Virus record (IMG/VR): IMGVR_UViG_3300048837_000646
Span: 1 to 29,056 of that record
Reading direction: 5' to 3' (one strand)
DNA length: 29,056 nucleotides
DNA from: a virus
The position numbers and the translations under genes were made by a program. This document shows positions 1 through 29,056 of this stretch, one piece after another. Every line of letters starts with the position of its first letter. The first letter of the stretch is position 1. Under the pieces are notes generated by a model that was given only the letters and a program-made list of their open reading frames with translations, was not told the DNA's origin and did no database searches.

Positions 1-1
1 C

Positions 2-61
2 CTGGTCCGGCAGTCGCTGATCCATGCCGCCCGCAACCCGCGCGCCGACCGGGAGGGCTGA
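2..61 (+). CDS. 3' end of an upstream phage gene (partial)
   Basis: An open frame enters from the left edge and ends at a TGA whose last base is the A of the next gene's ATG. Only about 19 residues are visible (ending in RADREG), which is too few to name a function. The one-base stop/start overlap with the next gene shows it belongs to the same plus-strand operon. Confidence 0.55.
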   Translation: MVRQSLIHAARNPRADREG

Positions 62-228
62 TGACCACGCAGCCCATCGAGTCGGCCCTGCACGTCGCCC
101 TCAACGCGACCTACGCCGCCGAGGAAGCCGGCGCACTCACCCCCCACGACGCCGACGCGATCCGCGACCTGACCAGGGCCGCGCTGGACCGCCTAGCCGT
201 CGCCATCCTGAACGGAGTCCAGTCGTGA
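61..228 (+). CDS. small hypothetical protein, 55 aa
   Basis: The ATG at 61 follows a Shine-Dalgarno-like GGGAGG by four bases and overlaps the upstream stop. The product is acidic and Ala-rich, with a predicted helical body (TTQPIESALHVAL...) and no cysteines or membrane segment. It ends in NGVQS and shares a GTGA overlap with the next gene. I do not recognise the family. Its position suggests an early accessory protein translated by coupling with its neighbours. Confidence 0.6.
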   Translation: MTTQPIESALHVALNATYAAEEAGALTPHDADAIRDLTRAALDRLAVAILNGVQS

Positions 229-518
229 GCCGCCCACGCAACTGCGAGCTGAGCGCCGCTCTCGAGCGTCGAGTCAACCCGCCGGCGGGGATGTTCGCCA
301 CCATCGGCGAGCACTCCATCGCCTGGATCGTCACCGAGGAGCTCGAACCGGCCGACGTCGCCGCCCTCGACCTGGCGCTGACCCTGGCGCTCGACGACGG
401 ATACACCGGGCTGACCCGCGACGGCATCGCCGGTCGCATCAGCGGCGTCGACATCCGCGTCGCCTACTCGAACACCACCGCCGACGTCGCCGGCCGCCAC
501 CTGGCGGTGGTCCGGTGA
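225..518 (+). CDS. hypothetical protein, 97 aa
   Basis: The start is taken as GTG 225, which overlaps the previous stop (GTGA). The same frame is open further upstream, to position 24, but that extension would cover the whole preceding gene. The product is a small soluble protein: Arg/Cys-containing at the N-terminus, then an alternating hydrophobic middle (IAWIVTEEL, ALDLALTLAL) that suggests a small alpha/beta fold. It lies directly before the exonuclease/annealing pair, so a link to recombination is possible, but this is inference from position only. Confidence 0.65.
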   Translation: MSRPRNCELSAALERRVNPPAGMFATIGEHSIAWIVTEELEPADVAALDLALTLALDDGYTGLTRDGIAGRISGVDIRVAYSNTTADVAGRHLAVVR

Positions 519-1276
519 GCCTCAAGTTCAGCGAGAAGGCGCACCGCTACTGGTGCGACGGCAAGCCGATCCCCGGCGTCACCACGCTCATCAAGGGCGG
601 ACTGCCCTCGCCCGCGCTCGTTTACTGGTCGGCCAAGTCGGTCGCGGAGTACGTCGCCGACAACCCCGAGCACGTCGAGCAGCTGCGCACGATGGGCCGC
701 GCGCCGATGGTGGCCGCACTCAAGTCCGTCCCATGGGAGGCCCGCGACCAGGCCGCGATCCGCGGCACCGACGTGCACGCGCTCGCCGAGGACCTGGTCG
801 CCGGCCACGAGGTCGCGGTGCCCGAGCACCTGGCCGACTACGTCGAGGGCTACGTCGCGTGGCTGGACCTCTGGCAGCCCGAGGTCGTGTGGACCGAGCG
901 CCCGGTGGCGAACCGCCGCTGGTGGTACGCGGGCAAGCCCGACGCGATCGTCCGCATCGGCGGTGACGTGTGGCTGCTCGACTGGAAGACCGCGCGCGGC
1001 ATCTACGGCGACAACGCCATCCAAACCGCGGCGTATGCGAATGCGGAGTTCTCCGTCACCCCCGAGGGCGACGAGGAGCCGATGCCGCACATCGACCGGC
1101 TCGGCGTCGTGCACATCACGCCGAACGGCACCGAGCTCCACGAGGTCAACGACCCCGCCGCTGCGTGGAAGGACGCGCAGCACATCTTCTGGACGGCCAA
1201 GGCGAAGGACCGCATCGAGGGCTACCTCGCGCCGGTCGCGCACCCGTCCTCCATCGACGAGGAGAACGCATCGTGA
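515..1276 (+). CDS. Cas4/RecB-like PD-(D/E)XK exonuclease
   Basis: This is a 253-residue predicted DNA exonuclease of the PD-(D/E)XK superfamily. Visible motifs are G-x3-H at residues 84-88, KPDAIV at 141-146 (the PD aspartate), LLDWKT at 154-159 (the D-x-K core) and QTAAYA at 170-175, the RecB/Cas4-type motif. The four-cysteine Fe-S cluster of true Cas4 is not evident; only Cys14 stands out. GTG 515 overlaps the previous stop by four bases. The gene is coupled by GTGA to a RecT-like annealing protein, the classic exonuclease-plus-recombinase arrangement of phage recombination. In the family such enzymes resect DNA ends to give single strands for annealing. The nuclease fold is well supported; the strand polarity it degrades cannot be read from the sequence. 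Confidence 0.88.
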   Translation: MSLKFSEKAHRYWCDGKPIPGVTTLIKGGLPSPALVYWSAKSVAEYVADNPEHVEQLRTMGRAPMVAALKSVPWEARDQAAIRGTDVHALAEDLVAGHEVAVPEHLADYVEGYVAWLDLWQPEVVWTERPVANRRWWYAGKPDAIVRIGGDVWLLDWKTARGIYGDNAIQTAAYANAEFSVTPEGDEEPMPHIDRLGVVHITPNGTELHEVNDPAAAWKDAQHIFWTAKAKDRIEGYLAPVAHPSSIDEENAS

Positions 1277-2196
1277 CCGAGATCGCCCGCTACGAGGATC
1301 GGCACCTGGCTGTCGCGCCGGCGCCCGAGCCCACCTACCCGACCGACCCGACCGGGGGCCGCCTGGTCGCCTGGGCGGACGGCCTCGCTGCCGCGCACCG
1401 CATCGGCACCGCGCTGTGTCAGACCGCGTTCGTGCCGGCCGCGTTCCGTGGAAAGCCCGAGGAGTGCGCCGCCGCGATCCTCTTCGGCGACGAGATCGGC
1501 CTCACCCCGACCCAGGCTCTCCGGTCGGTCTACACCGTGAGCGGCACGCCCGGCCTCTACGCCCGCGCGATGGTCGCCCTGGTCCTCGCAGCCGGGCACG
1601 AGGTGTGGACGGTCAGCAAGTCCGACGCCTCCGTCACGGTGGCCGGTCGCCGTCGCGGCTCCTCGCACGTCATCGAGGAGACGTGGACGACGGCTCGGGC
1701 GGCGAAGGCCGGGTACACGAACAACAAGAAGTACGCCACGGACCCGGCCGCGATGCTCTACGCCCGCGCCGCCTCCGACGTGTGCCGCCAGGTCGCGCCC
1801 GACGCGCTCGCCGGGCTTGCCTACAGTGTTGAAGAACTCGAGCTCAGCGCGGACGAGCCGACGACGACGGTGCGCCGCTCCGAGCGCAAGACCACCGCGA
1901 AGCGAGCAGCGCCGCCCGCCCCTCCCGAGCCCGACGCCGAGCCGCCGGCCGTCACGGTCGAGCGCGCCGACGAGCCCCGCGACGGCCTCGTCACGCCGCT
2001 GCAGCTCACGAAGATCGCCGCGCAGATGGGCGACCTCGGCATCACCGACCGCGACGACGCTCTGGCCTACGTCGCCGACGTCATCGGCCGCCCGATCGAG
2101 TCGCGCAACGACCTGACCGCCTCGGAGGCTTCGCGCCTCATCGACCACATGGCTCTCGCGCTGGGCGAGATCCCGCCGACCGAGGAGCCGTCGTGA
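1273..2196 (+). CDS. RecT-like single-strand annealing protein
   Basis: This 307-residue protein resembles the RecT-type recombinases of actinophages. The central block at residues 30-190 carries the typical pattern: AAILFGDEIGLTPTQALR, then GLYARAMVALVLAAGHEVW, a Lys/Tyr/Asn-rich stretch (AGYTNNKKYATDP), and AAMLYARAASDVCRQVAPD. A Pro/Ala/Glu-rich linker at about 195-238 precedes a small helical C-terminal domain at about 240-297. The start is GTG 1273, overlapping the exonuclease stop. The frame continues open upstream but only inside the exonuclease gene. The protein likely binds single-stranded DNA made by the adjacent exonuclease and anneals homologous strands during replication and repair. 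Confidence 0.88.
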   Translation: MTEIARYEDRHLAVAPAPEPTYPTDPTGGRLVAWADGLAAAHRIGTALCQTAFVPAAFRGKPEECAAAILFGDEIGLTPTQALRSVYTVSGTPGLYARAMVALVLAAGHEVWTVSKSDASVTVAGRRRGSSHVIEETWTTARAAKAGYTNNKKYATDPAAMLYARAASDVCRQVAPDALAGLAYSVEELELSADEPTTTVRRSERKTTAKRAAPPAPPEPDAEPPAVTVERADEPRDGLVTPLQLTKIAAQMGDLGITDRDDALAYVADVIGRPIESRNDLTASEASRLIDHMALALGEIPPTEEPS

Positions 2197-2288
2197 TCGC
2201 AGAGCTTGCCCTGACGGCGCTGTTCTGCGCGCCGCTGTTCGCCGCCGCCGCAGTGCGGTTCGCCATCGAGCGGGGGTGGACCCGATGA
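2193..2288 (+). CDS. tiny single-pass membrane protein, 31 aa
   Basis: GTG 2193 overlaps the previous stop (GTGA) and the gene ends in an ATGA overlap with the next, so it fits exactly between two coupled genes. The peptide is almost entirely one hydrophobic helix (ELALTALFCAPLFAAAAVRF) with a short basic tail ending WTR. This predicts an inner-membrane micropeptide. There is no further clue to function. Confidence 0.5.
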   Translation: MIAELALTALFCAPLFAAAAVRFAIERGWTR

Positions 2289-2515
2289 GCGACGTGACGA
2301 TCCAGGCACGCGGCGAGGCCGTGCCTCCTGCGAGCGAGGTCGCCTTCGTCGGCTGGCTGGCCTACCGCCCCGACGAGCCGGACAACTACCCGTTCCTCAA
2401 CGTCTGGCCCGAGGTCGGTTCCTACCGGGGGACCAGGCCGACTCCGGCGGATGGCCAGGTCGTCGTCGCCATCCGCATCACGATTCCACTTCCGACCGAT
2501 GGGGGCACCCGATGA
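2285..2515 (+). CDS. hypothetical protein, 76 aa
   Basis: ATG 2285 overlaps the preceding stop by four bases and is preferred over an in-frame ATG nine bases upstream. The product is a small soluble protein with several aromatic and proline residues (VGWLAYRPDEPDNYPF) and a C-terminal beta-like stretch (QVVVAIRITIPLP), suggesting a small beta-rich fold. I do not recognise a family. It sits in the run of very small early genes. Confidence 0.65.
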   Translation: MSDVTIQARGEAVPPASEVAFVGWLAYRPDEPDNYPFLNVWPEVGSYRGTRPTPADGQVVVAIRITIPLPTDGGTR

Positions 2516-2700
2516 GCGCCCTCGCTGTCGCAGTCGGCTGCGCCGTGATCCTCCTCGCCGCCCTCGCCCTCGCCATGACGATGAGGGCTGTTACGGATCA
2601 GGAGGCGCGGGCCGCCGCGAAGCGGGACCGCGACGAGATGGCACGCCGCGCATCCCTGCGCGTCGTCCTCGACGAGCACACCCGCGGCGGTGCGTCGTGA
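2512..2700 (+). CDS. small membrane-anchored protein, 62 aa
   Basis: ATG 2512 overlaps the previous stop by four bases. Residues 3-24 form one hydrophobic segment, followed by a charged helical tail (EARAAAKRDRDEMARR), so a single-pass protein with a cytoplasmic tail is likely. The last residues (LDEHTRGGAS) closely match the end of the next gene's product (LDEHTRGQS), and the DNA is also alike there. Function is unknown. Confidence 0.65.
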   Translation: MSALAVAVGCAVILLAALALAMTMRAVTDQEARAAAKRDRDEMARRASLRVVLDEHTRGGAS

Positions 2701-2921
2701 TGGCGACTCCGTGGAAGTGGCTCGAGTCCCGAATTAAGGCGTGGAGCGACGCCGCAGAGGTCATCGAGGACGCCCGGCTGCTGGGCCGGGGTGTCGTCAT
2801 CAGTCTCGGCGAGGACGGCGCTCCCGTGGACGCAGTGTCGTCGCCGTACCTCGACGCGGGCGACGTGGTCGTGTCGCGCATCTCCGCCGACCTCGACGAA
2901 CACACGCGGGGGCAGTCGTGA
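2697..2921 (+). CDS. hypothetical protein, 74 aa
   Basis: The start is taken as GTG 2697 (GTGA overlap); the adjacent ATG at 2700 is equally possible. The N-terminus is Trp-rich and basic (MATPWKWLESRIKAW), followed by an acidic, valine-rich body (VVISLGEDGAPVDAVSS). It ends in LDEHTRGQS, the same tail as the preceding gene's product, which points to duplication or recombination at this gene boundary. No family is recognised. Confidence 0.6.
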   Translation: MMATPWKWLESRIKAWSDAAEVIEDARLLGRGVVISLGEDGAPVDAVSSPYLDAGDVVVSRISADLDEHTRGQS

Positions 2922-3055
2922 ACGGCTGCGGGTGGCTGAAGCCGCACCGATGGGGTCCTTGGTCGGATGCGCTGTTCACCGACAAGTGGGATCGCATGTA
3001 CCAGCGTCGATCCTGCCTGCGCTGCAACGCCGTCAAGATCAAGGCGCTGTCGTGA
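2918..3055 (+). CDS. small Cys-containing protein, 45 aa (zinc-ribbon-like)
   Basis: GTG 2918 overlaps the previous stop. The protein has an early Cys4, a Trp-rich middle (LKPHRWGPWSD) and a C-terminal CLRCNAVK motif, a CxxC knuckle. Very short proteins with this Trp-rich/CxxC layout are common in actinophage early regions and lack an assigned function. Metal binding is plausible, but a complete four-ligand set is not obvious. Confidence 0.6.
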   Translation: MNGCGWLKPHRWGPWSDALFTDKWDRMYQRRSCLRCNAVKIKALS

Positions 3056-3108
3056 CCGGCCTTGTCGTGCGGCTGCTGACCGTCCGCGACTGGCGGTGGA
3101 CGACGTGA
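3052..3108 (+). CDS. possible 18-aa micropeptide
   Basis: GTG 3052 overlaps the previous stop and the frame ends in another GTGA overlap with the next gene, giving an 18-residue basic peptide ending DWRWTT. The exact fit between two coupled overlaps is suggestive. It could instead be a leader that only passes ribosomes on, or the next gene could start upstream at another GTG. Composition gives no independent support. Confidence 0.25.
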   Translation: MTGLVVRLLTVRDWRWTT

Positions 3109-3506
3109 CCCGCGACGAAGCCGTCTGCGCCGCCGTCCGGCGCGAGATGCGGCAACGCGGCTACGACGACCACGCAGCCGACGACGCCGTGTTCGAGGAG
3201 GGCGTGGCAGACATCGCCAAAGCTGCCGTCGACGCCCTGATCGCGGCGGGTTGGGGCGACCTCACCGCCGAACGGGAACGGCTGGCGGCCGAGGCCCCCG
3301 TCGTCACGCAATACACAGCCGCCGGGGTCGCCCTCGCCGCTGCGTCCGGCACCGACGTGGCGTGGATCTGCGTCGACGACGTGCGCGACGCCTTCACCGC
3401 ACTATTCGCCGACCGTGACGCCCTGCGCGCCCGCGCCGTGTTGGCCGAGGCGGCACTGGCCCGCGCCCAGTCGCTTCACGCACACCCCCAGCGGGGTGAC
3501 CAGTGA
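3105..3506 (+). CDS. hypothetical helical protein, 133 aa
   Basis: The start is taken as GTG 3105 (GTGA overlap). GTG 3096 is in frame and possible. The product is acidic, Ala-rich and mostly helical. An N-terminal part (AVRREMRQRGYDD...) is followed by a central stretch (VALAAASGTDVAWICVDDV) and a C-terminal Ala/Arg helix that may form a coiled coil (RDALRARAVLAEAALARAQ). No catalytic motif is seen. It is an early-region protein of unknown role. Confidence 0.65.
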   Translation: MTRDEAVCAAVRREMRQRGYDDHAADDAVFEEGVADIAKAAVDALIAAGWGDLTAERERLAAEAPVVTQYTAAGVALAAASGTDVAWICVDDVRDAFTALFADRDALRARAVLAEAALARAQSLHAHPQRGDQ

Positions 3507-3709
3507 CCCCCGACGACTGCCCAACGTGCCGCGCCAACACGCAACGCAGCCGCGACCTTGAAGTGCTGTTTCGACAGGTCGCCGAGGACCGAGAAGCGCA
3601 CCGCATCCAGCCGCCCCGCACGTGGGAGCCGGCACCCGCCGTCGCCGTGACCTGGTCGTCGAGCGACGGCGTCTCCTACACGTTCGCACCAGCACCGGAG
3701 GACCGATGA
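3503..3709 (+). CDS. small CxxC protein, 68 aa
   Basis: GTG 3503 overlaps the previous stop by four bases. The N-terminus carries DCPTCRAN, a CxxC knuckle, followed by a charged helix (RDLEVLFRQVAEDREAHR) and a C-terminal Ser/Val-rich stretch. One CxxC alone does not make a zinc site unless the protein pairs with itself or a partner. It ends in an ATGA overlap with the WhiB gene. Function unknown. Confidence 0.6.
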   Translation: MTPDDCPTCRANTQRSRDLEVLFRQVAEDREAHRIQPPRTWEPAPAVAVTWSSSDGVSYTFAPAPEDR

Positions 3710-4020
3710 CCGGCCCACGAACCGCCCGATCCATCAACCCGGTCGACGGCCTGGCCAACGCCTTCGGCCTCGACGGTGAGGACCAGTCCTGGGCCGCGCG
3801 CGCCGCCTGCGCCGGCGACTACCCGGAGTTCTGGTTCCCCGTCGAGCGCGCCGGTCGCGGCGTCGCGGACTACACCCACGCCCGCGCCGTCTGCTCCGGG
3901 TGTCAGGTCCGCGCCGAATGCCTCGACTACGCCATCCGCAACAGCGAGGCTCACGGCGTCTGGGGTGGGCTCACGCCGCGCGAGCGCGACGAGCTGCGGC
4001 GTCGGGGCGGTGCGGCGTGA
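3706..4020 (+). CDS. WhiB-family Fe-S transcription regulator
   Basis: This 104-residue protein has the complete WhiB-like signature: Cys35, Cys63, Cys66 and Cys72 in the C-Xn-C-x2-C-x5-C arrangement that holds a [4Fe-4S] cluster, followed by the turn GVWGG at residues 84-88 and a basic tail (RERDELRRRGG) that in the family contacts DNA. Wbl proteins bind the host principal sigma factor and retune promoters; some phage copies act on host genes. ATG 3706 overlaps the upstream stop (ATGA), so it is co-translated with early genes. It is probably an early regulator of host or phage transcription. The family assignment is firm; the target promoters are unknown. Confidence 0.94.
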   Translation: MTGPRTARSINPVDGLANAFGLDGEDQSWAARAACAGDYPEFWFPVERAGRGVADYTHARAVCSGCQVRAECLDYAIRNSEAHGVWGGLTPRERDELRRRGGAA

Positions 4021-4358
4021 GCCAGCACCGCAAGCACCGCGGCTACGCCACCCAACGCGCCGTCGCCGACTACCTGCGCGCCGCCGGGTGGACCCACGCC
4101 GAGCCCGTCGGCGCAGGACGCCCCGGCTCCGACATCACCGGCGTGCCCTTCGACGTCGAGGTCAAGGCCCGCCGCGACCTCGACCTCACCGGCACCCTGC
4201 GGCAGCTCGCCGACCGCACCGACGGTCGATTCCCGTTCGCAGTCATCCGGCCCGACGGCTACGGCCCCGCACGCATCGACGAGTGGCCCGCCGTGGTCCG
4301 CCTCGCCGACCTCGTGGCCCTGCTCCGCGAGCTCGACACCCCGGAGGTGACCCCGTGA
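4017..4358 (+). CDS. Holliday-junction-resolvase-like PD-(D/E)XK nuclease
   Basis: This is a 113-residue nuclease-like protein. Its N-terminal helix (GYATQRAVADYLRAAGW) is followed by GAGRPGSDITG, with Asp39, and FDVEVKARR, with Glu48 and Lys50. This is the D...E-x-K core of the archaeal Hjc/phage resolvase branch of PD-(D/E)XK enzymes, and the size fits a compact resolvase. GTG 4017 overlaps the WhiB stop. It may cleave branched DNA from recombination or replication before packaging. A different junction or end nuclease with this fold cannot be excluded. Confidence 0.75.
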   Translation: MSQHRKHRGYATQRAVADYLRAAGWTHAEPVGAGRPGSDITGVPFDVEVKARRDLDLTGTLRQLADRTDGRFPFAVIRPDGYGPARIDEWPAVVRLADLVALLRELDTPEVTP

Positions 4359-4669
4359 CCACGCAGCTCGACCTCCTCGCCATCGCCGAGAACCCGCACC
4401 CGCTCGCCGAGCGCGACCGGGCTCTGATCCGCGCGGCCATCAAGGCCGACGCCGACGCCCACGACGGCCGGATCAGCACCAACCGCGTCCGCGCCGCGCT
4501 GTCCAACGAGCACGGCCTCATCGTGTCCCCCCGGGCCCTGTCGGCCACCTACTCCGCGCTGGCGTCGCAGGGCGTCATCCGCTCGCTCGGGTGGATCGAC
4601 CGCAACGACGACGTGCGCGGCGGCAACGCCGGGCGTCCCGCTCGAGCTTGGGAGTGGGTGGCGGCATGA
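4355..4669 (+). CDS. winged-helix-like DNA-binding protein, 104 aa
   Basis: GTG 4355 overlaps the previous stop. The body (residues about 20-100) looks like a winged helix: a helix (ERDRALIRAAIKADADA), then GRISTNRVRAALS as a recognition-type helix pair, SPRALSATYSALASQGVI, and a Gly/Arg-rich wing (RGGNAGRPARAWEW). Proteins of this shape sit next to resolvase or replication genes in actinophages. The product could regulate early transcription or assist replication. The assignment rests on pattern and secondary structure, without a named family. Confidence 0.6.
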   Translation: MTTQLDLLAIAENPHPLAERDRALIRAAIKADADAHDGRISTNRVRAALSNEHGLIVSPRALSATYSALASQGVIRSLGWIDRNDDVRGGNAGRPARAWEWVAA

Positions 4670-5844
4670 CCAAGCGCGTCGCCCGCGGCGTCGTCCTGAC
4701 CTGCGACGAGTGCGGCTACCAGACCCGACCAACCACCGAGGGCCAGGCCGAGCGGTCACTGCGCCTGCACTCCTGCGACCTGACCCGGGCCCGCGCCGCG
4801 CGCGCCGAGCGCGTCGCCGCGCGCAAGGCCGCCTCCGGGCCCGTCCGCGACTGCCAGCACACCCACGTCCACCACGAGCACGGCCACCGCCTCGCCTACA
4901 TCCGCGACCGCTGCAGGTGCCGGCCGTGCCGCGACGCCAACGCCGCCTACCAGGCCAGCATCGACAGGGCCAAGGCCTACGGCACCTGGAACCCCTACAC
5001 CGACGCCGAGCCCGTCCGCGAGCACGTCCGCTGGCTGATGAGCCAGGGCATGGGCTGGCAGCGCGTCGGCCGCATCGCCGGGATCTCCAGCGGCGCGATG
5101 ACCAAGCTGCTCTACGGCGGGAGGATCCAGGCCGACGGCACTAGGCGCGCGCCGAGCAAGCGCATGCGTCACGACGCCGCGGCGCGTCTGCTCGCCGTCC
5201 GCCCCGACCTCGAGCTGCTCGGCGCGAAGGCCCTGGTGGACGGCACCGGCACCCGCCGCCGCCTGCAGGCCCTCGTCGCTGCCGGCTGGTCCCAGGCGAA
5301 GGTCGCCGAGCGGCTCGGCATGACCGGGACCAACCTCGGCCGCGTCATCAACCACAGCGATCTCGTCCAGGCCTCGACCGCCCGCGCTGTCCGCGACCTC
5401 TACGACCAGATGTGGGACGCCGCACCGCCCGAGGAGGAGTGGCGCGACCGCATCGCCGCATCGCGCGCTCGGTCCCACGCGCGGCGCAACGGGTGGATGC
5501 CCCCGCTCGCCTGGGACGACGAGTCCATCGACGACCCGGCCGCCTGGGCCAACGTCAACACCGAGCCGGGCGAGGGCCCCGACCTCGACGAGATCGCCGT
5601 CGAGCGCCTGATCGCCGGGGACGACTGGCGCGCGATCGGAGCCACTCGCGCCGAACGCATCACCGCCGCCGAACGCCTCTGGTGGCACTGGCGACCCATC
5701 CGCGAACGGCAACACGCCGACGGCACCGCACCCCACTGGCTCGACGGGCCGTCGCTGACCGACATCGAACGCCGGTTCTCGCTGCGCGCCGGTCGGGACT
5801 TCCGGCGGACACCGGACGAACAGCCGACGCGAGGCGCGGCATGA
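4666..5844 (+). CDS. multidomain zinc/helix-turn-helix DNA-binding protein
   Basis: This 392-residue protein has several DNA-binding signs. An N-terminal finger-like set is Cys13/Cys16 with His35/Cys37. A very His-rich stretch (CQHTHVHHEHGH, about 63-74) runs into a Cys cluster (CRCRPC, 83-88) and the common actinophage pattern RDANAAY. Two helix-turn-helix-like segments follow, at about 123-150 (MSQGMGWQRVGRIAGIS) and about 202-228 (VAAGWSQAKVAERLGMT). The C-terminal part is Trp-rich and acidic. ATG 4666 overlaps the previous stop. It is the last gene of the left plus-strand operon and converges with the minus-strand operon one base later. It is likely a sequence-specific regulator; the target is unknown. 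Confidence 0.75.
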   Translation: MTKRVARGVVLTCDECGYQTRPTTEGQAERSLRLHSCDLTRARAARAERVAARKAASGPVRDCQHTHVHHEHGHRLAYIRDRCRCRPCRDANAAYQASIDRAKAYGTWNPYTDAEPVREHVRWLMSQGMGWQRVGRIAGISSGAMTKLLYGGRIQADGTRRAPSKRMRHDAAARLLAVRPDLELLGAKALVDGTGTRRRLQALVAAGWSQAKVAERLGMTGTNLGRVINHSDLVQASTARAVRDLYDQMWDAAPPEEEWRDRIAASRARSHARRNGWMPPLAWDDESIDDPAAWANVNTEPGEGPDLDEIAVERLIAGDDWRAIGATRAERITAAERLWWHWRPIRERQHADGTAPHWLDGPSLTDIERRFSLRAGRDFRRTPDEQPTRGAA

Positions 5845-5845
5845 G

Positions 5846-5986
5846 TCAGCGGCGCACGTACCGCCCCAGCGCGGCCACGATCACGGCCGACACGGTCGTG
5901 CCGTCCCGTTCGGCCTTCTCCTGCGCGGCGGTCCACAGGTCGTCGGGGACGCGGACGGCGCGAATCGGCGTCGCCACGTCAGGCAC
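5846..5986 (-). CDS. ribbon-helix-helix (CopG/Arc-type) DNA-binding protein, 46 aa
   Basis: Read on the minus strand from GTG 5986 (GTG 5977 is the alternative), the peptide has a short beta strand, IRAVRVPDD, then LWTAAQEKAERDG and TTVSAVIVAALGRYVRR. This strand-helix-turn-helix layout is the CopG/Arc RHH fold, in which a dimer places the strand in the major groove. Such proteins often bind tandem repeats and repress their own operon. It is the last gene of a four-gene minus operon whose promoter contains a tandem 12-base repeat, so autoregulation is a reasonable inference. The stop lies one base from the converging plus-strand gene. Confidence 0.8.
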   Translation of the reverse strand: MPDVATPIRAVRVPDDLWTAAQEKAERDGTTVSAVIVAALGRYVRR

Positions 5987-6116
5987 CGACCTTCGCGCAG
6001 ATCGACTCGTAGGCAGCGCGGTCGCCGTCGTCCTCGAAGTCGTCGGACGCGACCACGCCGAGGATGAACCGCAGCGTGTCAAGTTCGGTTGGGGTGAAGT
6101 GAAAGACGGTAGTCAT
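5979..6116 (-). CDS. small acidic protein, 45 aa (minus operon)
   Basis: On the minus strand an ATG at 6116 is preceded by a GAGGAG-like ribosome site and opens 45 codons. The product begins MTTVFHFTPTELDTLRFIL, has an acidic middle (DDFEDDGDR) and ends ICAKVGA. Its stop overlaps the start of the ribbon-helix-helix gene, showing coupled translation. It could be an antitoxin-like or partner protein for that DNA-binding protein, but nothing in the sequence proves this. No family is recognised. Confidence 0.7.
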   Translation of the reverse strand: MTTVFHFTPTELDTLRFILGVVASDDFEDDGDRAAYESICAKVGA

Positions 6117-6119
6117 GGC

Positions 6120-6254
6120 TCAGATCTCCTCGTCGGTGTAGGCGAGATCCGCCACGACAGAGCCACACGTCGGGCACACGGCGATGCCGTGGCTCAGTGT
6201 CGGGACGGTGCGGTGGCAGTTGGTCCGCATGTCGGTGAGTCCGGTGAAGTCCAT
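6120..6254 (-). CDS. small CxxC zinc-knuckle protein, 44 aa (minus operon)
   Basis: ATG 6254 on the minus strand follows GGAGG by eight bases. The peptide contains Cys13-His14 and CPTC at residues 27-30 (NCHRTVP..., AVCPTCGSVV), which together could bind one zinc, and an acidic C-terminus (YTDEEI). It lies three bases from the next gene of the operon. The function is unknown; a metal-stabilised protein-interaction module is possible. Confidence 0.7.
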   Translation of the reverse strand: MDFTGLTDMRTNCHRTVPTLSHGIAVCPTCGSVVADLAYTDEEI

Positions 6255-6257
6255 GAC

Positions 6258-6398
6258 TCAGACCTCCTGCGCGGACTGTGCGGCACGGACGCTCTCAACC
6301 CACCAGAGGGCCATCGCGTCGCCGTTCGCGGCGTCGGACTCGATCTCGGCGAACGAGGTCAGGTGCTCGGTGCGGCAGGTGCAGTCGGTGCTGGTCAT
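6258..6398 (-). CDS. small protein, 46 aa, first gene of minus operon
   Basis: ATG 6398 on the minus strand has a strong GGAGG five bases upstream and lies 36 bases below the -10 box of a near-consensus promoter. The product starts MTSTDCTCRTEH, with Cys6/Cys8 and His12, then a helix with two tryptophans (DAMALWWVESVRAAQ). As the promoter-proximal gene it should be the best expressed of the four. The family is not recognised. Confidence 0.7.
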   Translation of the reverse strand: MTSTDCTCRTEHLTSFAEIESDAANGDAMALWWVESVRAAQSAQEV

Positions 6399-6434
6399 CG
6401 TGGCCTCCGTGGTCGGTGTCTTGCTCACACCCCG

Positions 6435-6463
6435 AACCTAACCCCTGTCCATACGCCTGTCAA
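6435..6463 (-). promoter_or_regulatory. sigma-70-type promoter of the minus-strand operon
   Basis: On the minus strand a perfect TTGACA -35 box (6458-6463) is separated by exactly 17 bases from TAGGTT (6435-6440), which keeps the conserved TA...T of a -10 box. It points into the four-gene minus operon, with the first start codon at 6398. In a genome this GC-rich, such a match in a 98-base gap is unlikely by chance. It is the clearest promoter in the window. Confidence 0.82.
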
Positions 6464-6466
6464 TAC
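6444..6466 (+). repeat. tandem 12-base repeat (putative operator)
   Basis: Two copies of CCTGTCMATAC, at 6444-6454 and 6456-6466, differ at one position and lie 12 bases apart. They cover the spacer and -35 box of the minus-strand promoter. A bound regulator here would block that promoter and could also affect the methyltransferase gene reading the other way. The ribbon-helix-helix protein of the same operon is the obvious candidate binder. Confidence 0.65.
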
Positions 6467-6496
6467 ATCTGGCGGAAGTTTCTCGAGGTGTGTCGC

Positions 6497-7831
6497 GTGA
6501 GCCTCCACCACGTCTCCCTGTTCGCCGGTGTCGGCGGTGCCGACCTCGGCATGGCAGCCGCCGGCATCCCCACCCTCCTCGCCTGCGAAATCGACAAGCA
6601 GGCGCGCGGCGTCCTCGCCCACCGCTTCCCCCACGCAACCCTCCACGACGACGTCAGGAGCCTCACAGGTGAGCACCTTCGACGAGCTGGCGCTATTCCC
6701 GACCGAACCATCCTCAGCGGCGGATTTCCCTGCCAGCCGTTCAGCGTCGCAGGACGTCGCCGCGGCATGGGTAACGGCGACGACCGCGGCGACCTCTACT
6801 GGCAGATCAGTCGGCTCCTGGCTGAGTTCCCTGCCCGCTGGATCGTCCTCGAGAACGTCCCTGGCCTTCTGTCCATTGACGGAGGACGGACGTTCGGAAC
6901 CATCCTCGGGGACTTGGCAGACCTCGGGTATGGGGTCGCGTACCGGGTTCTGGACGCTCAGTTCTTCGGAGTCCCCCAGCGTCGTCGTCGCGTGTTCATT
7001 GTCGGATGTCTTGGAGACGACCGGCGACCTGTCGAGGTACTGCTTGAGCCCGACGGCGGCGGCTGGGATTCTGCGGCGGGCGCGTCGGCGGGGTCGGGAT
7101 CTGCCGCTGGAGCTCGCGGTGGCGTTGTCGGCACTCTCCAGTCTGGCGGGGCCGGAAACCGCGGCTACCGCATAGACGCCGAGGCTGCCGCATCCGGTCA
7201 CCTAGTCCCCTACGTGAAGGCGAAGCGCGCTGCGACCGATCAGGACGACGAGACGTGGCGTCGTGACGACGTCACGCCGACGCTCAACGACTTCGACAAC
7301 GGCACCGAATCGCGCGCCACAGTGCTCGCGATCGGCGGGGCGGTGACGCACGCGCTGACCGCTGAGGGGCACGACGCCAGCGAGGACGGCACCGGACGTG
7401 GGACACCCATCGTTGCGTTCGCCCTCCGCGGGCGGGAGGAGGGGGCCGTCCCCGAGGTCACTGGCGTCGGCGACTCAGTCGGAGCATTGCGAGCGGCAAG
7501 CGGTGGGAGCTCACGCGACTACATCGCATTCAGCCACACGGCGGGCATCGACACGCAGGCGAGCACCGACGCCGCGACGTCGGTGCTCGCCGGACACGAC
7601 CGGATGCCAGCCGCCATGACCACCACCCAAGTCCGGCGTCTCACCCCCCGCGAATGCGAACGCCTCATGGGATGGCCCGACGACCACACCGCCCACCGCA
7701 TCGACCACAAGACCGGCGCAGTCATCCCCCAAGCCGACTCAAGCCGCTACCGGCAATGCGGCAACGGCATGGCCGCACCCGTCGTCGAGTGGATCGCCCG
7801 CCGCATCAACGCCACAGAGGAGACCCCATGA
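6497..7831 (+). CDS. DNA (cytosine-5) methyltransferase
   Basis: This 444-residue enzyme transfers a methyl group from S-adenosylmethionine to C5 of cytosine in DNA. Motifs in order are: I, LFAGVGGADLG (8-18); IV, GGFPCQPFS with catalytic Cys79; VI, ENVPG (119-123); VIII, QRRRRVFIVG (161-170); X, RQCGNGMAAP near the C-terminus. A long variable region (about 190-400) acts as the target-recognition part and includes a Gly/Ala/Ser-rich linker. The start is GTG 6497, eight bases after GAGG; the frame is open upstream but without family similarity. No cognate restriction gene is adjacent, so it looks like an orphan phage methylase, probably protecting phage DNA from host cleavage. The target site cannot be read from the sequence. 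Confidence 0.93.
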   Translation: MSLHHVSLFAGVGGADLGMAAAGIPTLLACEIDKQARGVLAHRFPHATLHDDVRSLTGEHLRRAGAIPDRTILSGGFPCQPFSVAGRRRGMGNGDDRGDLYWQISRLLAEFPARWIVLENVPGLLSIDGGRTFGTILGDLADLGYGVAYRVLDAQFFGVPQRRRRVFIVGCLGDDRRPVEVLLEPDGGGWDSAAGASAGSGSAAGARGGVVGTLQSGGAGNRGYRIDAEAAASGHLVPYVKAKRAATDQDDETWRRDDVTPTLNDFDNGTESRATVLAIGGAVTHALTAEGHDASEDGTGRGTPIVAFALRGREEGAVPEVTGVGDSVGALRAASGGSSRDYIAFSHTAGIDTQASTDAATSVLAGHDRMPAAMTTTQVRRLTPRECERLMGWPDDHTAHRIDHKTGAVIPQADSSRYRQCGNGMAAPVVEWIARRINATEETP

Positions 7832-8022
7832 CCTACATCGTGACCCTCCGACTCGACGGCGAATGGCTCAACCACATCGAACACCTCCGCACCATCGTCG
7901 AATACGACGAGACGTTCGAGCTCCTGGCCGTCGCGGTGGAACGCGGCGCGCCAACCATCGGACGCACCTGCCCAGAGTGTGGCGACGAGGTCACCCCCGG
8001 AACGATCGGCTGCGACGAATGA
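7828..8022 (+). CDS. small protein with C-terminal CxxC, 64 aa
   Basis: ATG 7828 overlaps the methyltransferase stop (ATGA), so the two are co-translated. The N-terminal half looks like a small alpha/beta piece (YIVTLRLDGEWLNHIEHLRTIVEY). The C-terminal half carries TCPECGDEV and a late Cys in IGCDE, a partial zinc ribbon. It is the first of three consecutive tiny Cys-rich genes. Function unknown. Confidence 0.65.
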   Translation: MTYIVTLRLDGEWLNHIEHLRTIVEYDETFELLAVAVERGAPTIGRTCPECGDEVTPGTIGCDE

Positions 8023-8192
8023 GCGCCTGCGAGTTCTGCGGCAACGACGACGCCACCGTCTGCGCCTGCACCGACTGCCTCGGCTACGGCGTCGCCGACC
8101 TCGCACTCGGCCTAGCCATCGTCCTCGGCGGCAACTCCGAGGACTGGACCGATATCGCCGCAGCCCAACGCGACGCAATCGAGGGCGCATGA
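8019..8192 (+). CDS. small Cys-rich protein, 57 aa
   Basis: ATG 8019 overlaps the previous stop by four bases. The N-terminus has CEFC (4-7) and a second cluster, CACTDC (15-20), enough ligands for a zinc ribbon. A hydrophobic helix (VADLALGLAIVLGG) and an acidic helical tail follow. A metal-binding interaction module is likely; the partner is unknown. Confidence 0.65.
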   Translation: MSACEFCGNDDATVCACTDCLGYGVADLALGLAIVLGGNSEDWTDIAAAQRDAIEGA

Positions 8193-8347
8193 GCGACCAC
8201 GAGGGCACCCTCCTCGCCATCCGCGACGGCATCTACACCACCGGCTGGACCTGCGGATGCGCCTGCGGCTGGACCAGCGACGCACGCGACACCCCCGGCG
8301 CAGCCCTCGCCGACTACGCCACACACCTCCGACCCGCGAAGGACTGA
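8189..8347 (+). CDS. small Cys-rich protein, 52 aa
   Basis: ATG 8189 overlaps the previous stop. The core TCGCACGWTS has three cysteines with alternating spacing, and the tail DTPGAALADYATHL ends with a histidine that could complete a zinc site. This CxCxCGW...H layout is common in very small actinophage proteins with no known function. One base separates its stop from the HNH start. Confidence 0.65.
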   Translation: MSDHEGTLLAIRDGIYTTGWTCGCACGWTSDARDTPGAALADYATHLRPAKD

Positions 8348-8348
8348 C

Positions 8349-8906
8349 ATGGCCGTATCCAAGCGCATCCGATTCGAAGTCCTCCGCCGCGACGGGCACG
8401 CCTGCCGCTACTGCGGCGGGAAGGCGCCAGACGTGCGACTCACCGTCGACCACGTGATGCCCGTCGCGTTGGGCGGCTCCGACGACCCGACCAACCTGGT
8501 CGCGGCCTGCGCCGACTGCAACTCCGGCAAGGCCTCGGTGGCGCCTGACGCCGAGGTCGTCGCCGACGTGGCCGAGGATGCGCTGCGCTGGACGCTGGCC
8601 ATGGAGGCTGCCCAGGAGCAGCTGCTCGCGAAGATGCGTGAGGACCACGCCGTGGTCGGCACCTTCCTCGATGTCTGGGAGAAGCACGGCGGATTCAACC
8701 TCCCCAGCGACTTCGCCGAGCGCGTCATCGGCTACTACCGTGCCGGCCTCCCCGAAGAGGTCATCAAGGACGCTGCCTTCATCGCCACGGGCGCACGTCA
8801 CGTCACCTACCGGGCCCGCTTCGGCTACTTCTGCGGGATCTGCCGCAACCGGCTCAAGGACCTGCGCGAGACGGCGGCCTCGATCGCATCCGAGGTGGAG
8901 GTCTGA
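8349..8906 (+). CDS. HNH endonuclease, 185 aa
   Basis: The HNH fold is clear: Cys19/Cys22 (CRYC), the catalytic DHVMPVALGG with Asp34-His35, Asn49 in DPTNLV, and Cys54/Cys57 (CADC) closing the zinc site. Residues 60-185 add a helical extension with a second CGIC pair (162-165). HNH enzymes nick or cut DNA. Roles in phages include packaging, homing and host-DNA attack. This one lies between the methyltransferase block and the replication pair rather than beside the terminase, so a role in replication or as a selfish element is possible. The C-terminal extension is not a domain I recognise. Confidence 0.88.
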   Translation: MAVSKRIRFEVLRRDGHACRYCGGKAPDVRLTVDHVMPVALGGSDDPTNLVAACADCNSGKASVAPDAEVVADVAEDALRWTLAMEAAQEQLLAKMREDHAVVGTFLDVWEKHGGFNLPSDFAERVIGYYRAGLPEEVIKDAAFIATGARHVTYRARFGYFCGICRNRLKDLRETAASIASEVEV

Positions 8907-9259
8907 TGGCCCGCGTCGCGACGCGCATCTACGTCCCGCTGGACGTGAACTTCTTCGACGACGCGAAGATCGTCGAGGCCGGTGAGGCTGCTGGATGGCT
9001 GTACCTCAACATGTGCGCCAAGGCCAAGCAGCTCGATGAGGACGGCGTCATGACGCGCAGCCAGGTCGAGCGCCTGGGCGTCCGCGGGTGGCAGAAGCGG
9101 CTCGCCCGCCTCATCGAGGTCGGCGCCGTCGAGGAAGCCGGGGCAGGAATCTACGGCATCGTCGGCTGGCTCAACTGGAACGAGTCGAAGCAGGCCAGGG
9201 CTGAGCGACTGAAGGCTGACCGCGCCCGGAAGGGCAAGTCGAATGGGGCTGGAAAGTGA
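8906..9259 (+). CDS. replication-initiation-like winged-helix protein, 117 aa
   Basis: ATG 8906 overlaps the HNH stop by one base. The N-terminal pattern RIYVPLDVNFFDDAKIVEAGEAAGWLYL resembles the DNA-binding domain of phage replication initiators, which usually begin with a statement of this kind and a winged helix (SQVERLGVRGWQKRLARLIEVGAVEEAG). It ends in a basic tail (ADRARKGKSNGAGK). In related proteins, as I recall them, this domain is followed in the same polypeptide by a linker and a C-terminal domain. Here the frame stops and the next gene starts in the -1 frame within GTGA. The iteron cluster lies just downstream, which fits an origin-binding role like that of lambda O. Confidence 0.7.
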   Translation: MARVATRIYVPLDVNFFDDAKIVEAGEAAGWLYLNMCAKAKQLDEDGVMTRSQVERLGVRGWQKRLARLIEVGAVEEAGAGIYGIVGWLNWNESKQARAERLKADRARKGKSNGAGK

Positions 9260-9744
9260 GCGCCATTCCAGACGGATTCCAGGCGGAATCCGCTCGGATT
9301 CCGGTACACGTTCCGCAGGATTCCGCGTTCAATACAGCAAGCAAGAACAGGGAATCCCGGGACTTGGGCAGTTCTACGCAAGTCCGTAGCGGCCGGCCTG
9401 GGCTACGAGCCATCCGATCCGAGGACGTGCTGGCGGCCACCGTCGTCGCCCTCATCGCCCTGCGGCCCGACTGGCGCCCCGACGTCCTCGACGACGTGCT
9501 CAGCAAGGACCCTCGGCCGTGGCGCACCGTCATCGCCGCCGCGCTCACCTGCGCCCTCGACGGCCAGGCGCACCCCGGCCTGATCGCCAGCACCGGGCCG
9601 CGGTGGTTCACCGGCGAGTACGCCCCGACGCCGACCCCGCCGGCGATCGCCGATTACCGCCGCGCCGCGCGCTGCGCCCACGGCGAGATCGAGGGCCAGT
9701 GCGCCCTGTGTCGCCGCCGCATCCCAGCCGAGGAGTCCGCGTGA
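9256..9744 (+). CDS. replication-associated protein, 162 aa, carrying the putative origin
   Basis: GTG 9256 overlaps the previous stop (GTGA). The first 50 residues (IPDGFQAESARIPVHVPQDS...) are low in structure and encode the iteron DNA. Residues 55-110 form a helical domain (EDVLAATVVALIALRPDW, RPWRTVIAAALTCALDG), and the C-terminus has CAHGEIEGQCALCRR, a possible zinc knuckle. The first part reads like the linker that would join it to the preceding winged-helix protein. The two genes may be a split initiator, or may be joined by frameshifting at the A-AAG just before the stop. A role in replication is inferred from context. Confidence 0.65.
   Translation: MSAIPDGFQAESARIPVHVPQDSAFNTASKNRESRDLGSSTQVRSGRPGLRAIRSEDVLAATVVALIALRPDWRPDVLDDVLSKDPRPWRTVIAAALTCALDGQAHPGLIASTGPRWFTGEYAPTPTPPAIADYRRAARCAHGEIEGQCALCRRRIPAEESA
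9263..9358 (+). repeat. phased GGATTCC/GGAATCC iterons, candidate replication origin
   Basis: Five exact 7-base sites (GGATTCC or its complement GGAATCC) start at 9274, 9285, 9296, 9318 and 9351. The offsets are 0, 11, 22, 44 and 77, all multiples of 11. A degenerate sixth, CCATTCC, begins at 9263 on the same grid. Eleven is not a multiple of three, so codon structure does not explain the phasing. One site per helical turn on one face is how initiators bind origins. The last site is the palindrome GGGAATCCC. The stretch at about 9325-9350 is locally AT-richer. Lambda's origin lies inside its O gene in the same way. Confidence 0.7.
9360..9385 (+). repeat. small inverted repeat next to the iterons
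   Basis: GGACTTG (9360-9366) and CAAGTCC (9379-9385) form a perfect 7-base inverted repeat around a 12-base loop, directly after the last iteron. It may be part of the origin (a binding site or strand-opening element) or chance. Support is limited to its position. Confidence 0.35.
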
Positions 9745-10457
9745 CCGACGACACCTGCATCGCCGTCCACCGCCACGACCCTGAGCGCCCACGCCGCGCG
9801 GTCGACGGGCTGAGGCTCTGCCCGGGTCACCTCGACGGGCTGCGACGCGACCTGCGCGCCCTGCCGCAGCTGCACGCCGAGCTCGCCGGCCGGCTGCTCG
9901 AGGTCGGCGACCAGGTCGGACGCTCCGGTCGTGGCGACGCCGTCGGCATCGCGCTCTCCGACACCGTGGTCCGCAGCCGTGACCACATCCGCGCCACGCT
10001 CGTCTCGTGGACGCAGGTCGCACTCGAAGAGGGCCCGTGGGAGGTCGCACCACCCGACGACCTGGCCGCGATCGGCGCCTGGCTCGACGACCGGGCCGAG
10101 TGGTTCGCCGCCCGCGAGTGGGCCGACGAGGTCGTGCGCAACCTGGCCGAGACCATCGCCGAAGCGCGCTCAGCTCTGCACCCGAACTCGGTCTACCGCG
10201 TCGAGCTCGGCCCCTGCCCCGAGATCGCCGGCGAGGACCAGGAGCGCTGTCCCGGCCTGGTCATCGCGTTCATGCGACGCCAGGACGACGTGCTGCCGTC
10301 CGTCGTGCGGTGCACCGAGCGAGGCGACCAGGGCGAGGACCAGCCCCACGTCTGGACCGCCGATCGCTGGCACTCGCTCGGCCGGCGCATGGGACGCGAT
10401 CTGCACCCCGAGGCCGCCGCCGCACTGCTCGCCGCGATCACGACACGCCAGGCCTGA
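9741..10457 (+). CDS. conserved-type actinophage protein, 238 aa, function unknown
   Basis: GTG 9741 overlaps the previous stop. The N-terminus (CIAVHRHDP... GLRLCPGHLDGLRRDL) has a Cys/His set that could bind zinc. A helical middle follows (ELAGRLLEVGDQVG), then a Trp-rich segment (WLDDRAEWFAAREWADEVVRN), and a second Cys pattern (LGPCPEIAGEDQERCPG), ending in helices (RMGRDLHPEAAAALLAAI). Proteins of this layout follow replication genes in actinophages and are usually unnamed. It is the last gene before a repeat and a terminator, so it closes the early/replication transcript. Confidence 0.7.
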   Translation: MTDDTCIAVHRHDPERPRRAVDGLRLCPGHLDGLRRDLRALPQLHAELAGRLLEVGDQVGRSGRGDAVGIALSDTVVRSRDHIRATLVSWTQVALEEGPWEVAPPDDLAAIGAWLDDRAEWFAAREWADEVVRNLAETIAEARSALHPNSVYRVELGPCPEIAGEDQERCPGLVIAFMRRQDDVLPSVVRCTERGDQGEDQPHVWTADRWHSLGRRMGRDLHPEAAAALLAAITTRQA

Positions 10458-10462
10458 CCGGG

Positions 10463-10500
10463 CTTGACGATGTCGGAGGCTCTTGACATCCTGGAGGCTA
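10463..10500 (+). repeat. tandem CTTGAC...GGAGGCT repeat
   Basis: Two adjacent units each start CTTGAC and end GGAGGCT, with 6 and 5 different bases in between (10463-10481 and 10482-10499). They lie in a non-coding gap just upstream of the hairpin terminator. TTGACG and TTGACA in the units look like -35 boxes, but no good -10 lies 16-18 bases downstream. An operator or an upstream part of a late control region is possible. Confidence 0.5.
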
Positions 10501-10521
10501 CTTTCCCTCCCGTGTCGAAAG

Positions 10522-10543
10522 AGCCCCGCCAGAGCGCGGGGCT
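10522..10543 (+). terminator. hairpin terminator at the early/late junction
   Basis: AGCCCCGC and GCGGGGCT form a perfect 8-base stem with a six-base loop (CAGAGC). It is preceded by AAAG and followed by TTCGC rather than a long T run. It lies in the gap between the last replication-region gene and the next small gene, where read-through from early genes would be checked. GC-rich actinobacterial terminators often lack a U tract. Confidence 0.65.
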
Positions 10544-10566
10544 TCGCTGTGTCCGGGGGTGATCCG

Positions 10567-10716
10567 ATGAGCGACGAGCGCCCCGACCACCATGAGCTCG
10601 ACGAGGCCATCGCCAACGCGAACCAGACCGTGAAGCGGTTGCGCCTGCGCGGCACTCACGCTCAGGTCGCCGAAGCCGAGCGCTACCGCGACCAGCTGCT
10701 CGAGCAGCGACGCTGA
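10567..10716 (+). CDS. small charged helical protein, 49 aa
   Basis: The ATG at 10567 follows GGGGGTG with a five-base spacer. The frame is also open upstream to a TTG at 10483, but that runs through the terminator and repeat and is rejected. The product is charged and helical (HHELDEAIANANQTVKRLRLR ... AEAERYRDQLLEQRR is one long amphipathic helix in two parts), a likely short coiled coil. It is the first gene after the terminator. Function unknown. Confidence 0.65.
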   Translation: MSDERPDHHELDEAIANANQTVKRLRLRGTHAQVAEAERYRDQLLEQRR

Positions 10717-10814
10717 TGTGCGACCAGCACAAGGCCAGCCTGGTCCTGCTCGGCCTCTGGGTCGGCACAGTCGGGCTCGCCGTCTTCGTCGTCCGGTTCT
10801 GCGCCGGCATCTGA
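10716..10814 (+). CDS. tiny single-pass membrane protein, 32 aa
   Basis: ATG 10716 overlaps the previous stop by one base, and its own stop overlaps the next ATG by one base, so it fits exactly between two genes. After MCDQHKA the peptide is a single hydrophobic helix (SLVLLGLWVGTVGLAVFVV) with a short RFCAGI tail. Membrane micropeptides of this size occur often before the terminase in actinophages. Role unknown. Confidence 0.55.
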   Translation: MCDQHKASLVLLGLWVGTVGLAVFVVRFCAGI

Positions 10815-11143
10815 TGCCCCGAGCGCTGCGGCCCTGCACCGTCGTCGGGTGCCCCGAACTCACCGAGCACGGCGGCAAGTGCGCCACCCACCGAGCCGAG
10901 GCTGAGGCTGCACGCCCCAGCCGCCAGGCACGCGGCTACGGACGCGACCACGACCGCGAGCGACGCCGCTGGGTCGGCCTGATCCGGCGTGGCGGCGTCA
11001 CCTGCGCCCGCTGCGGGCGACCGATCGCGGCCGACGACGACTGGCACCTCGACCACCGCGACGACCGCGCCGGCTACCTCGGCGCCTCGTGCGCGACGTG
11101 CAACACGGCCGCTGGTGGGAGGGCTGCGTGGGGTGGGGGGTGA
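10814..11143 (+). CDS. HNH endonuclease next to the terminase
   Basis: This 109-residue HNH protein has an N-terminal zinc finger (Cys8, Cys13, Cys23, His26), a basic segment (RGYGRDHDRERRRW, 40-53), then the HNH core: CARC (64-67), LDHRDD with Asp80-His81, and CATCN (93-97). This architecture, placed directly before the terminase small subunit, matches the HNH proteins that work with terminase in cos-type packaging in many siphophages. It likely nicks DNA at the packaging site during end formation. ATG 10814 overlaps the previous stop by one base. Confidence 0.9.
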   Translation: MPRALRPCTVVGCPELTEHGGKCATHRAEAEAARPSRQARGYGRDHDRERRRWVGLIRRGGVTCARCGRPIAADDDWHLDHRDDRAGYLGASCATCNTAAGGRAAWGGG

Positions 11144-11268
11144 CCCCTCCCCCGGGACCCCTCCGGGACCGCTGGGGGATGCCGCTCGCTGTCTGTACGA
11201 GTTCCCCTTGACCTTCGGCCGCCGCGATGGTGGCCGGCTGAGTCGCGCGATGCGACGGAGGTTGACAC
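11144..11268 (+). other. non-coding gap before the terminase; candidate cos region
   Basis: This 125-base gap between the HNH gene and the terminase small subunit has no coding support. Its left end is GC-rich and self-complementary with the end of the HNH gene (GGGTGGGG at 11131 against CCCCTCCC at 11144, one mismatch), and it carries a repeated CGGGACC. A GGAGG ribosome site sits at its right end. In cos phages the cohesive-end site commonly lies between HNH and the small terminase. No known cos sequence can be identified here. Confidence 0.4.
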
Positions 11269-11673
11269 ATGCCAGGCCCCGCTCCGAACCCTGATGCCCG
11301 TCGGCGCAACGCTCGCGTCGGCGCCGTGAAGCTGCCCGCCGAGGGTCGCAAGGGCGAACCGCCCGAGTGGCCGTTCGGCGGCAAGACGCCGCCGATCTGG
11401 GCCGTCCTGTGGGCGAAGCCGCAGGCGGTGATGTGGGAGCGTCAGCAGATCGTGCACGTGGTGGCCCGCTACTGCCTGCTGCTCTCCGACCTGGACTATG
11501 CCGCGGAGGTCCGCCAGCTCGAGGACCGTCTCGGCCTGAACCCGAAGGCGATGCGGACCTTGATGTGGGAGGTCGCACCGGACGAGGTCGCTGAGGCCCG
11601 CGCCGCGGCGACGGCTCCGACGAAGCGGCGGACGCTCAAGGTGGTCGGCGCCGATGCCGTGGCGGCCGACTGA
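11269..11673 (+). CDS. terminase small subunit
   Basis: This 134-residue protein begins MPGPAPNPDARRRNAR, the Pro/Arg-rich opening typical of actinophage small terminases. A helical core follows (VMWERQQIVHVVARYCLLL, EVRQLEDRLGLNPKAMRTL), ending with a basic tail (TKRRTLKVVG). The small subunit recognises the packaging site and hands DNA to the large subunit. The start follows a GGAGG site. The gene overlaps the next by 20 bases, which ties their translation together. The assignment is strong from sequence pattern plus position. Confidence 0.85.
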   Translation: MPGPAPNPDARRRNARVGAVKLPAEGRKGEPPEWPFGGKTPPIWAVLWAKPQAVMWERQQIVHVVARYCLLLSDLDYAAEVRQLEDRLGLNPKAMRTLMWEVAPDEVAEARAAATAPTKRRTLKVVGADAVAAD

Positions 11674-13219
11674 GCCTGGGGAGGTCCCCACGCTCGGCGG
11701 CCTGGTCGGCGAGTGGATCGAGTCCTACTGCCGGATCCCCGACGGGCCCCGGATCGGTGAGCCGTACCTGCTCACCGATGAGATGTGGGACTTCCTCCTC
11801 AACCACTACCGGCTCAAGCCGGATGCCCGGGTGGGTCAGCGCGGCACGGCGTTCGTCTACCGCCGCTCGCAGCTGGTCCGGCCGCAGAAGTGGGGCAAGG
11901 GCCCGTTCTCGGCGGCGATCATCCTCGCCGAGGCGGTCGGCCCGGTGCTGTTCGACGGCTGGGATGCCGACGGCCAGCCGGTGGGCCGCCCGTGGGACAC
12001 CCCGCTGATCCAGATCGCGGCGAACTCCGAGCTGCAGACGGCGAACGTCTACGACTGCCTGGTCCCGATGATCGAGCTGGGCCCGCTGGCCGACGTCATC
12101 ACCGACGCAGGCCTGACCCGGATCAACCTGCCGGGCGGTGGCCGCATCGAGCCGGTGACGGCGCAGGCGAAGTCCCGCCTCGGTGCCCGCATCACCTTCG
12201 CGGTGCAGGACGAGACGGGCGTGTGGACGAAGTCGTCGGGGATGCTCGACCTCGCGGACACGATGAACCGCGGCCTGGCCGGCATGGGTGGCCGTTCACT
12301 GGCCACGACGAACGCTTGGGACCCGGCCGAGAACTCGGTGGCCCAGCAGACGGCGGCGACGAAGGCCAAGGACGTCTACTGCGACCATCGGCAGGCGCCG
12401 GAGGGGCTCTCGTACCACAACAAGGACGAGCGCAGGAAGATCCACCGCCACGTCTACGGCGATGCCTGCCATCGGACGCGCGGCTGGGTGGACCTCGACT
12501 CCATCGAGGGCATGGCCCAGGAGCTGCTGCAGCGCGACCCGAGCCAGGCCGAGAGGTTCTTCGGCAACCGGATCGTGCAGACGATCGACTCGTGGTGGAC
12601 CCGCGAGCAGATCGCGCACTGGCAGACCCTGGCCCGCCCGCTCGAGGTCCCGGCCGGCACCCGTGTGGTGCTCGGCTTCGACGGCTCCTACAACGACGAC
12701 ACGACGGCGCTGCGTGCCCGGGCGTGGATCGACGGCGCCTGGTACGGCTTCACACCGCGCTTCGCCGACGGCAAGCCGACCTGGTGGGATCCGGCCGACC
12801 ACGGCGGCGAGATCCCGCGCGGCGAGGTCCAGGCCGCGCTCGAGGAGGTCTTCGACCGCTTCGACGTGGCCCTGATGTACGCCGACCCGTACTTCTGGCA
12901 GTCCGAGCTCGACGCCTGGTCGGCGCGGTTCGGCGAGAAGCGCGTCGTCTCGTGGGACACGACCCGGCACAAGCAGGTCGCCGCGGCGCTCGAGCGGCTG
13001 CTGGTCGACACCGCGCAGTCGGGCTACTCGCACGACGGTGACGAGCAGCTGCTCGCGCACCTGCGCAACGCCCGCCGCATCCGCCGCCCTGGCGGCGTCG
13101 TGATCGGCAAGCCGACCGACCACCAGAAGATCGACCTCGTCATGGCTGACGCCCTCGCGCACGAGGCCTCGTTCGTCGCCCCGAAGCCGCGCCGTCGCGG
13201 CATGACCGTGCTCCGCTGA
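11654..13219 (+). CDS. terminase large subunit
   Basis: This 521-residue packaging motor has both required domains. ATPase: a Walker-A-like RPQKWGKGPF at 76-85, Walker B ITFAVQDE with Asp186-Glu187, and a coupling motif SLATTN at 215-220. RNase H-like nuclease: GFDGSYNDD with Asp343, MYADPYFWQSE with Asp411, and DLVMADALAH with Asp494/Asp499. It cuts phage DNA at the packaging site and pumps it into the prohead through the portal. The ATG at 11654 lies within the small subunit's end; no alternative start keeps the conserved N-terminus (PGEVPTLGGLVGEWI). Confidence 0.95.
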   Translation: MPWRPTEPGEVPTLGGLVGEWIESYCRIPDGPRIGEPYLLTDEMWDFLLNHYRLKPDARVGQRGTAFVYRRSQLVRPQKWGKGPFSAAIILAEAVGPVLFDGWDADGQPVGRPWDTPLIQIAANSELQTANVYDCLVPMIELGPLADVITDAGLTRINLPGGGRIEPVTAQAKSRLGARITFAVQDETGVWTKSSGMLDLADTMNRGLAGMGGRSLATTNAWDPAENSVAQQTAATKAKDVYCDHRQAPEGLSYHNKDERRKIHRHVYGDACHRTRGWVDLDSIEGMAQELLQRDPSQAERFFGNRIVQTIDSWWTREQIAHWQTLARPLEVPAGTRVVLGFDGSYNDDTTALRARAWIDGAWYGFTPRFADGKPTWWDPADHGGEIPRGEVQAALEEVFDRFDVALMYADPYFWQSELDAWSARFGEKRVVSWDTTRHKQVAAALERLLVDTAQSGYSHDGDEQLLAHLRNARRIRRPGGVVIGKPTDHQKIDLVMADALAHEASFVAPKPRRRGMTVLR

Positions 13220-13239
13220 GCGTCCCCCGAGGAGGACTC

Positions 13240-14565
13240 GTGGCTCTTGAGCCCTCCGACTGGCTGACCCTTCTGCGGGACAAGCACTCGACCGAGATGC
13301 CGGACCTGCAGCGCTGGTCCCGCTACTACGCCGGTGAGCAGCCGCTGTCCTACATGGACCCGGAGCTCGTGCGGGAGCTCGGGCACCGGATCCGTCCGGT
13401 GGTGCTGAACTGGCCGCGCCTGGTCGTGGACGCGCTCGAGGAGCGCCTCGACGTCGAGGGCTTCCGCTTCGCCGGCGACACCGACGCCTCGGCGCTGCTG
13501 TGGTCCTGGTGGCAGGCCAACGACCTCGACGAGCAGTCCTCGCAGGCTCACACCGACGCCCTGGTGCAGCGGCGCTCGTTCGTGATCGTCGGCGCCGGAG
13601 ACTCGCCCTTGGACGCCCCCGTCATCACGGTGGAGTCCGCCGAGCAGGTCACCGCCTCCTTCGACCCCCGCACGCGCCGGGTCCGCTCGGCGCTGAAGGT
13701 GTGGAAGGACGAGGAGGCCGGCGGCGAGTACGGCACCCTGTACCTGCCCGACGCGACGTACTTCTTCGGCACCGACGAGCGCGGCGGCTGGGTCGAGCTG
13801 GACCGCGACGAGCACCGTCTCGGCGTCGTCCCGGTCGTGCCGCTGGTGAACCGGGCCCTGACGATGAAGCCTGAGGGCGTCTCCGAGCTCGCCGACGTCG
13901 TCCCGATCTCCGACGCGGCGTGCAAGGTCGCCACGGACATGATGATCGCGGCCGAGTTCCACGCGATGCCGCGGCGCTGGGTCGTCGGCATGGGCGCGGA
14001 CGAGTTCACCGACGCCGAGGGCCGCCCGATGTCGGAGTGGTCGCGGATCGCCGGGCGCGTGTGGGCGCACGAGGACGACACCGTCAAGATGGGCCAGTTC
14101 CCCGAGGCGGACCTGTCGAACTTCCACTCGACGATCAACGCGCTCGCGCGACTGGTGGCGTCGATGGCCGGCCTGCCGGTCGACTTCCTGGGCCTTGCGA
14201 CGGACAACCCGCCGTCGGCCGAGGCCCGCCGTGCCGGCCTCGAGCGACTGGTGAAGCGCGCGGAGCGCCGCCAGCGCGCCTTCGGCGGATCCTGGGAGCA
14301 CGTCATGCGCGTGGCGCTGCTGGTGGCCGGTGAGGACCTCGACGCGACCGGGCTGGAGACGATCTGGCGCGACGCCTCGACGCCGACGGTGGCGCAGAAG
14401 GCCGACGCCGCTGTGAAGCTGCACGCCGAGGGCATCGTCCCGACGCGGCAGGTCCGCGAGGACCTGGGCTACACGCAGGCGCAGATCGAGCGGATGGAGA
14501 CCCTCGACGACGCTGAGGCTGAGGCGATGACGCGCCGCGACGTCGCTCTGCCGCCGGTGGAGTAG
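13240..14565 (+). CDS. portal protein (SPP1 gp6-like)
   Basis: This 441-residue protein starts at GTG 13240 after GGAGG. Features of the SPP1-type portal family are the N-terminal LQRWSRYYAGEQPL, the conserved NWPRLVVDALEERLDVEGFR block (about 66-85), a beta-rich wing, a stem/crown helix rich in Ala/Arg, and the SMAGLPVDFLGL... segment (about 308-319). Twelve copies form the ring at the prohead vertex through which DNA enters and to which the neck attaches. It follows terminase and precedes the MuF protein, the standard order. Confidence 0.92.
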   Translation: MALEPSDWLTLLRDKHSTEMPDLQRWSRYYAGEQPLSYMDPELVRELGHRIRPVVLNWPRLVVDALEERLDVEGFRFAGDTDASALLWSWWQANDLDEQSSQAHTDALVQRRSFVIVGAGDSPLDAPVITVESAEQVTASFDPRTRRVRSALKVWKDEEAGGEYGTLYLPDATYFFGTDERGGWVELDRDEHRLGVVPVVPLVNRALTMKPEGVSELADVVPISDAACKVATDMMIAAEFHAMPRRWVVGMGADEFTDAEGRPMSEWSRIAGRVWAHEDDTVKMGQFPEADLSNFHSTINALARLVASMAGLPVDFLGLATDNPPSAEARRAGLERLVKRAERRQRAFGGSWEHVMRVALLVAGEDLDATGLETIWRDASTPTVAQKADAAVKLHAEGIVPTRQVREDLGYTQAQIERMETLDDAEAEAMTRRDVALPPVE

Positions 14566-15329
14566 TGGCCGACCAGCTGCCGCCGCGCTCGCTCTCGGCG
14601 GCGTATGAGGCCCGACTGGACCTGCTGCGCGCCCGCTACGGCGCCGCGGCCGAGGGCGCCCTCGCGGCGTTCCTGACGCACCGCTCCTGGGACCAGCTGA
14701 CCGAGGATCTGACCGAGGTCTGGACGGCCGCGCAGGTCGCCGGCGCTCAGGCCGGTGACCTCTACGTCGCGGGCGCGATGCTCACGGCGTCGGGGTCGCT
14801 CCCGCCACTGCCCGAGCCGCTGCCCGCCGGCATCACATCGGCGGGCACCCCGGTGGCCGCGGTGATCGACGCGACGCCGCGGATCGTCGCGGCCCGGATG
14901 CGCGGCGGTGCGACGGCCGGTGAGGCGTATGAGGCCTCAGCGTCCTACCTCGCCGGGCACGTCCGCGGCGAGGCTCACCGCCTGGCCCGGGTGACGGTCC
15001 TGTCGGCGGTGCGTCGCGGCGGCGGTCCTGTCGCGTGGATGCGCGTGGCCGAGCCGGATGCCTGCCGGTTCTGCCGGATGCTCGCCACCCGCGGCCCGGT
15101 GTACCGCTCCGCCGAGACGGCGCTGACGACCTCGCAGGGGCAGCGCTACCACGCGAACTGCCGGTGCCGGATCGTCCCGGTCGTCTCAGCCTCGACCCGC
15201 GACGTCTTCGTCCAGGCCGGGCAGGCCGAGTGGTCGCGGATGCTCGCCACCGGCGACGTGCCTCGCATGGCCCGGCGCCTGATCGCCCCGGACGCGCTGC
15301 GCGACCGCGCCGCGACCGTCGCCGCCTAG
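14565..15329 (+). CDS. MuF-like capsid morphogenesis protein
   Basis: GTG 14565 overlaps the portal stop by one base. The 254-residue product has a helical N-terminal half, an Ala-rich linker with many prolines (about 78-100), and a C-terminal MuF/head-morphogenesis domain with a metal-type motif: Cys167-x2-Cys170, His196-x2-Cys199-x-Cys201 (DACRFCRML, RYHANCRCRIV). MuF proteins are minor head components made next to the portal and may be ejected with DNA. No toxin domain is fused at the C-terminus here. Confidence 0.85.
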   Translation: MADQLPPRSLSAAYEARLDLLRARYGAAAEGALAAFLTHRSWDQLTEDLTEVWTAAQVAGAQAGDLYVAGAMLTASGSLPPLPEPLPAGITSAGTPVAAVIDATPRIVAARMRGGATAGEAYEASASYLAGHVRGEAHRLARVTVLSAVRRGGGPVAWMRVAEPDACRFCRMLATRGPVYRSAETALTTSQGQRYHANCRCRIVPVVSASTRDVFVQAGQAEWSRMLATGDVPRMARRLIAPDALRDRAATVAA

Positions 15330-15384
15330 TTCCCTCCCCGCGCGATGCGGGCGAGGTCCACCGATCCCGCGATGGGAGACGACC

Positions 15385-15927
15385 ATGTCCGACGACGCCA
15401 CCACCGAGCCGACCACCCCCGAGACCACCTCGGAGCCGACGGCCGCAGAGACCACCCCCGACCTGGGGGACGGTGGCAAGAAGGCCCTCGACGCGGAGCG
15501 CAAGGCCCGCCGCGAGGCCGAGAAGGCCAAGGCCCTGCTCGAGGCCAAGGTCAAGGAGTTCGAGGACTCGCAGAAGTCCGAGCTCGAGAAGGCAGCCGCC
15601 CGCGCGGAGGCTGCCGAGAAGGCCGCGGCCGAGGCTTCGGCCCGGGCGCTTCGCCTCGAGGTCGCCGCCGAGACGGGGCTGCCTGCCGACCTGCACGAGT
15701 TCCTGACCGGCAGCGACGAGGAGTCGCTGCGGGCCCAGGCGGAGAAGCTCAAGGCCGCGACGGCTGCGGGCCGCACCACCCCTCGACCGGATCCGACGCA
15801 GGGCGCGAAGCCCGCGGCCGCGGACGGTCAGCTCACCAGGGTCGACCTCGCGTCGATGTCGCCCGAGCAGATCAACCAGGCCCTGGAGGCCGGGCGTCTC
15901 CGCGACGTCCTCGCCGGCAAGGCCTAG
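15385..15927 (+). CDS. capsid scaffolding protein
   Basis: This 180-residue acidic protein begins with a Thr/Glu/Pro-rich tail (residues 1-25), then a long charged helix (about 33-95, LDAERKARREAEKAKALLEA and following) predicted as a coiled coil. The C-terminal part contains VDLASMSPEQINQALEAG, a short helical end like those that contact the coat protein in scaffolds. Scaffolds direct prohead assembly and then leave or are cut. ATG 15385 follows GGGAG. Position directly before the coat gene supports the call. No protease gene is seen. Confidence 0.87.
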   Translation: MSDDATTEPTTPETTSEPTAAETTPDLGDGGKKALDAERKARREAEKAKALLEAKVKEFEDSQKSELEKAAARAEAAEKAAAEASARALRLEVAAETGLPADLHEFLTGSDEESLRAQAEKLKAATAAGRTTPRPDPTQGAKPAAADGQLTRVDLASMSPEQINQALEAGRLRDVLAGKA

Positions 15928-15938
15928 TCCCCGGAGTC

Positions 15939-15980
15939 CCGGTCAGACCGGCTCCACCCCACCCACCTCCGGCTGACCGG
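15939..15980 (+). other. hairpin in the leader before the major capsid gene
   Basis: CCGGTCAG (15939-15946) pairs with CTGACCGG (15973-15980), and after one bulged A the stem continues CCGG/CCGG, giving a 12-pair stem with a 17-base loop. It lies between scaffold and capsid genes, 15 bases before the AAAAGGAG ribosome site. It could stabilise capsid mRNA, act as a processing site, or partly terminate. No T run follows. Confidence 0.6.
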
Positions 15981-16006
15981 AGACACGCGAAAAGGAGTGG
16001 CCTCAC

Positions 16007-16858
16007 ATGGCCGTCACCAACTTCGTGCCCGACATCTGGTCGGCGCGGATCCTCAGCAACCTCAGCAAGTCCCACGTCGCGGGCGCGATCTGCAACCGCG
16101 ACTACGAGGGCGACACGACCTCGGGCGACTCGGTGAAGATCACCTCCATCGTCGACCCGACGATCACCGCCTACACCGGCGCGGACATGACCGCCGAGGA
16201 CATCGACGACGCCACCCGCTCGCTGCTCCTGGACCAGAAGCAGTCGTTCAACTTCTTCCTCGACGACGTCGAGCGGGCGCAGTCGGTCAACGGCGGCTCG
16301 GTGCTGCAGGAGGCCATCGACCGCGCCTCCTACGGCCTGGCCAACGTCCTGGACGCCTACGTCCTCAACGCCCTGGCCACCGACGCCTCGGCCTCGAACC
16401 CGGACCACAAGGTCGCGGAGGCGACCATCTCCACCTCGGCGGGCGCCTACGACGCCCTCGTCGACTGGGGCGTCCTGCTCGACACCGCCGACGTCCCGCA
16501 GTTCGACCGCTGGGCGGTCGTCACGCCGGCGTTCTACGGCAAGATCCTCAAGGACAGCCGCTTCGTCGGCGCCGGTGACGCGGCCTCGGCCGAGATCCGG
16601 GCCAACGGCTACGTCGGCTCCGCCGCGGGCTTCCGCATCTACAAGAGCAACAACCTCCCCGCCGGCCCCGGTGCCGGTGCGGGCACGGCGATGCTCGCGG
16701 GCTCCCGCATGGCCTGCACCCTGGCCGAGCAGGTCCGCTCGGTCGAGGCCTACCGCGTCGAGAAGAAGTTCGCGGACGGCGTCAAGGGCCTGCACGTCTA
16801 CGGCGCGAAGGTGACCCGCCCGACCTGCGTGGTCACGGCGGACGTCATCGTCAGCTAG
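16007..16858 (+). CDS. major capsid protein
   Basis: This 283-residue coat protein is preceded by a strong AAAAGGAG ribosome site. The opening (TNFVPDIWSARILSNLSKSHV) and the GDTTSGDSVKITSI block are typical of actinophage coats of the P22-like/HK97-fold group. Later features are the QKQSFNFFLDDVERAQ segment, the WAVVTPAFYGKILKD strand and the C-terminal FADGVKGLHVYGAKVTRP strand that closes the domain. It forms the icosahedral shell around the scaffold. Hairpins on both sides suggest a separately stabilised, abundant mRNA. Confidence 0.93.
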   Translation: MAVTNFVPDIWSARILSNLSKSHVAGAICNRDYEGDTTSGDSVKITSIVDPTITAYTGADMTAEDIDDATRSLLLDQKQSFNFFLDDVERAQSVNGGSVLQEAIDRASYGLANVLDAYVLNALATDASASNPDHKVAEATISTSAGAYDALVDWGVLLDTADVPQFDRWAVVTPAFYGKILKDSRFVGAGDAASAEIRANGYVGSAAGFRIYKSNNLPAGPGAGAGTAMLAGSRMACTLAEQVRSVEAYRVEKKFADGVKGLHVYGAKVTRPTCVVTADVIVS

Positions 16859-16868
16859 TCCCACCAGC

Positions 16869-16904
16869 CCGCAGGGGCGGCCCTTCACCGGGTCGCCCCT
16901 GCGG
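16869..16904 (+). terminator. strong hairpin after the major capsid gene
   Basis: CCGCAGGGGCG (16869-16879) and CGCCCCTGCGG (16894-16904) are a perfect 11-base inverted repeat. The stem extends inward through a G-U pair and CCC/GGG to a six-base loop, about 15 pairs in all. It is followed by TGCTTCC, without a T run. It likely reduces read-through or protects the 3' end of the capsid message, so that downstream genes are made in smaller amounts. Confidence 0.75.
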
Positions 16905-16926
16905 TGCTTCCACGGAAGGTCAGGCC

Positions 16927-17076
16927 GTGTCCAACGACTTCCCCGGCGGTCTCAAGCCGGACTCTGCGAGCGACTTCTACCTGCTCGCGATCCTCGAGGA
17001 GCTGCGTGCGATCCGCGCGGCGCTCGAGCCCAAGCCTGCGCCCCCTGCGCGCAAGTCGACGTCCCCGAGGAGGTGA
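16927..17076 (+). CDS. small protein after the capsid gene, 49 aa
   Basis: GTG 16927 follows GGAAGG. The peptide has a short disordered opening (SNDFPGGLKPDS), one amphipathic helix (DFYLLAILEELRAIRAAL) and a Pro/Lys/Arg-rich tail. Such one-helix proteins are often found after capsid genes, but I cannot assign a function. It could anchor or trimerise the fiber encoded next. Its stop (AGGAGGTGA) doubles as the ribosome site of the fiber gene. Confidence 0.65.
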   Translation: MSNDFPGGLKPDSASDFYLLAILEELRAIRAALEPKPAPPARKSTSPRR

Positions 17077-17080
17077 CCTC

Positions 17081-18670
17081 GTGACGCTGCCCACCGACTA
17101 CGTCGGCTCGGACGACACCGAGGACGTCGACCACGCGGGGATGCACAACGACGTCAACGCGGCGGTGAACGCGGTCAACGCCGAGCTGGGCGCCAACCCG
17201 TCCGGCGCCTCGCCGACGGTCGCGGCCCGCCTGGACTCGCTCGACACGACCGTGGCCGGCAAGGAGGCCGCGGGCACCGCTGCCACCGCTGTGGCCGCGC
17301 ACGCTGCCGCTTCCGACCCGCACGGTGACCGGGCCTACGCGGATGCCGCTCTGGCGACGAAGGCCGACCTGGTCGGCGGCGTCTTGCCGACGTCGCAGCT
17401 GCCCGCACTGGCGGTGACCGAGCATCTGGGCTCGGTGGCGAACCAGTCGGCGATGCTCGCGCTGTCGGGGCAGAAGGGCGACTGGTGCATCCGGTCGGAC
17501 GTGGGCCAGGTCTACGTCATCACGGGTGCGGACCCGTCGCTGCTGGCGTCGTGGACGGCGCTGGCGTACCCGACGTCGCCGGTGTCGTCGGTGAACGGCG
17601 AGACGGGCGTCGTGGTCCTCAGTCCGGGCGATGTGGGCGCGGACCCGGCTGGCACCGCTGCGTCCCTCGTCGATGACCTGTCGGGCGTCACGGACGCGGC
17701 GACGGCGCGGACGAACCTGGGCCTCGGCTCGGCTGCGGTCCTGTCCACGTCCGACATTGACGAGCGTGCCCGCGACGCGGTGGGCTCGGCGCTGGTCGCT
17801 GGCACTGGCATGACGGTGACGCCGAACGATGGCGCGGACACAATCACGGTGGCGACCTCGGCGATCCTGCCTACGGTCGTCGACGCGAAGGGTGACCTGC
17901 TCGTCGGCACGGCGGCGGACACGGTGGGCCGTCTGGCGGTTGGCACGAACGGGCATGTGCTGACGGCGGATTCGGCCGAGGCGTCGGGTGTGAAGTGGGC
18001 GGCGCCGTCCGCTGGCGGGTCGCTGGACGTGCGCGACGAGGGTACGTCACTGACGAGCGCGGCGACGCGGCTGAACTTCGTCGGCCGGGGTGTGTCTCTG
18101 GCAGAGCCGGTGGTGGACCAGATCGAGGTCCAGGTCGACACGCCGAACGGCCTCCCATCAGTGGGCAACAGTCTCTGGCCGCTGCACGTCGCGGGCTCAG
18201 ACCTGAGCACGGTCAACGGGGACATGTACTGCGTGAAGATCGTCGTTCCTCGCTCGGCTTCGTTCGACCAGTACACGGCTCACGTGTCGGCGGGATCTGC
18301 TGGCGCCACACTTCGCTTCGCCCTGTACCAAGACTCTGCAGGCCCGGCGCGCCTGGTCGCTGGTTCCGAGGTCTCGGGGGTCAGCGCGACCAGCGGGGGC
18401 GTGAAGTTCGGGACGATGGGCGCGGCCGTGACCCTGTCGGCCGGGATCTACTGGATCGCCATCGCCCCGCAGGGTGGGGCACCGACGCTGACCGCGTTCG
18501 GCGCACCCGTGAACGGCACCCAGGACCCCGGCCTGACCGGCTTTGTCATCTCGGCGGCCCTGCATTTCAAGCACGCCAGCGCCCAGACCGGCGCCTTCCC
18601 GTCGTCGTTCGGCTTCTCCTACACCAACCCGCTCACGGCTCCCCGAGTCGCGCTGAACAGGTCGGCATGA
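17081..18670 (+). CDS. fiber-like structural protein in the head module
   Basis: This 529-residue protein starts at GTG 17081 just after AGGAGG. Its make-up is that of phage fibers: an N-terminal HAGMHNDVNAAVNAVNAEL segment, an Ala-rich stem with a coiled-coil look (50-100), beta-type repeats common in fibers (SSVNGETGVVVLSPGDVGA at 169-187, GDLLVGTAADTVGRLAVGTN at 271-290, GHVLTADSAEASGVKWAAPS at 291-310), and a C-terminal beta-rich head (about 360-529) likely to bind a ligand. Codons here end in G, T or A far more often than in neighbours, suggesting separate ancestry. It lies between the capsid and head-tail connector genes, so it may be a capsid-mounted fiber. A misplaced tail fiber is the alternative. 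Confidence 0.8.
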   Translation: MTLPTDYVGSDDTEDVDHAGMHNDVNAAVNAVNAELGANPSGASPTVAARLDSLDTTVAGKEAAGTAATAVAAHAAASDPHGDRAYADAALATKADLVGGVLPTSQLPALAVTEHLGSVANQSAMLALSGQKGDWCIRSDVGQVYVITGADPSLLASWTALAYPTSPVSSVNGETGVVVLSPGDVGADPAGTAASLVDDLSGVTDAATARTNLGLGSAAVLSTSDIDERARDAVGSALVAGTGMTVTPNDGADTITVATSAILPTVVDAKGDLLVGTAADTVGRLAVGTNGHVLTADSAEASGVKWAAPSAGGSLDVRDEGTSLTSAATRLNFVGRGVSLAEPVVDQIEVQVDTPNGLPSVGNSLWPLHVAGSDLSTVNGDMYCVKIVVPRSASFDQYTAHVSAGSAGATLRFALYQDSAGPARLVAGSEVSGVSATSGGVKFGTMGAAVTLSAGIYWIAIAPQGGAPTLTAFGAPVNGTQDPGLTGFVISAALHFKHASAQTGAFPSSFGFSYTNPLTAPRVALNRSA

Positions 18671-19071
18671 TGATCGAGAACTACGCCGATGGCGGGCGCC
18701 TCATCGAACGCTGGGACGCTGACGGGTACGCCCGGTTCGACCAGAACGGCGTCGCTGTCCAGACGCGACGTCTCACGGACCAGGAGGCGGCGCTCGTAGC
18801 AGCGATCTCAGCTGAGAGCGAGCGGATCGCACTGCCGGCCGCTCACCGCGAGGCCCTCGCATCCGCCCGCGCCATCCTGCTCGACTACCGCTTCGGCGCA
18901 CCCGGCACACCGTCGTTCCCCGAGGTGCTCTCACCCGTCCAGACCGCCGTGCTCGACTACCGCGACAGCGGCATCCGCGACGCCGAGTGCGACGAGCACA
19001 TCATGTGGATCAACGCCCGCGTCAACGAGATCAACGCCGCCGCGCTCTACGGCGCAGGGGTGCTCAAGTGA
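18667..19071 (+). CDS. fiber-associated protein, 134 aa
   Basis: ATG 18667 overlaps the fiber stop (ATGA); a second ATG follows at 18670. The product has a small beta-like start (YADGGRLIERWDADGYARFDQNG), then helical segments (LVAAISAESERIALPAAHREALASARAIL) and a conserved-looking end (INARVNEINAAALYG). Coupling to the fiber gene suggests a chaperone or an attached adaptor for the fiber. That role is inference; the family is not recognised. Confidence 0.65.
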   Translation: MMIENYADGGRLIERWDADGYARFDQNGVAVQTRRLTDQEAALVAAISAESERIALPAAHREALASARAILLDYRFGAPGTPSFPEVLSPVQTAVLDYRDSGIRDAECDEHIMWINARVNEINAAALYGAGVLK

Positions 19072-19298
19072 GCGGCTACACCTGGGCGTGGCTCGCCTGG
19101 GGTGCCGCGTTCCTCGTCATCGAGGCCAAGGCCATCCGCGACGGCGCCGACGGCAAGAGCGGCGGGACCCTCTCCGAGCACCTGCGCGCCTGGCTCGGCA
19201 CCACCAAGAAGTCCAGCCGAGGGCACCGCATCGTCGGCATCACCGGGCTGCTGCTGCTCGTCGCCTGGTTCGTGCCGCACATCATCACCGAGGGGTGA
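19068..19298 (+). CDS. two-TM membrane protein, 76 aa (holin-like)
   Basis: GTG 19068 overlaps the previous stop. Hydrophobic helices lie at about residues 4-20 (YTWAWLAWGAAFLVIEA) and 54-71 (IVGITGLLLLVAWFVPHI), separated by a charged loop (KKSSRGHR). Size and topology resemble small class II holins, but no endolysin gene is nearby, and such proteins also occur in fiber gene blocks without a lysis role. The call is limited to membrane protein. Confidence 0.7.
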   Translation: MSGYTWAWLAWGAAFLVIEAKAIRDGADGKSGGTLSEHLRAWLGTTKKSSRGHRIVGITGLLLLVAWFVPHIITEG

Positions 19299-19301
19299 GC
19301 C

Positions 19302-19478
19302 GTGGGACGACCGCTCAACGCTGCAGGCGTCCCGCTCAACCTCGCCGGACTCACGCTCAACGGGCCAGCACCCGACGCGGGCGGACCCACCACCGAGCGG
19401 CCCTACACCACCGTCACCGCCTACGCGCCCGGCGACACCGTGCCCCGCCCGTTCACCACCATCACGCCGAACCCGTAG
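19302..19478 (+). CDS. Pro/Thr-rich short protein, 58 aa
   Basis: GTG 19302 starts three bases after the previous stop. The product is unusual: LN-rich pseudo-repeats at the start (PLNAAGVPLNLAGLTLNG), then proline and threonine up to the C-terminus (TTERPYTTVTAYAPGDTVPRP). It looks extended or virion-associated rather than globular and may be a decoration or linker peptide. No family recognised. Confidence 0.55.
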   Translation: MGRPLNAAGVPLNLAGLTLNGPAPDAGGPTTERPYTTVTAYAPGDTVPRPFTTITPNP

Positions 19479-19487
19479 GAGCGAGCC

Positions 19488-20069
19488 GTGGCCGACCTGT
19501 TCACGCTCTCCGAGCTCGCCTCCTACCTCCAGCGCGACCTGGACACCTCCTCCGCGACGCTCGCCCGCGACATGGCCCACGGCGTCGTCCGCGACCACTG
19601 CCGCCAGGAGATCACCACCGCGACCGTCACCCGCCGCCTCCCCGTCGTCTACGACCGTCGCGGCTGGTACGTCCAGATCCCCGAGCAGAACCTCACCGCC
19701 GTCACCACCGTCGTCGTCAACGGCACCGCCGTCACCACCCACACCGTCGACCTGCTCAACCGCCAGGTCCGACTCGTGGACGGCGTGCCCACCGACGACG
19801 CGGACGAGGACGTCGAGGACCAGGCCGTCGTCACCTACACCGCCGGGTACTCCACCGTCCCCGGGAACGTGAAGGCCGTCGCACTGGCCGTCGCCGGCCG
19901 CATCTACGACAACCCCCAGGGCCTGCGCTCCCGCCAGATCGACGACTACTCCGAGACCCGCGCCGGTGACGACGACGACCTCGCCGGGGTGTCGCTACTG
20001 CCCACCGAGGAGCGCCGCCTGCGCCGCTACCGCCTCGGCGCGGTCGGATCGGTGCCTGTCCGTGGCTGA
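19488..20069 (+). CDS. head-to-tail adaptor
   Basis: This 193-residue protein starts at GTG 19488 after GGAGCGAG. The N-terminal LFTLSELASYLQRDLDTSSATLAR and the following helices, with the late VPGNVKAVALAVAGRIYDNP, are typical of the gp6/gp15-like connector proteins that form a ring under the portal. It ends with a basic helix (EERRLRRYRLG). It begins the standard connector series (adaptor, stopper, completion protein, tail terminator) and overlaps the next gene by eight bases. Confidence 0.82.
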   Translation: MADLFTLSELASYLQRDLDTSSATLARDMAHGVVRDHCRQEITTATVTRRLPVVYDRRGWYVQIPEQNLTAVTTVVVNGTAVTTHTVDLLNRQVRLVDGVPTDDADEDVEDQAVVTYTAGYSTVPGNVKAVALAVAGRIYDNPQGLRSRQIDDYSETRAGDDDDLAGVSLLPTEERRLRRYRLGAVGSVPVRG

Positions 20070-20469
20070 GGTCAACGGGCAGCTGCGCGAGCTCGTCACC
20101 GCGGCCCGCGCCTTCGCCGGCACGCTGCAGACCGACACCTGCACCATCACCCGCGTCACCGGCCGGTCGCTGGACACCTCCACCGGCGTCGCCACCCCGA
20201 CGACCACCGAGGTCTACTCCGGTGCGTGCCGGCTGCGCCCCCGCGGCGTGCAGGACCGCCTCGTGGAGCAGGGCGGTGAGCAGGTCGCGATCGGCTCCCA
20301 CGTCCTCTCGGTCCCCGTCTCGGTCACCACGGTCGAGCCCGGAGACGTCGTCACCCTCGGCACGTCGGTCTACGACGGCGACCTGACCGGGCGCCGCTTC
20401 ACCGTCGTCGGTGTCCTGGCCGCCTCGCAGATCACCGCGCGGCGCCTGTCGGTGCAGGAGGCGACGTGA
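20062..20469 (+). CDS. head-to-tail stopper
   Basis: This 135-residue beta-rich protein starts at GTG 20062. The pattern TLQTDTCTITRVTGRSLDTSTG with YSGACRLRPRG and PGDVVTLGTSVYDGDLTGRRFTVVGV is that of the actinophage stopper family, which closes the portal channel after packaging and joins the tail. It overlaps both neighbours. Its place immediately after the adaptor agrees. Confidence 0.8.
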   Translation: MAEVNGQLRELVTAARAFAGTLQTDTCTITRVTGRSLDTSTGVATPTTTEVYSGACRLRPRGVQDRLVEQGGEQVAIGSHVLSVPVSVTTVEPGDVVTLGTSVYDGDLTGRRFTVVGVLAASQITARRLSVQEAT

Positions 20470-20855
20470 GCGTGCAGATCGACGCCTCCGAGCTCAACAA
20501 CCTCAGCGCCATGCTCACTGAGCGAGCCCGCGTCGTGCCGCGTGAGGCGCGCGCCGTGGTCGAGAAGGGTGCGCTCAACGTCAAGGACGAGGCTCGCCGC
20601 CTGTCCTCCGGCATCGCGCACGCCCCGCTCTACCCGCTCTCGATCGGCTACGACGTGCTACGTGCCGGCGCCTTCGGCCTGGTCGAGGCGGAGATCGGCC
20701 CGGACAAGGACAAGCCCCAGGGCGCCCTGGGCAACGTCCTCGAGTACGGCACGGTCAACAACGCCCCGCTCGCCCACCTCGGCCCGGCGCTGGACCGCGA
20801 GGGCCCCCGGTTCGCCACCGCGATGCTCGCGCTCGGGATCGAGGGTCTGACGTGA
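20466..20855 (+). CDS. HK97 gp10-like tail completion protein
   Basis: GTG 20466 overlaps the stopper stop. The 129-residue product has an N-terminal helix (ELNNLSAMLTERARVV), then ALNVKDEARRLS and IGYDVLRAGAFGLVEAEIGPD, and the typical LGNVLEYGTVNNAPLAHLGPALD end. This is the gp10-like fold of neck and tail-completion proteins. It likely helps join the tail tube to the connector. Confidence 0.8.
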   Translation: MSVQIDASELNNLSAMLTERARVVPREARAVVEKGALNVKDEARRLSSGIAHAPLYPLSIGYDVLRAGAFGLVEAEIGPDKDKPQGALGNVLEYGTVNNAPLAHLGPALDREGPRFATAMLALGIEGLT

Positions 20856-21280
20856 CTGCCTACCCCGCCGAATACCCGCTCGTGGCAGCGATCGTGGCCC
20901 GGCTGAACACCGCGCTCGGCGCGAACCGCGCCGGGTACGGCGAGAAGCCCGTCGCCGCGGCGGCCGCCACGACCGGCTACGCGATCGTCTGGCCCGGCTC
21001 CACCACCCTGACCGGCGGCACCGTCGTGGCCCCCAACGCCGACGCGGTGCAGACCGTCCAGGTCACCTACGTCGGCGACCACCCCGACACCGCCGACGCC
21101 ACGCGCGACCTCGGCCGGGCGGCGCTGCTCACCGGTGCCGGGGCTGCCCTGACCGTCTCCGGCCGCACGGTCGGCCTCGTCGAGCTCGTCGACTCACAGT
21201 CCCCGCGGCGCGACGCGGACGCCCAGCCCCCGGTCTGGCTCTCCGTCGACCGGTACGCGATCACCACCACCCCGGCCTAG
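20852..21280 (+). CDS. tail terminator protein
   Basis: GTG 20852 overlaps the previous stop. The 142-residue protein starts PAEYPLVAAIVARLNTALG and continues with beta strands (GYAIVWPGSTTLTGG, TVQVTYVGDHPDTAD) and a C-terminal PPVWLSVDRYAITTTP. The layout fits tail terminators (lambda gpU-like), which cap the tail tube when tape-measure length is reached. Position just before the major tail protein agrees. Confidence 0.78.
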   Translation: MTAYPAEYPLVAAIVARLNTALGANRAGYGEKPVAAAAATTGYAIVWPGSTTLTGGTVVAPNADAVQTVQVTYVGDHPDTADATRDLGRAALLTGAGAALTVSGRTVGLVELVDSQSPRRDADAQPPVWLSVDRYAITTTPA

Positions 21281-21290
21281 GAGGCCTGCG

Positions 21291-21500
21291 ATGCCCCGTC
21301 TCGTGCACCCCGACCTGCCCGGCCAGGTCATCGACGTGACCGACTCCCACGCGGGCGTCCTGGCCAAGTCCGGCTGGGTGCCCGAGGACGGCGCCGACGC
21401 ACCGTCGCTGGCCGAGGTGCTCGACGGCCACACCGACTCCCTCGACGACGTCGAGGGCGACCCCACCGACCCGGCGCTCGCCGGCAACCCTGAGGAGTAA
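21291..21500 (+). CDS. short virion-associated protein, 69 aa
   Basis: ATG 21291 follows AGGAGG. The opening LVHPDLPGQVIDV and the LAKSGWVPE segment match a motif seen in many short phage proteins (pattern hP-x-h-G...SGW). The rest is an acidic disordered tail. It lies between tail terminator and major tail protein; a minor structural role is likely but unproven. Confidence 0.7.
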   Translation: MPRLVHPDLPGQVIDVTDSHAGVLAKSGWVPEDGADAPSLAEVLDGHTDSLDDVEGDPTDPALAGNPEE

Positions 21501-21503
21501 GAC

Positions 21504-21986
21504 ATGGCCCGCAAGGGAACCACCGGCGAGTCCCGGGCATGGTTCGTCCCGACCATCGCCGCGCCCGGCACCGGCCCCACCGTCGCCGAGATCACCGCCG
21601 GCACCGACATCACCCCCTTCCTGACCCGCGACGGCGTCGACGCCCCGCAGTCCGCCCAGACCATCGACGCCTCCGACGCCTCCTCGCGCCGCGACAAGTC
21701 GATCCCCGGCAACATCGAGGCCGGCACGATCACGCTCAAGGGCTACCGCGACTCGGTCACTGCCGACGACGACTTCTACACGACGCTGGCCCAGGACACC
21801 TCGGGCTACATCGTCATCCGCGACTTCGGCGGCTCCTCCGTGGCCCACGCCGCCGCGCAGAAGGTCGACGTCCACAAGGGCGTCGTCATCGCCCGGTCCA
21901 AGCAGGCCTGGGGCGACGAGGCGCAGAAGGTCGTCGTGACCTTCGCCGTCGAGCAGCTCTACGAGGACAAGGCCATCCAGGCCTGA
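21504..21986 (+). CDS. major tail protein
   Basis: This 160-residue tube protein begins MARKGTTGESRAWFVPTIAAP. It has IDASDASSRRDKSIPGNIEAG followed by TLKGYRDS and a C-terminal beta segment (VVVTFAVEQLYED), typical of short actinophage major tail proteins. ATG 21504 lies four bases after the preceding stop. It should polymerise into the tail tube around the tape measure. A very strong hairpin follows, as after the capsid gene. Confidence 0.85.
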   Translation: MARKGTTGESRAWFVPTIAAPGTGPTVAEITAGTDITPFLTRDGVDAPQSAQTIDASDASSRRDKSIPGNIEAGTITLKGYRDSVTADDDFYTTLAQDTSGYIVIRDFGGSSVAHAAAQKVDVHKGVVIARSKQAWGDEAQKVVVTFAVEQLYEDKAIQA

Positions 21987-21996
21987 CCCCCCACGT

Positions 21997-22032
21997 CGGC
22001 GGCGGCACCTACCTGACCGGGTGCCGCCGCCG
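21997..22032 (+). terminator. strong hairpin after the major tail gene
   Basis: CGGCGGCGGCAC (21997-22008) pairs perfectly with GTGCCGCCGCCG (22021-22032), a 12-base stem with a 12-base loop, ten bases after the major tail stop. No T run follows. It probably limits read-through into the chaperone and tape-measure genes, which are needed in smaller amounts, or stabilises the abundant tail message. Confidence 0.75.
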
Positions 22033-22073
22033 GCCTTCTCGCACATCCCCAGGTCAGGGGTCAGGAGTTCACC

Positions 22074-22613
22074 GTGCCCACCGCCGCCGAGATCGAGGCT
22101 GGCTGGCAGCCGACCAAGGTCCGCGCCACCGTCTGCCTCGACTCAGACCTCGTCCTGGAGATCGAGCGCCTCGAGGAGTCGCTCACCCGCGAGACGAAGC
22201 TCGACGAGACCACCAACCGCGCCCCCCTCGCGCCCGGCATCGCCGAGCGCATCATCGAGCTGCGCGAGCAGGCCAAGGCCTCCGAGGTCGAGTTCGTCTT
22301 CGCCTCCATCGGCCGCCGCGCCTACTCCGACCTCATCAGGTCCCACCCCGCCACCGAGGCCCAGGCCGAGGAGGCCGGCGCCCGACTGGCGTGGAACACC
22401 GACACCTTCCCCCCGGCGCTGCTCGCGGCCTCCTGCGTGGAGCCCACGGGCACCGACCTGGCGTGGTGGCTGCGGATGTACGACACCTGGGGCACCGGCC
22501 AGGTGCAGCGACTCTGGCAGGCCTGCCTGATCGCGCAGGGCGGTGTCGTGGACGTCCCAAAAGCGGAGGCCGCCTCCGCGATGACGGCCGGCTCCGCGCC
22601 GAGCTCGAGCTAG
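22074..22613 (+). CDS. tail assembly chaperone, short form (gpG-like)
   Basis: GTG 22074 follows AGGAG with a short spacer. The 179-residue product has an acidic helical body (LEIERLEESLTRETKLDE), a helix-rich middle and WWLRMYDTWGTGQVQRLW near the end, then the ribosome-slip site followed by an Ala/Ser tail in the zero frame. In siphophages the short chaperone is made in excess and coats the tape measure before tube assembly. Position between major tail and tape measure is diagnostic. Confidence 0.87.
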   Translation: MPTAAEIEAGWQPTKVRATVCLDSDLVLEIERLEESLTRETKLDETTNRAPLAPGIAERIIELREQAKASEVEFVFASIGRRAYSDLIRSHPATEAQAEEAGARLAWNTDTFPPALLAASCVEPTGTDLAWWLRMYDTWGTGQVQRLWQACLIAQGGVVDVPKAEAASAMTAGSAPSSS

Positions 22614-22948
22614 CCCACCACTACCGCCTGCCCCGGCGCATCGTGCTCGGTGCGCCGTGGCCGGCGCCCGGTGAGCCGCTGTTCACCCCGGAGGACACAG
22701 AGCTCGCGCTCGAGTACCTGGCGATGCTCGCGGACCGCTGCTCCGGCTGCGGCCACCCCGTCTCGGAGACCACCGAGCTCGACGAGCACGGCGTCCCCGC
22801 CCACGAGTACGAGGGCCGCTCGACGGTCTGCCTCGCCTGCGAGGCGAAGGCTGAGCACCGCCGCTCCATCGAGAAGCGGTCCGACGGTGACCCCACGGCC
22901 TTCGACGGCCGCCTGTTCTACGCGCTCAAGATCGAGGAGGGTCTGTGA
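22074..22948 (+). CDS. tail assembly chaperone, frameshifted long form (gpGT-like)
   Basis: The zero frame runs to the slip site CCCAAAA (22556-22562). After a -1 slip the reading continues from 22562 in the -1 frame to the stop at 22946-22948, giving about 291 residues. The second part (SGGRLRDDGRLRAELELAHH..., LFTPEDTELALEYLAML, CSGCGHP, CLACEAK, RLFYALKIEEGL) shows the zinc-knuckle C-terminal domain typical of actinophage gpGT and has no good start of its own. It ends in a GTGA overlap with the tape measure, whose assembly it should guide. Confidence 0.88.
22556..22562 (+). other. -1 programmed frameshift site CCCAAAA
   Basis: The heptamer reads C-CCA-AAA in the zero frame, the canonical X-XXY-YYZ slip pattern, so both tRNAs can re-pair on CCC-AAA. 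A small perfect hairpin, GCGGAGG/CCTCCGC with a three-base loop, begins at the very next base (22563-22579). It is closer than the usual 5-9 base spacer, so whether it stimulates slipping is uncertain. Confidence 0.85.
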
Positions 22949-25632
22949 CTGACTCGCGGACGGTGACCGTCCGGCTTCGGGCCGTGACCTCCGACTTCAC
23001 CAGCGCCATGAACCGCGCCGGCCAGTCGACCACCCGCCTCGCTCAGGGTCTCGGCTCCGGGCTCAAGGAGGGCGCACGCGGCCTCGAGGAGGTCAAGACC
23101 GAGGCGACGATCGCGGGCGCCGCCCTCATCGGCATCGGCGTGGCCTCGGTCGCCGCGGCCGCCAACTTCGACAAGTCCATGTCGAACGTCGAGGCCGTGT
23201 CCGGCGCGACCGCCGACGAGATGGACCGGCTGCGCCAGGCCGCGCTCGACGCGGGCGCCGCCACCGTCTTCTCCGCCTCCGAGGCCGCCGACGCCCAGGC
23301 CGAGCTCGCCAAGGCGGGCATCTCCACCGCCGACATCCTCTCCGGCGCCCTGACCGGCTCCCTGGACCTCGCTGCCGCTGGCGGCCTGGACCTGGCCGAG
23401 GCTGCGACGGTCGCCGCCCAGGCCATGAACACCTTCGGCCTGCGCGGCCGCGACGTCGGCCGGATCGCCGACACCCTCGCCGCCGGGGCGAACAAGTCCG
23501 CCGCGGACGTCTCCCAGCTCGGGCAGGCGCTGCAGCAGTCCGGCCTCGTCGCCAAGCAGACCGGCCTCGAGCTCGACGACACCGTGGGCATCCTGTCGGC
23601 CTTCGCTGACCGCGCGCTGATCGGCTCGGACGCGGGCACGTCGCTCAAGACGATGCTGCAGCGCCTGACGCCGCAGTCGAAGGAAGCGGCTGGGGCGATG
23701 GAGGCCCTGGGCATCTCCGCGTTCGACGCTTCAGGTGAGTTCGTCGGCCTCCCTGCGCTGGCTGGTCAGCTGCAGACTTCGCTCGGGAAGCTGACGCCGG
23801 AGGCCCGCTCGTCGGCGCTCGCGGTCATCTTCGGCTCCGACGCCGTCCGTGCCGCCAACGTGCTCTACGAGCTCGGCGCCGACGGCGTCAACGAGTACAC
23901 CGCCGCCGTCAACGACCAGGGCGCCGCGAGCCGCAACGCCGCGATCCAGCTGGACAACCTCGCGGGCGACATCGAGGCGCTCAAGGGCTCCATCGAGACG
24001 GGCCTGATCCAGGCCGGGTCGGGCGCCAACGACGTCCTGCGCGGCCTGACTCAGGGCGCCACCGAGGCCGTCAACCGCGTCTCCGCGCTGCCCGCGCCGA
24101 TCCTCGGCGTCGGCACGGCCGCGATCACCGCGGCGGGCGGCTTCCTGCTGCTCGCCCCGCGGGTCTCGGAGTCCATCGACGCCTTCCGCCGCCTGGAGAC
24201 CGCGTCCCCCCGCACTGGCCGCGCGCTGACGGTCGCGAGCAAGGCCGCCGGCAAGGCCGCGGTCGCCTTCATCGCGCTCGAGGCCGCGTCGATCGCGGTC
24301 GACGCCTTCTCGGACTCGGCGATCAACTCGGGCAAGAGCGTCAGCCAGCTGGCCGGCGAGCTCGAGGCCCTGGAGACCTCAAGCCTCAGGACGTCGAGCC
24401 GGGTGTTCGGCGACGCAGCCGACGGCGTGCGGGACTTCAACGAGGTCGTCGCCCTCGCGGCGAACCCCAAGCCCCTGGACAGCCTCCAGGCGAGCCTGTT
24501 CGGGACGAACTCCTCGCTCGGCGCGGCCCGCGCCTCGATCGACCAGGCCAACCAGTCGCTCGCGCAGATGGTCGGCGAGGGCAACATCGAGGGCGCGGCG
24601 GCGGCGTTCCAGGTGCTCCGCAACGAGTTCATCGCCTCGGGCGGTAGCGCCGAGGACTTCGACCGCCAGTTCAGCGGCTACCGCGACGCGATCGCGAATG
24701 CTGGCACGGCCGCCGAGAGCGCCACCGGCCCGACCGTCACCTTCGGCGGGTCGCTGGACGGCGTCACTGTCAGCGCGGACACCGCCGAGGATGCCGTCGA
24801 CCGGCTCACCACGGCGATGGACCTGCTGCGCGGCACCGTGCCCGACGCCGACAAGGCCACCTCGGACCTCGAGGAGGCCATCGACGCCGCGACGACGGCC
24901 GTCGAGGAGAACGGCAAGGCCGTCAAGAACAACCGCACCGAACTCGCGCTCGGCACCGAGGCCGGCCGCAAGAACCGGGACGCGCTCGAGGCCATCGCGG
25001 ACGCCGCGCTGACCGGCGTCGAGGCCTGGGCGAAGAACGGCGACAGCGCCGAGGAGGTCGCCGCCAAGACCGAGCGGGCCCGGGCCAAGTTCGTCGAGAC
25101 CGCGATCAAGATGGGCCTGACCCGCGACGCCGCCAACGACCTGGCGGACAAGTACGGGCTCATCCCCGACGAGGTCAAGACCCAGGTGTCCCTGTTCGGC
25201 GCCACCGCGGCGACCACGCAGGTCGACGGGCTGCTTGCCAGCCTGACGAAGCTGCCCAACGGCAAGACCGTCACCATCACGGTCAAGACCCGCGGCGGCG
25301 TTCCCACCGGCGTCACCATCGGCGGCAAGCCCATCCCCTTCGCCGACGGCGGCTACATCTCCGGCCCCGGCACCGCGCGCTCCGACTCCATCTCGGCGGC
25401 GCTGTCCACCGGCGAGTTCGTGGTCAAGGCTGCCGCGACCGCGCGCAACCGGCCAGTGCTCGAGGCCATGAACGCCGGCTACCAGCTGAGCGCCGCTGCG
25501 TTCACCGGCGGCACCCCGGCGGGCTTCAGCATCGAGCAGATCGTCGTCCAGTCCGCCCCCGGCGAGCGCGCCGAGGAGTCCCTGCCGCGCGCGCTCGAGC
25601 GCGAGGCGTTCCTGCTCGGGTTCGGAGGCTGA
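22945..25632 (+). CDS. tape measure protein
   Basis: This 895-residue protein spans the tail lumen and sets tail length. GTG 22945 overlaps the chaperone stop. The TP901-type core lies at about 65-400 (NFDKSMSNVEAVSGATADEM, ANKSAADVSQLGQALQQSG, AVIFGSDAVRAANVLYELG). Hydrophobic segments lie at about 54-74, 382-402 and 435-455, as expected for a protein that may enter the host membrane. The C-terminal part is helical with a late Gly-rich region (FADGGYISGPGTARSDSISA), common at the tip end. At about 1.5 angstrom per residue the tail would be roughly 130 nm, an estimate only. Confidence 0.94.
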   Translation: MTDSRTVTVRLRAVTSDFTSAMNRAGQSTTRLAQGLGSGLKEGARGLEEVKTEATIAGAALIGIGVASVAAAANFDKSMSNVEAVSGATADEMDRLRQAALDAGAATVFSASEAADAQAELAKAGISTADILSGALTGSLDLAAAGGLDLAEAATVAAQAMNTFGLRGRDVGRIADTLAAGANKSAADVSQLGQALQQSGLVAKQTGLELDDTVGILSAFADRALIGSDAGTSLKTMLQRLTPQSKEAAGAMEALGISAFDASGEFVGLPALAGQLQTSLGKLTPEARSSALAVIFGSDAVRAANVLYELGADGVNEYTAAVNDQGAASRNAAIQLDNLAGDIEALKGSIETGLIQAGSGANDVLRGLTQGATEAVNRVSALPAPILGVGTAAITAAGGFLLLAPRVSESIDAFRRLETASPRTGRALTVASKAAGKAAVAFIALEAASIAVDAFSDSAINSGKSVSQLAGELEALETSSLRTSSRVFGDAADGVRDFNEVVALAANPKPLDSLQASLFGTNSSLGAARASIDQANQSLAQMVGEGNIEGAAAAFQVLRNEFIASGGSAEDFDRQFSGYRDAIANAGTAAESATGPTVTFGGSLDGVTVSADTAEDAVDRLTTAMDLLRGTVPDADKATSDLEEAIDAATTAVEENGKAVKNNRTELALGTEAGRKNRDALEAIADAALTGVEAWAKNGDSAEEVAAKTERARAKFVETAIKMGLTRDAANDLADKYGLIPDEVKTQVSLFGATAATTQVDGLLASLTKLPNGKTVTITVKTRGGVPTGVTIGGKPIPFADGGYISGPGTARSDSISAALSTGEFVVKAAATARNRPVLEAMNAGYQLSAAAFTGGTPAGFSIEQIVVQSAPGERAEESLPRALEREAFLLGFGG

Positions 25633-25633
25633 C

Positions 25634-26431
25634 GTGGCTGAGGGCATCTCGATCAACGGGACGAACCTCTACACCCTCATGCACTCCATCAAGGCCACCC
25701 GCGGCCTCGTGGGCGCCCCGCCGGTCCGCGGTGGCGACTACGAGACCCCGCGCCGTGGCGGAGCCCTGTCCGGTGCCCGGTGGGACGGCCCGCGCGTGGT
25801 GAACATCTCCGGGCTGCTGCTCGGCAACTCCACCACCGCGCTGATCCCGTCCGACGCGCGTGGCCGCTACCTGGACAAGGCGCGGGACCTGTCCGCGCTG
25901 GTGCGCAACCGGGGTCGGGACTTCACCATCCGCCGGGAGATCCCCGAGCAGGGCGGCGGCACGGTCATCTACGAGGCCACCGGCCGCTACCTGGCCGGCC
26001 TGGACTCCATCGAGCAGGTCGCGGCCCACGCGGGCCGAGTGTCCTTCGACCTACTACTGCTGGACCCGACGTGGCGCCTGGGCCCGAGCCTCTCCTACGA
26101 AGCGTCGTTCTCCGTGACGGGCACCTCGTCGCACACCATCGCTGGCGACGTCGAGACCCGCAAGATCGTCCTGACCTTCTCCGGCGCGACCGGCCAGCGG
26201 CTCACCAACAACACCACCGGCGAGTGGGTGCAGATCGTGGGCCACGCCTCGAACAACACCGTGGTCGATGTGGAGGACTTCACCGCCGTGCGCTCGTCGG
26301 TCTCGGTGGCCGGCGAGGTGACCCACAACGGGTCCTTCGTCGACTGGCTGACCCTGGTGCCGGGCTCGAACTCCTTGACCCTGACCGGGGGAGGCTCGGT
26401 GACCGTCGAGTACTTCGGGGCCTACCTGTGA
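25634..26431 (+). CDS. distal tail (Dit-like) protein
   Basis: GTG 25634 lies one base after the tape measure stop, with GGAGG upstream. The 265-residue product starts ISINGTNLYTLMHSIKATRGL, then GLLLGNSTTALIPS, FTIRREIPEQGGGTVIYEATGRYLAGLDS, and AGRVSFDLLLLDPTWR, the ring-forming N-terminal domain of Dit-like minor tail proteins. The C-terminal half is a beta sandwich (LTFSGATGQRLTNNTTGEWV...) ending GSVTVEYFGAYL. It should form the hub ring at the tail tip onto which the next protein assembles. Confidence 0.85.
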   Translation: MAEGISINGTNLYTLMHSIKATRGLVGAPPVRGGDYETPRRGGALSGARWDGPRVVNISGLLLGNSTTALIPSDARGRYLDKARDLSALVRNRGRDFTIRREIPEQGGGTVIYEATGRYLAGLDSIEQVAAHAGRVSFDLLLLDPTWRLGPSLSYEASFSVTGTSSHTIAGDVETRKIVLTFSGATGQRLTNNTTGEWVQIVGHASNNTVVDVEDFTAVRSSVSVAGEVTHNGSFVDWLTLVPGSNSLTLTGGGSVTVEYFGAYL

Positions 26432-27993
26432 CCGTGCTCGAGGTCCGCCTCTACGACACCGACGGCTCGACGTCGCTCGGTGTCCTGTCGCGGCGACGCG
26501 GGGTCAGCGTCCGTGAGGTCTTCAACGGCGTCGGATTCGGCCAGGTCACCGTGCCGGCCGCCGACGCCTCCTCGGTCGACTACGACCAGGTCGTCAAGGT
26601 CGCCTACGACGGCACAGTGGTGGCGGGCTTCATCGTCGAGGAGAAGACCCGCACCCACGTCGATGACCGAGGCCTCGCGTGGGTGACGCTGCGCGGTCGC
26701 GGGCCGCTGGCCTGGCTCGAGGACGCCGTGGTCTACCCGGCCTGGGGGCTCAAGCGCTGGTCACCGGTGGACCGGCCGTTCAACTTCGCCGGCAAGGGCG
26801 GCAACTGGGAGGACCGCGTCACCTGGACGAGCCCGCTCGGGGTCGCCTACACCGACACCACGACGGCGCGCGCCGGCTTCCCGCGTCGCTGGCCGGACCG
26901 CAGGGCCAAGTGGATCTGGAAGACCGACCCGACCGACACGGTCGCGGCCGACACGAAGAACTGGTTCCGTTCCAGCTTCACCATCGCATCAGCACGCAAG
27001 GTGCGCTTCTACGTCACCGCCGACAACCGGTTCCAGCTCTTCGTCGACGGCACCCTGATCCTGAAGACGTCCGACCTCAAGGGCGAGGGCGCGACGTGGA
27101 AGAAGACCGCGGTCCGCACGATCCGCCTCGACGCCGGGACGCACTACATCGCGGTGGCGGCGAGCAACGGCGACGGCTCGGAGACCTCCCTGGCCGGACT
27201 GCTGGTCTGCGTCACCCAGGTGCAGTCCAATGGCAAGCCCGGCAAGGTTCTGCGCCGCACGGACACCACCAACTGGTCGGTCACCGATGACGAGCCTCGC
27301 TGGTATCCCTCGGAGATCGTCGAGAACCTCTTGACCGAGGCGAACTCCCGCGGCGTCGACCGCATCGGCAACATCACGGTCGGGTGGACCGACGACGAGG
27401 ACTCCTCGGGCCGGGACTGGACGACCACCGCGGCGCTGAAGATCCGCTGCGGGACCACCTACCTCGACGTCATCCACCGCATGGTGGACCTGGGCATCGA
27501 CTGGTGGCTCGACCCGGCCACGAACAGCCTCAAGTCCTACGAGACCCGCGGCACGAACCGGACCGCGTCGGTGCTGCTCAAGGTCGCCAAGAACCTGGCC
27601 GTCTATGAGACGGCCGGCACCGCGACGGGGAAGACGTTCGCCCTGGTCCGATCAGCAGACCGGTGGACCTCGGCGACGAACTCCGCCGGGGTGAGCGCTC
27701 GCGGCCGCCGTGAGACCTTCCTCGAGTTCGGGAACCTCAGCGGAACGGCGACCCCCAACGCCGCGGCGAGCCGGGTGCTCGCCCGCACGGCTGTCGTGGG
27801 GCGCTCCGTCCAGCGAGTCTCGGCCATCCCGACACCCGACGCCCGACCGTTCCTCGACTTCGCCCCGGGCGACCGGGTCACGGTCACGTCGACCACGGCG
27901 ACCATCTCTACCGCGCGAGTCCTGTCGATCACCTTGCTCGAGGACGACGACGGGCTGGTCACCTACGAGCCGGAGCTGGAGGTGCTCGCCTGA
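26428..27993 (+). CDS. Tal-like minor tail protein with inserted lectin-like domain
   Basis: GTG 26428 overlaps the Dit stop. Residues 1-110 and about 295-521 resemble the hub protein that forms the tail tip (EVFNGVGFGQVTVPAADAS, YPSEIVENLLTEANSRGVDR, YLDVIHRMVDLGIDWWLDPA, and FAPGDRVTVTSTTATISTARVLSITL). Between them, at about 150-265, lies a beta-sandwich of sugar-binding type (AKWIWKTDPTD, NWFRSSFTIASARKVRFYVTADN, FQLFVDGTLILKTSD, DAGTHYIAVAASN), the W-I-W...F-R...F-V-D-G pattern seen in PA14/rhamnosidase-like modules. It probably binds a wall or surface glycan during adsorption. Confidence 0.84.
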   Translation: MTVLEVRLYDTDGSTSLGVLSRRRGVSVREVFNGVGFGQVTVPAADASSVDYDQVVKVAYDGTVVAGFIVEEKTRTHVDDRGLAWVTLRGRGPLAWLEDAVVYPAWGLKRWSPVDRPFNFAGKGGNWEDRVTWTSPLGVAYTDTTTARAGFPRRWPDRRAKWIWKTDPTDTVAADTKNWFRSSFTIASARKVRFYVTADNRFQLFVDGTLILKTSDLKGEGATWKKTAVRTIRLDAGTHYIAVAASNGDGSETSLAGLLVCVTQVQSNGKPGKVLRRTDTTNWSVTDDEPRWYPSEIVENLLTEANSRGVDRIGNITVGWTDDEDSSGRDWTTTAALKIRCGTTYLDVIHRMVDLGIDWWLDPATNSLKSYETRGTNRTASVLLKVAKNLAVYETAGTATGKTFALVRSADRWTSATNSAGVSARGRRETFLEFGNLSGTATPNAAASRVLARTAVVGRSVQRVSAIPTPDARPFLDFAPGDRVTVTSTTATISTARVLSITLLEDDDGLVTYEPELEVLA

Positions 27994-29056
27994 TGGCCGA
28001 CTCCGAGCTCGGCGAGGTCCGCCGCCCTCAGCGCGCCGACATCGAGCGCCTCCTGCGTGCCACCGGCTACCGGTCACAGGGCATGGCTGGCGGCACGACC
28101 GACACCGTGTCCCCGCTCGACGAGTCCGACGACTCGGGCCTGGCCGCCGACCTGTCCGGCGGCGACGACGGCGACGAGACCCCGGCCTGGTTCGCGGAGA
28201 CCAAGGACGTCAGCGAGGACACGACCTGGGTGCTGCTCACCTACGCCCCCATCGAGTTCTCGGAGGTCCTGAGGCTCAACGGGGTCACGATGGTCCGCGG
28301 CGTCGACTACTCGATCACGCGGCGCACCGTCACCCTGCTGGACCCGAGCGACCTGCTGGCCGGTATCGACGGCACATGGACGATCGAGGCCACCTACCCC
28401 TACCTCGACGCCGTGCTCAGCGACCCCGAGATCGTCGAGACCGTCGACAGCACCTACGTCAACCCCGGCCTGAACGAGGCCGAACTGTCCTCCGCGCCCA
28501 CCTCCGAACAGGTCGCGCTCCTCATCGCAGGTGGACACCTGACCGGGTTCACCGGCGCGTTCGCGACCTGGACAAAGCTCTGGGGTGGCGCGACGGCGGA
28601 CACCGTCGCACTGTGGGTCGGGACCGGAGTCGGCTCCGGCACCACGATCACCCACACCGACACCGACGCACTGACCGACAACGCGCAGTTCGTCGTGGCA
28701 GTCCTCGACGACCTGGGCGACGCGGTCGAGGTCCGCGACTCCGACACCGCTGCACTGGTGGTCACCGACGACCCGGCCATCACGCCGACCCTCGCGGTCA
28801 CCCCTGGCGAGCTGGTGATCTGCGCCGTCCGTGGCGACAACGACGGACTCGACTCCTACCACCCGGACACGACGCACACCGACACGGGGTTCACCGGAGC
28901 CTTCGTGCGCAGCATCAAGACGGCCTTCTATGGATGCGGGGTGGCCATGTCCATCGGCTACGCGGACGCCGACGAGGTCTCCGCCTCCTTCGACATGGTC
29001 ATCACCGGTACCGACGGCGTGGGTCAGGCCGCGGTCATCGCTTTGGTGGTCAACTG
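27993..29056 (+). CDS. minor tail protein, cut by the window end
   Basis: ATG 27993 overlaps the previous stop by one base, and the frame stays open to the right edge, giving at least 354 residues. The N-terminus (SELGEVRRPQRADIERLLRATGY) is followed by a disordered acidic stretch (about 35-65), then LLTYAPIEFSEVLRLNGVTM with VDYSITRRTVTLLDPSDLLAG, a common minor-tail pattern. A beta-rich domain with repeated TDTD/DD segments follows. It belongs to the tail-tip group and may carry receptor-binding domains beyond the window. Confidence 0.8.
   Translation, partial: MADSELGEVRRPQRADIERLLRATGYRSQGMAGGTTDTVSPLDESDDSGLAADLSGGDDGDETPAWFAETKDVSEDTTWVLLTYAPIEFSEVLRLNGVTMVRGVDYSITRRTVTLLDPSDLLAGIDGTWTIEATYPYLDAVLSDPEIVETVDSTYVNPGLNEAELSSAPTSEQVALLIAGGHLTGFTGAFATWTKLWGGATADTVALWVGTGVGSGTTITHTDTDALTDNAQFVVAVLDDLGDAVEVRDSDTAALVVTDDPAITPTLAVTPGELVICAVRGDNDGLDSYHPDTTHTDTGFTGAFVRSIKTAFYGCGVAMSIGYADADEVSASFDMVITGTDGVGQAAVIALVVN

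Follow-up and report, generated by a model that had tools for sequence, protein, structure and literature searches.

An 11-bp-phased GGAWTCC array next to a winged-helix initiator gene, a probable phage replication origin

The closest worked-out mechanism is that of the RepA_N plasmids, in which an N-terminal winged helix binds Rep boxes that lie midway along the rep gene, the origin-encoded linker can be dispensed with and a separate C-terminal domain contacts the host primase (PMC5703833). In lambda (O and ori-lambda) and SPP1 (gp38 and oriL), the repeats are likewise located inside the initiator gene, beside a strand-opening region (PMC7466680; PMC6316719). Among the lactococcal phages, Rep2009 and TP901-1 ORF13 each bind a repeat-rich part of the gene that encodes them, which serves as the origin, according to the introduction of one paper (PMC8965321), and orf16 of Tuc2009, the gene of Rep2009, is annotated as 'Rep; contains origin of replication'. 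Genes annotated as 'RepA-like replication initiator' or 'replication initiation protein' are also present in the actinophages Appa (Microbacterium), GMA1 and Ribeye (Gordonia) and prophi62-3 (M. abscessus), and no published binding data for these initiators were found. Moreover, Wetzel et al. reported no repeated motifs beside the repA genes of mycobacteriophages (PMC7157519), although the RepA of Miko may be of another family. The original prediction for the locus described here was a likely new phage origin; what we found is new for this phage group, while the kind of origin is one already known.

The stretch of DNA analysed (the window) is a virus record of 29,056 bases (IMGVR_UViG_3300048837_000646), which may be incomplete. 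The heptamer GGATTCC/GGAATCC occurs in it exactly five times, starting at 9274, 9285, 9296, 9318 and 9351 as the original prediction had listed, and nowhere else, so it is not equally frequent in the rest of the window. The start-to-start spacings are 11, 11, 22 and 33, all of them multiples of 11 as had been noticed, and the five sites fall within 84 bp. The number of sites alone is ordinary (shuffled sequences gave a mean of 2.4, and at least five were reached in 10 of 100 shuffles), but the clustering is far from ordinary: about 1.5e-10 such clusters are expected under a first-order Markov model and, given a cluster, all four spacings are multiples of 11 with a chance of about 7e-5, both values being prior to correction for the possible words (roughly 1e4). 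Written in rows of 11, the DNA reads CCATTCC, GGATTCC, GGAATCC, GGATTCC, a half site shifted by one base, GGATTCC and then TCAATACAGCAAGCAAGAACAG. The first of these, CCATTCC at 9263, is the degenerate copy that had been placed on the 11-bp grid, and the shifted half site (cacGTTCC) is at 9307. From these rows and the comparison with the nearest relative, L002, the core of the array is 9263-9328, about six units of 11 bp, and includes the exact sites GGATTCC (9274-9280), GGAATCC (9285-9291), GGATTCC (9296-9302) and GGATTCC (9318-9324). Because the heptamers are near-perfect palindromes on an 11-bp lattice, heptamers and spacers would both contain dyads. The fifth exact site, GGAATCC at 9351-9357, is on the grid as well; since it follows the A-rich tract and is missing from the corresponding place in L002, L296 and L299, it may be incidental and is probably no part of the origin. 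No strand is assigned to the array, the sites or the tract.

Directly behind the core, the A-rich short-repeat tract TCAATACAGCAAGCAAGAACAG (9329-9350), delimited by base composition and by comparison with relatives, is the proposed opening or helicase-loading element. It has A or T at 13 of 22 bases, whereas the genome is about 71% GC; an AT-richer flank had been noticed here in the original prediction. The small inverted repeat predicted with it fared less well: the arms (9360-9371/9374-9385) are 83% complementary, a counterpart was not seen in the L002 sequence, and the repeat is probably outside the origin proper. Composition and cumulative GC skew, which had been proposed as a check, did not change direction clearly around 9.3 kb within the 29-kb fragment.

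The array is preceded by an ORF of 117 aa on the plus strand (8906-9259), assigned by PHROG and AlphaFold2 as a winged-helix replication initiator and proposed as the iteron-binding protein, which agrees with the initiator-like gene recognised there from the sequence. Over its N-terminal domain the product matches PHROG 3926 (E 1.7e-11) and PHROG 2447 (E 1.4e-8), both 'replication initiation protein', and its AlphaFold2 model, from an alignment of 40 sequences, has a winged-helix arrangement with a pLDDT of 90.6. The best structural matches to RepA initiators are 4pt7_B (Z 7.0), 5kbj_C (Z 6.9) and 4pta (Z 6.8); winged helices of ORC/Cdc6 and of repressors match likewise at Z about 7, so the structural matches show the fold and not the family. 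Foldseek gave no match to the model at E <= 0.001, and a profile search against solved structures found no sequence relative of the initiator in the PDB. In addition, Phage_rep_org_N (PF09681) stayed below the cut-off for the window protein (13.3 vs 23.3 bits) and was matched weakly by 8 of 40 relatives (best E 0.0058), RepA_N (PF06970) had no match among the same 40, and searches of annotated phage proteins with the two proteins of the window returned nothing. The family may resemble the RepA_N proteins of pSK41 and pTZ2162 in its winged-helix N-terminal domain, with structural matches that are weak and no better than those to unrelated winged helices, and differs from them in having no Pfam RepA_N match and no sequence match in the PDB; the RepA_N iterons are also of another size and have a poly-A centre (PMC7145576). 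The likeness to lambda O that had been pointed out holds for the layout, a probable origin in or at the initiator gene, and not for the protein: the window initiator has no O-like PHROG match, O itself is unmatched by the family profile (E 0.38, four-sequence search), and the lambda iterons are 18 bp long at steps of about 20-24.

Between the end of the winged-helix domain and the first exact site there are about 38 bp, and the ORF stops 7 residues past the domain, which means that, unlike the proteins of PHROG 3926 and 2447, the initiator is not a single protein with a C-terminal half. The array is located outside the initiator ORF, within the N-terminus of a second plus-strand ORF (9256-9744), whose GTG start overlaps the initiator stop. 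This overlapping start is kept in L002 (as ATG) and L296 (as GTG). The second ORF has no family match and is proposed to be the detached C-terminal half of the initiator; the best reading of the arrangement is that the initiator gene has been split at the origin in this window. In most relatives the two halves are one protein, with a linker encoded by the putative origin DNA. Directly upstream there is a gene for an HNH endonuclease (8349-8906, plus strand; PF14279/PF01844, PHROG 14314), and the upstream genes also encode a DNA methyltransferase and a RecT-like protein, while terminase and portal genes are located downstream. Phages of this kind usually have their replication, terminase and structural genes in that order. 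Among the scanned proteins of the window, which is a fragment, neither a DnaB helicase nor a loader was recognised. A GC-rich inverted repeat (agagccccgc...gcggggct) that looks like a terminator is present at 10483-10550, before HNH and terminase genes.

The comparison with L002, whose initiator is 66-68% identical to that of the window, shows what is conserved in the array. The same six units are kept and the arrays are 82% identical, compared with 31-59% for the flanks (31% right after the tract and about 50% over the remaining second ORF). The two arrays differ at 12 bases, all of them in the spacers or in the central A/T of the heptamer and none at a conserved heptamer base (Fisher p 1.8e-5), and they affect codon positions 1 and 2 as often as position 3. 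The array is also present in L296, L297, L298, L299 and L300. Three units of 11 bp, where they are read, encode a recognisable repeat of 11 residues, so it could be supposed that the peptide ESxRNPxGIRx is what is selected and that the phasing of the DNA is its by-product. This is extremely improbable, since among 48 non-redundant arrays the sites start about equally in the three frames of the initiator (85/73/71) and 11 arrays are located past the initiator stop codon; besides the codon-position counts just given, no ORF of at least 90 aa starting near the domain end covers the array in L298 or L299. A tblastn search with the 39-aa peptide encoded by the iterons gave nothing useful. Judging from the spared heptamer bases, the use of all three frames and the 11 arrays beyond the initiator stop, selection acts on the DNA, as the original prediction had it, and the relatives change the amino acids while they keep the 11-bp phasing, the reverse of the pattern that would have spoken against that prediction.

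A pattern scan of IMG/VR (three GGAWTCC, gaps 2-6) returned 110 stretches, which fall by spacing into classes of 12, 9, 10 and 11 bp. Arrays at multiples of 12 bp, such as those of L005, L009, L012, L023 and L056, often occur in viral contigs of lower GC; with steps that are multiples of three, this class probably consists of codon-phased protein repeats. In all, 43 of the 47 viral 11-bp arrays, a number that includes a few near-duplicate contigs, adjoin a homologous initiator domain as found with a profile of the window family, and two of the other four (L070 and L108) are near the end of their locus. This bears on the possibility that the sites serve another protein of the host or the phage (a partition centromere, a nucleoid protein or a repressor) and adjoin the initiator by chance. 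Similar arrays of GGATTCC/TCGA/GGAATCC do exist in Nocardia chromosomes away from the initiator, and such repeats dominated the genome-wide pattern search. However, the Nocardia repeats are palindromes containing CTCGAG, with no initiator, and from one initiator relative to another the iteron words change but the step of 11 bp persists; together with the linkage in the viral contigs, this makes the possibility a quite improbable one. The palindromic repeats GGATTCCTCGAGGAATCC that fit the 11-bp pattern in Nocardia (L118, L127, L133, L145, L169, L117 and others) are a separate host repeat, away from the initiator. Furthermore, L155, L161 and L193 (Candidatus Competibacter) and L176 (Spirabiliibacterium, around 7595) have 4-14 copies of GGAWTCC, mostly at 11-bp steps, and an initiator domain is absent within 1.5 kb of these arrays.

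Relatives of the window initiator are present in hundreds of sequenced actinobacteriophages. As the full-family alignments A1 and A2 were too diverse for fetching relatives, four alignments of closer subfamilies were used, and viral contigs gave 129 non-redundant loci; the seeds came from array-bearing phages, so the close relatives in this sample are biased, unlike the remote majority. Over the first 120 bp past the domain, direct or inverted hexamer repeats peak at a lag of 11 in every group, harmonics appear at 22 and 33, and the peak persists in the 94 loci that have one GGAWTCC or none. One hexamer occurring at least three times in one phase was found for modulus 11 in 32 of the 129 loci, followed by modulus 10 with 9 (moduli 7-17), and phased hexamers were found in none of the control DNA 400 bp downstream. 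Of the palindromic classes made of two bases on each side of a three-base centre, GGNNNCC occurs at least three times in a row at step 11 in 27 of 129 loci, whereas the remaining steps between 8 and 15 yield one locus at most and the controls none; its centres at step 11 are mostly ATT/AAT, then CAA and TTG. These counts indicate that the iteron word drifts (GGAWTCC, GGCAACC, GGTTGCC, GGAACC, CACCAG, AGCAAA) and the 11-bp step stays. Exceptions include prophi62-3 and B3, with 12-bp or other spacing, and no repeats were found in the mycobacteriophages Toto and Winky, which match at the protein level. The actinophage genes named at the outset (Appa, GMA1/Ribeye and prophi62-3) have a homologous N-terminal domain and, like the window, a linker region with palindromic repeats followed by a short tract, in their case of CCCGT/CCCGA or AGAAC, and lambda P-like or DnaB-like genes are among their neighbours. 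Unlike in the window, their iterons are other words (for example GTCACGTGAC), the steps are not always 11 bp and the gene is unsplit in most of them.

A low-complexity tract of short repeats also recurs behind the array in the relatives, and in all groups complexity falls just past the array, about 70-160 bp after the domain. The repeat differs by group: AAGCA/AAGTA/GAAGT in the subfamily of the window, CCCGTACCCGTA or CCCAACCC in the A4 group, GGTTAGGTTAGG or AGTATAGATAAG in the DnaD-like group and CCCGT/CCCGA in phages of Gordonia, Microbacterium and Arthrobacter. These tracts hold the position of the AT-rich opening region in lambda and SPP1 (PMC7466680, PMC6316719), and as a lead only they can be compared with DnaA-trios or with the recognition element of B. 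subtilis DnaD (PMC10201434).

The same layout is found in the P335 phages Tuc2009 and r1t of lactococci, whose replisome organisers have the origin in their own gene and an N-terminal domain of the same profile family (E about 1e-10 for both in a four-sequence search; 1.7e-7 and 1.7e-4 in an earlier profile iteration). The relation between the DnaD-like group (Tuc2009) and the window group is significant but distant (hhalign probability 77%, E 1.9e-5). As in the window, the iterons stand at exact 11-bp steps and are followed by a short-repeat tract: the linker DNA of Tuc2009 contains four CAACCA and then a tract of the GGATAGGATAGG type, and ORF11 of r1t contains four GGAACC and then a tract of GATAAGAATAGATTA repeats. 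The differences are that the word is CAACCA or GGAACC and not GGAWTCC, that the gene is uninterrupted and DnaD-like overall, and that in r1t a DnaC-like loader follows the initiator. The rep gene of TP901-1 was also considered as one of this type and rejected; its repeats are spaced by 15 bp and it has no family match, hence it is another type of initiator.

Winged helices are common in repressors too, phased sites would suit a repressor as well, and the second ORF begins within the region of the array. The array could be an autoregulatory operator through which the winged-helix protein controls the transcription or coupled translation of 9256-9744 and the downstream genes, with replication starting elsewhere. 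We regard this as unlikely, because in most relatives the array lies within the initiator ORF or in the space behind it and not at a promoter, because a tandem-repeat tract follows it as in known origins, and because the protein family is one of replication initiators; operator and origin roles can coexist. Considering that the window holds no other copies, the phasing, the conservation at the DNA level, the linkage to the initiator family and the lactococcal layout, we think it very probable that 9263-9350 is the replication origin or a main part of it, that its GGAWTCC sites are bound by the 8906-9259 product and that the initiator gene is split at this origin.

Under the origin reading, the 8906-9259 product would bind the GGAWTCC sites through its winged helix and, as the sites are 11 bp apart, the bound subunits would all come to lie on the same side of the double helix and oligomerise along the array. 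Degenerate units often retain one half (GGAA or TTCC), which suggests that each half site is recognised by a single winged helix, with the domains stacked along that side of the DNA. The oligomer would then strain and open the adjoining A-rich tract of short repeats. A helicase loader and a helicase, of the phage or the host, would be recruited there, and the 9256-9744 product as the C-terminal partner may recruit them. All of these steps, from binding through opening to loading, are deduced from sequence, and so is the part played by the second ORF. For the wider family, we put at even chances the assumption that a large part of the phage initiators with a winged helix, from the RepA-like ones of actinobacterial phages to the DnaD-like ones of firmicute phages, read one origin code, palindromic GG-N3-CC on an 11-bp lattice and then a short tandem-repeat opening tract, in which the three central bases set the specificity for each phage and the origin is located inside the gene, after it or at its split. 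A GG-N3-CC/11-bp rule common to these phage groups is possibly new. Such a rule, with steps of 11 bp and then a short-repeat tract behind a winged helix, predicts origins and initiator specificity from sequence and could be used for the design of actinobacterial plasmid vectors, and the split-gene cases would be a natural separation of DNA binding from recruitment, both of which are proposed functions.

Two Propionibacterium phages have an initiator ORF that ends early, Doucette (L198, 2501-2923 and following) and B3 (L390, 1492-1857), with a simple tract between it and the gene that follows, an arrangement that looks like a split at the origin; the gap of B3 also holds repeats at 12-bp steps. 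In addition, the A4 relatives L242, L244 and L246 have ATAGCAAACCG-like units past the initiator domain, a quite different word, and many of these units stand at 11-bp steps.

What the first reader, a model, noticed from the sequence alone, without database searches (positions are those of the whole stretch)
16927..19478. Fiber, partner protein, membrane protein and Pro-rich peptide inserted in the head module
A 529-residue fiber-like protein and four small genes sit between the capsid gene and the head-tail adaptor, where connector genes would normally follow. This suggests a capsid-attached fiber or decoration system rather than a tail fiber. The two-TM protein within the same coupled block is an odd companion and could be part of the same system.
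Basis: partly seen in the sequence, partly recalled or inferred. Interest (0 to 1): 0.7.

Follow-up and report, generated by a model that had tools for sequence, protein, structure and literature searches.

The report
Portable phage fiber-and-chaperone cassette
This phage carries, wedged between its head gene and the head-tail joint genes, a movable set of genes for a host-binding fiber, its probable folding helper and a small membrane protein, and the same set turns up in unrelated phages at other positions, so the fiber is probably not tied to the head shell.

Summary
Between the major capsid gene (16007-16858) and the phrog_442 head-tail adaptor (19488-20069) lie p49, a 529-aa fiber, p134, a small membrane protein (p76, phrog_3555) and a proline-rich p58. 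Relatives with this capsid normally run capsid to adaptor directly.

Fiber, p134 and p76 are a portable cassette. It is complete in all 7 contigs (window included) with sequence beyond p134. It sits at four kinds of genome position: capsid-adaptor, upstream of terminase, upstream of portal, and the tail/lysis region. One fiber N-terminus (85-95% identical) accompanies capsid proteins of different families, so attachment to one particular capsid protein is unlikely.

Inside the cassette, the fiber tip plus the p134 N-terminus form one block without DNA similarity to relatives (18139-18840), flanked by arms 85-95% identical. p134N identity tracks tip identity (3 of 720 permutations); p134C does not. 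I read p134 as the tip's cognate chaperone or cap, and the whole as an exchangeable host-recognition module.

Where the fiber sits on the virion (neck, tail tip or head) is not resolved. New variant of a known kind; interest moderate.

The parts
16007..16858 (+). major capsid protein (left neighbour, not part of the cassette)
   Evidence: phrog_267 E 8.6e-63, PF25209
16927..17076 (+). p49, 49 aa; no family; travels with the fiber N-terminus in L047/L073
   Evidence: tblastn 63-65% identity in L047/L073; DNA identity to L047 begins at about 17000, inside p49
17081..18670 (+). fiber, 529 aa: N-terminal anchor (about residues 1-75), shaft, collar (to about residue 350), variable tip (about 351-529)
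   Evidence: PHROG tail/virion structural hits in the shaft, phrog_25864 in the tip; mosaic blocks 17000-17323, 17337-17740, 17642-18139
18139..18840 (+). block without DNA similarity to L047, L073, L048 or L049: fiber tip plus the N-terminal part (about 58 residues) of p134
   Evidence: blastn and sliding identity
18667..19071 (+). p134, inferred tip chaperone or cap: variable N-terminal beta part, constant C-terminal helical part
   Evidence: AF2 pLDDT 86.7, four N-terminal strands then three helices; N part tracks tip identity, C part does not
18840..19064 (+). right homology arm: p134 C-terminal part, 95% DNA identity to the otherwise unrelated L049
19068..19298 (+). p76, small membrane protein of phrog_3555 (phiC31 gp29 family)
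   Evidence: phrog_3555 E 8.9e-17; hydropathy; alignment A2
19302..19478 (+). p58, proline-rich; 98% identical in L073; position equivalents in L049 (71 aa) and L008 (42 aa) are not similar in sequence
19488..20069 (+). head-tail adaptor (right neighbour)
   Evidence: phrog_442 E 8.7e-24; 100% aa identity to the second adaptor of L073

Best explanation
The block is an exchangeable host-recognition cassette. The 529-aa protein is a (probably trimeric) fiber with a replaceable receptor-binding tip. p134 is its cognate tip chaperone or cap: its N-terminal beta part contacts the tip and is exchanged with it, while its helical C-terminal part is constant. p76 is a small accessory membrane protein that rides with the cassette, most likely holin-like or otherwise acting at the host membrane. 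The cassette spreads between unrelated phages by recombination in conserved arms and lies here at the seam between head and tail modules. Shown: the gene order, the recurrence of the trio, the sharp homology blocks, the relation of tip and p134N identities. Inferred: trimer, receptor binding, chaperone action, p76 function. The fiber is probably a neck (collar) or tail appendage rather than one bound to a specific capsid protein.
For: (1) p134 lies directly downstream of a fiber gene in 8 of 8 contigs that hold it (window, L047, L049, L050, L048, L067, L073, L090); a p76-like membrane protein follows in 7 of the 7 with sequence beyond p134, L047 being cut there. (2) DNA blocks: 17000-17323 94% to L047, 17337-17740 92% to L048, 17642-18139 85-86% to L047/L073/L049, none between 18139 and 18840, then 95% to L049 and 96% to L073 from 18840 (boundaries). 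(3) Window against L073 and L049: tip 25-31% identical, p134N 30-34%, p134C 93-95%. Mantel over 6 cassettes: tip~p134N r 0.64, reached by 3 of 720 permutations; tip~p134C r -0.14, 440 of 720. (4) The two cassettes with other tips (L067, L090) have a short p134 N-terminus of 35 and 29 residues, too short for the beta part. (5) Capsids that accompany the cassette belong to different families. (6) Published precedent: fiber plus cognate chaperone shared by distantly related Alteromonas phages, the chaperone having strands that pair with the fiber head and a helical body (PMC10579305: abstract, outline and passages read).
Against: p134 matches no known chaperone family (Pfam and PHROGs scans; fold searches gave no clear match). 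Most cassette contigs come from metagenomes with neighbouring IMG numbers (3300048xxx), so the sample is narrow and related. The Mantel test has only 6 cassettes and identities near background. The tip model is poor (pLDDT 48.6). Receptor binding was not tested.
Confidence: 0.7

Rival explanations
1. Capsid-attached head fiber or decoration, in the manner of phi29 p8.5, whose product decorates the capsid.
For: Position directly behind the capsid gene. phi29 lists the head fiber among its capsid genes and carries 55 head fibers (passages of PMC11476376). One shaft match is to a PHROG filed under head and packaging (phrog_2824). Weak top Foldseek match of the low-confidence tip model to a chain of a cyanophage A4 capsid entry.
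Against: The same anchor occurs with unrelated capsid proteins (L047/L073: SU10-type). In L073 an adaptor gene stands between capsid and cassette. Other cassette members lie in tail, terminase or portal neighbourhoods. An equally good shaft match is a tail family (phrog_26941). The tip model is unreliable and its matches are ties in the second look.
Confidence: 0.18
2. Ordinary tail-tip receptor-binding fiber whose gene happens to lie in the head module.
For: In L048 the cassette sits behind tail genes, an amidase-like gene and a 121-aa gene of phrog_1084. In the L049 record the stretch behind the tape measure shows no other long fiber by gene length (families not scanned there). Tip relatives in Arthrobacter phages lie in or next to the tail/lysis region.
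Against: Different N-termini are used in L048, L067 and L090 than in the head-module cases, which hints at a different anchor. The window has its own tail-tip genes up to its cut end.
Confidence: 0.37
3. The block is a set of unrelated morons collected at a permissive spot, p76 and p58 having nothing to do with the fiber.
For: phrog_3555 proteins occur without a fiber in Streptomyces phages and in 3 of 394 genomes in surroundings without evident phage genes. Glycosyltransferase-like genes sit beside the adaptor in L006/L007. p76 does not follow the tip: 96% identical in L073 despite a 25% identical tip.
Against: Fiber, p134 and p76-like gene recur together in 7 of 7 contigs at four kinds of position.
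Confidence: 0.2

Closest known systems
Tail fiber plus cognate chaperone host-recognition module of Alteromonas phages A5/V22 (PMC10579305)
   Same: Fiber followed by a chaperone, shared by distantly related phages; chaperone with beta strands and a helical body
   Different: No sequence comparison with their chaperones was made; here the cassette also carries a membrane protein, lies between capsid and adaptor, and the chaperone-like gene is split into a tip-linked and a constant part
Neck passage structure of lactococcal 936/TP901-1 siphophages (PMC6669499)
   Same: Siphophage fiber with a near-constant N-terminus and variable C-terminal classes; proposed at the tail-capsid connector/portal
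   Different: NPS N-terminus resembles BppU; no such match here; no companion chaperone or membrane protein was mentioned in the passages I read
Anabaena phage A-1(L) neck fiber gp82-gp81-gp80 (PMC10966104)
   Same: gp80 is a weak tblastn match to the tip domain (27.7% identity, E 1e-3) and is described as carrying a distal carbohydrate-binding module
   Different: Myophage; three-protein bead chain; genes far from the other structural genes
phi29 head fiber p8.5 (PMC11476376)
   Same: Fiber gene among the capsid genes
   Different: No match to it in the scans; capsid-lattice attachment not supported here
phiC31 gp29 (phrog_3555)
   Same: p76 is a full-length relative (42-46% identity); in one phiC31 record the depositors call it a putative lysis gene of the holin family
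   Different: phiC31 gp29 stands behind a tRNA and before an HNH gene, with no fiber beside it

Membership tests
Fiber with cognate tip chaperone | Chaperone gene directly downstream of the fiber | tested here: met
   p134 in 8 of 8 contigs holding it
Fiber with cognate tip chaperone | Chaperone contact region co-varies with the fiber tip | tested here: met
   Mantel 3 of 720 for p134N, 440 of 720 for p134C; small sample of 6
Fiber with cognate tip chaperone | Sequence member of a known fiber-assembly family (such as Caudo_TAP, name recalled) | tested here: not met
   Pfam scan of p134 gave only SsfX3_N at E 0.18; PHROGs only unknown families at E 0.008-0.011
Fiber with cognate tip chaperone | Promotes folding of the fiber | not testable with these tools
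   needs co-expression
Head fiber (phi29 p8.5 type) | Decorates the capsid lattice | not testable with these tools
   needs cryo-EM
Head fiber (phi29 p8.5 type) | Anchor specific to its capsid protein | tested here: not met
   same N-terminus (85-95%) with phrog_267 and phrog_1328 capsids
Neck passage structure | BppU-like N-terminal domain | tested here: inconclusive
   no Pfam or PHROG match in the first 26 residues; no structure predicted for this part
Neck passage structure | Carbohydrate-binding tip | tested here: inconclusive
   low-confidence beta-sandwich model; CBM-like matches tie with unrelated folds
phrog_3555 (phiC31 gp29) | Profile match over the full length | tested here: met
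   E 8.9e-17, residues 1-76

The most novel reading that the evidence does not exclude
The flanks of the head-tail adaptor gene are a docking site for fiber modules, and these fibers form a neck collar: a cassette of anchor (p49 plus fiber N-terminus), swappable tip with split chaperone, and membrane protein that works on heads built from unrelated capsid proteins because it binds the adaptor ring and not the shell. In support: the head-module cases (window, L049/L050, L008, L073) have a phrog_442 adaptor directly downstream of the block (tested for window, L049, L008; in L073 by 100% identity to the window's), and L105 has a fiber with the same tip family (phrog_25864) directly behind its adaptor gene.
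Probability: 0.35. Interest if true: 0.65.

Novelty: new variant of a known kind. Interest (0 to 1): 0.48.

Why it matters
It shows natural mixing of one host-recognition cassette across phages with unrelated heads and different genome positions, with natural junctions that mark the tip and the part of the helper that goes with it. It warns against inferring virion position from gene position, and it gives a testable case of possible neck fibers in actinobacterial-type siphophages, about which I found little in the searches made (listings only except for the papers named).

Tried and rejected
Capsid-specific anchoring was tested through the capsid families and dropped. A site-specific inversion was considered because of the sharp boundaries at 18139 and 18840; I only looked at the aligned boundary sequences, saw no obvious site, and ran no repeat search. 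p134 fold: no clear match in BFVD or PDB by Foldseek, only helical-bundle ties in the second look. Tip model: pLDDT 48.6; matches (cyanophage A4 capsid chain, CBMs, Douge gp20, Bxb1 tail tip) are ties and carry little weight; no PDB sequence match to the whole fiber, and for the tip profile only an antibody chain at E 0.007. I found no paper on the A4 capsid entry. tblastn of p134 in the phage collection and of the window fiber N-terminus found nothing; the L049 N-terminus gave one unannotated record. p134 was not found in genome contigs. phrog_25864 was found in 0 of 8 and 0 of 394 genomes, and the control did not ring either, so this is no evidence of absence. One PHROG query (L193:1-300) was ill-chosen and says nothing. 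I did not identify the p49 start in L073. The gene calls in loci come from my own simple scoring script, which failed on the 50% GC loci; there I read ORF listing.

Full report
What is there. The window is a whole 29,056-base IMG/VR virus record, not necessarily a complete genome. It runs through terminase, portal, protease, scaffold, capsid, the five-gene block, adaptor and further connector genes, tube, tape measure and two tail-tip genes, and is cut in the next one (portal to adaptor are named by profile, the terminase and the genes beyond the adaptor by my reading of order and length). The five genes of the finding are real and tightly packed; fiber, p134 and p76 overlap by a few bases.

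Is it an insertion? The capsid is of family phrog_267. In relatives the adaptor follows at once or after one to three small genes: L006/L007, Shauna1, AGM4 and most actinobacterial prophage loci read. By a home-made adaptor profile, 22 of the 23 capsid loci (of 122) in which an adaptor was found have it within about 1.1 kb; L008 has 3.9 kb and carries a different fiber with a GDSL-lipase domain. Several of these loci seeded the profile, and 99 loci were uninformative.

A portable cassette. Searches with the fiber, p134 and p76 in IMG/VR led to the same trio elsewhere. Window and L049/L050: between capsid and adaptor, with capsids phrog_267 and phrog_2263 (L050 was read only from its tblastn hits). 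L073 (and L047, cut at its end): capsid of SU10 type, a first adaptor, a small reverse-strand helix-turn-helix gene (PF12728), then p49, fiber, p134, p76, p58 and a second adaptor 100% identical to the window's. L067: collagen-containing fiber with an Mtd_N start, a 110-aa p134 relative, p76-like gene, upstream of terminase. L048: behind tail and amidase-like genes. L090: upstream of portal (terminase, portal and amidase in L067, L048 and L090 named by reading). p134 follows the fiber in 8 of 8 contigs; the membrane protein follows in 7 of 7 with sequence there. L067 and L090 are about 50% GC.

Mosaic structure. Blastn shows blocks with sharp ends. The p49 end plus fiber N-terminus is 94% identical to L047; part of the shaft is 92% identical to L048; the collar is 85-86% identical to L047, L073 and L049; then nothing from 18139 to 18840; then 95% to L049 (to 19064) and 96% to L073 (to 22022, where L073 ends). 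So the fiber tip and the first part of p134 lie in one block without DNA similarity between two conserved arms. Protein identities agree: tip 22-45%, p134N 19-38%, p134C 60-95% between distinct cassettes with this tip type. Over six cassettes p134N identity tracks tip identity (3 of 720 permutations), p134C does not (440 of 720). The two cassettes with other tips have p134 N-termini of only 29 and 35 residues. p134 is predicted with good confidence as four N-terminal strands plus three helices, which fits a tip-contacting beta part on a constant helical body. The DNA boundary at 18840 (about residue 58) falls inside the first helix (38-73).

Where is the fiber? The N-terminal 60 residues are 85-95% identical between the window and L073/L047, whose capsid proteins show no profile relation to the window's (hhalign probability 0.1) and belong to different families. 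A second, related N-terminus is shared by L049 and L008, again with different capsids. L048, L067 and L090, which lie outside the capsid-adaptor position, use other N-termini. So N-terminus and context go together in this small set; one counterexample is L074, where an N-terminus with the same motif lies behind lysis-type genes. What the head-module cases share is an adaptor of phrog_442 type directly behind the block. In L105 a 955-aa protein with the same tip family (phrog_25864) lies between adaptor and the next connector-like gene; its adaptor matches phrog_137 and a related family, and in L104 other genes sit at that place. Annotated phages Kithara and Pepe25 also have fiber-type or esterase genes next to the adaptor. 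This makes a neck fiber attractive but unproven. In the L049 record no other long fiber is seen by gene length behind the tape measure before the lysis-type genes, which would fit a fiber that is needed for adsorption, at whichever place. I therefore leave neck and tail about equal, and head behind.

The membrane protein. p76 is a phrog_3555 protein, related to phiC31 gp29, once labelled a putative holin-family lysis gene by its depositors. It is not tip-specific (96% identical in L073). Relatives also occur in 3 of 394 genomes of the class searched, in surroundings without evident phage genes. An accessory role at the membrane, perhaps in lysis, is the most I would say.

Known relatives. Sharing of fiber plus cognate chaperone between distantly related phages is published (PMC10579305; abstract, outline and passages read). 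Neck fibers with binding modules are published for lactococcal siphophages (PMC6669499, passages) and for A-1(L) (PMC10966104, passages), whose gp80 is a weak match to the tip. Head fibers among capsid genes are known from phi29 (PMC11476376, passages). I therefore rate this a new variant of a known kind. What I did not meet in the searches made (mostly listings) is the position at the capsid-adaptor seam, the split of the chaperone-like gene into a tip-linked and a constant part, and the constant membrane companion.

Noticed in passing
L073:5055-8917: Two head-tail adaptor genes in one phage, one on each side of the fiber cassette; the second is 100% identical (aa) to the window's. Looks like a head/tail module recombination joint.
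   Followed up: partly
L006:6774-10265, L007:3915-8078: A run of glycosyltransferase-like genes (named by reading) directly behind the adaptor gene, another insertion at the head-tail seam.
   Followed up: no
L049:5104-5625: HNH-endonuclease-like gene (by reading) between capsid and fiber cassette; could have mediated the insertion.
   Followed up: no
window 19302-19478; L049:7989-8204; L008:5340-5468; L074:8678-8890: Small proteins with short repeats (such as PLNAAG-VPLNLAG-LTLNG, TWDNAQ-PWDSAR-TWDG) at similar places before adaptor or baseplate-type genes; unrelated in sequence but alike in pattern.
   Followed up: no
L105:7396-10263: 955-aa protein with the window's tip family (phrog_25864, E 7e-6) inserted behind the adaptor; the neighbouring head module in L104 carries different genes there.
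   Followed up: partly
L049:8201-9034: phrog_442 adaptor of 277 aa, longer than the window's 193 aa, apparently by an N-terminal extension of about 90 residues.
   Followed up: no
L190, L191, L192 (G384, G346, G361): phrog_3555 membrane proteins in bacterial chromosomes without evident phage genes around.
   Followed up: partly
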